Source of the DNA: Marinitoga sp. 38H-ov
Lineage (GTDB): Bacteria; Thermotogota; Thermotogae; Petrotogales; Petrotogaceae
Reading direction: 5' to 3'
Length of the DNA: 63,313 nucleotides
NCBI RefSeq assembly: GCF_011057715.1
Contig: NZ_LNGH01000010.1
Coordinates: forward strand, 1 to 63,313
Shown: in pieces, positions 1 through 63,313 of the stretch
Numbering within the stretch: position 1 is the first letter of the stretch
How the letters are laid out: every line of letters starts with the position of its first letter
Position numbers and translations under genes: made by a program
The notes under the pieces: generated by a model
Seen by the model: only the letters and a program-made list of their open reading frames with translations
Told to the model about the DNA's origin: nothing
The model's database searches: none

Positions 1-45
1 ATAATCAAGTTTATCTTTAGAAACATCGATACCAACAAACAACAT
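1..45 (-). CDS. IS110-family transposase, N-terminal fragment
   Basis: The minus strand from 45 reads MLFVGIDVSKDKLDY before the window ends. The pattern VGIDVSK followed by a short run and LD is the hallmark N-terminus of IS110-family (DEDD, RuvC-like) transposases, and the Asp is the first catalytic acidic residue of the RuvC-like domain. Only 15 codons are visible, so whether the gene is intact cannot be judged. The ATG at 45 is the natural start because the family motif begins three residues after it. Confidence 0.75.
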   Translation of the reverse strand, partial: MLFVGIDVSKDKLDY

Positions 46-69
46 AGAAACACAACCTTTCAGAATTAG

Positions 70-237
70 ATTCTAACTCTGGGTATATAAGAAAAGAGCC
101 TCGTTATATGTAAGAGCTATAGCTCATTCTCCGGTAGCAATTCAACTTATATACCAAAGTTAGTCAGACTATTCAAGGCACTTAAGTGCAGGAGGTGACA
201 GAATTACTTTAGTTATATAATAACTCAGAGTTAGAAT
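70..237 (-). ncRNA. Candidate IS110 bridge RNA (seekRNA)
   Basis: The segment just upstream of the transposase start is unusually rich in self-complementarity. A 12-bp perfect inverted repeat (70-81 with 226-237) encloses it. Inside, 82-91 pairs perfectly with 146-155 (10 bp) around a 54-nt loop holding the 12-bp palindrome 114-125. A weaker 5-bp helix (156-160 with 206-210) encloses the second half with the palindrome 178-189. A closing stem with two large looped helices at this position, in a length near 170 nt, is what the IS110 bridge RNA (about 177 nt in IS621) leads one to expect. The fold and the direction of transcription are inferred. Confidence 0.5.
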
Positions 238-305
238 TATTTTTTTAAAAATAAATATCAGATTTATTAATTATATGAAAACATTATACACGAGGAGGTG
301 ATTGA

Positions 306-1088
306 ATGTTTTTAGATAATATACCTAAAGATTCAAAAATTATATATGAGTATTCACATCCATTATTTCTAGAAGGTGGGAAGGATGCTGTATTATTAAT
401 ACATGGTTATACAGGGACACCACATGATATGTATTATTTAGGTAAGAGATTAAATAAAGAAGGTTTCACTGTTTATATTCCAAGATTACCCGGTCATGGA
501 ACAAACTCAATTGATTTTTTAAATACGAACTGGAAAGATTGGTTAAGAAGAGTAGTAGATTCATATATTGAATTAAATTCAAAATATGAAAATGTATATG
601 TTTCAGGATTGTCAATGGGAGGAGTTTTAACATTATTAATAGCTGCACAATTTAATCCGAAGAAAATTGCATTAGCAGCACCAGCATTAGAAGCAAGAAA
701 TAAATTATTGAAATTAACTCCAATACTAAAATATTTTTCTAAAAGAGTTGAAAGAAAAGAAAAAGATAATTATAATGAAGAAGGGTTAAATAGATTAGCA
801 AGAGAATATTGGGATTATGACTGGCCTTCAGGGGGGGCAAATTTATATAAGTTACAAAGATTAGCGAAAAAAAGGCTTAATATGGTAAAAAGCGATACAT
901 TAATAATTGTATCAAAAAGAGATGGAGCAGTTCCATTAAGTGTAGCTAATACCATAAAAAATAATATTAGTTCTAAAAAAATCGAAACTATAGTATTAGA
1001 AAAAAGTCCACATGTTGTAGTAAATGATATAGAAAAAGAAAAAGTAGCAGATGAAATAATAAAATTTTTCAAAGGAAATGAGATTTAA
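306..1088 (+). CDS. Alpha/beta-hydrolase, carboxylesterase/monoacylglycerol lipase-like
   Basis: A 260-residue single-domain alpha/beta hydrolase without a signal peptide, so cytoplasmic. The oxyanion region is LLIHGYTGTP (about residues 30-40), the nucleophile elbow is GLSMGG (about 100-105), the likely acid is the Asp of SKRDGAVP and the catalytic His is in SPHVVV near the C-terminus. This layout matches bacterial carboxylesterases and monoglyceride lipases of about 250 residues that hydrolyse short-chain or monoacyl esters; the natural substrate is not predictable. The start has a strong GAGGAGGTG site 6-7 nt upstream. It stands alone, downstream of the IS110 end and convergent with the PfkB-like gene. 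Confidence 0.85.
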   Translation: MFLDNIPKDSKIIYEYSHPLFLEGGKDAVLLIHGYTGTPHDMYYLGKRLNKEGFTVYIPRLPGHGTNSIDFLNTNWKDWLRRVVDSYIELNSKYENVYVSGLSMGGVLTLLIAAQFNPKKIALAAPALEARNKLLKLTPILKYFSKRVERKEKDNYNEEGLNRLAREYWDYDWPSGGANLYKLQRLAKKRLNMVKSDTLIIVSKRDGAVPLSVANTIKNNISSKKIETIVLEKSPHVVVNDIEKEKVADEIIKFFKGNEI

Positions 1089-1101
1089 TCTCATTTCCTT
1101 T
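1071..1101. terminator. Bidirectional intrinsic terminator
   Basis: Perfect 14-bp inverted repeat (1071-1084 with 1088-1101) with a 3-nt loop between the convergent genes. A-rich and T-rich flanks serve both strands, and the stem contains the stop codons of both genes. Confidence 0.85.
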
Positions 1102-1957
1102 TATAATATTCTTCAAATAATTGATTTTTAGAAATCATTTTGCCTTTATTATCCAATGCATACGAGTATGCAATGTTGGCTAGTAATAAAGAATCTTTAA
1201 TGTTTTTTCCATCAAAAAGAGAATTTATAATGGTACTTTTAAAAGCGCATTTTGCTTCAAATAAAAAATCTTTTTTATTTGAAAAAGGATCAATTAACCA
1301 ACTATCATTAGGTAATTCGAATTTAATTTTCCCATTATTTAAAAATCTTACATTGTATAAATATTTAATGTTATCTCCTAATTCTATGTTATCATTTGTA
1401 AATATAAAATCTCCATATATATCTCTATTTATAGGAATGTATATACTTTCTTCAAAATCCAAAAATAGAAATTTTCCTAATAATTTAATGTTTTTTGTTA
1501 AGGATGTATCCCAATTGTGTAGTATTAAGTATACACTTTTTACTTGATTATATATTTCAGATAAGTTATTAATTGTAAAATTGTAATCAAGTTTTTCTAT
1601 TGACCTATAATCTTTAAAAACATTGATATTATTATCTTTAAATGTTTTTAAAACTCTTTTTGTGCCATATGGTTGTCTAGAAAAGAAAAGCATAATTTCT
1701 TTTTTTTCGAATTGTTTAGTTATCAAATCTAAAAATTCATCATCACCTAAAAAATCAAAAATGACAGGGGATAAACCAAATTTTTTTAAATGAAAAGCTA
1801 ATTTTGTACCTATTCCATTTAATTCTAAAGAAATTTGAGGAATATCTAAAATAGATTTTATAAGAACTTCAATTCCTCCGATTATTAAAATATCTTGCTT
1901 TTTTTCTATTTCATATATAGGAAGTAATTTTTCTTTTATTTGAAATTGAATTCTCAT
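1091..1957 (-). CDS. PfkB/ribokinase-fold protein, probably degenerate
   Basis: The 288-residue protein has the outline of the PfkB sugar-kinase fold: an N-terminal GG-containing strand (IIGGIEVL), then NGIGTKLAFHLKKFGL followed by FLGDDEFLDLI, which corresponds to the substrate-binding G/N and GxDxxG block of ribokinases. The C-terminal signature DTxGAGD, which carries the catalytic Asp and the anion hole, is not present; the matching region reads DFLFEAKCAFKS. It is therefore either a non-catalytic relative or one with altered chemistry. The gene begins 4 nt after the RNase G stop and is almost certainly co-transcribed with it. The family assignment is by eye and moderate. Confidence 0.5.
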   Translation of the reverse strand: MRIQFQIKEKLLPIYEIEKKQDILIIGGIEVLIKSILDIPQISLELNGIGTKLAFHLKKFGLSPVIFDFLGDDEFLDLITKQFEKKEIMLFFSRQPYGTKRVLKTFKDNNINVFKDYRSIEKLDYNFTINNLSEIYNQVKSVYLILHNWDTSLTKNIKLLGKFLFLDFEESIYIPINRDIYGDFIFTNDNIELGDNIKYLYNVRFLNNGKIKFELPNDSWLIDPFSNKKDFLFEAKCAFKSTIINSLFDGKNIKDSLLLANIAYSYALDNKGKMISKNQLFEEYYKRK

Positions 1958-1961
1958 GACA

Positions 1962-3374
1962 TCACTTCCTATACCTTATATTATATGAATTAGGATCAGG
2001 CCAATTAAAATCAATATCAAGTTTTACGTTATATTTATTTTCTATATATTTCTTTTTTTCTTTAGTAAAATAACCCGATAAATTATGATAAACACTAGTA
2101 TATACTTCTTTTATATCATGATTTTTCTTCAAATCTTCCAAAGATTCTTCTAAATCTTTAAAGGCACGTCTAAAAACTATTTTTGGTGAAGCAATTTTTC
2201 CAGTCCCTTGGCATATTGGACATTGTGTGAAAAGCAAAGCATCTATTGATGGGGCAGTTCTTTTCCTTGATAATTCCAATAATCCTAATTTAGTAAAACC
2301 AGAAATAGAAATTTTAGCCTTATCTTTTAATGATTCTTCCTTAATAATATTTATAATTTCTTCTTTATGATAATTTTCTTTCATATCAATAAAATCTATA
2401 AGTATAATGCCAGCAATATTTCTTAATCTTAATTGTCTGCAAATTTCTTTAGCGGCCTCTAAATTAGTTTTAAATGATGTTGTTTCTACATTATCCTCTA
2501 GTACATTACTAGCGGAATCAACATCAAAAACAGTTAATGCTTCAGTTTTATCTATTGTTATTATACCGCCGCTTGGCAATTCAACCTTTCGTGAAAAGAC
2601 ATCATCTAATTGTTCATATATATTAGACCATGAAAAGGCATCAATATCTACTTTTCGAATAATTAAATTAGGATATTTTTCCTTTAAAATACTAAAATCT
2701 TTAAATAACATAGTATCATCTGTAATAATTTCATAAGTTTCATTATCTAATTTTTCCCTTAATATATACTGAATAAAATTTTCATCTTCATATAATAATG
2801 TAGGCTTATTATTTTTTTTTGAGTTTTCTATTATATTTTTCCATATATTTTTTAAATCGTTGAATTCATTTTTTAATGTATGAAAATCTACATTTTCACT
2901 ATTTGTTCTAAAAATAATTCCCTCTTCCTCAGTTTCTATTAAAATCTCTCCTATTTCTCGCAGTCTATCCTTTTCGTTTGAGGAAAATATTTTTTTAGAA
3001 ATCCCAATACTATTTTCTCCAAATGGCATATATACCATGTATCTGCCAGGAATATTAATTCTCATTGTTAACTGAGGTCCTTTTCTTGTATTTCCATCTT
3101 TTTTTACTTGTACAATAATTAAAGAACCTCTGTGTAATGAATTTGGATCAATAGTGGTATCTTTAAATCTAAGAAAACCATTCTTTTTTGTTCCAATGTT
3201 TACAAAGAAAGATTCTAATGCAGGAACAACATTTTCGATTCTACCTAAAAATATTTTACCTGCTAATTTTCCAGATTCTAAATCTTCAAAATAAATTTCC
3301 ATTAATTTTTTATTTTCTAATATAGCAACTCTAATCTCATCCTCGTGATTACTAAAAACAATGGATTTTTTCAC
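1962..3374 (-). CDS. rng: Ribonuclease E/G family endoribonuclease
   Basis: About 470 residues, the length of RNase G rather than RNase E. An S1-type RNA-binding segment near the N-terminus (GKIFLGRIENVVPALESFF) is followed by the RNase H-like catalytic region with the metal-binding Asp residues of the families' TVFDVDSAS and ILIDFIDM motifs. A Zn-link type CPICQGTG knuckle lies near the C-terminus. It would process rRNA and degrade mRNA in the cytoplasm. I chose the GTG start at 3374 because TAGGTGAT lies just upstream; the upstream ATG at 3401 has no ribosome binding site and lies about where transcription should begin. It is followed at once by the PfkB-like gene. Confidence 0.88.
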   Translation of the reverse strand: MKKSIVFSNHEDEIRVAILENKKLMEIYFEDLESGKLAGKIFLGRIENVVPALESFFVNIGTKKNGFLRFKDTTIDPNSLHRGSLIIVQVKKDGNTRKGPQLTMRINIPGRYMVYMPFGENSIGISKKIFSSNEKDRLREIGEILIETEEEGIIFRTNSENVDFHTLKNEFNDLKNIWKNIIENSKKNNKPTLLYEDENFIQYILREKLDNETYEIITDDTMLFKDFSILKEKYPNLIIRKVDIDAFSWSNIYEQLDDVFSRKVELPSGGIITIDKTEALTVFDVDSASNVLEDNVETTSFKTNLEAAKEICRQLRLRNIAGIILIDFIDMKENYHKEEIINIIKEESLKDKAKISISGFTKLGLLELSRKRTAPSIDALLFTQCPICQGTGKIASPKIVFRRAFKDLEESLEDLKKNHDIKEVYTSVYHNLSGYFTKEKKKYIENKYNVKLDIDFNWPDPNSYNIRYRK

Positions 3375-3404
3375 AATATCACCTACACTATTATTTTTCA
3401 TTTT

Positions 3405-3433
3405 ATTATATCATAAAAGGTTATGAAAATTAA
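3405..3433 (-). promoter_or_regulatory. Probable sigma-70-type promoter for rng
   Basis: On the minus strand a perfect TATAAT (3410-3405) is preceded, 17 nt away, by a weak TTAATT (3433-3428). Transcription would start near 3398, leaving a short leader before the GTG start of rng. Confidence 0.5.
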
Positions 3434-3457
3434 AGATTTTAAAAAAAGCGTCGATTA
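3431..3457 (+). promoter_or_regulatory. Candidate sigma-28 (FliA-type) promoter
   Basis: TAAA (3431-3434), exactly 15 nt, then GTCGATTA (3450-3457). The flagellar sigma-28 consensus is TAAA-N15-GCCGATAA, so this matches 4/4 and 6/8 with correct spacing, 32 nt before the ATG of the exported protein gene. The same spacing appears before flgM at 10759-10785. Confidence 0.4.
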
Positions 3458-3489
3458 AAATAAAGAAAAATAGCCAAGGAGGGGATAAA

Positions 3490-4311
3490 ATGAAAAAAGG
3501 AATTTTCATTTTATTATTAATAATTATTCCATATTTATTATTCGCAGAAACTTATTATGTAATAGGAAATAAGGTATATGCAGGTTCATTAAATTCGAAT
3601 AATGAATCATATCAAAAAGAATTAAATGATAAAAAGATAATTGAAATAAAAGATGGAACAATAAATAATGAAATTTATGAGGAGAATGGGAATTTAAATG
3701 AAGATTTATATATGGTAGGTAATCTTATGTCGCAAAATAATTCAATAAATCTATATAAAAAATCACATATATTTGAGTATTTTATACCCAAAGACTATAT
3801 ATATTGGAAGGAGGGCGGAAGAAGAGAAGGAATAAATAAAATGGAATTAGATACCTTAGATAATACAATATGGTACAGAATTCATAAAGAGGGTAATACA
3901 GAAAATAATTTATATAAAGATTTTGAATTGCCTTTTGGAGTAGATACATTTGTTAGTTTTTCAACAGAAATAGCAGGATTAGCAAGTAAAAGCAAGTTGT
4001 TACCAGAAAATGTGTATAGTGCATCTGGAATAATATTTTCCTTTTTAAATGAAAATAAGGAAACTATAGATAAACTTGCATTTGCTTGGAGTTCATCAGA
4101 ATATCCATTTAAGGAGTATTTTTGGATTAATCCTATGCCCTTAAATAGTTCAAGAGAATTTAATATATCTTTTAATGTTAGTGATATAACTCATAATGAA
4201 GATGTAAGATATATAAGAATAATTTTTTGGACGTTTGGAAGTCATGAATACAAGACATTATCTGCCGATTTATGGTTAAGAAATGTAAAAATTGAAATAT
4301 CTAAAAAATAA
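3490..4311 (+). CDS. Exported protein of unknown function
   Basis: I do not recognise this 273-residue protein. It starts with a clear Sec signal peptide (MKKGIFILLLIIIPYLLFAE, probable cleavage after the final Ala), so it is periplasmic or exposed under the toga. The mature part is rich in Asn, Glu, Tyr and aromatics, as in beta-rich envelope proteins; the segment from about residue 95 onward, ending in ...WLRNVKIEISKK, looks like a single carbohydrate-binding-type beta-sandwich. That reading is inference. The start has an AAGGAGGGG site. A sigma-28-like promoter upstream suggests co-regulation with flagella or chemotaxis. An intrinsic terminator follows, so it is monocistronic. Confidence 0.7.
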   Translation: MKKGIFILLLIIIPYLLFAETYYVIGNKVYAGSLNSNNESYQKELNDKKIIEIKDGTINNEIYEENGNLNEDLYMVGNLMSQNNSINLYKKSHIFEYFIPKDYIYWKEGGRREGINKMELDTLDNTIWYRIHKEGNTENNLYKDFELPFGVDTFVSFSTEIAGLASKSKLLPENVYSASGIIFSFLNENKETIDKLAFAWSSSEYPFKEYFWINPMPLNSSREFNISFNVSDITHNEDVRYIRIIFWTFGSHEYKTLSADLWLRNVKIEISKK

Positions 4312-4331
4312 GGCTTTAACGCCTTATTTTT
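4305..4331 (+). terminator. Intrinsic terminator
   Basis: Ten-bp stem (4305-4314 with 4321-4330), 6-nt loop, followed by a long T-run; it overlaps the stop codon of the exported protein gene. Confidence 0.85.
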
Positions 4332-4339
4332 TTATTTTG

Positions 4340-4348
4340 TGATATAAT
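4340..4348 (+). promoter_or_regulatory. Extended -10 promoter for the transaldolase-pcm operon
   Basis: TGATATAAT is an extended -10 (TGn plus perfect TATAAT). The -35 position falls in the preceding terminator and has no clear TTGACA. It lies 36 nt before the transaldolase start. Confidence 0.5.
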
Positions 4349-4383
4349 TATACTGAAGGAATAATGAAAAAGGAGGCGGTATA

Positions 4384-5043
4384 ATGAAAATATTTTTGGA
4401 TACAGCGAATATAGAAGAAATTAAAATTGCAAAAGATTGGGGAATAATTGATGGTGTTACGACAAACCCTACTTTAGTAGCAAGAGAAGGAAATATAGAT
4501 TTTGAAACAAGAGTAAAAGAAATATGCGAAGTTGTAAAAGGACCTGTTAGTGCTGAAGTAACCTCAATGGATTATGAAAATATGGTAAAAGAAGCTATTC
4601 ATTTAGCTTCATTAAGTGAACATGTTGTAGTTAAGATACCAATGACACAAGATGGAATAAAAGCCGTAAAAACATTATCTTCTAAAGGAATTAAAACAAA
4701 TGTAACTTTAATATTTAGTCCATTGCAAGCTTTATTAGCTGCAAAGGCAGGCGCTACATATGTTAGTCCATTTATTGGAAGAATTGATGATGTTGGTAAT
4801 CAAGGATTAGATTTAATAGAAGAAATTTTACAAATATATTATAATTATGAATTTGACACACAAATAATAGCGGCTAGTGTTAGACACCCATATCATGTTG
4901 TTGAAGTGGCAAAAATGGGTTGTGATGTAGCAACAATACCATTTGGTGTTCTACAAAAATTATTTTTCCATCCATTAACTGATAAAGGGATAGAAAACTT
5001 TAATAATGATTGGAAAAAATATTTGGAATTAAAAAATAAATAA
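4384..5043 (+). CDS. tal: Transaldolase, fructose-6-phosphate aldolase (FSA/TalC) subfamily
   Basis: A compact 219-residue TIM-barrel protein beginning [13 protein letters not shown], with [13 protein letters not shown] (strand 2) and the Schiff-base Lys in [10 protein letters not shown], followed by [13 protein letters not shown] and the SPFIGRIDD block. This is the short TalC/FSA subfamily, about 215-220 residues, as in Thermotoga transaldolase. It acts in the non-oxidative pentose phosphate pathway, moving a dihydroxyacetone unit between sugar phosphates; the transketolase at 40537 and Rpe at 35873 are its pathway partners in this window. AAAGGAGGCGG lies just before the ATG. Whether it is a transaldolase or an aldolase cannot be decided from motifs alone. 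Confidence 0.92.
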
Positions 5044-5064
5044 TTTAGAATTAAAATAAACATT

Positions 5065-5997
5065 ATGGATTATGGTGAAAATTTTGTTAATGAAATAAAA
5101 CATAAAGTAATGGTTAGTGAAGATATAATAAAAGCTTTTAGGGAAATTCCACGAGAAAATTTTGTATGTAGTGGAACCCCTAAAAGTCTAATATATTCTG
5201 ATCAGGCTATACCAACTTATTATAAAGAAAATGTTTTGTCGACATCTAGTCAACCCTCATTGATGGCAATTTTTTTTAAATCATTAAATATAAAAAAAGG
5301 AGATAAAATATTTGAAATAGGTACAGGAACAGGTTATAATGCAGCATTAATATCTCACATTGTTGGCAATAAAGGTCTTATAGTTACAACGGAACCTGAA
5401 TATGAAATATTCGATATTGCAAGGAATAATTTAAAGAAATTTAACAATATTATAACTTTGAATACAGATGGTTATTATGGGTATGATATGGAAAAATTCG
5501 ACGGAATAATATCAACAATAGCAGTTGATGGAATTCCTGTAAAATGGGTAAAAATGTTAAAAGAAGATGGGAAAATTATAGCTCCAATTGTTTTGGGGAA
5601 TGATATGACAGATTATACATTTTTACTTGAAAAAAAAGGTAATGATATATTTGCTAAATTTTTAGTTAGTACATCATTTTTAAGAGCTACAGGGAAATTA
5701 TCCTTTAAAAAAAATATTAATTGTGAAAATATTAAATATGAAAATAATGAATTCGATTTATATAGAAGAATTAATATATCAGAAAAAGTATTTGAATTTT
5801 GTATAACATATTTTAATGTATATAATAAATATATAAATTCAGGTGATGAATATGGAGTTTATAAAAATAAAATTCTAAAATTTAAAGGTAAAAAACTTAT
5901 AAAAATAATAAATGAATTAAAGGATGTTAATATATATAATGCTAAGTTTAAGGGGATTGAGATATATGATTTTTTAAATTTTATACCTTTGGAGTGA
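5065..5997 (+). CDS. pcm: Protein-L-isoaspartate O-methyltransferase
   Basis: The protein (310 residues) repairs isoaspartyl residues in damaged proteins with S-adenosylmethionine. The PCMT signature is clear: IPRENFV, then SDQAIPTYYKENVLSTSSQPSLM, the SAM-binding loop FEIGTGTGYNAALIS and the post-motif-I acidic residue in TTEPEYEIF. It is about 100 residues longer than E. coli Pcm; the extra C-terminal domain is known from the Thermotoga maritima enzyme, which fits the lineage. The start ATG has only a weak ribosome binding site. The gene follows transaldolase by 21 nt and is probably in its operon. Protein repair is plausible for a heat-loving host. Confidence 0.88.
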   Translation: MDYGENFVNEIKHKVMVSEDIIKAFREIPRENFVCSGTPKSLIYSDQAIPTYYKENVLSTSSQPSLMAIFFKSLNIKKGDKIFEIGTGTGYNAALISHIVGNKGLIVTTEPEYEIFDIARNNLKKFNNIITLNTDGYYGYDMEKFDGIISTIAVDGIPVKWVKMLKEDGKIIAPIVLGNDMTDYTFLLEKKGNDIFAKFLVSTSFLRATGKLSFKKNINCENIKYENNEFDLYRRINISEKVFEFCITYFNVYNKYINSGDEYGVYKNKILKFKGKKLIKIINELKDVNIYNAKFKGIEIYDFLNFIPLE

Positions 5998-6002
5998 TTT
6001 AA

Positions 6003-6566
6003 ATGGTCATGCTTAAAATACGTGATTCTAATATTCCTATTCCTGATTTAGAAATTAATTCAGAAGAAATATTAGGTATATATACAAACGATCCTGAAAA
6101 AATTTTTGATAATATAATTAAAATAGTACTTAGACCAAAAAAATATGTTAAAGAATTTATTTTAGAAGGTATAGATGTTGAAAATTTATCTTTTTTTAGT
6201 AGAAGAATAATACATTTTGTATCTTCAGAATTATGGAATGGGAAAAAAGTAATAGATATATTGAAGAGTAAATCAAAAAATAGGAAATTAATAATTATAA
6301 GTGTAAAAAATACAGAGGATGTTTTTGAAATTTCTGAGTATATAGAAAAAAATCTAAAAAAAGAAAGTATATTGTTAATTACAAATTCAAGGGAATTAAT
6401 AGAGTCTGTTTGTGATAAGGTTTTAGATGAAGATAGTAATCAATTAGAATTTGAAGAAAAAACCATTTTTTTGGATTCATATAATAATGAGGAATTTGAT
6501 AACATAGAAGAAATTAATAAAAAATGCCATCCTTTTATTATAAAAAAAAGGATGTTGATAATATGA
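6003..6566 (+). CDS. Unknown protein of the pcm-pheS interval
   Basis: I do not recognise this 187-residue soluble protein. It has no signal peptide or membrane segment. The central part (KLIIISVKNTEDVFEISEYI and SILLITNSRELIES) looks like alternating beta strands and helices, as in a Rossmann or P-loop-like sandwich, but no Walker A motif is present. GGAGTGA precedes the ATG. It starts 5 nt after pcm, and the membrane protein that follows overlaps its end by 4 nt, so the two are tightly co-translated and may act together. Confidence 0.6.
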   Translation: MVMLKIRDSNIPIPDLEINSEEILGIYTNDPEKIFDNIIKIVLRPKKYVKEFILEGIDVENLSFFSRRIIHFVSSELWNGKKVIDILKSKSKNRKLIIISVKNTEDVFEISEYIEKNLKKESILLITNSRELIESVCDKVLDEDSNQLEFEEKTIFLDSYNNEEFDNIEEINKKCHPFIIKKRMLII

Positions 6567-7327
6567 GAAAATATATATTAAGCATAATATTTTTAATAAT
6601 ATATTTGTTATCTTCACAAATAATTTTTAATTATATATTTCAAAATGAACCATATTTTTATTATGGTTCTTTTCCAATAGAAAGTAAAAATTTGAAATTT
6701 TCAAAAGAATTTCCACAACAAGCAAAAGCTGTATTATCCTTGGAAGATAATATTTTGAAAATATATTTACCTAAAGATAGCGATTATTTTGATTTGATTT
6801 TTAAAGATATAAAAGTAATTTTATACGATATATCTATAAAACTAAATAAAATAGTAAAACCGTATTTTATTGAGGTTAGTAATTTAAAATCGCCTGATAT
6901 ATATCTGCTATTTTTAAAAATATCTGGATTAATAGTATATACAATTATTTTTTTCAATGGATTATTTTTTTCAGTATTTGATAAAAATAATTTAAAATTA
7001 TTATTTCTACATTATTATAAAACTATATCATTAAGGATTTTTTCTTTTTTGTTTGTAATTTTATCTTTTTTTCTAATAATATACTTTTTTAATTCAAATT
7101 TAATAATTTATATTTTAAGTGCTTTAAGTATGGTATTTTTATCTTCAGTATCAAAAAATTTTTATATTTATTTATTGATGTATATCATAGGATTAATTTT
7201 ATCGCTAAACTTATATAATATCAAATATTTTATTATTATATTATTTTTATCATTTGTTATAAATATAATTATAAATACAATAATAATTTATTTTACAAAG
7301 ACAAATAAAGTTAAGGAGGAAAATTAA
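6563..7327 (+). CDS. Membrane protein of unknown function
   Basis: The protein of about 254 residues has one N-terminal transmembrane segment (YILSIIFLIIYLLSSQIIF), a soluble part of roughly 80 residues, then about four further hydrophobic helices from residue 120 to the C-terminus. The soluble part between helices 1 and 2 would face outside. I see no transporter or enzyme motif. The ATG at 6563 follows AAGGATG and overlaps the stop of the previous gene, so translation is coupled. It ends immediately before pheS, whose ribosome binding site lies over its last codons. Confidence 0.6.
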   Translation: MRKYILSIIFLIIYLLSSQIIFNYIFQNEPYFYYGSFPIESKNLKFSKEFPQQAKAVLSLEDNILKIYLPKDSDYFDLIFKDIKVILYDISIKLNKIVKPYFIEVSNLKSPDIYLLFLKISGLIVYTIIFFNGLFFSVFDKNNLKLLFLHYYKTISLRIFSFLFVILSFFLIIYFFNSNLIIYILSALSMVFLSSVSKNFYIYLLMYIIGLILSLNLYNIKYFIIILFLSFVINIIINTIIIYFTKTNKVKEEN

Positions 7328-7328
7328 A

Positions 7329-8345
7329 TTGAAAGAAATAAAAGATAGAATTTTAAATGATTTGAATGAAAATATTAAAAAAGTAGCGAATATACAAGAA
7401 TTTCAAGTTTTAAAATCTAAATTTTTAGGAAAAAAAGGGGAAATATCAAATTTAATGAAAGAGATTTCTAAAATTGATAAAGATAAAAGAAAAGAATTTG
7501 GTGCTTTTGTAAATAGTATAAAAAAAGAAGCCGAAGAAATTTTAGAAGAAGCATTTTTAAATTTAAAGAAAAAACTAAAAGAAGAAGAAGAAAAGAAAAA
7601 TTGGGTTGATATTACATTACCAGGAGCTAAAAGAAGAATAGGATATGAACATATATTGAAACAAACAATAAGGGAAATATACGATATTTTTTCTAGTATG
7701 GGGTATAAAATTGTAGAAGGTCCAGAAATTGAAACAACTTGGCATAATTTTGATGCTTTAAATACACCTGATTGGCATCCTGCAAGGGATATGCAAGATA
7801 CATTTTATATTAAAGATAATATCATATTAAGAACACATACATCACCTGTTCAAGTAAGAACAATGTTGAATAATGAACCGCCCCTTGCAATAATTTCTCC
7901 TGGAAGGGTGTATAGAAAAGACGAGCCTGATGCAACACATTCACCCGCTTTTAATCAAGTTGAAGGTTTATATATTGATAAGAATGTGACAGTAGGTCAT
8001 TTAAAAGCAACGCTTGAAAGATTTTTAACTATGTATTTTGGGGGATCCAGAAAAGTATTGTTAAGACCTAGTTATTTCCCTTTTGTTGAACCTGGTTATG
8101 AAGTAGATGTGGATTGTATGTTTTGTGGAGGAAAGGGTTGTAATGTATGTAAAGGTACAGGTTGGATAGAAATTTTAGGGGCAGGTTTAGTGCATCCAAA
8201 CGTATTAAAAAATGTTGGATATGATCCTGATGAATGGCAAGGTTTTGCTTTTGGAACAGGTGTTGAGAGAATAGCTATGTTAAAGCATGGGATTTCTGAC
8301 ATGAGAGAATTTTATAAAAATGATATGAGATTTTTAGGGTTATAA
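7329..8345 (+). CDS. pheS: Phenylalanyl-tRNA synthetase alpha subunit
   Basis: Catalytic subunit of the alpha2-beta2 enzyme that charges tRNA-Phe; its tRNA is at 34954. About residues 1-85 form the N-terminal coiled coil, rich in Lys and Glu. The class II core follows: motif 1 around GYEIVEGPEIE-like residues (here GYKIVEGPEIETTWHNFDAL), motif 2 SPGRVYRKDEPDATHSPAFNQ, motif 3 GFAFGTGVERIAML. The insert CMFCGGKGCNVCKGTGW has four cysteines in CxxC-type spacing, as in many bacterial PheS. Length 338 is normal. The TTG start at 7329 follows AAGGAGG. pheT follows after 13 nt. Confidence 0.96.
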   Translation: MKEIKDRILNDLNENIKKVANIQEFQVLKSKFLGKKGEISNLMKEISKIDKDKRKEFGAFVNSIKKEAEEILEEAFLNLKKKLKEEEEKKNWVDITLPGAKRRIGYEHILKQTIREIYDIFSSMGYKIVEGPEIETTWHNFDALNTPDWHPARDMQDTFYIKDNIILRTHTSPVQVRTMLNNEPPLAIISPGRVYRKDEPDATHSPAFNQVEGLYIDKNVTVGHLKATLERFLTMYFGGSRKVLLRPSYFPFVEPGYEVDVDCMFCGGKGCNVCKGTGWIEILGAGLVHPNVLKNVGYDPDEWQGFAFGTGVERIAMLKHGISDMREFYKNDMRFLGL

Positions 8346-8358
8346 AGGAGGAATTGTA

Positions 8359-10719
8359 GTGAATATATCAAAAAATTGGATATCAGATTATATAGATTTT
8401 AAAGTAGATACAAAAAAATTAGTTGACATGATAAAATTGCATTCTACAAATGTTGAGGGCGTGGAAGAATTAGGGAAAGGCATTAAAGGTGTAGTTGTAG
8501 GAAAAATTATTGATATTAAAGATCATCCTGATGCAGATAAAATAGTTATTTGTACTGTAGATGTAGGGAATAAAAAATTGCAAATTTTAACTGCTGATAA
8601 AACTGTAAAAGTAAATGATTTAGTACCTGTAGCAGTAGATGGGGCTGTATTATCAGGTAATTTTAAAATTAAATCTAGACCTATGAGAGGAATTATGTCA
8701 GAAGGTATGTTTTGTTCATTAGAAGAATTAGGCTTAGAAGAGAAATCGGAATTTGTATATAGAATACCGGAAGATATAGAATTGGGAACAGATTATATAG
8801 AATATTTGAAATTAAAAGATGATATTATTGATATAGAAATTTTTCCAAATAGACCAGATTTATTGTCTTATTTAGGAGTTGCCAAAGAATTTATAGCAAT
8901 TGATGCAGCGGAGAATTTAAGATATCCAGAAATAAAAGAATTAAAAAAAGGAAATGGTTTTCCGGTGAAAATTGAATATGAAGGATGTAAAAGATATGCT
9001 GCATTAGTTATTGAAAATGTTGAAGTTAAACCATCACCTTCATGGTTAGTTAAAAGGTTGGCTACAGCCGGTATTAGAAGTATTAATAATATAGTAGATA
9101 TTACAAATTATGTATTATTGGAAACAGGTCATCCTGTACATGCTTTTGATCTTGATTTAATCGGAAATGAAATAATAGTTAGAAAAGCAAATAAAGGTGA
9201 AAAAGTTGAATTATTAGATGAAAAAGAATATGAAATGAATGGAACTGAAACATTAATTACAGATGGTGAGAAAATACTTGCTTTAGGTGGAATAATGGGA
9301 GGACAAAATTCTGGAATTAATAATGATACAAAAAGGGTATTGTTAGAAGTAGCTTATTTTGATCCTGTGAATATTAGAAAGAGTGCTAGATACCATAAAA
9401 TATCTTCAGATTCTTCATATAGATTTGAACGTGGAGTTGATCCAAATGATGTTGAATTTGTAATGGGAAGACTTGCTTATTTAATAGAAAAATTAGCAAA
9501 TGGAAAAGTAACTTCTTTAATGACAGATGTATATCCTGAAAAAGTTAATCCTAAAAAGGTATTTATTAGAAATAATTATCTAAATGAAAGATTAGGAATT
9601 TCAATTGAAGAAAATAAAACAGAAGAAATTTTAAATAAATTAGACTTTTCATATGAAAAGAAAGAAAGTGGATTTGAGGTAATCGTTCCAACTAGAAGAC
9701 CAGATATTGCTGAAGAAATAGATCTCGTTGAAGAAATTGGAAGAATATATGGTTATCACAATATACCTTCAGTACTGCCAAAAAATAATTTAATAGGCGG
9801 GGTATCTGATTATATTAAATTTAGAGAAAAAATATCAGAAGTAATGAGATTAAATGGATATAATGAAGCATTTACATTTTCATTTATGGATAACTCTAAG
9901 ATGTGGATGAAAAAAGGAGAAGTTTTTTTAGAAAATCCAATTTCATCTGAACTAGGTACTATGAGACCATTATTAGTATATGGAATATTAGAATCAGCAT
10001 CATATAATTTTAGAAATCAAAGTAGAGATATAAAATTATTTGAAATAGGTAAGAGTTTCATAAGTGATGAAAGTTCTGAAACAAAAGTAAAAGAGATAGA
10101 AAAATTAGCTTTTGTTTCCATAGGTGAGGAGAATCCATTAGATTATACAGATAAAAGAATGGTTAATTTTTATACATTTAAGGGATCTCTGGAAAATTTA
10201 TTTAATTATTTTGGAATAGAAGCAGATTATAAGAGAGATAATATTGAAGGTATGTCTTATTCTCAAAGCGCTAAAATATATGTAAATAATCAGGAATTAG
10301 GATTTATGGGTAAAGTTGATATTGATATAGCAAAAGATATTTATGATATAAATCAACCAGTATTTATTGCGGAAATAAATTTAGAAAAAATGTATGAATT
10401 AAAAAGAGATAATAAGAAAAATGTATTATCTTTAGAATATCCGTCAATGAGAAGAGATTACTCTATGATAGTTGATGAAAAAATTACATTTTTTGATATT
10501 AAAAACATTATATTAAAAGTTGGAAAGAAATTAGTGGAGGATATTAAAATATTTGATGTTTATAAAGGTAAAAATATAGGAGATGGAAAAACTAGCTTAA
10601 CAATAACTGTAATCTATAGAGCTAAAGATAGGACATTAACAGATGATGAAATAAATAGAATAGCAGAAAAAACAATAGATAGATTAAAAATGGAATTAGA
10701 TATAAACGTTAGAACATGA
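8359..10719 (+). CDS. pheT: Phenylalanyl-tRNA synthetase beta subunit
   Basis: The 786-residue beta subunit has the expected order: N-terminal domain (MNISKNWISDYIDF), EMAP/OB-fold tRNA-binding domain (about 39-150, VVGKIIDIKDHPDADKI), the B3/B4 editing region (about 210-370, with NIVDITNYVLLETGHPVHAFD), B5 and the catalytic-like core, and the C-terminal anticodon-binding ferredoxin-like domain (about 695-786, YPSMRRDYSMIVDEKITF). It opens with GTG at 8359 behind AGGAGG, in one operon with pheS. Nothing is missing. Confidence 0.96.
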   Translation: MNISKNWISDYIDFKVDTKKLVDMIKLHSTNVEGVEELGKGIKGVVVGKIIDIKDHPDADKIVICTVDVGNKKLQILTADKTVKVNDLVPVAVDGAVLSGNFKIKSRPMRGIMSEGMFCSLEELGLEEKSEFVYRIPEDIELGTDYIEYLKLKDDIIDIEIFPNRPDLLSYLGVAKEFIAIDAAENLRYPEIKELKKGNGFPVKIEYEGCKRYAALVIENVEVKPSPSWLVKRLATAGIRSINNIVDITNYVLLETGHPVHAFDLDLIGNEIIVRKANKGEKVELLDEKEYEMNGTETLITDGEKILALGGIMGGQNSGINNDTKRVLLEVAYFDPVNIRKSARYHKISSDSSYRFERGVDPNDVEFVMGRLAYLIEKLANGKVTSLMTDVYPEKVNPKKVFIRNNYLNERLGISIEENKTEEILNKLDFSYEKKESGFEVIVPTRRPDIAEEIDLVEEIGRIYGYHNIPSVLPKNNLIGGVSDYIKFREKISEVMRLNGYNEAFTFSFMDNSKMWMKKGEVFLENPISSELGTMRPLLVYGILESASYNFRNQSRDIKLFEIGKSFISDESSETKVKEIEKLAFVSIGEENPLDYTDKRMVNFYTFKGSLENLFNYFGIEADYKRDNIEGMSYSQSAKIYVNNQELGFMGKVDIDIAKDIYDINQPVFIAEINLEKMYELKRDNKKNVLSLEYPSMRRDYSMIVDEKITFFDIKNIILKVGKKLVEDIKIFDVYKGKNIGDGKTSLTITVIYRAKDRTLTDDEINRIAEKTIDRLKMELDINVRT

Positions 10720-10758
10720 ATAAAATGTTAAAAAAATACAAAAATTAAAATTTTATAT

Positions 10759-10785
10759 TAATATCTGGCAGTTTTAAGACGATAT
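10759..10785 (+). promoter_or_regulatory. Candidate sigma-28 promoter for the flgM operon
   Basis: TAAT (10759-10762), 15 nt, GACGATAT (10778-10785), compared with TAAA-N15-GCCGATAA: 3/4 and 6/8 with exact spacing, 48 nt before the flgM ATG. Class III flagellar operons such as flgM-flgK are typical sigma-28 targets. Confidence 0.4.
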
Positions 10786-10832
10786 ATATTTTGTTAAGGA
10801 TAATTTATTGGTATTTTCTCGGAGGTGTAATT

Positions 10833-11120
10833 ATGGATATAAATAAATTAAATGGTGCATATCAACAATATATAAACGAAACGTTAAAAAAAGAAAATAA
10901 AATAGGGAAAACCTCTAATGGGGATAGAATAATAAAACAGGATAACGTTCCTGTAAAAGTTTCAGTTGACGGTTCTTCAAAAAAATACATAGAGATGGCC
11001 AGGAAAGAAATCCCTGATACTAGGGACAACCTCGTGGAAGAGTTGCGCCAGGCCATTGAACAAGGTATATATAAAATAGATCCGGAAAAAATAGCAGAGA
11101 AAATACTTGGAGGTTTCTAA
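10833..11120 (+). CDS. flgM: Anti-sigma-28 factor FlgM
   Basis: A small protein of 95 residues beginning MDINKLNGAYQQYI, with the C-terminal helical half RKEIPDTRDNLVEELRQAIEQGIYKIDPEKIAEKIL, whose pattern ending GxYxIDPxxIAxKIL is the FlgM family signature. FlgM holds FliA inactive until the hook is complete and is then exported. GGAGGTG lies 5 nt before the ATG; a longer in-frame extension upstream is not supported by a ribosome site. It heads the flgM-flgN-flgK-flgL-fliW-csrA operon. Odd: codons for the helix at 10995-11056 are markedly GC-rich compared with the rest of the gene and form inverted repeats. Confidence 0.9.
   Translation: MDINKLNGAYQQYINETLKKENKIGKTSNGDRIIKQDNVPVKVSVDGSSKKYIEMARKEIPDTRDNLVEELRQAIEQGIYKIDPEKIAEKILGGF
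10995..11056 (+). other. GC-rich structured block inside flgM
   Basis: Within an AT-rich gene this 62-nt stretch is about half G+C and uses codons that are rare around it (CTC, GTG, CGC, CAG, GCC). ATGGCC (10995-11000) can pair with GGCCAT (11051-11056), enclosing an inner hairpin TCCCT-AGGGA (11011-11026). CCTCGTGG (11030-11037) is the exact reverse complement of CCACGAGG (11151-11158) in flgN, so a long-range pairing is possible. Function unknown; an RNA regulatory role is inference. Confidence 0.5.
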
Positions 11121-11121
11121 T

Positions 11122-11604
11122 ATGTCGGATATTAATATAAAACAAATAATCCACGAGGAGTTAAATATCCTTGTGGATCTTTTTTATTATATGGAAAAAT
11201 TAAAAGATGGAATTGTAAATAATGAAAAAGTAAATACTTTAAATATTTATGTATCCAAAATAAGCGAGAATGCATTGGTTTTATCAAAAACAGAAAAACA
11301 AAGAATAGACTTATTTGAAAAATTTTCTATGGAAAATAATATAAAGAATAATTTTAATAGTTTTATTGAATATTTTTCTGATAAAGATATTGAAGTAGTA
11401 AATAGTTTAAAATTATTATCTGAAAAGCTAATAGACATTTCTACAATAAATAACACTTTGAAGGAATTATTAAAGGCGAGAATAGAATACAACGATATAT
11501 TAATAAAATTATATATGGAACCCAAAAATAATTTGCCAGTATATAATAAAAATGGAGTATATAATAATTCATTAAATCAAAGCAAAACAAACTGGCAGGG
11601 TTGA
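11122..11604 (+). CDS. flgN: FlgN-family flagellar chaperone
   Basis: The 160-residue, almost all-helical protein (IKQIIHEELNILVDLFYYMEKLKDGI at the start, then long heptad-like stretches) lies where FlgN is found, between flgM and flgK. FlgN is the export chaperone of the hook-filament junction proteins FlgK and FlgL, encoded next in this operon. The identity rests mainly on position, length and helix content, since the family is weakly conserved. I take the ATG at 11122, one nucleotide after the flgM stop, with GGAGG 8 nt upstream. Its 5' end contains a terminator-like hairpin (11149-11185). Confidence 0.75.
   Translation: MSDINIKQIIHEELNILVDLFYYMEKLKDGIVNNEKVNTLNIYVSKISENALVLSKTEKQRIDLFEKFSMENNIKNNFNSFIEYFSDKDIEVVNSLKLLSEKLIDISTINNTLKELLKARIEYNDILIKLYMEPKNNLPVYNKNGVYNNSLNQSKTNWQG
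11149..11185 (+). terminator. Terminator-like hairpin inside the flgN coding region
   Basis: Eleven-bp stem with one G-U pair (11149-11159 with 11168-11178), 8-nt loop, then C and six Ts. It has the shape of an intrinsic terminator but lies in codons 10-22 of flgN, downstream of flgM and upstream of flgK. The 5' arm overlaps the sequence that could pair with 11030-11037 in flgM, so an attenuator with an alternative fold is conceivable. Confidence 0.45.
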
Positions 11605-11613
11605 GGTGATAAA

Positions 11614-14526
11614 ATGTCATTATTTAATACATTAAATGTTGGAGTTTCTGGGTTATTTGCCAGTAAAACAGCAATGAATGCTACTTCTCAAAATATAGCT
11701 AATGTTAATAATCCGAATTATTCTAGAAGAGAAGTTAATATGACAACAAATCTTCCTCTAAATTATGGAGGATTAGAACTTGGAACTGGAACAAAGATAG
11801 AATCCCTGCAAAGAATTAGAGATCAGTTTTTAGATATACAATATAGAAAATATAACAGTGAATACGGATATTGGAAAACTATAAATTCTAATTTAAATTA
11901 TGTTCAATCATTATATGGCGAACCATCAGAAGAAGGGTTTAGAAAATCAATAGATGAATTTTGGGGTTCTATTCATAAAATATTATCTGAACCAACAGTT
12001 CCTGAAAATAAAAGAGAATTGGTATATAAAGCTAATGAACTTGCAAATAATTTAAGTTCATTATATTCTAATATAGAAAATGTTAAAGAAGGCTTAAACA
12101 ATGATATACAATCTAGTATAGATGAAATTAATTCTAAATTAGAGGATTTAGCAAATTTAAATAAGCAAATTAAAGATTTAAAAAATCAAAATATTAGTCC
12201 AAATGATTTATTAGATAAAAGAGATGTTCTTTTAGACGAATTATCAGAAAAATTTAGTTTTACAGTCAAAGAAAAAAATGATGGGCAAATAAGTATTATT
12301 TTAAAAAATCATGAAATATTGAATGGAGAAATATATAAAAAAATAAGTTTAAAAGAAATCAATGGAAATAAATATTTACATATAGACAATGGAATATTGT
12401 CATTAAAAGAAGGTTCTTTAGGTGCAATGTTTGAATTAAGAGATAATTTATTAAATGAGCAAATGAATAGAATAAATGAATTTGCTACAACATTTTATGA
12501 CACATTAAATTTGATTCATGAAGAGGGTTTTGATTTAACTGGAACTATAAGAGGTATGAATTTTTTTGATGAAATACAATCTGGTAATTTAGCAACTGAT
12601 AAGTTAAGAAGAATTGCCGGAAATAAATTATTAAGTGGTCAGCCCAAAAATTATGTAGATAGTTATATTAATTTTAATCAAAATACTATCAGTGATATAA
12701 AATTAAACTTTGATATAGGTTCTGGAGAATTAATTAATTTAGAAAGTGGATTTGAAGATAACGGAGATTATATCGCTACATTAAATTCTGGGGATTCGTT
12801 AGATAATTTGTTATCCGGTAATAAATTTAGAGGTAATTTTAATTATAACTATAGTACTAATGGAGGATTATTAACTTTTTCAAATGAAGGTGGAGTTTCT
12901 TTAGATAATAGATTAATTATTGATTTCAATAGAAATATTTTTAAGCAATTAGGATTGCCTTCAAAAGATATTCAAGCATTAAAATGGACTAATATTCCAA
13001 CTACTCAAGGGATAATGACATTTAAAGGCCCGGAAAATTATTCTGAAACTCTTAATTTGCAAGGTATTACTTCATTAAATGAAATTGCTCAAAGAATTAA
13101 TGCGGATGCTGACGGTGATGGGAATACAGATGGTGGATTAAAATTAGTTAGAGCATTTGTTAGAAATAATGAATTATATATTGCTCCAACTGATTCTGCA
13201 TATAATGATATGAAAAATGTTATAATAGATGATCCCAATGGGATGCTACATGAAATGAATTCTTCTTCAGTTGATTTATCTGTTTTAGATTCATCACAGA
13301 ATTCTTTAAAAAACGCATTTGGATTATATGCATATATGACTAAATCAGTTGATTTATCTTCTTATCAGTCAACTGATAATGTTGATATTACAATAAATTA
13401 TAAAGATGGAACGCAATATATTAATTCAATTCAAAAGTCGTTATTAAATGGTAGCTTAATAGGAACATCTGGAGAATTTCAGATTTCTCAAAATGGTGAA
13501 GAATTTGAGATATTACCTGGAGCCGATGGAACTACATATAGTTGGGATAAAGTTGACAGTATAGAAATAAAAATAAATGGAAGTCCTATAAAAATTGAGA
13601 ACTTCTACTATGATAAATCATCAGCAGCAAATAAACTTGTTTCTCAAGGATGGGTGTTAGATAATCAAACAGCATCATTAAACTTAAAATCTGATTTGGA
13701 TTTGAAATGGCGAATGGATTTTATGGACTTTGGATCATTTATTTCTATTCAAGGTAAAAAAATAGAAATAGATTTTAATAGAGATACTCTACAAAGTTTA
13801 TCTGAAAAAATAAATAATTCTAATACAGGAGTTTTATCTTTTTATACACCTGGCGGAAGATTTGTATTAAAAGCAGATAAAACTTTAAATTATGATTTGA
13901 AAAACGCAGAAATAAAAGGACCTGAAAGATTATTTGAAGTATTAGGATTATGGAAACATGAAGATATGTCTCAACAATATTCAGAAAATTTTACTTTTTT
14001 AAATCCTACATACGATTCAACAACATTTGAAAATAAGTTAAAATATGTGTCTAAATTTGCGCTAAATGATGATGTTCAAATAGCAAAAAATTTAAAAGTT
14101 AAAGATTATCTTTTAAGTAATCCAGATATGTTAGCTATGGATTTAGGTAAAATGATAGATTCTGATAATGATGGAGATATAGATACTTTAATTCCATCAG
14201 GAGAACATTCTTCAACATTATGGGAAGAAGGGTATATGTTAAAAAATTCAAAATTGTTTTCTGATGGAAGACATGATTTTGAAGACTATATATCTGATAT
14301 GATAACAGAAGTTGGTCTTACAGGAGAAAAAGCAAAAAGAATGGAAATTAATAGTGATAGTTTAAGAACTGAGTATTTAAATCAAAGAGAAAGTGTTAAA
14401 GGAGTTTCTTTAGATGAAGAAATGGCTAATATGATTAAGTATCAACAAGCATTTAACGCAGCAGCAAAAGTAATTAATGTTGTTGATGGAATGCTTGATA
14501 GAATAATTAATGGATTGATGAGGTGA
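11614..14526 (+). CDS. flgK: Flagellar hook-associated protein 1 FlgK
   Basis: First hook-filament junction protein, assembled outside the cell. The N-terminus (SLFNTLNVGVSGLFASKTAMNA, then SQNIANVNNPNYSRREVN) and the C-terminus (GVSLDEEMANMIKYQQAFNAAAKVINVVDGMLDRIINGL) are the conserved coiled-coil D0/D1 halves of FlgK. At 970 residues it is much longer than the usual 450-650; the extra sequence is in the surface-exposed middle (about residues 300-880), which includes calcium-site-like DADGDGNTDGG and DSDNDGDIDT segments. GAGGTGATAAA precedes the ATG. flgL overlaps the ribosome binding site at its end. Confidence 0.93.
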   Translation: MSLFNTLNVGVSGLFASKTAMNATSQNIANVNNPNYSRREVNMTTNLPLNYGGLELGTGTKIESLQRIRDQFLDIQYRKYNSEYGYWKTINSNLNYVQSLYGEPSEEGFRKSIDEFWGSIHKILSEPTVPENKRELVYKANELANNLSSLYSNIENVKEGLNNDIQSSIDEINSKLEDLANLNKQIKDLKNQNISPNDLLDKRDVLLDELSEKFSFTVKEKNDGQISIILKNHEILNGEIYKKISLKEINGNKYLHIDNGILSLKEGSLGAMFELRDNLLNEQMNRINEFATTFYDTLNLIHEEGFDLTGTIRGMNFFDEIQSGNLATDKLRRIAGNKLLSGQPKNYVDSYINFNQNTISDIKLNFDIGSGELINLESGFEDNGDYIATLNSGDSLDNLLSGNKFRGNFNYNYSTNGGLLTFSNEGGVSLDNRLIIDFNRNIFKQLGLPSKDIQALKWTNIPTTQGIMTFKGPENYSETLNLQGITSLNEIAQRINADADGDGNTDGGLKLVRAFVRNNELYIAPTDSAYNDMKNVIIDDPNGMLHEMNSSSVDLSVLDSSQNSLKNAFGLYAYMTKSVDLSSYQSTDNVDITINYKDGTQYINSIQKSLLNGSLIGTSGEFQISQNGEEFEILPGADGTTYSWDKVDSIEIKINGSPIKIENFYYDKSSAANKLVSQGWVLDNQTASLNLKSDLDLKWRMDFMDFGSFISIQGKKIEIDFNRDTLQSLSEKINNSNTGVLSFYTPGGRFVLKADKTLNYDLKNAEIKGPERLFEVLGLWKHEDMSQQYSENFTFLNPTYDSTTFENKLKYVSKFALNDDVQIAKNLKVKDYLLSNPDMLAMDLGKMIDSDNDGDIDTLIPSGEHSSTLWEEGYMLKNSKLFSDGRHDFEDYISDMITEVGLTGEKAKRMEINSDSLRTEYLNQRESVKGVSLDEEMANMIKYQQAFNAAAKVINVVDGMLDRIINGLMR

Positions 14527-14531
14527 TTAAT

Positions 14532-15428
14532 ATGAGAATTACCCAAGGAATGATAGCAAATAACGCTTTAAAAAATATTAGGAATTCTATGCTAAAAAGA
14601 GAAGAATTAAGTGAACAAATTACTACTGGTAAAAAAATAAATAGACCATCAGATGATCCATCAAAAGCTGGAAAAAGCAGCTATTTAATGAGTAGAAATA
14701 GGATTTTAAATGAATATATTGAAAATATTAAAGGTACAAGATCAGTATTAAAATACTATGATACAGCATTACAAGAAATGCAAACTATTAATCATAGAAT
14801 AAAAGAATTAACCGTACAGGCAGCTGATGATACTAAAACAGTTGAAGATAGACATCATATAGCTTTAGAATTAGAGCAATTAAAAGAACATTTGTATAAA
14901 ATAGCGAATACACAAATAGGGGGAAAATATATTTTTGGTGGTGCAAAAACAAATGTTTCACCAGTAACTAAAGAAAATGAAGCTATAATTATTAATACTC
15001 CTCAAGAAGCCAATATAAGAGCGAAAATTCCTTTAGAGAATATTGAGGTAGAGTATGGAGTAACAGTATATGACGTTTTTAAAACGGATTCTGGAGAAAC
15101 AGCTTTTGGAATTTTAGAAAGATTAATAAATTCTGTAGAAAGTGGAGATAATAATAGTATAGAAAAAGATTTAGGAGCTCTTGATAATATTTTGAACAAC
15201 GTAAATGCAAATTTAGCTAGAGTAGGAAGCATAGATAATATGTTAGAGTCAATGGAAAAAAGATTTGAAAATATAGTAGACAATAATACAGAAATTATAA
15301 ATGATTTAGTAGGAGCAGATCTAACAAAAGCAATAAGTGATTTAACACTTGAACAAACAGCATTACAAGCAGCATTGAAAACTACTGCACAAATATTACC
15401 ACAATCCCTTGTGGATTTTATTAAGTAG
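14532..15428 (+). CDS. flgL: Flagellar hook-associated protein 3 FlgL
   Basis: Second junction protein (298 residues) linking FlgK to the flagellin filament. It begins MRITQGMIANNALKNI, continues with the flagellin-like N-terminal helix (LSEQITTGKKINRPSDDPSKAG) and ends with the flagellin-like C-terminal helix (LTKAISDLTLEQTALQAALKTTAQI). I chose the ATG at 14532, which gives the canonical MRIT start and lies 5 nt after GAGGTGA; the in-frame GTG at 14523 overlaps that site. It is co-transcribed with flgK and fliW, as in Bacillus and Clostridium. Confidence 0.93.
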   Translation: MRITQGMIANNALKNIRNSMLKREELSEQITTGKKINRPSDDPSKAGKSSYLMSRNRILNEYIENIKGTRSVLKYYDTALQEMQTINHRIKELTVQAADDTKTVEDRHHIALELEQLKEHLYKIANTQIGGKYIFGGAKTNVSPVTKENEAIIINTPQEANIRAKIPLENIEVEYGVTVYDVFKTDSGETAFGILERLINSVESGDNNSIEKDLGALDNILNNVNANLARVGSIDNMLESMEKRFENIVDNNTEIINDLVGADLTKAISDLTLEQTALQAALKTTAQILPQSLVDFIK

Positions 15429-15441
15429 GGAGGAGATTTGA

Positions 15442-16419
15442 GTGAGAAAATATCAAACTCGTATAGGTGAAATTGAAGTTGAAGATGATGAAATAATAAT
15501 ATTTGAAGAAGGATTGCCTGGTTTTGAAAATTTAAAAAAATTTGTTATTCTTACATTAAAAGAAACATATCCAATAATGTGGTTGGTTTCTTTAGAAGAC
15601 AATTTAGTATCTTTTCCAATAATGGAACCGAAATTAGTAAAAATAGATTATGAGGTCAAGATACCTAGTGAAATAGGGAAAAAAATAGGTATTAATACAG
15701 AAGATGAAGCAGCTGTTTTTGCCATTATGACAATTCCTCACGATAACCCAGATGATGCAACAATAAATTTAAAAGCTCCTATTATTATATCTAAAACAAC
15801 TAATAAGGGAATTCAATATATATTAGATAATTATGAATTAAAACATAGCATTAAGGATGAAATAATTATTAGTCAAAAATTACTAGAAAATCAAATAAAA
15901 GAAATTTCTAAATTTTCTAAAAATAAAAATAAATACAATACAAAATTTGGAGAGCTAGAATTAACTGATAATGAAATTATTTTCTTTGAAAATGGGATTC
16001 CGGGATTTGAAAATTTGAAAAAATTTTATATTTATTTTTCTAAAGACACATTTCCAATACAGTGGTTATTATCTTTAGAAAATTCAGATATTTCTTTTCC
16101 TATAATAGACCCGTTATTGGTAAGAGTGGATTATTCATTTGACTTACCTAAAGATTTAGTAAATTATTTATCAATAGAAAAGCCCGAAGATGTTTCTATT
16201 TTTGTAATAATGACAATTCCACATGGTGATCCAGAAAATATTACTGTTAATTTAAAGGCTCCTTTGGTTATTTCTAAAAATAATAATAAAGGGATTCAAT
16301 TTATTTTAGACAGCGATGAATATCATTTAAAACATAATGTAAAAGATGAAATTAAAAGAAGTGAAAAAATAATAGAAGAGCAAACTTTGCAAGCACCTAA
16401 AAGCGAAAGGGGTGCATGA
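15442..16419 (+). CDS. fliW: Flagellar assembly factor FliW, tandem two-domain fusion
   Basis: FliW is normally about 150 residues; this protein has 325 and contains two complete FliW domains. Domain 1 (about 1-155) has IIIFEEGLPGFENLKKF, PIMEPKLV and AIMTIPHDNPDDATINLKAP; domain 2 (about 168-312) repeats IIFFENGIPGFENLKKF, PIIDPLLV and VIMTIPHGDPENITVNLKAP. In Bacillus, FliW binds either flagellin or CsrA and so relieves CsrA repression of flagellin translation. The next gene is csrA, starting 1 nt after the stop. The GTG start follows GGGAGGAG. The divergence between the copies suggests an old duplication with no interruption. Confidence 0.93.
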   Translation: MRKYQTRIGEIEVEDDEIIIFEEGLPGFENLKKFVILTLKETYPIMWLVSLEDNLVSFPIMEPKLVKIDYEVKIPSEIGKKIGINTEDEAAVFAIMTIPHDNPDDATINLKAPIIISKTTNKGIQYILDNYELKHSIKDEIIISQKLLENQIKEISKFSKNKNKYNTKFGELELTDNEIIFFENGIPGFENLKKFYIYFSKDTFPIQWLLSLENSDISFPIIDPLLVRVDYSFDLPKDLVNYLSIEKPEDVSIFVIMTIPHGDPENITVNLKAPLVISKNNNKGIQFILDSDEYHLKHNVKDEIKRSEKIIEEQTLQAPKSERGA

Positions 16420-16420
16420 T

Positions 16421-16654
16421 ATGTTAGTTTTATCTAGAAAGCTAAATGAAGGAATAACAATAATGATCGAAGATAAAATATTAAAATTAAAAATTTTATC
16501 AATTGAAGGAAATGCTATCAAATTAGGTTTTGATGGTCCTAAGAATTTTAAAATATATAGAGAAGAAGTATATGAAAGTATAATGGAAGAGAATTTATCA
16601 GCAACAAAAGTTAAAGATATTTCGGAAGTTAAAAAATTATTTGAAAAAAAATAG
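16421..16654 (+). CDS. csrA: Carbon storage regulator CsrA
   Basis: The 77-residue RNA-binding regulator has the classic MLVLSRKLNEGITIMIEDKI start and ends after EEVYESIMEENL plus a short tail. As a dimer it binds GGA-containing hairpins, usually over the ribosome binding site of flagellin mRNA. The ATG at 16421 gives the canonical N-terminus, with AAAGGGG upstream. It is the last gene of the flagellar operon and is followed by a strong terminator. The adjacent FliW is its antagonist in Bacillus. Confidence 0.95.
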   Translation: MLVLSRKLNEGITIMIEDKILKLKILSIEGNAIKLGFDGPKNFKIYREEVYESIMEENLSATKVKDISEVKKLFEKK

Positions 16655-16671
16655 CCCAATGGGCTATTTTT
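16648..16671. terminator. Bidirectional terminator between csrA and tsaB
   Basis: Ten-bp stem AAAATAGCCC/GGGCTATTTT (16648-16657 with 16661-16670) and a 3-nt loop, flanked by A-runs and T-runs, between convergent genes; it overlaps both gene ends. Confidence 0.85.
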
Positions 16672-17344
16672 AATTATATGTATTCTCATCTATTTTAGTA
16701 TTATTTTTCTTTTCAAAGTTTTCAACAGCTAAAGGTTTTTGAAGATAAAGAACTTTTAAATCTTTAGGGGAAACAGCTTTATAATAATTATTTTCAATAT
16801 ATTCTATTATACTATTAGGAGATAATACGTATTGTATAGTTTCATTGTTTAATTTAAGCTTTTCCTTGAAAAATAAACTTTCTTCTCCTAATAAAATAGA
16901 GTCTTGGATAATATTTTTAAGATTGTTAATGGATATTAGATTTGGTTCAAAAATTGTTTTCCCGTTTTCAAAAATATGAACATATGCAGCGTCAACTCTG
17001 GCTTTTTTTAAAATAGCAATTTTTTTGTTTTTATCACCATTATAATTATTATATATTAATTCGGTTGAAATTATAGGGACAACTTTTTTATTTGTATTAA
17101 ATAATAATCCTTGTATAGAAGCAATAGAAATTCGTATACCTGTAAATGAGCCAGGTCCTATTGTGCATCCAAATAAATCAATGTTTTCTAAATTTAAATT
17201 ATTTTTTTTTAATAGTGAATCTATCATAGAGATAATGTAATTGCCAGAATTCTTTTCTTTATTTTCCATATAATAAATGTCGTTGTTACTTTTTAAAGAT
17301 ATTAGTAATCCATTATTTGATGCATCTATGCCTAAAATATTCAA
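16670..17344 (-). CDS. tsaB: tRNA threonylcarbamoyladenosine biosynthesis protein TsaB
   Basis: The 224-residue protein begins MNILGIDASNNGLLISL and has GCTIGPGSFTGIRISIASIQGL, the ASKHA-fold signature of TsaB. TsaB is the partner of TsaD in making t6A37 in ANN-decoding tRNAs and has no catalytic activity of its own. I use the TTG start at 17344 with GGTGGTGA upstream; an ORF extension to 17392 would overlap the divergent gene and lacks a ribosome site. It is transcribed alone, back to back with the YdjM-like gene. Confidence 0.85.
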   Translation of the reverse strand: MNILGIDASNNGLLISLKSNNDIYYMENKEKNSGNYIISMIDSLLKKNNLNLENIDLFGCTIGPGSFTGIRISIASIQGLLFNTNKKVVPIISTELIYNNYNGDKNKKIAILKKARVDAAYVHIFENGKTIFEPNLISINNLKNIIQDSILLGEESLFFKEKLKLNNETIQYVLSPNSIIEYIENNYYKAVSPKDLKVLYLQKPLAVENFEKKNNTKIDENTYN

Positions 17345-17371
17345 AATATCACCACCTGAAAGGAGAATAAT

Positions 17372-17911
17372 ATGCCAAATTTTAAAACACATATAATAAC
17401 AGGTATTTTATTTTATCCAACATATTTTTTGTTATATTCATTTATAATGGATATATTAAATATAGAATTTTATCCAAATGAATCATTGATTTTAGTATCT
17501 TTTTTCTTTTTTGTTTTAGGATCAGATTTACCAGACGTGGATCATAATTTTTCATTGATAAATAAAATTTTTCGAATACTATTAGTTGGTTTAAGTATTT
17601 CTATAATATATAAAATTTCGAGATATTATGATTTTATATCTTTTTTGACAACTAGAAGGTATATTTTAAATACATTCTATATAATATTAGGAATAGTATT
17701 GGGAGGAATACTCGGATTGTTCTTTAATAAAATCACAAAGCATAGAGGGAAATGGCATAATCCTATTACGGGAATACTTATAGGTATCATAACCTATATA
17801 TTAATTACAAATAATTATTATTTTATCGACTTTAATGCATTATTTATATCACTATCAATAGTATTTGGTTTTTTTATACATATATTATTAGATTATAAAT
17901 TTAAATCTTGA
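17372..17911 (+). CDS. Membrane-bound metal-dependent hydrolase-like protein (YdjM/DUF457)
   Basis: A 179-residue membrane protein with about four hydrophobic helices and the YdjM-type polar motifs: an early FKTHIITG His, then GSDLPDVDHNFS (Asp, Asp, His) and KHRGKWHNPITG between helices, and a final IHILLDY. These His and Asp residues are the proposed metal ligands of the family, whose substrate is unknown. AAAGGAGAATA precedes the ATG. Its 3' end overlaps the end of the convergent TPR-like gene by 19 nt, with no terminator in between. Confidence 0.7.
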   Translation: MPNFKTHIITGILFYPTYFLLYSFIMDILNIEFYPNESLILVSFFFFVLGSDLPDVDHNFSLINKIFRILLVGLSISIIYKISRYYDFISFLTTRRYILNTFYIILGIVLGGILGLFFNKITKHRGKWHNPITGILIGIITYILITNNYYFIDFNALFISLSIVFGFFIHILLDYKFKS

Positions 17912-19260
17912 TTTTGTTTCTTTTTATGAGCCATTTTATATGCCATCATAGCCTGTTCAACTTCGTTTAATTCTTCGAGTATTCGAGCCATTAATATATA
18001 TGTTTTATAATCATTTGGATTTTTAAGTAATAATTTTTCTGATACTTTTAAGGCAATTTTATGTAGTTTTAATTTCATATAAAATTCAATGCTTTTATGT
18101 GATGGGAAAAAATAAGGAATAAAAAATATGAAAATTAGAAAAAATATAAATATTCCAAAAAGAAAATAATAAAAATTATTTAAAGTATTTACATTTTCAA
18201 CTTCTGATGAATTTTTTGTTGTTTCTGTACTTTTAATGGTTTCATTTTTTAATGAGGAGTTGTCTATAATATTTTTCAGCTCAATTAGTTCACTTTTTAA
18301 AGGATCTTTTGATTTATCTATTAAAAAAGATATTTTTTCAGGAATATCTTTAAATATAATTTTATTTGAACTTTCAATTCTAATTCTAACGGTTTTTATA
18401 ATTCCGGTTAATAATGTATACAATGTATTCTTTTCAATACTTAAATTTAAAACTTCATCAGTAATGTCTAAAATATTTAGGGTAAAAATTTCTAATTCAT
18501 CAGGATTTATTATATAAATATTTGAAGAAAGTTGCCCTATTTTAGATTTAAGATCAAAATATTTATTTAATAGCGAATATGTTTGTAACTCTTCAGGAGT
18601 TATAATTCCTTGATTTTTTAAGAAATCAAGTAATTTAAAGGCCCCCAAATAATTATTTTCATCTAAGAAATAAGTTGAATTATTTAGAATGTAATTAATA
18701 TCTTTTAATTTAGATTTAGGAATAAATTTTATAACAAATTTTTCCATATCCTTATCTAAAAAAACAGGAGATTTAATAGATTTGTCTATAAAAATTTGTA
18801 GAAATCCTTGATATGTAAATGGCGATATATATTTTTCAATACCTTCCAATTTATATAAATATTTATATGAACTTAATTCCATAATGCCTGTTTCAATAAT
18901 TCTTTTTAAAGTAACAGGGATTTGAGGGAAAATTTTTAATAATAGTTGTGTTTCTTCAAAATTTAGTGAATTATTATATAAACCTAATGAGCTACAAAAT
19001 TTATTAAAATTTTCCTGAATTAAAGGTTCTAAAAAAGGAGCATTTCTATAATTTTCAAAAAAATATTTTTTCGATGATAATACTTCTCCTAAAATACCAA
19101 TTGAAGGGTCAGTTGGGTTTTCTGCTATATATTTAACAAATTCACCCCAAGCATTTTCTAAAGTATCTGGCATTTTAGATAGATTTTTTATATCATCAAT
19201 AGTAATAGAGAGTATAATAACTGAAAATAATAAAAATGAAAATGTTATTAACTTTTTCAT
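17893..19260 (-). CDS. Membrane-anchored protein with C-terminal TPR-like segment
   Basis: I do not recognise the family. The 455-residue protein starts with a signal peptide (KLITFSFLLFSVIILSI), followed by about 340 mostly helical residues, a single transmembrane segment (about 373-396, FYYFLFGIFIFFLIFIFFI), and a cytoplasmic tail of about 55 residues that resembles one or two TPR helices (KNPNDYKTYILMARILEE). The large domain would be outside. It starts 1 nt after the AI-2E transporter stop region and is probably the distal gene of the ansA-transporter operon. GGAGC lies before the ATG. Confidence 0.6.
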   Translation of the reverse strand: MKKLITFSFLLFSVIILSITIDDIKNLSKMPDTLENAWGEFVKYIAENPTDPSIGILGEVLSSKKYFFENYRNAPFLEPLIQENFNKFCSSLGLYNNSLNFEETQLLLKIFPQIPVTLKRIIETGIMELSSYKYLYKLEGIEKYISPFTYQGFLQIFIDKSIKSPVFLDKDMEKFVIKFIPKSKLKDINYILNNSTYFLDENNYLGAFKLLDFLKNQGIITPEELQTYSLLNKYFDLKSKIGQLSSNIYIINPDELEIFTLNILDITDEVLNLSIEKNTLYTLLTGIIKTVRIRIESSNKIIFKDIPEKISFLIDKSKDPLKSELIELKNIIDNSSLKNETIKSTETTKNSSEVENVNTLNNFYYFLFGIFIFFLIFIFFIPYFFPSHKSIEFYMKLKLHKIALKVSEKLLLKNPNDYKTYILMARILEELNEVEQAMMAYKMAHKKKQNQDLNL

Positions 19261-19261
19261 C

Positions 19262-20275
19262 TTAGCTCCTTTCTAATTCAGGTTTTATATAAGTATTCCA
19301 AAAAACTTTTATTATCATAGCAATAGGTACAGCAATTAAAGCTCCAGTAAGGTTTATTAAAGACCCTAAAATTAATAATGAGAATATTGTAACTACAGGA
19401 TTTACTCTTCCATAATCTTTCATTATAGATATAAAAATTATGAAAGCTATTCCATGTATAATAGACATTATTATTAAAAAAATCAGCATGGTCGTAATCC
19501 CGCTAGATACACCTACTATAATCATAGGTATAAATTCTAATACTACACCTATAACAGGAATGAAATTAGTAACAGCTGCCCAGAAACTCAGCAATAATTG
19601 ATATTTAATTCCCAAAAAAGACATTACAAAGAAAGCAGAAACTCCTACAAAAGCTGATGCAAATAGAGTAGCTACCACATAATGTTCTATTTGATTAAAT
19701 GTTTCATTATAGAATGCTTTAGCAGAATTTCGTAATGATTTTGGGTATAAATATTGTAATTTTTGTTTAAAAGAGTCAAAATAAAAGCTAAAATATATAG
19801 TGCCTATAGTTAAGAAAAATAAAAAAGTAAATGCTTTTTGACCATATGTGGGAATTAATTCTATTATATTTGATAATAGTTCAATAATTTTTGGTTGAAG
19901 ACCATTCATAAAATTTTCAATATTATTTATAATATTTTCTGGCTGATTTTGTAATAGTATTTTCCATTGAGCCTTTTGAAAGAAATCATTGAGAAAAATA
20001 ATAAAATTACTTATTTCTTTTATTACTGTAGGTATTAATAATACTAATAATAAGTATAAGAAAAATAATGAGGATATTAATGATATTACTGTAGCGATTT
20101 TCATAGGGATTTTAAAATAATTTAATCCTTTAGCTATTAAGTTTATAGCTAAAACAAAACCTAAAGTAAATATAATAATAGTAAATACATCCGTTGAAAT
20201 GAAGGATATACTTATAAATAATAAAAGATATATAACTGTAAATAAAGCACCTCTAAGGTTAGTGCTTAGTTTCAT
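19262..20275 (-). CDS. AI-2E family transporter
   Basis: The 337-residue membrane protein has about eight hydrophobic segments in the AI-2E/TqsA family pattern: paired helices at the N-terminus, a long amphipathic soluble stretch (about 75-150), and C-terminal helices with AVTNFIPVIGVVLEFIPMIIVG and NLTGALIAVPIAM, the typical family motif blocks. Members export varied substrates or act as Na+/H+ antiporters; the name says little about the cargo. I chose the ATG at 20275 (MKLSTNL), behind GGAG. It begins within the stop region of the asparaginase gene, so translation is coupled. Confidence 0.85.
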   Translation of the reverse strand: MKLSTNLRGALFTVIYLLLFISISFISTDVFTIIIFTLGFVLAINLIAKGLNYFKIPMKIATVISLISSLFFLYLLLVLLIPTVIKEISNFIIFLNDFFQKAQWKILLQNQPENIINNIENFMNGLQPKIIELLSNIIELIPTYGQKAFTFLFFLTIGTIYFSFYFDSFKQKLQYLYPKSLRNSAKAFYNETFNQIEHYVVATLFASAFVGVSAFFVMSFLGIKYQLLLSFWAAVTNFIPVIGVVLEFIPMIIVGVSSGITTMLIFLIIMSIIHGIAFIIFISIMKDYGRVNPVVTIFSLLILGSLINLTGALIAVPIAMIIKVFWNTYIKPELERS

Positions 20276-20276
20276 T

Positions 20277-21263
20277 TTAATCAACTCCATTAAATTCAAA
20301 GTATTTTCTTAATTCTTCAATATTATTTGTTACACCTAATGCTACTGTTAATTTAATTCTAGCTTTTTGACCTGATACTTCATTGCCTAAAATAGCCCCT
20401 TTATTTTTTAAATCTGCACCGCCACCATGATATCCATACACACCTAATACTCTTCCTTTAAAGCATCTTGATACGACAATAACAGGTATATTTTTTTCTT
20501 TTACTAACCATTCTATTTTATCGGCAACTTTTGGTGGAACATTACCTCTTCCAAACCCTTCAACAACAACTCCTTTAAATCCTAGTTCTGGTAAAATGCT
20601 TAATATAGACCCGTCATCGCCTGTATATGTTTTAATTAATGCAACCTTATCTTCTACGTCAATAGCATCAATATGCATACGTAATAATGACTCTCTATAA
20701 AATATTATAGCATCTTCATCAACTATTCCAAGTGGTCCATAACCTGGGGAATCAAATGTAGCTACATTACTAGTATAAGTTTTTGTAACTTCTCTTGCAG
20801 AATGTATTTCATCATTTAAACATACAAGAACACCTTTATTATAAGCCTTGTTTGATGAAGCGACTCTAACAGATGAAATTAAGTTTGCAGGGCCATCTGT
20901 GCTAGGTTCATTCCAATTTCTCATAGCTGCAGTTAATACTATGGGTTTTTTTTCGTTTAAAACTAAATCTAAAAAGTATGCAGTTTCTTCTAAGGTATCA
21001 GTTCCATGGGTTATTACAACACCATCTATTTCATCTTTAGAAAGAATATTTTTTACAAATTTTGATAATTCAAACATAATTTTTGGAGTCATATGAGGAC
21101 TTGGTATATTAGAAAATTCGATTAATTCTGTTTCTGCAATTTTCTTTAATTCGGGTATTTCATTTAAATGTTTATTTCTTTCTTCTGAAGGTATTACACC
21201 TAAAAGTGGATTATGTTCCATTGCTATTGTACCGCCAGTAGTAATTATAGCTATTTTTCCCAT
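20277..21263 (-). CDS. ansA: L-asparaginase
   Basis: A 328-residue asparaginase with both catalytic triads in view: IITTGGTIAM near the N-terminus (first Thr), then VITHGTDTLEETAYFLDL (second Thr and Asp) and a Lys-containing strand AAMRN. There is no signal peptide, so it is the cytoplasmic type, which converts asparagine to aspartate and ammonia. The C-terminal part (VVEGFGRGNVPPK, then VVSRCFKGRV) is normal for the family. The start has AAAGGAGA. It heads an operon with the AI-2E transporter and the TPR-like gene. Confidence 0.93.
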   Translation of the reverse strand: MGKIAIITTGGTIAMEHNPLLGVIPSEERNKHLNEIPELKKIAETELIEFSNIPSPHMTPKIMFELSKFVKNILSKDEIDGVVITHGTDTLEETAYFLDLVLNEKKPIVLTAAMRNWNEPSTDGPANLISSVRVASSNKAYNKGVLVCLNDEIHSAREVTKTYTSNVATFDSPGYGPLGIVDEDAIIFYRESLLRMHIDAIDVEDKVALIKTYTGDDGSILSILPELGFKGVVVEGFGRGNVPPKVADKIEWLVKEKNIPVIVVSRCFKGRVLGVYGYHGGGADLKNKGAILGNEVSGQKARIKLTVALGVTNNIEELRKYFEFNGVD

Positions 21264-21282
21264 AAATATCTCCTTTCATTTA

Positions 21283-22551
21283 TTATGTAACTTTTATTTT
21301 TGATACATAAAAAGGTATTAAAGTATTATTTGGATAGAAATAATAACCATAACCATCAAAAAAATATTTTATATTAAATTTTTCAAGATCAATTTTTTCA
21401 AATTTAATATTATCATATTTATTTTTTATATATTCCATATTTAAAGTATTTTCTTCCTTAGAAATAGTGCATGTAGAGTATACTATAGTTCCTTCGCTTT
21501 TTATTAAATTTTCTATAGCATTCTCAATTAAGTCTCTTTGTGTCTTTGAATATAAATTAAATTCTTTTTTTGTTATTCTATGTATAACTTCAGGGTGTAT
21601 TGAAGTAGTTCCTAATGAAGAACATGGTGCATCAATAAGTATTTTATCATATTTTTCTTCAGAATACTCTATTCCGGAAATTAATTTAGTATTTATTATA
21701 TCTATACCAAGTCTTTTACTATTTGAATTAACTAATTCAAGTCTATCAATATCAATGTCTAATGCTAATATAGTTCCAGTATTATTCATCAATTGAGCTA
21801 ATTCTGTGGTTTTTCCTCCTGGTGCGGAACACATATCAAGAACTTTTTCTCCTGCCTTTGGATCTAAAATTAAAGGTATTATTTGAGAACTTTCATGTTG
21901 AATATAAAAATATCCGTTTTTATAATATTCGGTATTTTCCAAAGGAAATTTTGGATTTTTTATAATAATTCCAAAAGGGGAATGTATTGTTAATTCGGCA
22001 TCATAATCATTTAAAATATTAAATAATTCTTCTCTAGAAATTTTTAAAGTATTTGTTCTTAAAGTAAGTGGATTAATAGAATAGCTTTTTTTCATAAATT
22101 CTTCTACAAAATCTTTTGGAAAATTCTCATTTAAATAATCATATAACCATTTTGGGATTGAATATTGTATCCATTTAGGCAACTTAATTTCATCTTTTCT
22201 ACTCAATAAATTTTTTAATGTAGCATTTACAAAACCTCTAACTTTTTTGTTTTTAGCAATTTTTACCGTTTCATTTACTGCTACATATGGTTTGAAATTA
22301 TTTAAAATTTGATAAGCGCCTAACCTTAAAATCCATTTTGATGCAGGAGGAATATTTTTATAATTTTTTATAAGTTTTTTTAAATAAAAGTCTATTTTAA
22401 CAAGATTTCTAATAGTGCCCCATACGAGATTTTTTAATAAAGCCATATCTTGATTTGAATAAATATTTGTAAAATAATCAAAAGATTTTTGTGGAATATA
22501 ATGTTTTTTATCAAATTCTCTTAGTAAAAGATAAGCATCTTTTCTAACCAT
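21283..22551 (-). CDS. rsmB: 16S rRNA (cytosine967-C5)-methyltransferase RsmB
   Basis: The 422-residue protein joins an N-terminal NusB-like RNA-binding domain (about 1-130, with LRLGAYQILN) to a C-terminal m5C methyltransferase. The SAM loop is EKVLDMCSAPGGKTTELAQ, the catalytic centre holds DAPCSSLG and YSTCTIS, with the two cysteines used by the RsmB/RsmF class. It methylates C967 of 16S rRNA in the cytoplasm. I place the start at ATG 22551 (MVRKDAY) behind GAGGTGA; a GTG three codons upstream lies inside that site. Followed by ansA after 19 nt. Confidence 0.9.
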   Translation of the reverse strand: MVRKDAYLLLREFDKKHYIPQKSFDYFTNIYSNQDMALLKNLVWGTIRNLVKIDFYLKKLIKNYKNIPPASKWILRLGAYQILNNFKPYVAVNETVKIAKNKKVRGFVNATLKNLLSRKDEIKLPKWIQYSIPKWLYDYLNENFPKDFVEEFMKKSYSINPLTLRTNTLKISREELFNILNDYDAELTIHSPFGIIIKNPKFPLENTEYYKNGYFYIQHESSQIIPLILDPKAGEKVLDMCSAPGGKTTELAQLMNNTGTILALDIDIDRLELVNSNSKRLGIDIINTKLISGIEYSEEKYDKILIDAPCSSLGTTSIHPEVIHRITKKEFNLYSKTQRDLIENAIENLIKSEGTIVYSTCTISKEENTLNMEYIKNKYDNIKFEKIDLEKFNIKYFFDGYGYYFYPNNTLIPFYVSKIKVT

Positions 22552-22599
22552 AATAATCACCTCTTTTGATTATTATACCAAAGGTATATTACAGAAAAA

Positions 22600-22625
22600 A
22601 ATAATCCAGCCAAAGCTGGATTATT
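22600..22625 (-). terminator. Intrinsic terminator of the decarboxylase gene
   Basis: Eleven-bp stem (22600-22610 with 22615-22625), 4-nt loop, T-run on the minus strand; it contains the gene's stop codon. Confidence 0.85.
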
Positions 22626-23769
22626 CTGTGTAATTTAAAATTTCTTTTAATTCATCAATTGTATACACTTTTGGTGGTTCAATACCATTAAAATGAGCAG
22701 CATATTCAACAGTATATGCACCAGTATTAATAAAATAAACAATATCTTCGTATTCTATATTAGCAGGTAATTCAATATCTTCATATATAGTATCAACACT
22801 ATCGCAAGTAGGACCAGCTAATGTATATACATCAGTTTCAGTATAATCCTTTCCTTCTACTTGTATTTCATATTGGAAGTTTTCAATTGTTTCCATTAGT
22901 CCATGGAAAACACCGGCATCTAAATATAACCATTTTTTAGATCCTTTCCTACTCTTTAAAATAACTCTTGTAACCATTATACCTGCATCTCCAACCATTG
23001 ATCTACCTGGTTCTGTAATTATCATTAAATTTTTATGTTTCCATAAATATTCGTTAATAGAATCATCAACAACTTTTCCTATTTCTTCAACAGATGGTAT
23101 AGGTTTTGTATGTTGTACAGGTATTCCACCACCTAAATTGAGCATTTTTAATTCAATACCTTCTTTTAATAATTTATTAAATACAACGCTTGATTCAAGA
23201 ATGGCTTCTTGCCATTTGTATTTATTATATGATTGTGATCCAACATGGAAACTAACACCAAAAGGCTTTAAACCATGTTTATTTGCCCATCTTAGGATAT
23301 TTATAACATGATCAATATCTGTACCAAACTTTCCTGATAAAGGCCAATCGCTGTCAGAAGAACTAGTTGCAATTCTTGCGTATACTTTCGATCCTGGAGC
23401 ATTTCTAGCAACCTTTTCTACTTCTAATTCGCTATCTACAGAAAAATATTCTATCCCTATTTCCCAAGCATATGCAATATCTTTTTCTTTTTTTATTGGA
23501 TTTCCAAAACTCATCTTTTTAGGACTTACCCCTAAAGATAATAACTTATTTATTTCACCAACAGAAGCTACATCAAATGAAGATCCCATATCTCTTAATG
23601 CTTTTAAAATTTCAATATGAGAATTTGCTTTTACTGCATAAAAAATATCAACATTTTTCATCGATTCTTTTAATCTCATATAATTTTTTTTAACTTGATC
23701 AACATCAATTACTAAAAATGGCGTTTCCAATTTTTTAGCAGCTTCTCTTATTAAATTTGTGACTTCCAT
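22621..23769 (-). CDS. Lysine/ornithine decarboxylase (fold type III, PLP-dependent)
   Basis: The 382-residue alanine-racemase-fold enzyme has the PLP lysine in FYAVKANSHIEIL, the glycine-rich phosphate-binding LGGGIPV, the EPGRSMVGDAG segment and the active-site GPTCDSVD with the catalytic Cys of eukaryote-like ornithine decarboxylases. It makes putrescine or cadaverine for polyamines. The Thermotoga maritima homologue acts on both lysine and ornithine, and I expect the same here; diaminopimelate decarboxylase is less likely given the length and CDSVD motif. GGGAGGG precedes the ATG. Transcribed alone with its own terminator. Confidence 0.88.
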   Translation of the reverse strand: MEVTNLIREAAKKLETPFLVIDVDQVKKNYMRLKESMKNVDIFYAVKANSHIEILKALRDMGSSFDVASVGEINKLLSLGVSPKKMSFGNPIKKEKDIAYAWEIGIEYFSVDSELEVEKVARNAPGSKVYARIATSSSDSDWPLSGKFGTDIDHVINILRWANKHGLKPFGVSFHVGSQSYNKYKWQEAILESSVVFNKLLKEGIELKMLNLGGGIPVQHTKPIPSVEEIGKVVDDSINEYLWKHKNLMIITEPGRSMVGDAGIMVTRVILKSRKGSKKWLYLDAGVFHGLMETIENFQYEIQVEGKDYTETDVYTLAGPTCDSVDTIYEDIELPANIEYEDIVYFINTGAYTVEYAAHFNGIEPPKVYTIDELKEILNYTE

Positions 23770-23810
23770 GGTTTCCCTCCCACTTTATAAAGATGGGAAT
23801 ATGATAAACC

Positions 23811-23837
23811 AATTATGTTACTAATACTAACATAATT
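23811..23837. repeat. Inverted repeat upstream of the decarboxylase gene
   Basis: Perfect 10-bp arms (23811-23820 and 23828-23837) around 7 nt, about 42 bp upstream of the decarboxylase start. There is no T-run, so an operator or RNA hairpin is more likely than a terminator. Role unknown. Confidence 0.35.
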
Positions 23838-23876
23838 GTTTAACAAAAAGCGCATTTTATATTAAATAATAATTTT

Positions 23877-24668
23877 TTATGAAATCGAATCTATATCTAT
23901 TTCAAATTTTTCCAATAATTTTTTTGTTAATTCATATTCTGATTCAGATAATTCGCCAATAAATACTTCTTCATTAAAAACTTCAGAAAAACCTGAAATA
24001 AAAGCATCAGCCATTTCATCTATACTTATATTTCTTTTTAGTATGGATTTTATATCAATTACTTTATTTTTTAAATGATTATATAATTTTTCTTTTTTAT
24101 CATTTTTCATTTTAAAAGAATTTACATAATTTTCTAATGGAAATTCTATAGGTATAGAACCATGTTGTAAAATATATTGATCATTTCTATATTGAGCGCT
24201 ACCAATAAATTTTTTCTTATCAATGGTTATTTCATATATAGATGGAGCATCATAACAAGCTGGTGTGTTTAAATGTTTATTTTTATTTTTTTCAACATCA
24301 CAATTAATATTTAGTTTTTTTAAACTTTTTATTAATGCCTCTGCTATTATCTTATAACTACCTATAACATTATTAGGTAATAATGGATGATTAGTATTAG
24401 AAGAAAAAAGATAAGTTAATTCTTTATGGTGTAAAACAGCTCTTCCACCTGTTGGACGTCTTACAATATCAATATTATTATTCTTTAAATAGGTAATATC
24501 TATATCTTCTAATTTTTGGAATCTTCCTAATGATAATGTGGGTAATGTCCATTCATACAATCTAATAGTTGTAGGTTGTAAATTTTTACCAACATGTTTA
24601 GCTATTGATAAATCACAAGCCATATTCCATGATCCCATATGATAAGTATCTATAATGAGACGAATCAT
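23877..24668 (-). CDS. Lipoate-protein ligase / octanoyltransferase family protein
   Basis: A 263-residue protein of the biotin/lipoyl transferase fold: LSLGRFQK near residue 50, RRPTGGRAVLHHKELTYL (the lipoate-binding loop) and KKFIGSAQYRNDQYILQHGSIPIEF (the Lys-containing segment). The cysteine-containing TPACYDAP stretch could be the catalytic Cys of an LipM-type octanoyltransferase, so ligase versus transferase is open. It modifies lipoyl domains of 2-oxoacid dehydrogenases or GcvH. It overlaps the rsmG stop by 4 nt. A radical SAM protein at 39026 might be a lipoyl synthase partner. Confidence 0.75.
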   Translation of the reverse strand: MIRLIIDTYHMGSWNMACDLSIAKHVGKNLQPTTIRLYEWTLPTLSLGRFQKLEDIDITYLKNNNIDIVRRPTGGRAVLHHKELTYLFSSNTNHPLLPNNVIGSYKIIAEALIKSLKKLNINCDVEKNKNKHLNTPACYDAPSIYEITIDKKKFIGSAQYRNDQYILQHGSIPIEFPLENYVNSFKMKNDKKEKLYNHLKNKVIDIKSILKRNISIDEMADAFISGFSEVFNEEVFIGELSESEYELTKKLLEKFEIDIDSIS

Positions 24669-25369
24669 TGTATACCTCCTAATGGTTTTTTAATAGCCAT
24701 ACCTATTTTTCTTGGAAATGATGAAGGTGTTTCTTTAATTTTTTTTAGAATTATAAAATATCTATCCTTTTCGAATAAAGTATAATTAAATTCATCTAAA
24801 ATCTCAAAATATATTTTCTTTGCTGCGATTTTTAAATATTTCCTTTCTTCTTTATATGATGGCCCTTTGTATAAGAATAATGTTCCGTTTATTTTTAATA
24901 ATGGAGCTGCATATTCTAATAGTACATCACTTCTTGAAACGGCTTTTGCAGTTGCATAATCAAAAGAATTTAAATGATTTTTCGAAAAATTCTCTACACG
25001 ATCACATACAGGATTAACATTATATAATTTAATATTATTTGTAAAGTAAGAAACAGCTTTTATTTTTTTCTCTATACTATCCAAAAGTGTAAAATTAATA
25101 TTTGGAAAAAGTATAGACAGAGGAATTCCCGGAATTCCACCGCCAGTTCCAATATCAATAAAATTTGAATTAGAATCAAGAGAAGTAAATTTTATAAATG
25201 GGTAAATACTATCAACAATAAGTGATTTTGTAGCTTCTTCTACATCTTTTATTGCAGTAAGGTTAACAGGGTAATTTATTATTAATTCAATAAACTTATT
25301 CAAGTTATTATATGAATTTTCGTTCAAAAAAATTTCATATTTTTCAAGAATTCTCAATAAAAAATTCAT
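24665..25369 (-). CDS. rsmG: 16S rRNA (guanine527-N7)-methyltransferase RsmG
   Basis: The 234-residue enzyme (GidB) has the SAM-binding sequence FIDIGTGGGIPGIPLSILFP, then LLDSIEKKIKAV and the later ATAKAVSR segment typical of RsmG. It adds a methyl group to G527 of 16S rRNA. I use the ATG at 25369, with AGGAGG 8 nt upstream; an in-frame TTG 6 nt earlier is less well placed. Its 5' end overlaps the -35 of the divergent tRNA-Ser promoter. It is co-transcribed with the lipoate ligase gene. Confidence 0.9.
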   Translation of the reverse strand: MNFLLRILEKYEIFLNENSYNNLNKFIELIINYPVNLTAIKDVEEATKSLIVDSIYPFIKFTSLDSNSNFIDIGTGGGIPGIPLSILFPNINFTLLDSIEKKIKAVSYFTNNIKLYNVNPVCDRVENFSKNHLNSFDYATAKAVSRSDVLLEYAAPLLKINGTLFLYKGPSYKEERKYLKIAAKKIYFEILDEFNYTLFEKDRYFIILKKIKETPSSFPRKIGMAIKKPLGGIQ

Positions 25370-25397
25370 TGACAAGTACCTCCTAATGTGGTATAAT
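25369..25397 (+). promoter_or_regulatory. Perfect consensus promoter for tRNA-Ser(TGA)
   Basis: TTGACA (25369-25374), 17 nt, TATAAT (25392-25397), with the tRNA beginning 7 nt after the -10. The -35 shares its first base with the start codon of the divergent rsmG. Confidence 0.88.
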
Positions 25398-25404
25398 AAT
25401 CCTT

Positions 25405-25493
25405 GGAGACGTAGCCTAATTGGCTAAGGCGTCGGTCTTGAAAACCGATGGGGTTGACGCCCCGTGTGGGTTCGAGTCCCACCGTCTCCGCCA
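25405..25493 (+). tRNA. tRNA-Ser (anticodon TGA)
   Basis: An 89-nt class II tRNA with acceptor stem GGAGACG/CGTCTCC, anticodon stem TCGGT/ACCGA with loop CTTGAAA (anticodon TGA at 25439-25441), long variable arm, T-loop GTTCGAG and encoded CCA end. It reads UCA and other UCN codons, which are common in this AT-rich genome. Confidence 0.97.
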
Positions 25494-25498
25494 ATATT

Positions 25499-25525
25499 AA
25501 ACCGCCCAATTTTTGGGCGGTTTTT
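25499..25525 (+). terminator. Intrinsic terminator of tRNA-Ser
   Basis: Ten-bp stem (25499-25508 with 25516-25525 approximately) built on ACCGCCC/GGGCGGT, followed by TTTTT; 6 nt after the tRNA CCA. It also lies beside the end of the convergent lepB. Confidence 0.85.
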
Positions 25526-25527
25526 GG

Positions 25528-26460
25528 TTATTTTACAGAGCCAAATCTATTATATGGCCAAATCCTTAAAAACGGTCTTCCAATAATATTTTTTTCTGGA
25601 ACAATTCCAAAATATCTACTATCAAAACTCTCTGTTGTATTGTCACCCATAAAGAAATAAAATCCTTCAGGTAAAATAATTTTTACTCTATTATTTTCTT
25701 CAATAAAAACATTATCTAAGTCTAAATTAGCTAAATATTTTTCATAATAATTAGTGTATTCCAAACTTTTATTATAATATCTAAAAGCACCTAAATCAAA
25801 CATGGGTTTTCTTATTTCGTTATATATTCTATATATATCGCTACTATATTTTTCAGGGTATGCCATAAACTTATAATAATTTTTAGAAGCAAAAATACCA
25901 TCAATATAGTAGTATCTGTTTTCAAATCCTTCAGGTATTTTGCCATTCACATACAATTGTCCAACAGAATCTTTTACGCTTTGAGGAATCTTATCAATAT
26001 CACCATAATAATCTATAATTTTACTTAACCAATATGGTATTTCAAAATTATCTTCATATTTTATTCTTTCCCAAATTTTAGTATCTGGAATTAATTCTAA
26101 TGTATCTCCAGGTGTTCCTACTAATCTCTTTACATATTTTACATGTCCATCAAATTCTTTTGGAGCAAACATATCCATAAATTTATCAAATACACCTAAT
26201 TGTTTTTGAGCATTAGTATCTATAAATGGAGTCCAAAAAACAATTATATCTCCTAATTTTGGTTTTGTATAATCATATGTAACTTTTTCAATAAATAAAC
26301 GGTCCAACACCTGTATGGTTGGTACCATAGAAGGTGTTGGAACCATCATTGTTTCAAAAACAAAAAGCCTTATAATGGTACCAAAAATAACTGCATATAC
26401 TAGGGCGTTGATCCATTCAAATGTCTCTTTTTTAATTTTAGATTTAATATTATTAGACAA
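25528..26460 (-). CDS. lepB: Signal peptidase I
   Basis: Membrane peptidase that removes Sec signal peptides. One N-terminal transmembrane helix (about 15-33) leads into MVPTPSMVPTIQ with the catalytic Ser; the general-base Lys is in YVKRLVGTPGDTLEL and the late box is FYFFMGDNTTESFDSRYFGIV. Length 310 exceeds the compact 180-residue Gram-positive form because of a long insertion (about residues 120-240) in the catalytic domain. The start is TTG at 26460 and lacks a close strong ribosome site, so translation may depend on rplS just upstream. Confidence 0.9.
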   Translation of the reverse strand: MSNNIKSKIKKETFEWINALVYAVIFGTIIRLFVFETMMVPTPSMVPTIQVLDRLFIEKVTYDYTKPKLGDIIVFWTPFIDTNAQKQLGVFDKFMDMFAPKEFDGHVKYVKRLVGTPGDTLELIPDTKIWERIKYEDNFEIPYWLSKIIDYYGDIDKIPQSVKDSVGQLYVNGKIPEGFENRYYYIDGIFASKNYYKFMAYPEKYSSDIYRIYNEIRKPMFDLGAFRYYNKSLEYTNYYEKYLANLDLDNVFIEENNRVKIILPEGFYFFMGDNTTESFDSRYFGIVPEKNIIGRPFLRIWPYNRFGSVK

Positions 26461-26466
26461 AAAGGA

Positions 26467-26814
26467 TCAGTCCCTTCTCTCCTTGATCTTAATTTTACCG
26501 TTAACGTTTCTTAAATAATATAATTTTGCTCTTCTTACTTTACCTTTTCTTACTACTTGGATCTTTTCAATTGATGGAGAGTGTATAGGGAAAATTCTTT
26601 CTACACCAACACCATTAGCACCAATTCTTCTAACAGTAAATGTTTTTCCTAAACCTCCACCTCTGATTTTTATTACTATACCTTCATATGCTTGAACTCT
26701 TTCTCTTCCACCTTCTACAACTTTTACATATACTCTTACTGTATCACCAGGTCTGAATTCTGGAATATCTTCTCTCATATATTCTTTTTCAATGGCTCTA
26801 ATATATTGATCCAT
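26467..26814 (-). CDS. rplS: 50S ribosomal protein L19
   Basis: A 115-residue ribosomal protein with [24 protein letters not shown] near the start, then [27 protein letters not shown] and [14 protein letters not shown]: complete family pattern. It sits at the 30S-50S interface. GGAGGG precedes the ATG. It belongs to the rpsP-khpA-rimM-trmD-(SPOUT)-rplS-lepB operon. Confidence 0.97.
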
Positions 26815-26843
26815 GTTAAACCCTCCTTGAGAATATTTTATTA

Positions 26844-28132
<1,289 letters not shown>

Positions 28133-28161
<29 letters not shown>

Positions 28162-28702
28162 ACCATTCCAATCTTTTTACAACAATATTATCGTCTTCTT
28201 TAACAAATTTAATAATATTATCTTTTATTAATGGATATAATATTTCCTCTTTATTAAATCTATCAATTTGCTTTTCTATTATCAAAACTTCGTTTGCACC
28301 TGTTTCTAATATATCAACTATTTTTCCAACAAAATTTCCATCTTCATAATATACTTCTTTATCTAATAATTCAAAATAATAAAATTCATATTTATTTTTT
28401 AATGTTGGTAAATTCTCTTTTGATATATAAACAATAAAATCTTTGTAACGTTGGGCAGATGAAATATTCTCAACCCCAGATATGCTAATAATATAGTTTT
28501 TATCAGCTTTTCTGATAGTTTCAAATTTTGCATATAAAAATCTTTTAGTTTTTGGATTATATAATAATACATCTTTTAGATTATTAAAAATTTCCCTTTC
28601 GTTGCTATATGGGAATAATTTTAATTCCCCATTTAATCCATGAGTATTAGAAATTTTCCCAATAGCCACTCTATCTTTTAAGAGGTCATCTAACCTCTTC
28701 AT
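28133..28702 (-). CDS. rimM: Ribosome maturation factor RimM
   Basis: The 189-residue protein has an N-terminal RimM domain (RVAIGKISNTHGLNGELKLFPYS) and a C-terminal PRC-barrel (FYYFELLDKEVYYEDGNFVG). It assists 30S head maturation through S19. AGGTGATAAG precedes the ATG. It lies between khpA and trmD and overlaps trmD by 29 nt. Confidence 0.93.
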
Positions 28703-28706
28703 CTTA

Positions 28707-28937
28707 TCACCTAATTACCTTTAAAAGAAATTTAGTATTTTCATCTTTTTTAGCTGCAGTTAATAATGTATTTATTGATTTGATAGTTCTTCCGTCTTTT
28801 CCTATAATTTGTCCAACGTCTTGAGGATCTACATGAATTTCAAAAATAACTTCATCTCCATTTTCTTCCTCTAATATTTTAACCTTTTCAGGATTTTTTA
28901 CAATTCCTTTTATAATATTTTCCAATAGTTCTTTCAT
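28707..28937 (-). CDS. khpA: KH-domain RNA-binding protein KhpA
   Basis: The 76-residue protein is essentially one KH domain: MKELLENIIKGIVKNPEKV, then the GxxG loop in VGQIIGKDGRTIKSI. KhpA forms a heterodimer with KhpB (here at 45029) and binds many RNAs, affecting cell division and elongation genes in Firmicutes. I take ATG 28937 because AGGAGG lies 6 nt upstream; a longer ORF to 28970 would overlap rpsP without a ribosome site. Confidence 0.92.
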   Translation of the reverse strand: MKELLENIIKGIVKNPEKVKILEEENGDEVIFEIHVDPQDVGQIIGKDGRTIKSINTLLTAAKKDENTKFLLKVIR

Positions 28938-28953
28938 TTTATGCCTCCTGGCA

Positions 28954-29229
28954 TTAGTCTTTCTTTTCAAATTTTATTTCGTGAACTTTTTTCATAACAC
29001 CAGCTTTTGATAAAATACTTCTAGCAGTATCTGTTGGTTGAGCTCCTTTTAAAATCCATTCTACAGCTTTTTCAACATTAACATTAAATGTATCATTTTC
29101 TTTTAGTGGATCATAGAAACCTAATGATTCTATATATTTTCCACTTCTTTTTTCTCTTGAATCAACAACTACAATCCTATAAAAAGGTCTGTGTCTTCTT
29201 CCCATTCTGTTTAATCTTATTTTTACCAT
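28954..29229 (-). CDS. rpsP: 30S ribosomal protein S16
   Basis: A 91-residue S16 with [20 protein letters not shown] and [20 protein letters not shown], and [13 protein letters not shown] near the C-terminus: complete and typical. It binds 16S rRNA early in assembly. An AGGAGGTG site precedes the ATG. It lies 53 nt after ffh and opens the ribosomal part of the operon. Confidence 0.97.
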
Positions 29230-29282
29230 GCTGATAATACACCTCCTGAGAATTTTAGTTTATTTGAAATTTTTAATTATTA

Positions 29283-30611
29283 TCAAAATCCAAACGGCAT
29301 TTTTCCAAACAAAGATTTTTTATTTTTCATTTTTTTAACTTGTTTCATCATTTTTTTCATTTGTTCGTATGACTTAATCAATTTATTAATATCTTGAAGA
29401 GTTGTTCCACTACCTTTTGCAATTCTTTGCTTTCTTGAATAATTTAATATTCTAGGTTTTTTTCTTTCCTCTTTGGTCATAGAATTAATTATAGCTTCAA
29501 TTTTTTTCAATTCTGCTTCACTTTTGTTTAAATCAATACCTTCTTTTGGAACTCCAGGTATCATTTCTAAAATTTTAGATAATGGACCTAATTTTCTTAG
29601 TTGTTTTATTTGCTCTAAAAAGTCATTAAAATCAAACTTACCTTCAAGGAATTTATTAGCAGCTTCTTCAGCTTTTTCTTTATCAATTTCGCTTTCAACT
29701 TTTTCAATTAAAGATAATACATCACCCATTCCTAAAATTCTACTTGCATATCTTTCTGGGTAAAATAATTCCAAATCATCTGTCTTTTCACCTATACCAA
29801 CAAATTTTATAGGTTTTTGTGTTATTTGTCTAATAGAAATAATTACACCACCACGGGCATCGCCGTCTAATTTTGTAACAATAAATCCGTTTAATTCTAA
29901 TCTGTTATTAAATTCTTGCGCTGAATTAACGGCATCTTGACCAATCATAGCGTCTACAACCATTAATATTTCTTCGGGTTGAGCAATATTTTTAATTTCT
30001 TCTAACTCTTGCATCATTTGTTCATCAATATGCAATCTTCCTGCGGTATCTAATATTACTATATCATGAAGCAGTTTTTCTGCATACTCCATAGCATCTT
30101 TCACTATTTTAACTGCATTTTTTCTATCTCCAGTGAAAACTGGGACTTCGATTTGCTCACCTAATTGAACAAGTTGATCAATAGCAGCAGGTCTGTAAGT
30201 ATCTGCAGCTACAAGTAGAGGAGATTTTCCTTGCTTTTTAAAATACTTAGCTAACTTTGCAGCGTGAGTAGTTTTACCACTACCTTGCAAACCAACTAAC
30301 ATTATATAACCAGGTCTTTTTGAAATATTTAATTTAGGTTTTTCATTTCCTCCCATTAATTCAATTAATTCATTCTTAACAATTCTAATAAATTCTTGGT
30401 CAGGAGTTAAGCTTTCTAAAACCTCTTTTCCCAAAGCTTTTTCTTTTACTTTTTCTACAAATTCCTTTACCACTTTATAGTTTACATCAGCTTCTAATAA
30501 TGACATCTTTACAGCTTTAACAGCGTCTTTTATATTTTTTTCAGATAATTTTCCTTGACCTTTTAATGTCTTAAAAGCATTAGATAATTTTTTTTGCAAA
30601 TTCTCAAACAT
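29283..30611 (-). CDS. ffh: Signal recognition particle GTPase Ffh
   Basis: The 442-residue SRP54 homologue has an N domain (MFENLQKKLSNAFKTLKG), a G domain with the P-loop VGLQGSGKTTHAAKLA, DTYRPAAIDQL, DTAGRLHID and TKLDGDARGG, and a Met-rich M domain (KSYEQMKKMMKQVKKMKNK) that binds 4.5S RNA and signal sequences. It delivers membrane proteins to FtsY and Sec. I use the ATG at 30611 behind GGGGGTG; the previous codon TTG is less likely. No SRP RNA gene was recognised nearby. Confidence 0.96.
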   Translation of the reverse strand: MFENLQKKLSNAFKTLKGQGKLSEKNIKDAVKAVKMSLLEADVNYKVVKEFVEKVKEKALGKEVLESLTPDQEFIRIVKNELIELMGGNEKPKLNISKRPGYIMLVGLQGSGKTTHAAKLAKYFKKQGKSPLLVAADTYRPAAIDQLVQLGEQIEVPVFTGDRKNAVKIVKDAMEYAEKLLHDIVILDTAGRLHIDEQMMQELEEIKNIAQPEEILMVVDAMIGQDAVNSAQEFNNRLELNGFIVTKLDGDARGGVIISIRQITQKPIKFVGIGEKTDDLELFYPERYASRILGMGDVLSLIEKVESEIDKEKAEEAANKFLEGKFDFNDFLEQIKQLRKLGPLSKILEMIPGVPKEGIDLNKSEAELKKIEAIINSMTKEERKKPRILNYSRKQRIAKGSGTTLQDINKLIKSYEQMKKMMKQVKKMKNKKSLFGKMPFGF

Positions 30612-30927
30612 CAATACACCCCCGGTGAGGATTATATAAAAAACAATCCAACAGATTATAGATACAAAATTTTGCTATAATCTGTACTTATATACATATT
30701 TGATAATATTTTAATGAATTAACATAAAAATACATTTCTAGTATACTATAAAATTTATTATTTTTCATGAAATCTATTGAACAAAATGTGAGAAGGTGGA
30801 AAATTTGAAGTTACAATTTAATTACGATAATAGAAAGAAAAATTTAATTCATTCTCAATGAATAATTTACATAAATAACACATAAGAAAAATCATAAAGA
30901 AGAGTATAATTAAATGGGGGTGATATT
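30612..30927. other. Intergenic region between ffh and the TGA-interrupted gene
   Basis: 316 bp of very AT-rich DNA between divergent genes. It holds the inverted repeat at 30652-30684, a small 7-bp hairpin (30847-30863), and a TATAAT (30905-30910) suited as -10 for the rightward gene but with no clear -35. No credible small ORF or RNA gene is visible. Confidence 0.5.
30652..30684. repeat. Inverted repeat upstream of ffh
   Basis: Perfect 10-bp arms (30652-30661 CAGATTATAG, 30675-30684 CTATAATCTG) separated by 13 nt that include the palindrome CAAAATTTTG. It lies 41 bp before the ffh start; TATAAT occurs in each orientation within the arms. A repressor site overlapping an ffh promoter, or a 5'-leader hairpin, are options. 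Confidence 0.4.
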
Positions 30928-31359
30928 ATGTCATTTGGATTATTATTTTCTGTATTTGCAGTATCTATTTTTGTTTCTTATATAGTTTCTAAGGTTTTTG
31001 ATAAGCCTATAGAAAAAATATTAGATAGAATTATAGATGATTCTATAAGTTATGCTTGAAAAAAATATATGATTTTTGCGATTTATATTATGGGTATATC
31101 TTCAGGAGTAAGAATTTGGGAATTAGAAAAATACTTTGGTTATCAATATATGGGTGAAAATGGAATATTGTTAAATAATGCCATCTCCCTTACAACAGAG
31201 AGATGGATATTAGAAATATTTAGGACTATTATAGAAGCTTTACAAGGAGTTGCAATTATTTTATTAATATTTTTTATTTTTGCATTAATAGCATTTGTGT
31301 TGATGCGAGCTTTTGAAACCAAGAATGAAAAATTCAAATTAGAAAAAAAAGACATATAA
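30928..31359 (+). pseudogene. Small membrane protein gene interrupted by in-frame TGA
   Basis: A GGGGGTGA-preceded ATG at 30928 opens a frame that stops at TGA (31057-31059) after 43 codons, yet the same frame continues without interruption to 31359. The joined protein would have 144 codons: helix 1 (FGLLFSVFAVSIFVSYIV), a hinge DKPIEKILDRIIDDSISYA, the TGA, then helix 2 (MIFAIYIMGISSGVRIWELE) and helix 3 (GVAIILLIFFIFALIAFVLM). TGG to TGA (Trp) is the simplest explanation, by mutation or sequencing error; readthrough is possible. The family is unknown to me. The 3' end overlaps the convergent gene by 21 nt. Confidence 0.7.
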
Positions 31360-32487
31360 TATATGAGTTATAAACCCTGCTAATAATCCAGCAATAGTAT
31401 GAGATATAATAGCTTTACTTGCTAATTTTCGAGCTTTTAATGAATCCATCATAGCAATATGGGTAGACAAATAACCGCTCCAAGTCATACCTATTGCAGT
31501 TAATACTGCAATATCATTTGAAGTTATTGAATTTGATTCTATAAATTTTGGTATTAAAGCTAATGCAGCACCAGTTGAACCTAGTGAGGTTAATGGAAAT
31601 GCAATTAATTTTGGAGATTTAAAACCAAAGAGAAAATTTAATATAAAATTTAATTTATCGCCTATCCATTGTAGTATAGGTACTCCTTCATAAGGGAGTC
31701 CTTGATACCCTATTGATGGATCCTTAGGGCCATTAGTAAACATCATAACAATAGTGCTTATAATTAACACACCAGGAATTATTGAAAGTCCCAAATCAAC
31801 ACCGTTTTTTCCGCCCTCTAGTAATCCATCAATTAATCTAGAAATTGAGCTCCCTTTTGTTGCATTCCAAGATTTAACATCTTCGGGACGTTCAATAGAT
31901 ACAGCATTTTTATAATATTTTTTTGTATAAATGGAGAATATTCTTACGCTTATTATACTACCAATAATAGCACCTAAGTTACCTAGTAATACAGGAAATA
32001 ATAAATTTTCTCCTATAGAAGAAGATTGTGCTATCATAAATGTAGATACAATTAATCCCATTCCAAATGAAGTTCCTAAGTTGCATAATAAAGGTATTTG
32101 CCATTTTTCAAAAAATTTTGTAAATTGTTTGTCTTGGGCTAATGATAAAATAGCTGGGTTATCAGATAAGTAAGTAGTTAATACACCTATAGCAGCTGCT
32201 CCAGGTAGGTTATATAAAGGTTTCATAAGTTTTGATAAAATTTTGTTTAGCAAATAGACAACTCCAAATTCTGATAATACATTACCAAACGCGCTTGTTA
32301 AAACCGCTACAGCCATTATAAAAAATACGGTATTAAGTAGTAAATCATGAGCTGTTGACATTAATGTTTTAAAAAAATTACTAAAACCCATATAATTCAT
32401 AACGGGTAAGAATATCAAAGAGGAAATAATAATAAATAATATAGGTTCTTTAATATTGTTTTTTTGTACAATTTCTTTTTCTTCCAT
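31339..32487 (-). CDS. Nucleoside-recognition (Gate) domain membrane protein
   Basis: The 382-residue polytopic protein (about eight to ten helices) has two similar Gate-type halves: FIMAVAVLTSAFGNVLSEFGVVYLL in the first and SLGSTGAALALIPKFI plus GMTWSGYLSTHIAMMDSL in the second, with a conserved LSDNPAIL loop. Proteins of this YjiH/SpmA-like group are thought to be transporters of unknown cargo. The start at 32487 (MEEKEIVQ) follows GGAGG; a longer ORF to 32523 lacks a ribosome site. It is transcribed alone. Confidence 0.7.
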   Translation of the reverse strand: MEEKEIVQKNNIKEPILFIIISSLIFLPVMNYMGFSNFFKTLMSTAHDLLLNTVFFIMAVAVLTSAFGNVLSEFGVVYLLNKILSKLMKPLYNLPGAAAIGVLTTYLSDNPAILSLAQDKQFTKFFEKWQIPLLCNLGTSFGMGLIVSTFMIAQSSSIGENLLFPVLLGNLGAIIGSIISVRIFSIYTKKYYKNAVSIERPEDVKSWNATKGSSISRLIDGLLEGGKNGVDLGLSIIPGVLIISTIVMMFTNGPKDPSIGYQGLPYEGVPILQWIGDKLNFILNFLFGFKSPKLIAFPLTSLGSTGAALALIPKFIESNSITSNDIAVLTAIGMTWSGYLSTHIAMMDSLKARKLASKAIISHTIAGLLAGFITHILYVFFF

Positions 32488-32677
32488 ATATATCCTCCAT
32501 ATCCATCTTGAATTATTAAACAAGATATATTATAATATACATGAAAAAATTTTCAAAGTTTAAAAATTTCTTTTATCAGTTATTGTATATAATTAAATCT
32601 ATTTTAAGGGATATATCTTTTTAAATTTAAATTAAACTTCAAATATAAATAATGTGTATTTGATAGAATAAATTTAT

Positions 32678-32767
32678 GGAGGCGTGTCCGAATTGGCTAA
32701 GGAGCCGGTCTCGAAAACCGGTAAGGATAAAATCCTTATGTGGGTTCGAATCCCACCGCCTCCGCCA
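32678..32767 (+). tRNA. tRNA-Ser (anticodon CGA)
   Basis: A 90-nt class II tRNA: acceptor GGAGGCG/CGCCTCC, anticodon stem CCGGT/ACCGG with loop CTCGAAA (CGA), long variable arm, GTTCGAA T-loop and encoded CCA. It reads UCG. A possible extended -10 (TGATAGAAT, 32661-32669) lies just upstream. The GH13 gene follows 30 nt later, so the tRNA may be processed from a shared transcript. Confidence 0.97.
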
Positions 32768-32797
32768 TTTTATATTGTATCCTTGGGAGGGAATATG

Positions 32798-34828
32798 ATG
32801 AAAAATTTAAAGAATGTATATGATTTTTTAAAAGTAAATATTGATAAAGGAAAAACAAATTATGCAATACCAAAAAGATGGATGCCAAATGATTATGAAG
32901 GGAATGTTGTCTTAAAAGGGAGAACATTTGTAGTTAACCCTTATGAATATTTTTCAAATATTATTGATAATATTATAAAAAAATCTAAAGAAGAAAATGA
33001 TTACTCTAAACCATTATCATTTACGACAAATGAAAAAACGACAGATTGGTTAAAAAAATCTATAATATATAGTGCTCATGTAAGAATGACAGCAGCGTAC
33101 AAACATGATGCAAATGCAGTTTATTTTAAACCTGATGATGATTTAGGATATAGAGAGAGTGGAACGTTTTTAAAAATGATAGCTTTATTACCCTATTTAA
33201 AACAATTTAATGTTGACGCTATCTATTTATTACCTATTACTAAGTCAAGTAATAAGTTTAAAAAAGGTGAAGTTGGCTCTCCTTATGCTGTAAAAAGTTT
33301 TCATCATGTAGAAGACGATTATCATGATCCGTTATTAGAAGGATTTAATGCTGATCAAGAATTTTCAGCATTTGTTGAAGCGGCGCATATGTTAGGAATA
33401 AGAGTTATTCTTGATTTTATTCCAAGAACGGCCGCTAGAGACAATAATTTAATCTTAGAACATCCTGATTGGTTCTACTGGATAGATATAAATGAGTTAT
33501 CATCATATAAACCACCAATGATAGAATCTTTAGATTTTGAACAACCATCATCTGAAAATTTACCTATATTGTATAATCATCCTGAAGTAAAAAAACATTT
33601 GAAAAAATTTAGATGGGCACCAAATATTACAAATCCTCAAAAATGGGATAATTTTGTAAAGAGAAATAAAAATAATCCAGATTTCTTAGAAGAAATAGTA
33701 AAAGAATTTAAAATAATTACAGTTCCTGGTTTTTCTGATTGGATAAACGATCCTCAACCTACTTGGGATGATGTTACATTTTTAAGATTATTTATGAGTC
33801 ATCCTTTAGAATCTGAAAAATATTTAGAAAATCCTAATGAACAACCTCCATATGTTTTATTTGATGTGGTAAAATCAAGTAATTTTCCTGGAAAAGAAAA
33901 AAATGAAGAATTATGGAATATGTTATCTGACTTAATGCCATATTTCCAAAAAAATTATGGAATTGATGGAGCAAGACTTGATATGGGACATGCTTTGCCA
34001 AAAGAATTAGAACATAGAATTATATCAAGTGCAAAAAATTACGATCCTTCCTTTGGAATAATTGCTGAAGAATTATCCATGGATAATCATATTAAGGCTA
34101 AATTGAGTGGATATGATGCTATACTTGGTAATACATGGTGGAGCGAACCTAGACATAAAGAAGGTTGGTTTATTAAAACAATAAGAGATATAATGCCAAA
34201 GTTAGAAGTACCATCATTTGCTACAGCTGAAACACCGGATTCTCCTAGGGCAGTTACTAGAGATGGTGAAGAAAATTTTGCTAAATTATCTGCGGTAGTA
34301 AATACATTTATGCCAAATGGAATAACTGTAATTAATTCAGGAAGCGAAATTTTTGAAAAACAACCGATGAATTTAGGGCTTGATTTTGAAAAACCGGAAG
34401 AAGAAAGATATAAATATTTAAAGCCTACAGATCAATTTTATGGTAAATTAGCTTTTTTTGATTATTATGCGTTACATTGGGATGTTGATAAACATATGGT
34501 TAATCTTTTAAAGGTTTTAGGAGAAATAAAAAAAGACCATGTTGATTTAATAACAAAAATAAGTAATTATAGATTTACCGAACATATGGAGAATGTTATT
34601 TCTATTTTCTATTGGAATGGAAATAAAGGTTTATTAATACCAATTAATTTGAATTTTGATAAAACTGTTAATTTCGGATTTGATTTAGGATATCATACAT
34701 GGAGAGGTAATCATAAGATTAGTTTATTATTAGAAAATTATAGAAGATGTGATTTCAAATGGGATGAAGGAGCATGGTTAAATATTAATTTAAACCCTGG
34801 AGAAACAAAAATTTATCTTGTTGAATAA
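32798..34828 (+). CDS. GH13 (alpha-amylase family) protein with atypical active-site motifs
   Basis: About 676 residues, no signal peptide, so cytoplasmic. The (beta/alpha)8 barrel is recognisable: YLKQFNVDAIYLLPIT, then GIDGARLDMGHALP with the nucleophile Asp (region II) and FGIIAEELSMDN with the acid/base Glu (region III). Region I reads ILDFIPRTAARDN instead of the usual DxxxNH, and region IV reads TAETPDSPRAV instead of NHD, a form closer to the NTPD of GlgE-type maltosyltransferases. The substrate is unknown. I start at the second of two adjacent ATGs (7 nt after GGGAGG); a longer frame through the tRNA is not real. Confidence 0.75.
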   Translation: MKNLKNVYDFLKVNIDKGKTNYAIPKRWMPNDYEGNVVLKGRTFVVNPYEYFSNIIDNIIKKSKEENDYSKPLSFTTNEKTTDWLKKSIIYSAHVRMTAAYKHDANAVYFKPDDDLGYRESGTFLKMIALLPYLKQFNVDAIYLLPITKSSNKFKKGEVGSPYAVKSFHHVEDDYHDPLLEGFNADQEFSAFVEAAHMLGIRVILDFIPRTAARDNNLILEHPDWFYWIDINELSSYKPPMIESLDFEQPSSENLPILYNHPEVKKHLKKFRWAPNITNPQKWDNFVKRNKNNPDFLEEIVKEFKIITVPGFSDWINDPQPTWDDVTFLRLFMSHPLESEKYLENPNEQPPYVLFDVVKSSNFPGKEKNEELWNMLSDLMPYFQKNYGIDGARLDMGHALPKELEHRIISSAKNYDPSFGIIAEELSMDNHIKAKLSGYDAILGNTWWSEPRHKEGWFIKTIRDIMPKLEVPSFATAETPDSPRAVTRDGEENFAKLSAVVNTFMPNGITVINSGSEIFEKQPMNLGLDFEKPEEERYKYLKPTDQFYGKLAFFDYYALHWDVDKHMVNLLKVLGEIKKDHVDLITKISNYRFTEHMENVISIFYWNGNKGLLIPINLNFDKTVNFGFDLGYHTWRGNHKISLLLENYRRCDFKWDEGAWLNINLNPGETKIYLVE

Positions 34829-34830
34829 AA

Positions 34831-34863
34831 AAATACCTGGCTAAAAAAGTCAGGTATTTTTTA
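34831..34863 (+). terminator. Intrinsic terminator of the GH13 gene
   Basis: Stem AAATACCTG/CAGGTATTT (34831-34839 with 34851-34859) followed by a T-run, directly after the stop codon. Confidence 0.85.
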
Positions 34864-34923
34864 TAATTAAAAAATAAAGATTAATCTATTCAAATATAGA
34901 TAATGCATAAATTAATATTAAAC

Positions 34924-34950
34924 AAAAAACTCCCTAAAATTAGGGAGTTT
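34924..34950 (-). terminator. Terminator of the tRNA-Glu-Val-Phe operon
   Basis: Hairpin ACTCCCTA/TAGGGAGT (34929-34936 with 34941-34948) followed on the minus strand by TTTTTT; 4 nt after the CCA of tRNA-Phe. Confidence 0.85.
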
Positions 34951-34953
34951 TTG

Positions 34954-35029
34954 TGGTGGCCAGGGACAGAATCGAACTGTCGACACCTGGATTTTCAGTC
35001 CAGTGCTCTACCAACTGAGCTACCTGGCC
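34954..35029 (-). tRNA. tRNA-Phe (anticodon GAA)
   Basis: A 76-nt tRNA: acceptor GGCCAGG/CCTGGCC, anticodon stem CTGGA/TCCAG with loop CTGAAAA (GAA), T-loop GTTCGAT, encoded CCA. Last of a three-tRNA operon. Confidence 0.98.
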
Positions 35030-35039
35030 TCTAATAAAA

Positions 35040-35115
35040 TGGTGGGTGCTGCAGGGATCGAACCTACGACCTTCTGCTTGTAAGGCAGACGCTCTCCCAG
35101 CTGAGCTAAGCACCC
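35040..35115 (-). tRNA. tRNA-Val (anticodon TAC)
   Basis: A 76-nt tRNA: acceptor GGGTGCT/AGCACCC, D-arm GCTCAGCTGGGAGAGC, anticodon loop CTTACAA (TAC), encoded CCA. Middle gene of the operon, 10 nt from tRNA-Phe. Confidence 0.98.
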
Positions 35116-35122
35116 ACTTCTC

Positions 35123-35198
35123 TGGCGCCCCCAACGGGATTTGAACCCGTGCCTTTGGCGTGAAAGGCCAATGTCCTAGGCCGCTAGACGATGGGGGC
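35123..35198 (-). tRNA. tRNA-Glu (anticodon TTC)
   Basis: A 76-nt tRNA: acceptor GCCCCCA/TGGGGGC, anticodon stem TTGGC/GCCAA with loop CTTTCAC (TTC), T-loop GTTCAAA, encoded CCA. First gene of the operon, 7 nt before tRNA-Val. Confidence 0.98.
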
Positions 35199-35220
35199 AT
35201 CTCTTTCACAACCGTAGTAT

Positions 35221-35249
35221 ATAATACCAGAAAACAAATAAAAAGTCAA
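35221..35249 (-). promoter_or_regulatory. Strong promoter of the tRNA-Glu-Val-Phe operon
   Basis: On the minus strand TTGACT (35249-35244), 17 nt, TATTAT (35226-35221): 5/6 in each box with ideal spacing, 22 nt before tRNA-Glu. Confidence 0.85.
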
Positions 35250-35270
35250 GAAAACAATAGGTAAATTTTT

Positions 35271-35876
35271 TTAAGAAATTATTTCTAATTTAGGAATATT
35301 GAGCAATAATGAAAATAATTTATTGAAAGCATGTTTTCTATGGCTAATTTTATTTTTTGCATCTTGTCCCAATTGACCAAAAGTTAGAGTTTCTCCTTCT
35401 GGAATAAAAATAGGATCATATCCAAAACCTTGTTTTCCTAGTATAGAATATGAAATATATCCTTTTATCTCACCTTCAACAGAAAATAATGTGTTATTTT
35501 TAGGATTATAGTAGGTTGCAGAACAAACAAACCTTGCAGATCTTTTTTCATAAGGTACATTTTCTAATTTCTTTAGAATATATTTCATTTTCTCTATATA
35601 GGTTTTATTTTCCATAAATCTGGCAGAATAAACACCCGGGAAACCATTTAAAATGTCAATCTCTAAACCAGAATCATCAGCAATTACAGGTGCTCTTAAA
35701 ACTCGTCCTGTTTCTATAGCTTTTTTTATTGAATTTTCAATAAATGTTTTCCCATCTTCGTTAACTTCAAAATTTTTAAGTATTTCAAACATACCTTTTA
35801 TTTGAAAGCCTTTTGGTTTTATTTCATTAATTTCTTCTAATTTATGTTTATTATTAGTAGCAAGATAAATAATCAT
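35271..35876 (-). CDS. rdgB: XTP/dITP diphosphatase (RdgB/HAM1)
   Basis: A 201-residue housecleaning enzyme that hydrolyses ITP and XTP to monophosphates. Motifs: IYLATNNKHKLEEINEI at the N-terminus, then VIADDSGLEIDILNGFPGVYSARF, the later GKQGFGYDPIFIPEG and SHRKHAFNKL at the end. Its ATG overlaps the rpe stop (ATGA), so the two are translationally coupled. It is the last gene of the rlmN-PASTA-rsgA-rpe-rdgB series. Confidence 0.95.
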   Translation of the reverse strand: MIIYLATNNKHKLEEINEIKPKGFQIKGMFEILKNFEVNEDGKTFIENSIKKAIETGRVLRAPVIADDSGLEIDILNGFPGVYSARFMENKTYIEKMKYILKKLENVPYEKRSARFVCSATYYNPKNNTLFSVEGEIKGYISYSILGKQGFGYDPIFIPEGETLTFGQLGQDAKNKISHRKHAFNKLFSLLLNIPKLEIIS

Positions 35877-36526
35877 TTTACAACCTCTTTCAATTTTTTT
35901 GCCGCATTAGATGGATTTTCCTGATGAAATATACCAGCACCTACAACAAATTCTCTAGCTCCAGACATATATAATTCTTTAATGTTTTTTAATCCGACTC
36001 CGCCATCAACTTCTATAACAACATTTAAATTTCTATCATCAATTATTTTTTTCAATTTCATTATTTTATTCAATATTTCAGGAATAAACTTTTGGCCTGT
36101 AAATCCAGGATTTACACTCATAATTAATACTCTATCAACAAAAGGAAGGATTTCTTCCAATAAAAAAACAGGAGTATGTGGATTTAAAGAAATTCCAGCG
36201 TCACAGCCTAATTCTTTAATTTTATTTATAGTTCTATGAAGATGGGTAACAGCTTCATAATGTACAGTAATACCATTTACTCCCATCCTAGCATAATCTT
36301 CCAAATATCTATCTGGATCAACAATCATTAAATGGGCGTCTAAGTATTTGTTAGTAATTTTTCTAACAGATTCTATTATAGGAGTGCCAAAGGAAATATT
36401 AGGAACAAAAAGGCCATCCATAATATCAAGATGTATGCCATCAATATTATTTTCTACATTTTTAATATCATTTCCTAAATTTGAAAAGTCTGCAGCTAAT
36501 ATAGAAGGGTAAATTTTCATTTCCAT
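35873..36526 (-). CDS. rpe: Ribulose-phosphate 3-epimerase
   Basis: A 217-residue TIM barrel: IYPSILAADFSNLG, then GIHLDIMDGLFVPNISFGTP (metal His/Asp), DAHLMIVDP, MSVNPGFTGQKF and EVDGGVGLKNI. It interconverts ribulose-5-phosphate and xylulose-5-phosphate, feeding transketolase. The start is the ATG at 36526, 5 nt after AGGAGG; it overlaps the rsgA stop. Confidence 0.96.
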   Translation of the reverse strand: MEMKIYPSILAADFSNLGNDIKNVENNIDGIHLDIMDGLFVPNISFGTPIIESVRKITNKYLDAHLMIVDPDRYLEDYARMGVNGITVHYEAVTHLHRTINKIKELGCDAGISLNPHTPVFLLEEILPFVDRVLIMSVNPGFTGQKFIPEILNKIMKLKKIIDDRNLNVVIEVDGGVGLKNIKELYMSGAREFVVGAGIFHQENPSNAAKKLKEVVK

Positions 36527-37410
36527 TTTTTCCTCCTTAATATTTTATTATATTCTTCCACTTCGTTGTATATTTTTAAATAATTGTTATATCTTGATAA
36601 TGAAATTTCATTATTATCTAAGGCTTCTTTAACTGCACAATGAGGTTCATTTATATGAACACAATCATTAAAGCCACAATACATAGAATGTTCTGTAAAT
36701 TCTATAAAAAAGTCCTGTAATTGTTCAGGTTCAAAATTGTATACATCAAAAGCTGCAAATCCTGGTGTATCAGCAACAAATCCGCCAAAATCAAATTTTA
36801 ATAATTCGGTATAAGTAGTTGTATGTTTGCCTCTTTGTAATCTCTCTGATATTTCACCAACTCTTAATTTAAGGCCAGGATTAATTGCATTTAACAATGA
36901 AGATTTTCCAACTCCAGACATTCCAGCAAATGTGGAAATTTTATTTTTTAAATATGGTTTAATTTCTTCTATGCCAATATTATTTTTAGCACTTGCTAAA
37001 ATTACTGGATATAAAGGAGAGTATATTTTTAAAAATTCATCAATTTCACTTTTTTCAAGTAAATCAACTTTATTTAATACTATTATACAATCTAAATTGT
37101 TTTTTTCTACTTGGACTAAAAATTTATCTATTATTAAATAATCAACTTTTGGACTTTTTAAACAAGTTACTAATATTGTCTGATCAACATTTGCGATTTT
37201 AGGTCTATATAATAAATTTTTTCTAGGTAATATATTTTCAATTTTTGCTGAATCTCTTTCAATTGTATATTCTACATAATCTCCCACAACAGGAGTAGTT
37301 TTTTGTAATTTAAATTTACCTCTTAAAAAAGCTGTAAGTTTTTTATTTGTTTCTAAATCAATTAATTCTAAAGTATTAGAATGAAAACGAGTCACTAATC
37401 CTGTATTCAC
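36517..37410 (-). CDS. rsgA: Small ribosomal subunit biogenesis GTPase RsgA
   Basis: A 297-residue circularly permuted GTPase: OB-fold (about 1-65), then the permuted motif order G4 (VLNKVDLL), G1 (GMSGVGKSSLLNAI), G3 (ADTPGF), and a C-terminal zinc knuckle with Cys-x5-Cys-x-His-x5-Cys type spacing (MYCGFNDCVHINEPHC). It checks 30S maturation. GTG start behind GGAGGTGAATAA; overlaps the PASTA gene's stop. Confidence 0.95.
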   Translation of the reverse strand: MNTGLVTRFHSNTLELIDLETNKKLTAFLRGKFKLQKTTPVVGDYVEYTIERDSAKIENILPRKNLLYRPKIANVDQTILVTCLKSPKVDYLIIDKFLVQVEKNNLDCIIVLNKVDLLEKSEIDEFLKIYSPLYPVILASAKNNIGIEEIKPYLKNKISTFAGMSGVGKSSLLNAINPGLKLRVGEISERLQRGKHTTTYTELLKFDFGGFVADTPGFAAFDVYNFEPEQLQDFFIEFTEHSMYCGFNDCVHINEPHCAVKEALDNNEISLSRYNNYLKIYNEVEEYNKILRRKKWK

Positions 37411-37982
37411 TTATTCACCTCCGAAGAAGAAACTTTTAGTAATATTGTATCTCCTTCATTAATAGGGGTATTGGGTTGTGGTTCCATATCTATTATTGTT
37501 TCAATTTCTTCATTTGGGAAATATATTTTAATAATTTTATATTTTAAATTATATGATGTAAGAAATTGTTCAGCAATTTCTAAAGGTACACCTATTAAAT
37601 CAGGAACAGTTAGTTGATCTATTTTTCCAAGTTGTATAAAAACATGTCTTCCTTTTTTTACTCTTTCTCCTACATTAGGGTCTGTATATAAAACTTTATC
37701 TCCAATGCCTTTGGTTAAAGGTATTAAACCAATCTCTTTTAAAGATTTTATAGCAGTATCTTTATCTTCTCCTTTTATATCGGGTATAGTTACATATGAA
37801 GAACTATTTACGAAAATAAAAATAAACAGAAGTAAAATTAGACCTCCTGTAATTGCGCCTATTATAAATAATATAATATTATATAATATACTACCTAGTA
37901 AATTAAATTTACTAGGATTATCATTATTATTTATTTTTGTTGAATGAAAAATTTTAAAATAATGCTTCTTTATTTTTTTCAT
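37407..37982 (-). CDS. Membrane-anchored PASTA-domain protein without kinase
   Basis: The 191-residue protein has a short Lys-rich cytoplasmic N-terminus, one transmembrane segment (about 36-60, LYNIILFIIGAITGGLILLL), and two extracytoplasmic PASTA domains: YVTIPDIKGEDKDTAIKSL and LTVPDLIGVPLEIAEQFL are their starts. PASTA domains bind muropeptides or peptidoglycan precursors and usually end PrkC-type Ser/Thr kinases. The neighbours rlmN upstream and rsgA-rpe downstream match the Firmicutes prkC locus, but no kinase or phosphatase is present here. The start ATG 37982 lies near GGGTG within the rlmN end. Confidence 0.82.
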   Translation of the reverse strand: MKKIKKHYFKIFHSTKINNNDNPSKFNLLGSILYNIILFIIGAITGGLILLLFIFIFVNSSSYVTIPDIKGEDKDTAIKSLKEIGLIPLTKGIGDKVLYTDPNVGERVKKGRHVFIQLGKIDQLTVPDLIGVPLEIAEQFLTSYNLKYKIIKIYFPNEEIETIIDMEPQPNTPINEGDTILLKVSSSEVNK

Positions 37983-39013
37983 TTTACACCCTTTTTCCTC
38001 ATTTTTAATTGTCCACAAGCAGCATCAATATCTGTTCCTTTTTCAATTCTTAATGTAGCTTCAATATTATTTTCCTTTAATTTATTTAAAAAACTATTTA
38101 GGAATTTTTTTGATGGTCTTTCATAATTTGCTGGATTTGGGTTTACGGGAATGATATTAACCATTACTTTCAATCCTTTTAATAAATCAGCTAATTCTTG
38201 TGCGTGTTTTTCTTCATCATTTAGTCCTTTTATAGCAATATATTCTATAGTTACTCTATTTTTAGTTTTTTCTTGATATATTTTGCATGATTGAACAACC
38301 TCTTCTATAGGATATTTTGCATTAATAGGCATTATTTGATCTCTAATATAATTATTTGGGGCATGTAAAGATACAGATAGTCTAATATCTAATTCAAAAT
38401 CAGCTAATTCTTCAATTTTATCAGCAATACCCGAAGTTGAAATGGTTATTCTTCGAGCACCAAGATTTTTCATTTTTTTATTATTCCAATTTCTAATAGC
38501 TTTTAAAACATTGTCGTAATTTAATAATGGTTCTCCCATTCCCATTAAAACAATGTTATTTATATTAACGTCTTTAAGTTTTTCTATAGCCAATACTTGA
38601 GCAACTATTTCTCCTGGTGTTAAATTTCTTTCAAATCCACTAGCTCCAGTTGAACAGAATTTGCATTTTAATGGACATCCAACTTGTGAAGAAATACATG
38701 CTGAAATTCTATTTGGATAAAACAATAACACAGATTCAATGGTTCTCCCATCTTCTAATTTCCATAGGAATTTTGTTGTTCCATCTATTTTTGATTCTTG
38801 AATATCAATAGGCTCTGGAATGCTAATATAAAAATATTCATCTAAAAATTCTCTTTCGTTTTTTGATATATTTGTCATTTCAAAAAAATCAAATATATGC
38901 TTTTTAAATATCCAGTCAAGCACCTGATCTACTCTAAACTTTTTTAAATTTAAATTTGTAAATTCTTTTACTAACTCATCATAACTAAAATCTAAGATAT
39001 TTTTTTTAATCAT
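37979..39013 (-). CDS. rlmN: Dual-specificity rRNA/tRNA adenine-C2 methyltransferase RlmN
   Basis: A 344-residue radical SAM enzyme methylating A2503 of 23S rRNA and A37 of some tRNAs. The cluster motif is SQVGCPLKCKFCSTGASGF (CxxxCxxC), followed by IVLMGMGEPLLNYDNV and SLHAPNNYIRDQIMPIN. The C-terminal catalytic Cys is in the GTDIDAACGQL stretch. GGAGGG precedes the ATG. It is the first gene of the coupled rlmN-PASTA-rsgA-rpe-rdgB run. Confidence 0.95.
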   Translation of the reverse strand: MIKKNILDFSYDELVKEFTNLNLKKFRVDQVLDWIFKKHIFDFFEMTNISKNEREFLDEYFYISIPEPIDIQESKIDGTTKFLWKLEDGRTIESVLLFYPNRISACISSQVGCPLKCKFCSTGASGFERNLTPGEIVAQVLAIEKLKDVNINNIVLMGMGEPLLNYDNVLKAIRNWNNKKMKNLGARRITISTSGIADKIEELADFELDIRLSVSLHAPNNYIRDQIMPINAKYPIEEVVQSCKIYQEKTKNRVTIEYIAIKGLNDEEKHAQELADLLKGLKVMVNIIPVNPNPANYERPSKKFLNSFLNKLKENNIEATLRIEKGTDIDAACGQLKMRKKGVK

Positions 39014-39025
39014 ATCAATGCCCTC

Positions 39026-39832
39026 CTAAAATACGCAACATTCATAACTCCAAGTTATATTAAAATTCATTTTTTTTGCTAATTCAATAGTATTTTGAAC
39101 AGGTTGAACTATTTTATCAGCAATATATAATAAATTTTCTTGTAGCTCTTTTCTATACTTTCCTTTTGGGTGCATACATCCTAAAGTTAATTTTATATTT
39201 TCAATTTTCTCTTTTGCATATTCAAATATTTCTACAACTTCTTCTATTTTTGGGGGATTTTCATTTTCAAATGCCGAACCTTTTGTAGGAATAAAAACTA
39301 AAAATATTATTTCATCTATATCATATTTTTTTAACCTATTAATGGCATCTTTTTCATGAGTTAATTTTCCTCCATTAAGTCCTATTGTAATATGTGGTTT
39401 TACTTTAAAATCTAATTTAATTAAATTGTCAAAAGTGCTCCACATATTCTCGAATTTATCTATACCATATACATTGATCATAGTCTCTTTATTTCCAACT
39501 AAATCGAAAGAAATAGCATCGCTTATAGCTTTTATTTTCTCAAGCTCATTATAATTCATAAATCCAGTATGCAAATTATACTTAAAATTATATTTATTCT
39601 TATATTCTTGTAATATTTCAACAAAATTATATACGGGTACTTTTATTTCATCATTCATACCGCCACTAAGTAATATAGAACTCATATTTGAAATCTTGTC
39701 AATATCTTTTATAGTTATCATATTGTTTAAATAATGTTTATTACAATGTTTGCAATTTAAATAACAATAGTTTCCGGTTAAAGATAATGATTTAGTATTT
39801 TCCATTTTAACAAAATGAATGCTATTTTTCAT
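39026..39832 (-). CDS. Radical SAM protein, biotin-synthase-related (possibly LipS2-like)
   Basis: The 268-residue protein has an early cluster motif CYLNCKHC (CxxxCxxC) in the context SLTGNYCYLNCKHCNKHYL, a GG-type SAM site near SSILLSGGMNDE, and a C-terminal WSYECCVF with two adjacent Cys. This arrangement recalls the uncharacterised biotin-synthase homologue group (COG1856), which includes archaeal LipS2, half of a two-protein lipoyl synthase; that assignment is tentative. It overlaps the rnc end by 11 nt and lies before rlmN. A lipoate ligase family gene lies at 23877, not adjacent. Confidence 0.65.
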   Translation of the reverse strand: MKNSIHFVKMENTKSLSLTGNYCYLNCKHCNKHYLNNMITIKDIDKISNMSSILLSGGMNDEIKVPVYNFVEILQEYKNKYNFKYNLHTGFMNYNELEKIKAISDAISFDLVGNKETMINVYGIDKFENMWSTFDNLIKLDFKVKPHITIGLNGGKLTHEKDAINRLKKYDIDEIIFLVFIPTKGSAFENENPPKIEEVVEIFEYAKEKIENIKLTLGCMHPKGKYRKELQENLLYIADKIVQPVQNTIELAKKMNFNITWSYECCVF

Positions 39833-40544
39833 TTATATCACCACTAAATTTTTCGCAGGCTTCTCTTGCAGCGAGTTGTTCTGCTACTTTTTTTGATTTT
39901 CCAATGCCTCTACCATATTTTTTTCCATTAATAATAACATCAATTACAAATGTTCTATTATGCGGAGGTCCATCTTGCCTAATAAGTTTGTATTCAGGTC
40001 TAATTTTTAGATCTTTTTGAGTCAATTCTTGTAATCTAGTTTTATAGTCTAAAAAAAGTTTTCCTTTTATAGATAAATCTATATATTCATTTAAATGCTT
40101 TAAAGCAAACTCTTTAGCTTTTTCAAAGCCTAAAGATAAATAAATTGCGCCTAAAATTGCTTCAAAAAGATCAGATATAATTGAATGTTTTTCTCTACCA
40201 CCATAACGTTCTTCGTTTTTGCTTAAAAGTATATAATCTCCAAGTCCAAGTTTTTTTGCAGCATCAAATAAAATTAATTCACTTCCAACAGTAGCTCTAA
40301 CTCGTGCCATATCTCCTTCGTCGAGATTATAGTTTTTGTATAAATGTTCTGCAATAATTAAATTTAAAACAGAATCCCCTAAAAATTCTAATCGCTCATT
40401 AGATTTTATTTTCCTACCTTTTGAATTGTAATCGTTTGAATAAGATGAATGACAAAGAGCCTCGAAAAGAAGCTCTTCGTCAATATTTTCAATACCTATT
40501 ATCTTTTTTATTTTGTTAATGTTATATTTTTCAAAATCATTCAT
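39822..40544 (-). CDS. rnc: Ribonuclease III
   Basis: A 240-residue double-strand RNA endonuclease: catalytic domain with NERLEFLGDSVLNLI and the later ISDLFEAILGAIYLS acidic residues, followed by a dsRNA-binding domain (about 155-232, YKTRLQELTQKDL to VAEQLAAREACEKF). It processes rRNA precursors. GGAGAAAATAA precedes the ATG inside the tkt 3' end, so it is coupled to tkt. Confidence 0.96.
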   Translation of the reverse strand: MNDFEKYNINKIKKIIGIENIDEELLFEALCHSSYSNDYNSKGRKIKSNERLEFLGDSVLNLIIAEHLYKNYNLDEGDMARVRATVGSELILFDAAKKLGLGDYILLSKNEERYGGREKHSIISDLFEAILGAIYLSLGFEKAKEFALKHLNEYIDLSIKGKLFLDYKTRLQELTQKDLKIRPEYKLIRQDGPPHNRTFVIDVIINGKKYGRGIGKSKKVAEQLAAREACEKFSGDINEK

Positions 40545-42423
40545 TTATTTTCTCCTTAATAATTTTTAATAGAGAATCTTCATCTAATTTAAATATTTTA
40601 AATAATGATTCATTATTACCAGATGGCGAATAATTATCTACACCTAATGTTTCAATGCTTAATGGAGAAAGTTTGTTTTCAACTACAGATTTTGAAAATT
40701 CTACAAATAATCCATTATATTTATTATGGTCTTCATAAATAATGATATGTGAATCATTTATATATTCAGCAATTTTAGAACCATCAAATTCTAGTGGTGC
40801 AGAAACATTAATAACGGTAATATTTATACCTTCTTCTTTTAATTTATCGGCAACTTTTACAGCTTTATAAGCTACGCTACCATGAGTTAATATTGTAACT
40901 TTTTCTCCTTTTCTCAAAATATCCATTTTTCCGTATTCAAATACATAATTTTCTCCAAAGAAAGGATTTCCATTTTCATCTAAAATCACAGGTATTTTTG
41001 ATCTACCCATAGCTATTACTACATTTCCTAATGTAGAAGCTGCAAATCTTACAGCTTTATCAGTTTGATTTGGATCTGCAGGAATAATTAATTTAGTATC
41101 AAAGAAACTTCTTACTATACCAATATAATTAATTTCATGATGTGTTTTTCCATCTTCACCAATATCTATACCACAATGTGTAACGGCAGTTTTTAAATTA
41201 GTATGGTTAATATCATTTAATCTTTGTTGATTAAATGTTTCGTCTAAACCAAATACACCAAAATCAGCAAAGAAAGGAATAACTCCACATACTGACATTG
41301 CTCCGGCTATTGTAGCTGCATTATGTTCTTGAATACCAATTTGAATATATGTTTCAGGACTTACTTTTTCAAATTTTTCTAATTTTACTGAAGGTTTTAA
41401 ATCGCAATCTACAGCAACAATTTTTCCTTTATTTACTTTCGCTAAATCTGCTATTGCATTACCAAAAGCTCCTCTATTATCAATTTTATCTTCTTTTTTA
41501 TATACAATAGGAGTTCCAGGATCTGCGGTTATAACATTATCTTTAAATTCTAATTTTTTTCTTAATAATGGTAATTCTTTCCTCATTTCTTTATATTTTT
41601 CAATATCATTTTCTACACCCAATTCTTTTAAAGCCTTTTCAGCTTCAGCTTCGCTTAAAGGGGAACCATGATATTCATGTCTGTTTTCCATGAAAGATAC
41701 ACCTTTACCTATAATTGTTTTTGCGATAATTACTGTTGGACCTAATTTATAGCTCTTTGCTTCCTCAATTGCGTTAAATAATTGTTCAAAATTATGTCCA
41801 TCAACTTCTATTATATTCCAACCTGCAGATTCATATTCTTTAACTAAGTCTACATACAATACATCTCTAGCTCTTCCGGATATTTGAATATCATTATAAT
41901 CAATTAGAACAGTCAAATTATTTAAATTTTCTTTTTTTGCTGTTCTTCTGGCTTCAGCAATTTGACCTTTAGGTGCTTCACCATCGCTATGTAATACAAA
42001 TACATGATAATTTTTTCTTGTTATTTTTGAAGCTAAAGCCATACCAACACCAGCAGATAAACCTTGACCTAAATTACCTGTTGTCCATTCAACACCTGGT
42101 ATTCCTCTTGTGATATGTCCTTCAAAAATAGAACCTGAATTTCTAAATCCAGCAATAGCATCATCAATATTAAAAAAACCTAATCTTCCTAATGCGGAAT
42201 ACACTCCAGGTGAAGTGTGTCCATGACTGATAACTACTCTATCTCTATTTTGATCATATGGATTTTTTGGATCAATGTTAGCTATATTAAACACACTTAA
42301 ATACATATCAATAGAAGACATTGAACCTCCAGGATGACCGGATTTTGCAACAGTTGTCATTTTTATAATATCGCCTCTACATATGTTAGCTAAAGCTTTT
42401 AACTCACTTAAAGATTTTTTCAT
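40537..42423 (-). CDS. tkt: Transketolase
   Basis: A full-length 628-residue single-chain transketolase. ThDP-binding region: VISHGHTSPGVYSALGRLG, TGNLGQGLSAGVGMAL, then HSDGEAPKGQ and LIDYND. The pyrimidine-domain segment has QIGIQEHNAATIAGAM with the catalytic Glu. The usual GDGE is SDGE here, a mild deviation. It exchanges two-carbon units with Rpe and transaldolase products. GGAGG lies 7 nt before the ATG; it precedes rnc with an 8-nt overlap. Confidence 0.92.
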   Translation of the reverse strand: MKKSLSELKALANICRGDIIKMTTVAKSGHPGGSMSSIDMYLSVFNIANIDPKNPYDQNRDRVVISHGHTSPGVYSALGRLGFFNIDDAIAGFRNSGSIFEGHITRGIPGVEWTTGNLGQGLSAGVGMALASKITRKNYHVFVLHSDGEAPKGQIAEARRTAKKENLNNLTVLIDYNDIQISGRARDVLYVDLVKEYESAGWNIIEVDGHNFEQLFNAIEEAKSYKLGPTVIIAKTIIGKGVSFMENRHEYHGSPLSEAEAEKALKELGVENDIEKYKEMRKELPLLRKKLEFKDNVITADPGTPIVYKKEDKIDNRGAFGNAIADLAKVNKGKIVAVDCDLKPSVKLEKFEKVSPETYIQIGIQEHNAATIAGAMSVCGVIPFFADFGVFGLDETFNQQRLNDINHTNLKTAVTHCGIDIGEDGKTHHEINYIGIVRSFFDTKLIIPADPNQTDKAVRFAASTLGNVVIAMGRSKIPVILDENGNPFFGENYVFEYGKMDILRKGEKVTILTHGSVAYKAVKVADKLKEEGINITVINVSAPLEFDGSKIAEYINDSHIIIYEDHNKYNGLFVEFSKSVVENKLSPLSIETLGVDNYSPSGNNESLFKIFKLDEDSLLKIIKEKINE

Positions 42424-42439
42424 TTTATTCCTCCTTGTC

Positions 42440-42661
42440 TTATAATATTCTTTTTATTATAGCAATAATTATATTAAATATTATACTAATTAGTATAGTT
42501 GTTGTTAATGGAAAATAAAAAGTAAATCCATCCTTTTTAATTAATATATCTCCTGGTAATTGACCTATTTTAAAAGGAATTTTATTAGAAAAATAAAAAA
42601 TAATTCCAATAATAGTTAAAATAATTCCAATTGAAATAAATGATTTACCAATGAATTGCAT
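42440..42661 (-). CDS. DUF2905 family small membrane protein
   Basis: A 73-residue protein: N-terminal helix (FISIGIILTIIGIIFYFS), the polar motif KIPFKIGQLPGDILIKKDGFTF that defines DUF2905, and a second helix. Two membrane spans; no known function. The ATG at 42661 follows AGGTGATTGA, which also holds the stop of ricT. It lies between ricT and tkt. Confidence 0.85.
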   Translation of the reverse strand: MQFIGKSFISIGIILTIIGIIFYFSNKIPFKIGQLPGDILIKKDGFTFYFPLTTTILISIIFNIIIAIIKRIL

Positions 42662-42662
42662 T

Positions 42663-43496
42663 TCAATCACCTATAGGGCAATTTTTTTTAAAATAATCAA
42701 ATGGTAATTTAACTATTACAGGTTGATTATTTTCAATAATTTGTAGTGTAACTTGTTTTAAAAATACATTTACCGTAATAACCTTAGCAGGAACATTTTC
42801 GTATTCAATAGTACTACCTTCATTTGGAATACAATGTAATGATTTTTCATAAAATTCATTTTCATATGCTAAACAACACATTAATCTTCCACATCTTCCG
42901 GAAATTTTTGCTGTATTAATTAGCATTTGTTGTGTTTTTGCCATTTCCATTTTTATAGAGTCAAAATTTCTTAAAAATCTAGAGCAACAAGTTTGCTGTC
43001 CACATAATCCTAATGCGCCTATTAGTTTAACTTCATCTCTAATACCTATTTGTCTTAATTCTATTCTTGCTTTAAATTCTTTTGCTAGTTCTTTAACGAG
43101 ATCTCTAAAATCAACTCTCGTATCAGAACCAAAGAAAACTATTATTTTGGACCTATCAAAAACAACTCTAGAAGATAATATTCTCATAGGTAAATTAAGT
43201 TCTTTAGCTTTTTTTTCAGTTATATTTTTTGCTTTTTGAGCCAATTCTATATTTTCTTTATAAGTTATCATATCATCTTCATTTAATTTCCTTAAAATAG
43301 AAGTAACCTCATATCCTATTTCTTCGAAGGTCATTTCTTTTGGTCCAATTCGAACTTTTCCGACATCTAGCCCCATATCAGTATTTACTAAAACAAGATC
43401 ACCAATTTTTATATCTTCATCATTTCCTGCATAATATACTAATGGAGAAAGATTTGATATTTCAACTCCGTATACTAAAGCATTTAAATTTATCAT
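42663..43496 (-). CDS. ricT: PSP1-domain protein RicT (YaaT)
   Basis: The 277-residue protein has the cysteine-rich core of the YaaT/RicT family: GALGLCGQQTCCSRFL and SGRCGRLMCCLAYE, which bind iron-sulfur clusters in Bacillus. RicT, with RicA and RicF, stimulates RNase Y-dependent mRNA maturation there; no RicA or RicF is visible here. The gene is in the yaaR-holB-ricT order known from Bacillus. GGAGG lies before the ATG. Confidence 0.92.
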   Translation of the reverse strand: MINLNALVYGVEISNLSPLVYYAGNDEDIKIGDLVLVNTDMGLDVGKVRIGPKEMTFEEIGYEVTSILRKLNEDDMITYKENIELAQKAKNITEKKAKELNLPMRILSSRVVFDRSKIIVFFGSDTRVDFRDLVKELAKEFKARIELRQIGIRDEVKLIGALGLCGQQTCCSRFLRNFDSIKMEMAKTQQMLINTAKISGRCGRLMCCLAYENEFYEKSLHCIPNEGSTIEYENVPAKVITVNVFLKQVTLQIIENNQPVIVKLPFDYFKKNCPIGD

Positions 43497-43498
43497 AT

Positions 43499-44500
43499 TT
43501 ATTCCTCCTTATTTTTAAAAAAAGCAAGTATAAATCTAAAAAACATAGTTTGAATAGTAAGATCAAAATTAAAATTAGAAACTTTACTTTTATATATATT
43601 TTCGCACCATATTACATTTTCATTTATTTTTTTAAAATCCAATTCAAAATCAGATAATCCAAAAAAATAAACCATTTTTAGTGAGTAAAATTCTTTCCAA
43701 TGACTGGTTAAACCAAAAATATATGCATCATGGTATAGAGAAAGAAATAATTTAGAAAAAGTTTTTAATGTGTTTAATTTATCATTTATTTTATTTTTAT
43801 ACGATATTATTTTATCAATTATTTTTTGAATTTCTATTAAATCTAGTTTTTCAAAACGTTTTATTATTTCAAAAAATGATTCATATTTTAATATTCTTTC
43901 CTCAATAGTACCATTTTCTACCATTAAATATGTTATTAATTTTTCTATTTCTGCTGAAGAAAAATTTTTAATTTCTTCTAATATTTTTAAAGATCTATCG
44001 TGATTATATAAAATATAATCTGCACACTCTAAGTCAGTTTTTATAGAAAAAGACATATTTAAATACAAATCCGGATAATTATCTTTTATCTTTTCTATAA
44101 TTTTATTATTAGGAATTAAAATTTTATATAATCTACTTCTAATAGTAGATAATAAATTGTACCACCTAGAAGTTGTTGCTACAATAATTGAATATTGAGG
44201 TGGTTCTTCCAATAATTTTAGTATAGCATTTGAAGCTTGTTCAGTCATTTTGTCAATTTCATGTATAAATACTAATTTATAATCAGAAAAATTAGGTTTA
44301 TACATCAAAAATTCTTGTATATTTCTAATATCATCGATTTTTATATTTCCACCAGTTGGAGAAACTTCATAAATATCATTAATATTAATACTTTTTTTTA
44401 TTGTTTCTGCAGTATTGTATAATATAAATTTATCATGATTAACCAGGCATATAGAAGAACCTTTAAAATTATTTATTTTGTCTAAAATAATTTTAATCAC
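43499..44500 (-). CDS. holB: DNA polymerase III delta prime-like subunit
   Basis: About 333 residues. The clamp-loader fold is visible in IKIDDIRNIQEFLMYKPN, then KLVFIHEIDKMTEQASNAILKLLEEPP and TSRWYNLLSTIRSRLYKI (SRC-like motif as SRL). No Walker A (GxxxxGKT) is present, as in other delta-prime subunits that do not hydrolyse ATP, and no zinc-finger cysteines are seen. The start is uncertain: GTG 44500 lies 4 nt after the yaaR stop, with only a weak ribosome site; an upstream ATG at 44542 would overlap yaaR by 38 nt. Confidence 0.82.
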   Translation of the reverse strand: MIKIILDKINNFKGSSICLVNHDKFILYNTAETIKKSININDIYEVSPTGGNIKIDDIRNIQEFLMYKPNFSDYKLVFIHEIDKMTEQASNAILKLLEEPPQYSIIVATTSRWYNLLSTIRSRLYKILIPNNKIIEKIKDNYPDLYLNMSFSIKTDLECADYILYNHDRSLKILEEIKNFSSAEIEKLITYLMVENGTIEERILKYESFFEIIKRFEKLDLIEIQKIIDKIISYKNKINDKLNTLKTFSKLFLSLYHDAYIFGLTSHWKEFYSLKMVYFFGLSDFELDFKKINENVIWCENIYKSKVSNFNFDLTIQTMFFRFILAFFKNKEE

Positions 44501-44504
44501 CCCA

Positions 44505-44954
44505 TTATTTATATAAATCAAGAAGTAATCCGTTAATTGCATCTACTTTTTTCGCATATAGAAATGCGCCGCTTTCATTTTTTATTAAACTGTCAGTTAA
44601 ATCCTTTAATTCTTTATTTATTTTTTCAGCTACAACAAAAAAGTTTTTTTCTTTAAAATTCATTTTAGAATTCAACTTATACAAATTTTTTTCAATTTTC
44701 TTTAAGAAATCTTTAACGCTTTTTTTGTATTTTTCAAGATTTTTTTCTATAGGTGAGCGTTTGAATTGTGAACCATATTCTTCTATTTGTTCTAATAATT
44801 TATTTAAATCTTTTTTAATAATATCTATTTCATTCAATTCCATAATTTCTGTAAAAGAATTTTTTCTTTTTACAGTTTTTTCATTAGAGTTCTTTTTAAT
44901 TTTCTTTTCACTAGATTTTTGTGCAGAATTTCCAGATAATGGATTAATAAACAT
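44505..44954 (-). CDS. yaaR: YaaR family protein (DUF327)
   Basis: A 149-residue, helical, Lys-rich protein beginning MFINPLSGNSAQKSS with SFTEIMELNEIDIIKKDLNKLLEQIEEYG and a C-terminal GAFLYAKKVDAINGLLLDLY. Together with holB and ricT it forms the Bacillus-like yaaR-holB-yaaT run. Function unknown. CCTCC-type ribosome site 6 nt before the ATG. Confidence 0.85.
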   Translation of the reverse strand: MFINPLSGNSAQKSSEKKIKKNSNEKTVKRKNSFTEIMELNEIDIIKKDLNKLLEQIEEYGSQFKRSPIEKNLEKYKKSVKDFLKKIEKNLYKLNSKMNFKEKNFFVVAEKINKELKDLTDSLIKNESGAFLYAKKVDAINGLLLDLYK

Positions 44955-45001
44955 AAAATCCCTCCTATGAGGATATTATATATTATTATTATACTACAAA
45001 A

Positions 45002-45030
45002 AAAGAAAAAGGGATAATCCCTTTTTCTTT
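45002..45030 (-). terminator. Terminator of the rpmH-khpB operon
   Basis: Perfect 14-bp inverted repeat AAAGAAAAAGGGAT/ATCCCTTTTTCTTT-like (45002-45030) followed on the minus strand by a T-run, overlapping the khpB stop. Confidence 0.85.
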
Positions 45031-45679
45031 AAGCTTTTATATGAGATTTTGATAATTTTATTACTACTTTTCTATAAGGTTCTAATCCAACCGATTCAGT
45101 TTCAAGATGTGGATATTCTCTTCTAACATATTCATGAACAATTCTTCTTTCATATGAAAACATCGGAGCTAATTCTATTCTATCATTATTTTCACTTAAT
45201 CTATTAATAGCATTTTCCACTATTTCATATATTTTCTCTTTTTTCTTTCGTCTATATTCTCCAACATCTAAGTTTACGTCAATTTTAGTACTAGATAATC
45301 TATTAATATAAATAGATAATATATGTTGCATAGCACCAATAGTTCTACCATATTTTCCTATTAATTTTCCAAGTCCATCTCCGTCCATTCTTACTAAAAT
45401 ATTTTTCCCTTGAAAAATTATAGAATATTCGAAATCTCCATCAAAGTGTTTTAATATAGAACTTAAAAATTCATTCATCTTATTTTTTAAATAATTTTCA
45501 TTTAAAAAAGCTTTAATTACCGCATTTTTATTACCAATGCCTAAAAACCCTTTTTTAGGTTGTTGAATAACTTCAAAGCTAATTTCTTCTGGAGAAACTC
45601 CATAATATTGTATAGCTTCATCAAATGCCAAGTCAATACTTTTACCTTCAAATTCGTTTTCTCGAATCTTTATATTCAT
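45029..45679 (-). CDS. khpB: RNA-binding protein KhpB (Jag/SpoIIIJ-associated)
   Basis: The 216-residue protein has all three Jag domains: Jag_N (ENEFEGKSIDLAFDEAIQYYG), KH (about 80-140, with the GKLIGKYGRTIGAM loop) and R3H (about 145-210, RKKKEKIYEIV to RRIVHEYV). KhpB partners with KhpA (28707). It is the last gene of the rpmH-rnpA-yidD-yidC-khpB operon. GGAGGTGCAATA precedes the ATG. Confidence 0.95.
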   Translation of the reverse strand: MNIKIRENEFEGKSIDLAFDEAIQYYGVSPEEISFEVIQQPKKGFLGIGNKNAVIKAFLNENYLKNKMNEFLSSILKHFDGDFEYSIIFQGKNILVRMDGDGLGKLIGKYGRTIGAMQHILSIYINRLSSTKIDVNLDVGEYRRKKKEKIYEIVENAINRLSENNDRIELAPMFSYERRIVHEYVRREYPHLETESVGLEPYRKVVIKLSKSHIKA

Positions 45680-45700
45680 TATTGCACCTCCTAAATGTGA

Positions 45701-47044
45701 CTATTTTGATGATTTATATGGTTTTGGACCTAATCCTAAAAATTCTCTTATTGTCAATCCTTTAATGTGATTCTTTTTATTTACATATGCGGTTATGAAA
45801 ATTTGTAAAACAGCATTTGTTACCCAATAGATAAATATACCAGTTGGTAAATTAATAAATAAGAATGGGAAAATAATCATCATTATAGAAGTATTCCAAG
45901 CTGTTTTTCTATCAGATGCTGATTGTAATGAATTAAATAGATAAGCGATAACACTTAATAACACTAACAAAATATTTTGTTTGAAGCCGCCTTGAGATAA
46001 ATCTGACCAAATTAAAAATTGTGGATTATATGCAAATGTTCCTTGATAATAATTTATAGCACCATATAAAATCCAAAAAATTGGTAATTGAATGAAAGCT
46101 GTAAGACAACCACCAGCTGGATTAATTTTGTGTTTGCTATACAATTCCATTAATGCTTGTTGTTGTCTTTGAGGATCTTTATATTTTTTCTTAATCTTTT
46201 CTATTTCGGGTTGTAGTTTTCTCATTTCAATCATAGATTTTGTTTGTTTATGGTATAGAGGATAAAGTATTAATCTTATTACTAAAGTAAATATCATTAT
46301 AGCCCAACCAAAATTTCCTGTAAATCTATATAGCCACCATAAAAATGAAACAAAAGCATAATTTATATACCATAACCAATTTATAGCTCCAACATTTTTA
46401 GCTAAAGATATAATTCTTTCGTATTTTTCAGGGAATACTTGTTTAATAAAAATAAATTTTGAAGGTCCCATATACGCTTTAAATGTTTTATTTTGATTAA
46501 TTATAATGCTTTGATCTTCTATATTTAAATCATCAGCATCAAAAATAAAAATTGATTTAATTGGTTTATTTAAATATGAAATTAATATTTCATTATCTAC
46601 ATCTACTGTATTAGGGTAAGAAATTGTTGGGATAATAACTTTTCCATATATATTTTCAAAAGAAATATCAAAGTTATAATAAGGATCATTATAAAATTTA
46701 TAGCTTTTTATTCCGCCATTTTCAAAATAATATTTTATCTCAATATAATTGTCAAAATTGTTCTCAGAAATATTGTAATATAAAGGTAATAATTCTTTTC
46801 CGTTTTCATCATAAATATTGAAACTATCATTGTAGTAACTATAAATATTTACAAATAATGTATTACTTCTATCTTGTAAGATTTTAAAATTTTTCATATG
46901 ACCTAAATTATCTAATGTTACGTTATATAATCTCATTTGCAAATTAATTTCAGTTGAAGAAGATGTAATATTATATTCAGGATTTTGAGAAAAAACAAAA
47001 ACCCCTAGGACTAAAAGTCCTATAATTAAAAGTAACTTTTTCAC
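45701..47044 (-). CDS. yidC: Membrane protein insertase YidC
   Basis: The 447-residue insertase has an N-terminal signal anchor ([16 protein letters not shown]), a periplasmic beta-sandwich of about 185 residues, as in the longer Gram-negative type, and the core domain from [24 protein letters not shown] through [16 protein letters not shown] to [13 protein letters not shown]. It inserts membrane proteins with or without Sec. GTG start overlapping the yidD stop, with GGGGTG about 8 nt upstream. Periplasmic domain size suggests a diderm envelope. Confidence 0.95.
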
Positions 47045-47298
47045 TTTTTAACACCCCGCTTATTATTTTTTGGAATGATGAAAAACTTTTCTGGGACCGG
47101 ATCAATTCCACCTTGATGAAAAGGATTACATCTAATTATTCTTAAAAATCCCAAATAAATACCTTTTAAAGCACCAAATTTCTCAATTGCTTCATATGTG
47201 TATGTTGAACAAGTTGGATAATATATGCATTTTGAAGGTTTATAAGGTGAAATATATTTTTTATAAAATTTAATTAGTCCCAAAAATATTTTTTTCAT
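47041..47298 (-). CDS. yidD: Membrane protein insertion efficiency factor YidD
   Basis: A 85-residue protein with [31 protein letters not shown] and the [13 protein letters not shown] tail, the YidD signature with conserved cysteines. It lies between rnpA and yidC with 4-nt overlaps on both sides, as is nearly universal. Confidence 0.96.
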
Positions 47299-47645
47299 TT
47301 TAAGCGCTCCGATATGTTTAAAATAATATTTTCAATATCTTGAAAGGATAAATTTTCAAATTCTTTAGAGAGATCTTTTCTTGGCAAAAATACTATATCA
47401 TAACCTTGTGGAAAGAGACTTTTATTTCTACGATATATCTCTCTAATATATCTTTTCAATTTGTTTCTTTTATGAGCTTTTCCAAATTTTCTTTTAATAG
47501 TTATACCTATTCTAGTATAACCTAAAAAGTTTTTGTTATAAACAATTACAAAATAATTATTTATATGTCTCTTTCCACAAGAAAAAGTTTTATCAAAATC
47601 ATTTTTTAAATGAAGTCTCTCATGTTTTCTAAAAGTTTCACTCAT
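47295..47645 (-). CDS. rnpA: Ribonuclease P protein component
   Basis: A 116-residue basic protein with [47 protein letters not shown], the RNR-like motif of RnpA. It supports RNase P RNA in 5' tRNA processing. The ATG lies 1 nt after the rpmH stop. Confidence 0.96.
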
Positions 47646-47646
47646 A

Positions 47647-47781
47647 TTAAACTGCTAATCTTTTTCTTCCTTTTGCTCTTCTTCTTCTTAAAACAGCTCT
47701 TCCTCCAGGAGTTTTTGTTCTAGCTAAAAATCCATGTGTTCTTGCTCTTTTTCTTCTGGAAGGTTGGTATGTTCTTTTCAT
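47647..47781 (-). CDS. rpmH: 50S ribosomal protein L34
   Basis: A 44-codon gene reading [20 protein letters not shown] onward, with [22 protein letters not shown], the whole L34 family sequence. It is too short for many ORF callers. AAGGAGGAATTC lies 5-6 nt before the ATG. It opens the operon and has a near-perfect promoter. Confidence 0.98.
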
Positions 47782-47823
47782 TAGAATTCCTCCTTTTTAT
47801 AATTTATATATTTACCTTCACCT

Positions 47824-47853
47824 ATTATACCTTTAAAATATTTTTTATGTCAA
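47824..47853 (-). promoter_or_regulatory. Strong promoter for the rpmH operon
   Basis: On the minus strand TTGACA (47853-47848), 18 nt, TATAAT (47829-47824): perfect boxes with near-ideal spacing, about 43 bp before the rpmH ATG. Confidence 0.88.
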
Positions 47854-47886
47854 TATAAAAAGTTACAATTATTTTTTTTTTAAGAA

Positions 47887-47910
47887 AAAATTCGGGACAT
47901 CCCGAATTTT
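47887..47910 (-). terminator. Terminator of the LysM-HD operon
   Basis: Stem AAAATTCGGGA/TCCCGAATTTT (47887-47897 with 47900-47910) with a T-run on the minus strand; it separates the HD gene from the rpmH promoter. Confidence 0.85.
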
Positions 47911-49579
47911 ATTTTAATTTTTTTAATTGTTCTTTTCTTAAATGAATAATTTGCATTAACTTTTTATATTCCTCATCATTTAAATCTCCTATTTTAAAAT
48001 CGCAATGATAATAACCTACAAAAATTTCATTTTTATAGGTTAGATCACCTATTAAATTAACTTTTATATTATATGCTTCAAAAGATATAACCATTTTATT
48101 ATCATTCATACTATTTATTTTATCTTTTGATGCAAAGAATATAATATTATTATTAGATATGCTTTCAATATTTACTTTAAAGGCTTTTTCATTATCTAAT
48201 CTCCATACAAATTTATTGACAAATATCACTTTTTTTAAAGGGACTCCAACCCCATTTAAATTCCATTTTATATAAAAAATATCATTTCCTTTTAAATTTT
48301 TATTGATTTTTAATAAGTGACCTAATTTGTTTTTAGCAACTATTGTACATTCTTTAGTAAATGAATAATTATCTAAATAATATTTTATTGTTAAATTATC
48401 ACCTATATTAAAATATTCCTTTTCAATATTAACTTTTTTATTTTCAAATTCTACAGTATTTTTTTGTATATATACATTTATATAGTCGTTTTTTGAGTCG
48501 ATAACTTTACTTTCAATGGAAACAGGTGTTCCGTTGATATTTAAGTTAATAAATATATCATTGTACTTTAAAAATCTATTAGTATATAGGCCACCGTAGT
48601 ATTCTGGAATTAATTCGTTTGCTATATTTACAATCTTATTATCTAGTTTATTTGATTCTGCCATTTTTTTTAAAATTACCATTGCTTCTTCGATTTTTAA
48701 AGCTTTTCTCCAAGGTCTATTTGATAATAAAGCATCAACTACTTCTGAAACAGAAAGTATTCTTGAAAGGAAAGGGATATCTGTTTTTTTAAAATATCCA
48801 CTACCATCTAAATATTCATGATGATATTTTGCTATTTCAACATATTCTGAAAAGTAATCATTACCTGCAAATAATAATTCTAGTTTATTTGTATGTTGTT
48901 TTATTATATCAATTTCAATAGGGGTTAATTTTTCAGGTTTTTGTAAAATATCTTTGGGAATCCAAATTTCCCCTAAATCGTGAATCAAAGAAGCAAAATA
49001 CAATTTTTCAACATCATGCTGATCAAGATTTAATTTTTCAGCCATTAATATAGAAAAATCAGCAATTCTTAAAGAATGATGATATGTATAAGGGTCATGA
49101 GCTTTTAATATATGAAATAATGAATTTATAGTTTGTTCAATATTATAATCTTTTAATAAATCATCTTTTAAATCTAATATTACACCTAAAAAATTTTTAA
49201 GATGTTCATAGAATAAGTCTTTTAATTCTTGAATTTCATTGTATTTAGTATTATTATCCAATAATAAATAAATAAAACCTACTACGTTGTTTCTAAAGAT
49301 TAAATTTTGACCAATTGCAAAATAATCTTCTTTGTTTTCAAAAAAGTGTCTATTTATAGATTCTTCGTATAATACAATATCAAAATTATTATATTTAAAC
49401 TTATCTTCTACAGAGAAATACATATTGTTTATGGAATTATTAAAATCCATAACATTTGAGTCAAAATATGAGATTACTCTAAAAAGATTATCTGATATTT
49501 TTGAACCCAATATTAATCTAAAATTTTTGATAGGGATTCTGGAAATAATATCTTTTACACCATCAGTTAAGTTGTTCAC
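47909..49579 (-). CDS. HD-GYP-like phosphohydrolase protein with C-terminal beta domain
   Basis: About 556 residues. The middle (about 165-345) is an HD domain with HHSLRIADFSILMAEKL, SLIHDLGEIWIPKDILQKPEKLT and HHEYLDGSGYFKKTDIPF, the pattern of c-di-GMP phosphodiesterases; but the GYP triad reads GYF. The N-terminal 150 residues could be a sensory fold. The last 180 residues are beta-rich and could be PilZ/YcgR-like, which would link it to c-di-GMP, but I cannot confirm that. The GTG start at 49579 follows AAGGGTGA, 1 nt after the LysM stop, so coupled to it. Confidence 0.75.
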   Translation of the reverse strand: MNNLTDGVKDIISRIPIKNFRLILGSKISDNLFRVISYFDSNVMDFNNSINNMYFSVEDKFKYNNFDIVLYEESINRHFFENKEDYFAIGQNLIFRNNVVGFIYLLLDNNTKYNEIQELKDLFYEHLKNFLGVILDLKDDLLKDYNIEQTINSLFHILKAHDPYTYHHSLRIADFSILMAEKLNLDQHDVEKLYFASLIHDLGEIWIPKDILQKPEKLTPIEIDIIKQHTNKLELLFAGNDYFSEYVEIAKYHHEYLDGSGYFKKTDIPFLSRILSVSEVVDALLSNRPWRKALKIEEAMVILKKMAESNKLDNKIVNIANELIPEYYGGLYTNRFLKYNDIFINLNINGTPVSIESKVIDSKNDYINVYIQKNTVEFENKKVNIEKEYFNIGDNLTIKYYLDNYSFTKECTIVAKNKLGHLLKINKNLKGNDIFYIKWNLNGVGVPLKKVIFVNKFVWRLDNEKAFKVNIESISNNNIIFFASKDKINSMNDNKMVISFEAYNIKVNLIGDLTYKNEIFVGYYHCDFKIGDLNDEEYKKLMQIIHLRKEQLKKLK

Positions 49580-49580
49580 A

Positions 49581-50285
49581 TTATTCACCCTTAGAAGTAT
49601 AATTTTCAGAAGTTCCAATAATCAAATACATATCATCTTTTAATAATTCTGGAGATTTAATATTATTAATATTTAATAAATAATCAATAGAGACACCAAA
49701 TTTTCTTGAAATGCTGTATAATGTATCTCCATTTTTTACTTTATAATAAATATAATTATCATTGTTTTTTTCTTCTTTGTAATATTTTTCAAAAACAGAA
49801 TCATTTATTGCGTATATTTCTCTAGGATAATTATCGTTTATAACAAAAGTAAAGTTATCAAAAATAAAATTTGTACTATCCTGAGTAATTCTTTCTCCAT
49901 GAATAGATACATTTTTATATAGAATCAATATTGAAATATTAGATTCTTTAATTTCTTTTTCGTACTTTTTTATTGTATCATTTACGCTATAAACCTTGAA
50001 ATTTTTATTTGAATAATCAGCATTTCTTTCAATAATCCCTAAAATAAATACTTCATTTTTATTGTATAAAAATTTTTTATATGGTATAAAGGGAATTTCG
50101 CTGTTATATTCTAAATTTCCAATTAACAAAGGAAGTGAAGAATGAAAAATCTCTTTGTTTATATTGAACCCTATATATGATTTATATGCGGGTGTTTCAT
50201 AATACCCCTTGTTACTTTTTGAAAAATCAATTGAAAATGTTAAAGTATATAAGAATAAAATAAATATTATAAAATATTTTCTCAT
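49581..50285 (-). CDS. Exported LysM-domain protein
   Basis: A 234-residue protein with an N-terminal signal peptide (YFIIFILFLYTLTFS) and a C-terminal LysM domain (YKVKNGDTLYSISRKFGVSI then NNIKSPELLKDDMYLII), which binds peptidoglycan glycans. The 150 residues between are unrecognised. Co-transcribed with the HD-GYP-like gene, perhaps envelope sensing with c-di-GMP signalling; that link is inference. CCTCC-type ribosome site 6 nt before the ATG and a TATAAT upstream. Confidence 0.8.
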   Translation of the reverse strand: MRKYFIIFILFLYTLTFSIDFSKSNKGYYETPAYKSYIGFNINKEIFHSSLPLLIGNLEYNSEIPFIPYKKFLYNKNEVFILGIIERNADYSNKNFKVYSVNDTIKKYEKEIKESNISILILYKNVSIHGERITQDSTNFIFDNFTFVINDNYPREIYAINDSVFEKYYKEEKNNDNYIYYKVKNGDTLYSISRKFGVSIDYLLNINNIKSPELLKDDMYLIIGTSENYTSKGE

Positions 50286-50319
50286 ATATAAACCTCCAAT
50301 TTATTATAACATATGTTCA

Positions 50320-51054
50320 TTAAATTTCGTTATACAAATCAATAAATATAGTTTCCAAATTAAATTGTTTTTCTAATAATTTAGCAATGGCTTTTACTCC
50401 AAAAGTTTCTGTAGAATAATGACCAGCGTTAATGAAGTTTATTCCAATTTCATTAGCAATATCTCTAATTTGCTCTTTAACTTCTCCGGTAATAAAAGTG
50501 TCAACTTTACCTTCTAATTCTTCTAATACTGAAGAGGCTCCGCCGGAAATAATAGCTATCTTTTTTACATATGTATTATTTTTATACACTAACAAGTCAT
50601 CTCTTTTAAAAAGTTCTTTAAGTTGGTTAATAAATATTTCGAAGCTAATTTTTTCTTCAAATTCACCTATAATTCCAACATCAAAAGAAAAAAAGTTTTT
50701 TATTCCAAGTTTTTTAGCAATTTGAGCATTGTTCCCATATTCTAAATGAGCGTCTAAAGGTAAATGGTATGCCATTAAAGTTAAATCATTTTTTATTACT
50801 TTTTCTATTCTGTTTTTAAAATAGCCTCTAATTTTAAAAAAATCTTTTCCAAAAATTCCGTGATGAACTAGCATCATATCAGCATTTATCTTTAAAGCTT
50901 CTTCTATAAATTTATTATTAAAAGATACTCCCACTGCAATTTTATTAACATCCTTTTTGCCTTCTATCTGAATTCCATTAAAACAATAATCATTAAATTT
51001 TTCAACTTCTAACACGTTATTTAAAAAATTTTCTATTTCAAATATATTAGCCAT
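50320..51054 (-). CDS. Nif3-like dinuclear metal centre protein (YbgI/YqfO)
   Basis: The 244-residue protein has the family metal ligands in MLVHHGIFGKD (two His), the HLPLDAHLEYGNN segment and INAGHYSTETFGV near the C-terminus, plus AIISGGASSVLE. Family members form toroidal hexamers; GTP cyclohydrolase I type 2 is an annotation name that is not proved. I use the ATG at 51054 behind GGAGGTGC; an ORF extension to 51084 is not supported. Confidence 0.88.
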   Translation of the reverse strand: MANIFEIENFLNNVLEVEKFNDYCFNGIQIEGKKDVNKIAVGVSFNNKFIEEALKINADMMLVHHGIFGKDFFKIRGYFKNRIEKVIKNDLTLMAYHLPLDAHLEYGNNAQIAKKLGIKNFFSFDVGIIGEFEEKISFEIFINQLKELFKRDDLLVYKNNTYVKKIAIISGGASSVLEELEGKVDTFITGEVKEQIRDIANEIGINFINAGHYSTETFGVKAIAKLLEKQFNLETIFIDLYNEI

Positions 51055-51083
51055 ACTAGCACCTCCGGAATAATTATAACACA

Positions 51084-51109
51084 AAAGAGGTCCCGTTTAG
51101 GACCTCTTT
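51084..51109 (-). terminator. Probable terminator of the sugar ABC ATPase gene
   Basis: Ten-bp stem AAAGAGGTCC/GGACCTCTTT (51084-51093 with 51100-51109); the T-tract on the minus strand is short, so termination may be partial. Confidence 0.65.
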
Positions 51110-51120
51110 AAATAAATTTA

Positions 51121-52221
51121 TTAAATTATTGCTAATTCTGTTTTTTTATCAAAAATATGCATTGTTTCCATTTCAAGTATTAATTCAACATCCATATCTT
51201 CTTTTGCTGTAGTTGTTGGATCAACTTTAGCAACTAAATATTGACCGCCAATAGTAACATGTAATAATGTTTCACTACCTAATGGTTCGGCAACATCAAC
51301 GGTTCCTTTAACTACATCATCAGTATGTTCGCCTTTGTAAATAGATTTGTCATGAATATTTTCTGGTCTAATACCAAAAATAACCTCTTTATCTATATAT
51401 GATTCTAATTTTTCTTCGTATTTTTTAGGAACTTTTACTTTTAAATCTTTTGCAACAACCCATAAACCATTTTCTTTAATAATTTTAGCATCTAAGAAAT
51501 TCATTGGAGGAGTTCCGATGAAACCAGCAACAAATTTATTAGTTGGTTTAAAGTAAACTTCATGTGGAGTTCCAATTTGTTGAATAACTCCATCTTTCAT
51601 GATAACAATTTTATCGGCCATAGTCATAGCTTCAACTTGGTCATGAGTAACATAAACGATTGTTGCATTTAATCTATGATGTAATTTTTTTAATTCTGAT
51701 CTCATTTGAACTCTCAATTTTGCATCTAAGTTTGATAAAGGTTCATCAAATAAAAATACTTTAGGATCTCTAACTATAGCCCTTCCAACAGCAACCCTTT
51801 GTCTTTGACCACCTGATAATTGCTTTGGTTTTCTATCTAACAAATGTGCAATATCTAAAATTTGAGCAGCATTTTTAACTCTTTGATCAATTTCTTCTTT
51901 TGGAAACTTTCTTAATTTTAATCCAAAAGCCATGTTATCATACACTGTCATATGAGGATAAAGGGCATAATTTTGGAAAACAAATGCAATATCCCTATCT
52001 TTAGGTTCTACATCATTAACTACTTTTCCATCAATAAGTAATTTACCACTTGAAATTTCTTCTAATCCTGCAATCATTCTTAATGTTGTAGTTTTACCAC
52101 ATCCAGAAGGACCTAATAAAACACAAAATTCTTTATCTTCGATTGTAAAACTTGCATTTTTAACAGCGTGAAATCCATTTGGGTAAATTTTGTCGATATT
52201 TTCCAATACAACTTGTGCCAT
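51121..52221 (-). CDS. Carbohydrate ABC transporter ATP-binding protein (MsmX/UgpC type)
   Basis: The 366-residue ATPase: Walker [18 protein letters not shown]-loop [12 protein letters not shown], signature [20 protein letters not shown], Walker [13 protein letters not shown], switch His in [10 protein letters not shown], and C-terminal TOBE/regulatory domain (about 240-366). Such ATPases serve several sugar permeases in trans, which fits the absence of permease and binding-protein genes here. CACCTCC-type site 7 nt before the ATG. It lies 16 nt downstream of the Phd-like gene and may be in its operon. Confidence 0.93.
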
Positions 52222-52237
52222 TATAACACCTCCAAAG

Positions 52238-52498
52238 CTATTCCAAATTTTCTATTTCTTTAAATATATCTTTTATTTCATTGTATTTGCTAGGGTCGCC
52301 AATTTCCATTAAATATAGATCTCTAATTTCATCTATAAACGACATTAATTTTTTAAATTTTTCAAAACCAATTAAAACAAATTCCGGCTTTCCGTTTTTT
52401 GTAATAATTACAAATTTTTCCTTAGATTCTTCAGTTACAAAAGAAAATTTTGATTTGGCTTCGGCAACACTATAAAATTTTAAATTTTCAATATCCAT
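52238..52498 (-). CDS. Solitary Phd/YefM-family antitoxin-like protein
   Basis: A 86-residue protein with [20 protein letters not shown] and [20 protein letters not shown], the N-terminal DNA-binding half of Phd/YefM antitoxins, and an acidic helical C-terminal tail that would wrap a toxin. No RelE, YoeB, Doc or PIN toxin gene lies next to it on either side; the next gene is the sugar ABC ATPase. An 18-bp perfect palindrome upstream is a natural autoregulatory operator. AGGAGG precedes the ATG. It could be a repurposed regulator of the ATPase gene. Confidence 0.85.
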
Positions 52499-52510
52499 AT
52501 AAATCCTCCT

Positions 52511-52528
52511 TGACTATAATTATAGTCA
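52511..52528. promoter_or_regulatory. Palindromic operator candidate of the Phd-like gene
   Basis: TGACTATAATTATAGTCA is a perfect 18-bp palindrome between the ribosome binding site and upstream DNA. It contains TATAAT on the minus strand, so binding would cover the -10 box. Phd/YefM proteins bind such palindromes. Confidence 0.6.
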
Positions 52529-52639
52529 CACAATAATAAAATTAAAAACTTAATTATTTGTTATTATTGATAATTATATCTTATTAACATTGAATATGTT
52601 GATAAATTTAACATTTTTTAAGGATTATTAAGTAAAAAA

Positions 52640-52658
52640 ATTAGGGCGTTGCCCTAAT
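52640..52658 (-). terminator. Terminator of the flgBC-fliE-cupin run
   Basis: Stem ATTAGGGC/GCCCTAAT (52640-52647 with 52651-52658), 3-nt loop, then seven Ts on the minus strand. Confidence 0.8.
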
Positions 52659-53131
52659 TATATTTCAATATTAAAATTATAGTGTTTTTTAATATCTTTT
52701 AGAATTTCCCATTTACAAGACAAACCTTTTTTGAATTTTACTAGATCTCCTTTTTTAATTAGATATTCGCTATTTTTTGTATGAACAATTACTTCACCCT
52801 CTAAAATATAGCAAACCTCAGTTTCATCATAATACCAATCAAAAGTAGAAGATTCCTTTTCCCAAATAGGCCATTTTTTAATATTTAAATTATTTAATAA
52901 ATCTTCGGTAGGATTATGAATTACTTTAACTTCTGGATCATTATCTAAAAAAGCGTTTATGGGGTCTCTAAAATTATTTTCTGCATTTAATATAGTCTCG
53001 CCCATTAATTCAAAATATTTTTCTACTTGTTCTTTTTCAAAATTATCATATAAAAAGATTTCTAAATCTTCAAAATCTGCCTCTGGATTTCTTTCAAAAA
53101 AATTATCTACAGCTTTAATTATATCTTCCAT
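52658..53131 (-). CDS. Cupin domain protein with N-terminal helical extension
   Basis: The 157-residue protein has about 75 helical, acidic residues (MEDIIKAVDNFFERNPEADF) and a C-terminal cupin_3-type barrel (about 85-157) with IWEKESSTFDWYYDETEVCYILEGEV, the beta-barrel pattern of ureidoglycine-aminohydrolase-like cupins. The metal-binding residues are only partly conserved: the second motif lacks obvious His. Function is unknown. It follows fliE by 14 nt and is in the basal-body gene run, though a link with flagella is only positional. Confidence 0.75.
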   Translation of the reverse strand: MEDIIKAVDNFFERNPEADFEDLEIFLYDNFEKEQVEKYFELMGETILNAENNFRDPINAFLDNDPEVKVIHNPTEDLLNNLNIKKWPIWEKESSTFDWYYDETEVCYILEGEVIVHTKNSEYLIKKGDLVKFKKGLSCKWEILKDIKKHYNFNIEI

Positions 53132-53145
53132 GTTTTTACCTCACT

Positions 53146-53454
53146 TTAGATTTGCATATTCATAATTTCTTTATAAGCTGATACAATCTTATTTGTTACT
53201 TCTGTAGTTAATTTTAAAGATAGCGACGCTTTTTCAGCAGAAATAATAACATTATGAATGTTATCAATTTTTCCAGCTGCGTAATCAGCGCTCATTTGTT
53301 CGGAAATCTTTTGTGTTTTATTAACATCATCCAAAGCATTTCTTAGAATGTCTGCGAAATTAAGGTTTTTAGATGATGTTTGGTTATTTTTTTGCGTCCT
53401 TGCTATATCATTAATTCCATTTATTCCTGATACTCCTGGTATTTTCTCTATCAT
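53146..53454 (-). CDS. fliE: Flagellar hook-basal body protein FliE
   Basis: A 102-residue basal-body protein that joins the MS ring to the rod. The C-terminal half has NFADILRNALDDVNKTQKISEQ and IHNVIISAEKASLSLKLTTEVTNKIVSAYKEIMNMQI, the FliE pattern. AGGAGGTGTAATGC precedes the ATG. It follows flgC by 12 nt. Confidence 0.92.
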   Translation of the reverse strand: MIEKIPGVSGINGINDIARTQKNNQTSSKNLNFADILRNALDDVNKTQKISEQMSADYAAGKIDNIHNVIISAEKASLSLKLTTEVTNKIVSAYKEIMNMQI

Positions 53455-53466
53455 GCATTACACCTC

Positions 53467-53898
53467 CTAAGCTCCACGGCCAATAGATAAGGCAGAATTA
53501 AACATTGTTTTTGCTGAATTTATAACAGCTACATTAGCTTCATATGCTCTTTGAGCACTAATTAAATCGACCATTTCTCTCAATACATTAACATTTGGAT
53601 ATTTTACATATCCTTCTTCATTTGCATCAGGGTGACTTGGATCATACACTAATTTAAAAGGACTGTTATCTTCTTCTATACTTGAGACTCTAACCCCTGA
53701 TAATTGTTCATTTTTTGAAGAAACTGTATTATTTAAAACTTCTTTAAATGTAACAACTTTTCTTTTATATGGTTCTCCATTTTCTGTTCTTGTGGTATTT
53801 GCATTAGCTAAATTATTAGATATAACCTCAGATCTAAATCTTTCTGCGGTCATTCCGCTTGCTGCAATATCCATTATTCTAAAAGAATTAATATTCAT
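53467..53898 (-). CDS. flgC: Flagellar basal-body rod protein FlgC
   Basis: A 143-residue proximal rod protein: NSFRIMDIAASGMTAERFRSEVISNNLANANTT at the N-terminus and VDLISAQRAYEANVAVINSAKTMFNSAL at the C-terminus, both diagnostic. ATG overlaps the flgB stop by 1 nt (TAATG). Confidence 0.95.
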   Translation of the reverse strand: MNINSFRIMDIAASGMTAERFRSEVISNNLANANTTRTENGEPYKRKVVTFKEVLNNTVSSKNEQLSGVRVSSIEEDNSPFKLVYDPSHPDANEEGYVKYPNVNVLREMVDLISAQRAYEANVAVINSAKTMFNSALSIGRGA

Positions 53899-54302
53899 TA
53901 TTTAATTCCTCCTATAACAGTTTTATAATCTGATAATCTATAATTAATGAGTCTTGTTAAAGCGTTATATTGAAGAGTATTTTCCATCATTTTAACCATT
54001 TCAATATCTATATCAACGTTATTTCCATCTTCCCTAGTTGATCTTGAATCATCAATAATTATATCATAATTTACTTCATTTATAGAAGGTATATTATTTA
54101 AATGCTTTTCGTTAATTGTTTTAAGTTTAATTTCATTAGATTCTCCTAATGCTTTTTGTAATTCCTTTTCAAAAGAAACATCTTTCCTTTTATAACCTGG
54201 TGTGTTATAATTAGCTATATTATGAGAATATATTTTTTGTCTAGCTTCAATAGCATTTAATGCTTTTGGTATAATATTCATAGAAAGATCTTTCAAAAAC
54301 AA
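53898..54302 (-). CDS. flgB: Flagellar basal-body rod protein FlgB
   Basis: A 134-residue proximal rod protein with ALNAIEARQKIYSHNIANYNTPGYKRKDVSFEKEL and VDIDIEMVKMMENTLQYNALTRLINYRL. The start is TTG at 54302 behind AGGAGGCGATTAAA; a downstream ATG (54281) has no site. First gene of flgB-flgC-fliE; the downstream fliF-type genes of larger loci are not here. Confidence 0.92.
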   Translation of the reverse strand: MFLKDLSMNIIPKALNAIEARQKIYSHNIANYNTPGYKRKDVSFEKELQKALGESNEIKLKTINEKHLNNIPSINEVNYDIIIDDSRSTREDGNNVDIDIEMVKMMENTLQYNALTRLINYRLSDYKTVIGGIK

Positions 54303-54365
54303 TTTAATCGCCTCCTGAGTAATAATTCTATATATAACTCAAAAAAACCTAAGGAGTTGGGAAAA

Positions 54366-55385
54366 ATGAAAAAAATTTTTATTATAGGATATTATGGATA
54401 TAATAATATAGGTGATGAAATCCTTTTTGAATCTATATTAGATATATTTGAAGAATTAAATTTTGTGGGTGATATTTATATAATTTCAGATAAAGTTAAT
54501 CAAAAAGAAAAATATAGTTTTAATATAATTAACATAGAGAAATTTGATTTTCCTAAAATAGTAAATAAAATAAAAGAAAGCGATATTGTAATCTATGGTG
54601 GAGGTAATCTTTTTCAAACGGAAACATCATTAAGAAGTTTTCTATATTATGAATTATTATTTAATATAGCCAAGAAATATGAAAAAAATATATTATTTAT
54701 TTCCCAAGGATTTGGGCATTTTAAGCATAATTATGCCATAAGAAAAATGAAAAAGATTTTAAAATATAACAAATTATATGGAATTTTAAGAGATAAAACT
54801 AGTTACTTATTTGCTAAAAGATTTACGAATAATTTTCAATTAGGTACAGATATAGGTGTTTTAAAGTATAGGAATAAAAAATTTGAAAAAAATACAAATC
54901 AAGGACAAATAGTTTTTGTGATTAAATCAAGGAAAAACTGGGATAATTTAGTTTACATATTAAAGCAAGCCGGAGTTTCTAAAATAGTTCCTGTTGTTTT
55001 AAATAAAGCGCAAGATTCAATATATGCATATGAATTTTATGAAAATTATAAAAATCAAATAGATATATCTTTTCCTATATATGACGAAGAAAATATAATT
55101 GATGAATATTTAAAATCGGAATATGTAATATCGGATAGATTACATGGAGGTATATTAGCTATGTATTTAAAAATTCCTGTGATAATGTACAGAAATCAAA
55201 AGAACTATCGCGTGTTTAATGCTATAGACGATAAATATAACTTATTTTATAGAGATGAAGAAGATCTTATATATAAAATAGCCAATTTATCAAGTTATTC
55301 TTTTGAAGTTATATTTGAAAATTATAAAAATAAGCTTAATGATACATATATTAAAACATTAAATTTAATTAAAACCTTCTTATAA
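54366..55385 (+). CDS. csaB: Polysaccharide pyruvyl transferase (CsaB-like)
   Basis: The 339-residue protein has FIIGYYGYNNIGDEILFESIL and IVIYGGGNLFQTETS near the N-terminus and VISDRLHGGILAMYLKIPVIMY near the C-terminus, the GT-B-like pattern of CsaB. CsaB adds pyruvate ketals to cell-wall polysaccharides so that SLH-domain proteins can bind; Thermotogota toga proteins carry SLH-like anchors, so the role fits. ATG at 54366, behind AAGGAG; the TTG at 54357 is an alternative. Overlaps the convergent gene by 17 nt. Confidence 0.88.
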   Translation: MKKIFIIGYYGYNNIGDEILFESILDIFEELNFVGDIYIISDKVNQKEKYSFNIINIEKFDFPKIVNKIKESDIVIYGGGNLFQTETSLRSFLYYELLFNIAKKYEKNILFISQGFGHFKHNYAIRKMKKILKYNKLYGILRDKTSYLFAKRFTNNFQLGTDIGVLKYRNKKFEKNTNQGQIVFVIKSRKNWDNLVYILKQAGVSKIVPVVLNKAQDSIYAYEFYENYKNQIDISFPIYDEENIIDEYLKSEYVISDRLHGGILAMYLKIPVIMYRNQKNYRVFNAIDDKYNLFYRDEEDLIYKIANLSSYSFEVIFENYKNKLNDTYIKTLNLIKTFL

Positions 55386-56415
55386 TATTTAAAACTCTGC
55401 CATCTGTGGACAATACTAAAATAATATTATCTGTTGGAACTTCTATATCTATAGGATAATCTTCTATTTTTAATGTTTCATATATATTAAAATCTTTATC
55501 TATAACGAAAAATTCTCCTGTAATATGAGATATTGCAAATAAAAAATCATTTGAAGAGTTATATGCAAAGTCGGTTATAGGAATATCTTTTAATATTATT
55601 TTTGTAGATTTATTTTCTAAAGAATAAACATATATACCTCCAAACAAAGAATTACCAATAATGTTATTATTGAAAATTCCAATATTTGTTAAATATTTTC
55701 CAAATTGTGCAACTTTCTTTTGATAGTTATCCCAGAACTCATAAATACCTCCATTAAAATATTCGCCTAAATAATATTTTCCATTATTTTCTTCTATATC
55801 AATGGGATAAGATATCCTTTTTAAATTCATAATAAAATCATTTGTGCTTAATCTATATAACAACTTATAAGTTGAAAAAATATTATCTTTTTCATTCTCA
55901 TACATTGGAATAAAAATATCGTTTTTCATTACAGAAATAAAAGGTGCTTTTACAGGAAATTCGGTAAATGAATCTATTTTAAATAAATCTTTGTTTATAA
56001 TATATAAACCATATGGGTTTGTTGTAGTAATATAAAATTTATTTTTAAGAACTTTCATATTTATGGGTTTTGCATTTAATTTTATTTTTCTGCTTAAACT
56101 TCCCCATTTGTTTATTACTTTCAAAGAAGGATCGCCATTATCAATTACATATAAATAGTTGTTTATAAAATATCCTGCCATAGGTCTTGTTATTATACCA
56201 TCATCAACATATAAGATTACTTCGCCGTTTACATAATCTATAACTTTTACAGTTCCGCTATAATTACAAATTGTAGCAAAGTTACCATATATATCAATGT
56301 GAAAAGTTCTTTCTCCAACTTCTATTTTATTAACAACTTGAAAAGTATCTGGTGAAGAAAATAATATATTAAATAAGAGTAATATACCAAAAACTAATAA
56401 TTTATTATATTTCAT
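55369..56415 (-). CDS. Exported beta-propeller-like protein
   Basis: A 348-residue protein with a signal peptide (LLVFGILLLFNILFS) and six to seven weak repeats of the form xxxVIDxxxG or YVIDNGDPSLKV, ITTTNPYGLYIINK, FAISHITGEFFVID. This is the look of a YVTN or NHL-type beta-propeller, periplasmic. The ligand is unknown. CCTCC-type site before the ATG. Convergent with csaB and overlapping it by 17 nt; no terminator visible between them. Confidence 0.7.
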   Translation of the reverse strand: MKYNKLLVFGILLLFNILFSSPDTFQVVNKIEVGERTFHIDIYGNFATICNYSGTVKVIDYVNGEVILYVDDGIITRPMAGYFINNYLYVIDNGDPSLKVINKWGSLSRKIKLNAKPINMKVLKNKFYITTTNPYGLYIINKDLFKIDSFTEFPVKAPFISVMKNDIFIPMYENEKDNIFSTYKLLYRLSTNDFIMNLKRISYPIDIEENNGKYYLGEYFNGGIYEFWDNYQKKVAQFGKYLTNIGIFNNNIIGNSLFGGIYVYSLENKSTKIILKDIPITDFAYNSSNDFLFAISHITGEFFVIDKDFNIYETLKIEDYPIDIEVPTDNIILVLSTDGRVLNIIRRF

Positions 56416-56576
56416 ACGAACCTCCTAAATAAATAATATTTTTTATATATTATACATTAAAACATTAAAATCAAAAGAAACATTTTTTTAATTTTTAAAA
56501 TTAATGTTATACATTATTATAAGTACAAGAGTATAATTAATTTGATATAAAATATTGTAATAAGGAGGTTTTTATA

Positions 56577-56993
56577 ATGGAAATAGAATTAAAAAATACA
56601 ACAGGAATGCAATTTGTTTCTAAAACACCATCAGGTCATGAAGTTATAATAGATGCTTCTCCAGACTTTGGAGGCGCAAATAGTGGACCTAGATCTTTGG
56701 AGTTATTTTTATTAGGAATTGGTGGATGTACAGGAATGGATGTTGTATCTATTTTAACAAAGATGAAAGTTAAATTTGATGATTTAAGTATAAAATTAGA
56801 AACAGAAAGAAATGAAGAACACCCTAAGTATTTTAAAAAAATACATGTTAAATACATTTTTAAAGGTAAAGATTTACCTATGGATAAATTAGAAAGAGCT
56901 GTAAAATTATCTCAAGAAAAATACTGTTCTGCTTCTGCGACTGTAAAAGGAATGGCAGAAGTTACATATGAGATTATAGTTGAGGAGGAATAA
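56577..56993 (+). CDS. OsmC family protein
   Basis: A 138-residue OsmC/YhfA fold protein: two conserved cysteines in GIGGCTGMDVVSIL and EKYCSASATVKG, which form the thiol peroxidase site of Ohr/OsmC proteins. It probably reduces organic hydroperoxides or reacts with thiols. AAGGAGG lies upstream and TATAAT at 56532-56537 is a possible -10. Its stop is 1 nt before the mrp start, so the osmC-mrp-mtnA operon is tightly packed. Confidence 0.92.
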   Translation: MEIELKNTTGMQFVSKTPSGHEVIIDASPDFGGANSGPRSLELFLLGIGGCTGMDVVSILTKMKVKFDDLSIKLETERNEEHPKYFKKIHVKYIFKGKDLPMDKLERAVKLSQEKYCSASATVKGMAEVTYEIIVEEE

Positions 56994-56994
56994 T

Positions 56995-57816
56995 ATGGCT
57001 GATAAAAAAGTACCATTTCATTTGCCAGATCAACCAAAATTAGATAACATAAAACATGTTATTATGGTAATGAGTGGAAAAGGTGGAGTTGGTAAATCAA
57101 CAGTTGCAGTAAATTTAGCTGTAGCATTATCATTGGAAGGTAGAAAAGTAGGATTAATGGATATTGATATGCATGGACCAAACGTTATGAGAATGTTAGG
57201 TGGTACAGAAAAAGATCACCCATATCAAGTAGGGGAAAAAATATTACCTCCAGAAGTAAATGGAATTAAAGTGTTATCCGTATCTCAATTCGTTCCTGAA
57301 GGAGGTAAACCTATTGTTTGGAGAGGTGCTATTAAAACTGGAACAATTAAGCAATTTTTTAATGATATTGAATGGGAAGATTTAGATTATTTAATAATTG
57401 ATGCACCTCCAGGTACAGGAGATGAGCCATTAACAGTTATGCAATTACTAAACAAATTTGATGGAGCTATAATTGTAACCACACCTTCAGAAGTTTCAAA
57501 AGATGATGTAGAAAGAGCAATTAATTTCTTTAAAATTATGAATAAAAAAGTTTTAGGTTTAGTAGAAAATATGGCATATTTCCTATGTCCTAACTGTAAT
57601 ACTAAACATTATATTTTCGGTAAAGATGGTGCAAAATCATTATCAGAAAAATATGATATTCCATTGTTAGCAGAAATTCCACTAAGTGAAGAAATTAGAA
57701 CAAATATGGATACTGGTAAACCTGCAGCATATTTCGGAAAGCCAGAACATGTAGCTCCATATGTTCAATTAGCTAAAAAAGTAATTGCTGAAGTGGAGAA
57801 GGATGATAAAGAATGA
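56995..57816 (+). CDS. mrp: Mrp/NBP35-type iron-sulfur carrier ATPase (ApbC)
   Basis: A 273-residue deviant-Walker P-loop ATPase: [28 protein letters not shown], then [14 protein letters not shown], and a CxxC pair in [10 protein letters not shown] that would hold the bridging [4Fe-4S] cluster of the dimer. It delivers clusters to apoproteins. I use the ATG at 56995, GAGGAGGAATAAT upstream; the longer frame from 56980 is inside osmC. It overlaps mtnA by 4 nt. Confidence 0.92.
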
Positions 57817-58850
57817 GCAAGTTAAAGACTAAAACAATGGAATGGACAGGAGATTCTTTAGTTTTAGTTGATCAAAGATATTTACCTCTTGAAGAAACAT
57901 ATGTATCATGTAAGAATTTCAAAGAAGTTGCAATAGCTATTAAAGATATGGTAGTTAGAGGAGCACCTGCCATAGGAGCTTCAGCTGCTTTTGGATATGT
58001 GTTAGGTGTGAAAGAATATTATAAACTTGATAATTTAGAAGAAAAAATGAAAGAAGTAAAAGAAACATTAGCTAATACAAGGCCAACTGCAGTAAATTTG
58101 TTTTGGGCGTTAGATAGAATGGAAAAAAGATTTTTTGAAATAAAAAATGAAGGAAATTTAATTGAATTAATAGAAAAAGAAGCATTAGATATAGCTTTTG
58201 AAGATATTGAAGCAAATAGAGCTATGGGAAGATTTGGTGGAGAATTATTAAATGATGGTGATACAGTTTTAACACACTGTAATGCTGGTGCTTTGGCTAC
58301 AGTGGACTATGGAACAGCTTTAGGTGTTATTAGAGGTGCAAGAGAATTAGGTAAAAATATAAAAGTATATGCAGATGAAACAAGGCCATATTTACAAGGA
58401 GCTAGACTTACTGTTTGGGAATTGTATAAAGATGGATTTGATGTTACTTTAATATCAGATAATATGGCTGGTTGGGTGATGAAACAAGGAAAAATAAATG
58501 CTGTAATAGTTGGAGCAGACAGAATAGCAGCAAATGGTGATGTTGCAAATAAAATAGGAACATATTCAGTAGCTGTATTAGCAAAAGAGCATGGTATTCC
58601 TTTTTATGTCGCAGCACCATTATCAACAATAGATTTAAATACACCAACTGGAAATGAAATACCAATAGAAGAAAGATCTCATAATGAAGTAAGATATTGT
58701 CATAAATCAAAAATGGTACCAGAAGAAATTAATGTATACAATCCAGCATTTGATGTGACACCAAATAAATTAGTAACTGCAATTATTACTGAAAAGGGTG
58801 TAGTAAGACCTCCATATTCTGAAAATTTAAAAAAGCTATTTGAAAAATAA
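57813..58850 (+). CDS. mtnA: S-methyl-5-thioribose-1-phosphate isomerase
   Basis: The 345-residue enzyme of the methionine salvage pathway: [34 protein letters not shown], the catalytic [10 protein letters not shown] Cys region, [17 protein letters not shown], and [17 protein letters not shown] with the Asp. It converts MTR-1-P to MTRu-1-P. The ATG overlaps the mrp stop (ATGA). Last gene of the operon, then a strong terminator. Confidence 0.95.
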
Positions 58851-58851
58851 T

Positions 58852-58883
58852 AAAACGCGAGGAAATTTCCTCGCGTTTTTTAT
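58852..58883. terminator. Bidirectional terminator between mtnA and the barrel gene
   Basis: Perfect 14-bp repeat AAAACGCGAGGAAA/TTTCCTCGCGTTTT (58852-58879), the most GC-rich hairpin nearby, with T-runs on both strands. Confidence 0.9.
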
Positions 58884-60239
58884 TTAGAAAGTTATTTCAA
58901 ACCCTAAATTTAAGTTACTATAAAATTCATTTTTATTAGATGGCTTAAATAATTTGATTTGTACTGAGTCATTTTCAGATGTAGGATTTAATTCTAATTT
59001 GTTAAATATATATCTTAAATTTAATCCGTTATATATTTTAATTCCAAAAATGCGATAATCTAAATTTAAGTTAAAGTCAAATTTATGCTCTAGCTCATCT
59101 TCATCTAAAAATTTTGTACCACTCATACTACCTATATCATTCCAAGAAATTAGTTCATGCCACGGATTTGCAGGTGATTTGCTTCCAGAAATGCTATATT
59201 CAAAATTACTATTTAAATTAATATTATTAAAAATATTTTCATAAGTCATCATAAATGATAAATTATTTTCTCCATTAAAATATCCAATATAATTTTCCTC
59301 AGGTAAAATGGTTCTTTCTCCATTGTAATAATAAACAACATCAGGATAATATGTATAGCCATAATATTTATTTATACCATTACCAGATGGTTGAAATGTG
59401 TATTTTGTAGCTCCAGCACTATATAATCCGAATTTTCCAAATTGTGTATTAATACTTCCACCTAAACTCCAAGCAATTTTATCAGGGTTTTGATAACTGT
59501 CTGGATCAAAAAATCTATTTGTATTTATATCATCTACTAATATTTGTCCATATATATATTTATATTCATCAGTATAATCTAACATAAATCCCATAATAGA
59601 ATTTGCATTAAATCCATGTGTCCAAGGTTTACCAGATGATATGTTTACATATTGTACAAAAAAATTTGGAATAGGATTAAGAAAATATTCTATATCAAAA
59701 GATGTATTTACATAAACAGCAGATTCCTCATATGCGAATCTAAAATTACCAAATTTAATTCCATAATTTTTAAAATTTGCTCCTCTATCCGGATATCCTA
59801 TAGTTGATTCTCTGTTTAATTCAATATATCTCGTTTCATAGAAAAAAGTATTGTCTTCATAATTAAAATCCATTATTACCGCAGGTAATCCTTTGGATGA
59901 TATGTATAATGAATAAGGTGAATTGACAATATCATAATGTTGTAATCTACCAAATGAAAGTCTATATTTGTCAAAATCTATAATAATTCCACCGTTTTTC
60001 ATGTAAAAATAGAATCCCTTATAATATGTCTCTCCATGTGAAGGTTTATACTTTCCATCATTAAATGCATTTAATTCTCCTAAAAAATGAAAATCTTCGA
60101 AATCGTGAGTAACTTTAAAAGTTATACCTTGATAAGTTTTTATGTTGTTAATATTGTTATTAATTTTTAGCGAAATTTCCAAAGAGAATGTATTTGAGAT
60201 AAAAAAGAAAAATATTATTAAAAATAAAATTTTCTTCAT
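58884..60239 (-). CDS. Outer-membrane (toga) beta-barrel protein
   Basis: The 451-residue protein has a signal peptide (KKILFLIIFFFFISNTFSLE) and a long series of alternating polar/hydrophobic strands rich in Tyr, Phe, Asn and Gly, ending in Phe (LNLGFEITF), the hallmark of outer-membrane barrels. I count room for about 16-20 strands. The Wzi-like capsule assembly family is a possible match, not confirmed. Such proteins sit in the Thermotogota toga. GGAAGGGG precedes the ATG. Transcribed alone, convergent with mtnA and divergent from the AOR riboswitch. Confidence 0.72.
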   Translation of the reverse strand: MKKILFLIIFFFFISNTFSLEISLKINNNINNIKTYQGITFKVTHDFEDFHFLGELNAFNDGKYKPSHGETYYKGFYFYMKNGGIIIDFDKYRLSFGRLQHYDIVNSPYSLYISSKGLPAVIMDFNYEDNTFFYETRYIELNRESTIGYPDRGANFKNYGIKFGNFRFAYEESAVYVNTSFDIEYFLNPIPNFFVQYVNISSGKPWTHGFNANSIMGFMLDYTDEYKYIYGQILVDDINTNRFFDPDSYQNPDKIAWSLGGSINTQFGKFGLYSAGATKYTFQPSGNGINKYYGYTYYPDVVYYYNGERTILPEENYIGYFNGENNLSFMMTYENIFNNINLNSNFEYSISGSKSPANPWHELISWNDIGSMSGTKFLDEDELEHKFDFNLNLDYRIFGIKIYNGLNLRYIFNKLELNPTSENDSVQIKLFKPSNKNEFYSNLNLGFEITF

Positions 60240-60317
60240 TATTTAACCCCTTCCAAATAAAATTTTTTCTCGATAATTATAACATAAATAATTAAAATAC
60301 AAACTAAAAAAGATATA

Positions 60318-60346
60318 TTGAATTTTATATGAAAATATGATAAAAT
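60318..60346 (+). promoter_or_regulatory. Promoter of the AOR operon
   Basis: TTGAAT (60318-60323), 17 nt, TAAAAT (60341-60346), with a TGA extended -10 just upstream. Predicted transcription start is near 60353, right before the riboswitch. Confidence 0.6.
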
Positions 60347-60359
60347 TTTAGTGAATACA

Positions 60360-60479
60360 TTACCCCTTCCGAGCCTTGTTTCCTAAAGCTAATGCTATGG
60401 AAAAAGGCCAATGGGTATAACTGGAAACGGTTATGCCTCCCGTGTTTGGAAAGGAAGGAATATTAAAAAGGGGGGGTAA
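60360..60479 (+). promoter_or_regulatory. Molybdenum/tungsten cofactor (Moco/Tuco) riboswitch
   Basis: The AOR leader has the sequence landmarks of the Moco RNA motif: CCGAGCC near the 5' side (60369-60375), GGCCAATGGG (60407-60416), a GNRA-like hairpin ATAAC-tggaaacg-GTTAT (60417-60434) and CCTCCCGTG (60436-60444). P1 can form from CCTTCC (60365-60370) and GGAAGG (60453-60458). TTACCCC (60360-60366) is the exact complement of GGGGTAA (60473-60479), which contains the AOR ribosome site. Closing P1 could thus hide it. Moco RNAs with a reduced or missing third stem are linked to tungsten cofactor, and AOR is a tungsten enzyme. The third stem here is at most 3 bp. Confidence 0.85.
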
Positions 60480-60481
60480 AA

Positions 60482-62281
60482 GTGTCATTTAATGGAAAGG
60501 TATTGAGAGTAAATCTTACAGAAAAAAGTATAAAAGTAGAAGAATTACCAAAGTATGCAGATTTATATTTGGGTGGTAGAGGACTCGCTACAAAAATGTT
60601 TTATGATGAAGTTGATCCAAAGGTAGATCCTTTATCTCCAGAAAACAAACTTTTCATGGCTACAGGTCCATTATCTGGTACTGCCGCACCAACTGGTGGA
60701 AGATATATGGTAGTAACAAAAGGGCCGTTAACAGGTACGATAGCTTCAAGTAATTCTGGTGGGTATTTTGGAGCTGAACTAAAATTTGCAGGTTATGACA
60801 TGATTATTTTTGAAGGAAAAGCGGATAAACCAGTATATTTATCTATAAAAGATGATCATGTTGAATTAAAAGATGCATCACATCTTTGGGGGAAAGATGT
60901 ATTTGAAACGACAGATATGTTATTAGAAGAATTTGGAGATCCAAAAGCAAGAGTTGCGTGTATAGGTCAAGCAGGTGAAAAATTAGTTAAATTTGCAGCA
61001 GTTATGAATGATAAGCATAGAGCAGCTGGAAGAACTGGCGTTGGAGCTGTTATGGGAAGTAAGAATTTAAAAGCTGTTGTAGTAAGAGGATCAAAAAGAC
61101 CTGAAGTGAAAGACCCAGCAAAGTTTATGGAAACTGTAAAAGAAAAGATTAAAATGTTGAAAGAAAATGGTGTTACAGGTGAAGGGTTACCTAAATTAGG
61201 AACAAAAGTATTGGATAATATTATTAATCAAAATGGACTATATCCAACAAAGAATTTCCAAGAATCAGTTTTTGAACTAACTGACGAAGTTTCAGGAGAA
61301 GCATTAGTGGAAAAAGGATATTTGATAAAAAATATGCCATGTTTTGGCTGTCCAATTGCCTGTGGAAGAAGAGTAACTCTGCCTAATGGAATGGAAACAG
61401 AAGGACCTGAATATGAAACAGGATGGTCGTTTGGAGCAGATTGTGGCGTTTCAGATTTAATAGCTATAGTAGAAGCTAATCATTTATGTAATAAATATGG
61501 TCTTGATACTATTTCTGCCGGTGCTACAATTGCAGCTGCAATGGAAATGTATGAAAAAGGAATTATAAAAAAAGAAGAGTTAAATAATGGCCCAGAACTA
61601 AAATTCGGAAGTTCAGAAGCAGTTGTATATTATACAAAACAAATGGGATTAAGAGAAGGATTTGGAGATAAATTAGCAGAAGGTTCATATAGACTAGCTG
61701 AAAGTTATGGACATCCAGAATTTTCAATGTCAGTTAAAAAACAAGAATTACCTGCATATGATCCTCGTGGTGTTCAAGGGCATGGACTTGAATATGCAAC
61801 AAGTAATAGAGGAGGATGTCATGTTAGAGGTTATATGATTTCTCCAGAAATTTTGGGAGCTCCTGAAAAATTAGATCCTCAAGCATTAGAAGGAAAAGCT
61901 GAATGGGTAAAAATATTCCAAGATTTAACAGCTGTTATTGATTCAGCAGGATTATGTTTATTTACCTCTTTTGCTTTAGGATTAGATGATTACAGAGATT
62001 TAATTAATGCTGCATTAGGTTGGAATTTAACTTCTGAAGAAACATTGAAAATTGGAGAAAGAATATGGAATTTAGAAAGAAAATTTAATTTAGAAGCTGG
62101 TATTGATCCTTCTGAAGATACTTTGCCAAAGAGATTATTAGAAGAACCAGTAAAAGAAGGTCCAAATAAAGGACAAGTTGTTCATCTTGATGTGTTGTTG
62201 CCAAAATATTATGAAGTAAGAGGATGGAGTAAAGAAGGAATTCCAACTGAAGAAAAATTAAAGGAGTTAAAAATTTTATGA
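60482..62281 (+). CDS. aor: Tungsten-dependent aldehyde ferredoxin oxidoreductase
   Basis: A 599-residue tungstopterin enzyme that oxidises aldehydes to acids with ferredoxin as acceptor. The [4Fe-4S] ligands are in [14 protein letters not shown] (CxxCxxxC) and AGLCLFTSF (fourth Cys), as in Pyrococcus AOR (605 residues). Pterin-binding segments [19 protein letters not shown] and the N-terminal GGRGLATKM are present. GAPOR is shorter and lacks several of these. GTG start behind a G-rich ribosome site that the upstream riboswitch can mask. moaD overlaps its stop by 4 nt. Cytoplasmic. Confidence 0.94.
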
Positions 62282-62559
62282 AAGTTGAAATAAAATTCTT
62301 TGCAACCTTGAGATTATATCTCAAGGTTGCATCTATAAAAATGGAATTTGAAAAACCTATAACTGTTGATGAACTAATAGATATTCTAGTGGATAAATTT
62401 AAAGATAAAAAAATAAGGGAATATCTAGTTGAAGGTAAAAAGATAAAAGTTGGAACTATAATTTTAATAAATGGGAAAAATATAATTCATTTAAATGGTT
62501 TGAATACAAAAATTGAAGAAGGTATAATATCAATTTTTCCTCCAGCTGGTGGTGGATAA
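62278..62559 (+). CDS. moaD: MoaD/ThiS-family sulfur carrier protein
   Basis: A 93-residue ubiquitin-fold carrier starting [15 protein letters not shown] and ending in the required Gly-Gly (SIFPPAGGG), whose last Gly is adenylated and then thiocarboxylated to give sulfur for the pterin dithiolene. The gene for the activating enzyme follows at once. It overlaps the AOR stop. Codons 9-18 form a perfect 12-bp hairpin (62302-62330) in the mRNA. Length is slightly above the usual 80-90. Confidence 0.9.
62302..62330 (+). repeat. Perfect hairpin inside the moaD coding sequence
   Basis: GCAACCTTGAGA (62302-62313), loop TTATA, TCTCAAGGTTGC (62319-62330): a 12-bp perfect stem 22 nt after the moaD ATG and far more stable than its AT-rich surroundings. 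No T-run follows. It could stall ribosomes, mark RNA processing or protect the AOR mRNA 3' side. Confidence 0.6.
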
Positions 62560-62560
62560 T

Positions 62561-63226
62561 ATGGAAAGATATTCTAGACACATAAATTTATATAATAACT
62601 TTAGTAAAATACGAGAATCTAAAATATTAGTTGCAGGAGCGGGTGGTTTAGGTAGTAATGTTTTACAACATCTTGTTAGACTTGGAATTGGAGAAATTTA
62701 TATATATGATGATGGAGTTGTAGATATGCCGGACTTAAATAGACAAATACTTTATACTCCCAAAGATTTAGGTAAAGAAAAAGTATTTGTGGCAAAAGAA
62801 AGATTACTCGGAATAAATCCTGATATTGAAATTCACATTTTTAATGAAAAAATAATGGAAAATACAGAATTACCAGATGTTGATGTAGCTATTGATTGTT
62901 TTGATAATTTTAAGAGTAGAAAAATATTAGATAAAAAAATACATGAAAAAAATATTCCGTTAATTCATGGTGGAGTTGAAAGATTTTATGGACAAGTTAC
63001 AGATATTATTCCAGGTAAAACAAAGAAATTAATAGATATATTAGGTGATATAGAAGATACAGATGAAGTAAAATTAGTTACTCCATATGCAGTATCGATA
63101 ATAGCCTCTTTGCAAGTAAGTGAAGCTATGAAAATAATATTTGAAGATTATAAAAATGCATTATTAAATAAAATATTAGTTGTTGATCTTTTGTTTAATA
63201 ATTTTGATATTTTAGAATTAAATTAG
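62561..63226 (+). CDS. moeB: MoeB/ThiF-family adenylyltransferase
   Basis: The 221-residue E1-like enzyme that adenylates the MoaD C-terminus: ERYSRHINL, then the nucleotide loop VAGAGGLGSNVLQHLVRLG, DDGVVDMPDLNRQILY and DCFDNFKSRKILDKKI, followed by PLIHGGVERFYGQVTDI. The paired zinc cysteines of typical MoeB/ThiF (CxxC twice) are absent; GKTKKLIDILG occupies the first site. ATG at 62561, GGTGG upstream, 1 nt after the moaD stop. Last gene of the AOR operon. Confidence 0.88.
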   Translation: MERYSRHINLYNNFSKIRESKILVAGAGGLGSNVLQHLVRLGIGEIYIYDDGVVDMPDLNRQILYTPKDLGKEKVFVAKERLLGINPDIEIHIFNEKIMENTELPDVDVAIDCFDNFKSRKILDKKIHEKNIPLIHGGVERFYGQVTDIIPGKTKKLIDILGDIEDTDEVKLVTPYAVSIIASLQVSEAMKIIFEDYKNALLNKILVVDLLFNNFDILELN

Positions 63227-63254
63227 GAGAAGCAATCGCTTCTCCTAATTTTCT
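63221..63254. terminator. Bidirectional terminator after moeB
   Basis: Perfect 13-bp stem AATTAGGAGAAGC/GCTTCTCCTAATT (63221-63233 with 63238-63250), loop AATC, T-rich on the right; the left flank has A/T-rich sequence for the leftward gene. Confidence 0.85.
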
Positions 63255-63312
63255 ATAATTTAAATTGTTTAATTAATTCATTTAATTCATTACTTAAATT
63301 TGATAGTTCTTT
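63253..63312 (-). CDS. Methyl-accepting chemotaxis protein, C-terminal end (partial)
   Basis: The minus strand gives KELSNLSNELNELIKQFKL and then a stop at 63253. This helical tail with heptad spacing and a final KQFKL is how many bacterial chemotaxis receptors end. Only 19 residues are in the window, so the assignment is provisional; the rest lies to the right. It converges on the AOR operon at a shared terminator. Confidence 0.5.
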   Translation of the reverse strand, partial: KELSNLSNELNELIKQFKL

Positions 63313-63313
63313 T

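Follow-up and report, generated by a model that had tools for sequence, protein, structure and literature searches.

A tandem two-domain FliW encoded beside csrA in the genus Marinitoga

The locus considered here lies in a stretch of 63,313 nucleotides from contig NZ_LNGH01000010.1 of Marinitoga sp. 38H-ov (hereafter the window) and contains a fliW gene that codes for two FliW domains in tandem, placed between flgL and csrA (Table 1). FliW balances the supply of flagellin through the partner it binds, which is flagellin itself or the RNA-binding regulator CsrA, and it is usually a protein of one domain and about 145-155 aa. A FlgN-like gene is probably the first gene of a flgN-flgK-flgL-fliW-csrA unit, and the order flgK-flgL-fliW-csrA is common to Marinitoga and its sister genera. 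The stop codon of fliW and the start codon of csrA are separated by a single nucleotide. Since the likely csrA Shine-Dalgarno (SD) sequence lies inside fliW and the terminal ERGA codons of the tandem gene are invariant across the Marinitoga genomes, the arrangement is consistent with translational coupling, and fliW and csrA are probably coupled. csrA is present in a single copy in the Marinitoga sp. 38H-ov genome. No Rfam model matched positions 9000-22000 of the window at the gathering threshold.

Table 1. Features of the fliW-csrA locus; positions are those of the window.
Feature	Position	Strand	Remarks
FlgN-like chaperone gene	11107..11604	+	27.0 bits, slightly under the Pfam cut-off of 30.5
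flgK	11614..14526	+	970 aa
flgL	14523..15428	+	13 nt upstream of fliW
tandem fliW gene	15442..16419	+	GTG start, 325 aa, two PF02623 domains
FliW domain A	15496..15849	+	PF02623, 124.2 bits, E 4e-36; residues about 19-136; folded core about 1-137
inter-domain helix (joint)	15853..15918	+	residues 138-159; low-to-moderate confidence
FliW domain B	15979..16338	+	PF02623, 132.6 bits, E 1e-38; residues 180-299; folded core about 163-305
likely csrA ribosome-binding site AAAGGGG	16406..16412	+	within the 3' end of fliW; inferred from sequence
csrA	16421..16654	+	77 aa; PF02599, 64 bits against a cut-off of 27
terminator-like hairpin 3' of csrA	16647..16671	+	consensus match only

The initial annotation had proposed that two full FliW domains are fused in one protein next to csrA and that each retains the motifs PGFENLKKF and IMTIPH, and every part of this description was borne out. 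The profile search found two PF02623 matches, both far above chance, in one open frame (15442-16419) with no stop between domains A and B, and the ATG directly after this frame opens a gene matching the CsrA family. The first motif reads GLPGFENLKKF in domain A and GIPGFENLKKF in domain B, the second IMTIPHDNP and IMTIPHGDP, respectively, and the two domains are 52% identical to each other. As a whole, the tandem protein scores 249 bits against a PF02623 cut-off of 25, and it also exceeds the cut-off of the NCBIfam FliW equivalogs. Profile, fold, invariant residues and the flagellar/csrA neighbourhood all place it within PF02623; where it departs from the family is in the usual, though non-defining, architecture of a single domain of about 150 aa, in place of which it has two domains and 325 aa. 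The double gene is not an assembly artefact, because the same intact frame is found in six further, independent Marinitoga genomes, and the E values below 1e-35 rule out a chance match as well.

In a profile search of 103 Thermotogota genomes, the double FliW was found in one open frame in all seven Marinitoga genomes (325-332 aa) and in none of the 71 other FliW-bearing genomes, where all frames are single-domain; one of the genomes (G055) has an extra partial FliW match on another contig, beside a single-domain frame. Among these genomes the form is thus confined to one genus and is not common in the phylum. In a pattern-based scan covering 84,980 species genomes, the best 80 loci included only one double FliW, that of Marinitoga lauensis LG1 (G041; NZ_QHLX01000003.1), which is one of the six other Marinitoga genomes and not an additional case; as these 80 loci come mostly from Bacillota and Thermotogota and from few other phyla, doubles elsewhere are still possible. 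No relative was found among viral contigs with the query used, and the FliW chains recovered in a search of the PDB are all 151-163 aa long. Helicobacter and its relatives also have multiple FliW domains in a genome, but there FliW1 and FliW2 are encoded by separate, unfused genes. The literature searched, mostly papers available without subscription, contained no joint mention of FliW and Marinitoga, no instance of the phrase 'FliW domain' and no account of a fused FliW, so that the double form does not appear there as something already described. What varies is the covalent doubling; in sequence and fold the protein otherwise belongs to the FliW family, and it would be expected to work in the same way.

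A tree of 53 domains sheds light on how the doubling arose. All A domains form one clade and all B domains another (100/98 in both cases), and the two clades join at a node of moderate support (89/63), beside the single FliWs from other members of the family. Because the A and B clades adjoin the family's single FliWs at a shared flgK-flgL-fliW-csrA locus, an old in-place duplication is indicated, and the simplest history would be a tandem duplication and fusion before the radiation of Marinitoga, with no gene conversion between A and B afterwards. Horizontal acquisition of one of the domains is not favoured, as A and B cluster beside the family's own FliWs, at a node supported at only 89/63.

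Both domains appear to have been kept functional. Nearly all of the columns that are invariant in 39 single FliWs (GIPGF, W-L-S, N-L-x-A-P, Q) are retained in A as well as in B, and among positions with at least 80% conservation in the single FliWs, one deviates in each domain: a conserved Tyr at A-131 is replaced by Leu in five of the seven Marinitoga proteins, although the protein of the window itself retains it, and a conserved Asp at B-214 is replaced by Asn or Lys in six of the seven. Within Marinitoga, pairwise dN/dS falls at about 0.06-0.16 in either domain, with synonymous sites partly saturated, and purifying selection is similar on the two. AlphaFold2 predicts both domains confidently, with blocks mostly above 90 pLDDT (about 80-96 in A, mostly 95-98 in B), whereas the joint reaches only 58-65; the pTM of the whole chain is 0.57, and the model is therefore to be read as two folded units whose relative orientation, set by a joint of about 26 residues, is uncertain. 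Domain B aligns with the FliW structure 5dmd_B at Z 21.6 and an rmsd of 1.5 Å over 138 residues; the structural alignments above background cover domain B, to which the Z figures given here refer, and in the model of domain A most secondary-structure elements follow in FliW order. With the invariant residues kept, dN/dS low and similar, and both folds confidently predicted, the suggestion that neither domain is dead holds, and the reading in which one of them has decayed is rejected.

These observations bear on the question of whether the second domain brings anything qualitatively new. It could be that the fusion was close to neutral and that the second domain merely adds dosage or thermal stability, with no new mode of interaction, an explanation that we regard as unlikely. 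It would account for the retention of the double gene without any qualitative novelty, and the two-to-one ratio of sites would follow automatically from the fusion. That the double form is kept in all sampled Marinitoga, with both copies under purifying selection, argues however that both domains are used, a point of limited force insofar as dosage is itself a use. Another possibility, and the main rival to the explanation that we favour below, is that one domain serves as the flagellin sensor and the other as the CsrA antagonist, the chain holding both partners or passing a signal between them rather than simply exchanging one for the other. A and B may indeed be non-equivalent, since they are only about half identical, show several domain-fixed column differences, and are changed at A-131 and B-214, respectively. 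The C-terminal helix, in particular, is altered in A, and the split between the domains would predate the radiation of the genus without ever having been converted back. On the other hand, nearly all invariant residues persist in both domains and selection on them is similar, and the segments homologous to residues 3-11, 22-28 and 95-115 of B. subtilis FliW, which are protected by flagellin (PMC6070490), are kept in A and B alike. The initial annotation had raised such a division of labour; the findings neither favour nor contradict it, and we hold it to be rather unlikely. At two positions of the joint, E and R predominate among single FliWs whereas all seven A domains carry I, L or V, and to judge from these hydrophobic residues the joint helix could pack against something.

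On the CsrA side, I54 and N58 of the Marinitoga protein are kept, and its C-terminal extension is present. Their counterparts, I/V51 and N55, are both required for Campylobacter CsrA to bind FliW, and N55 is required in Bacillus too (PMC7829508). FliW was found in 78 of the 103 Thermotogota genomes and CsrA likewise in 78 of the 103, with one CsrA match per genome. The listed genomes lacking FliW are the same as those lacking CsrA, and they include an entire family (f2) of the same order. As an observation in its own right, the CsrA of the family to which Marinitoga belongs has three extra residues close to the second strand, relative to B. subtilis and to the majority of other Thermotogota.

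The explanation that we put first, and hold with roughly even confidence, is that the tandem gene specifies a bivalent FliW in which two competent modules have been kept functional. According to this proposal, an in-place duplication in the Marinitoga ancestor would have fused two FliW modules through the C-terminal helix of the first copy. With only one csrA, whose translation is probably coupled to that of fliW, each fliW-csrA translation event would then yield two FliW sites per CsrA subunit, where there was formerly one. Each module would hold cytoplasmic flagellin and, once that flagellin has been exported, would bind the C-terminal helix of CsrA instead, so that the repression of flagellin mRNA by CsrA is lifted. 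As to how the bivalency is used, we prefer the view, already suggested in the initial annotation, that one tandem chain would cover both of the FliW-binding sites on a single CsrA dimer, which fits the published complex of two FliWs and one CsrA dimer: according to PMC7829508, which cites Altegoer 2016, the crystal complex has two FliWs on opposite sides of one dimer. The analyses above establish the two domains, their conservation, origin, selection and predicted folds, the co-occurrence with CsrA and the retained residues on the CsrA side; the coupling, the binding of these partners by the tandem protein, its stoichiometry and the simultaneous occupancy of its two modules are what we infer.

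Comparison with the Hag-FliW-CsrA switch of B. subtilis and Geobacillus thermodenitrificans shows both how close and how different the Marinitoga system is. The fold is shared (Z about 21 to 5dmd, 5dmb and 5jak), as are most invariant residues, the adjacent csrA and the GGA hairpins over the SD sequence of flagellin, but the FliW of those organisms offers one site per chain in contrast to two in Marinitoga. A need for two FliWs per CsrA dimer is not obvious a priori, because RNA binding by a B. subtilis CsrA dimer is already blocked by a single FliW, the system resting at 1:1:1 (PMC6529632). Stoichiometry is thus an explicit puzzle, in that crystals have two FliWs per dimer while B. subtilis works with one (PMC6529632). 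The double FliW is of interest because it makes this stoichiometry directly testable: as a natural covalent FliW dimer present throughout a genus, it is a ready tool for asking if it makes a difference that both faces of CsrA are occupied at once.

The flagellin leaders provide a view of the target side and were examined as a separate line of evidence. Many Thermotogota flagellin leaders carry an upstream GGA hairpin (for example gcccAAGGAAgggc, caccgccAGGGAggcggtg and actgccAGGAAggcagt), the stems of which vary by compensatory changes, in addition to a GGA hairpin over the SD sequence. Upstream hairpins with GGA in the loop were seen at about -45 to -25, counted from the start codon, in leaders such as L194-L196, L198, L199, L203, L206, L207, L224 and L225. 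Together, the upstream and SD hairpins look like BS1 and BS2, the named sites of B. subtilis hag (PMC8523840). The single FliWs of the sister genera (for example G035-G038 and G045-G053) are encoded at the same locus and are the closest relatives of A and B, but these genera differ from Marinitoga in having one FliW domain and, in most canonical flagellin leaders, the additional upstream hairpin. A BS1-type hairpin (-60 to -25) was detected in only one of 17 canonical Marinitoga leaders as against 14 of 17 in the sister genera (Fisher p about 1e-5, kinship ignored). The hairpin overlapping the SD sequence is present in all 17 canonical Marinitoga leaders, and its mean score is 12.6 in Marinitoga versus 7.7 in the sister genera, by a home-made simple count over leaders that are phylogenetically non-independent. 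Two-hairpin and one-hairpin leaders in neighbouring genera thus offer a matched comparison on the target side.

This contrast raises the possibility that the tandem FliW is a 1:1 bivalent clamp on the CsrA dimer that co-evolved with flagellin mRNAs exchanging a pair of CsrA sites for a single strong one, such that, after the loss of BS1, a single CsrA face would repress and the double FliW would cap both faces. It is a special case of the bivalent FliW proposed above, in which one CsrA face would be enough for repression but both would need capping, and the differences in BS1 frequency and in average SD hairpin score are what one would expect from it. We nevertheless consider it distinctly unlikely, as the change amounts to a single event on a single branch, and as BS1 is dispensable in C. 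difficile despite a single FliW (PMC11898703). Five single-FliW genomes (G078, G080, G090, G092 and G095) also lack the upstream hairpin, some of them with an equally strong SD hairpin. With several single-FliW genomes also devoid of BS1, a double FliW is not a necessary consequence of losing it, and BS1 loss as a sufficient cause is weakened accordingly. In addition, ACATGGA or ATATGGA lies within the coding region, at about +20, in most canonical Marinitoga flagellins, rarely within a predicted hairpin, and this GGA might, judging by its sequence, be a second CsrA site that replaces BS1.

Marinitoga flagellins also come in two classes, which suggests yet another use for two domains, one serving the canonical flagellins of 390-400 aa and the other a divergent flagellin of about 270 aa. 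The latter was seen at L086 (1422-2231), L089 (1489-2301), L095 (1204-2016), L098, L101 and L103. It occurs throughout the genus, albeit only as fragments in G041, the sister genera yielded no flagellin of comparable divergence, and its leader has a hairpin over the SD sequence (GGGAGGGANCCC) and a GGA at about -27, all of which would suit a dedicated FliW domain. The proposal is weakened, however, because short, lower-scoring flagellins also occur alongside a single FliW in other Thermotogota families (G086, G088, G097, G099 and G101, among others), and we regard it as most improbable; like the explanation by dosage or stability, it is a weaker rival than the division of labour between flagellin and CsrA.

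Two further features of the flagellar genes at this locus may be mentioned. In G041, flgK is split into several frames and flgL is shortened (L035), possibly through sequencing frameshifts, and the double fliW there is intact. FlgK measures 970-974 aa in Marinitoga, whereas most sister genera have a protein of 801-839 aa (870 aa in G052), and since it is longer than in most of them, its outer domains are probably expanded.
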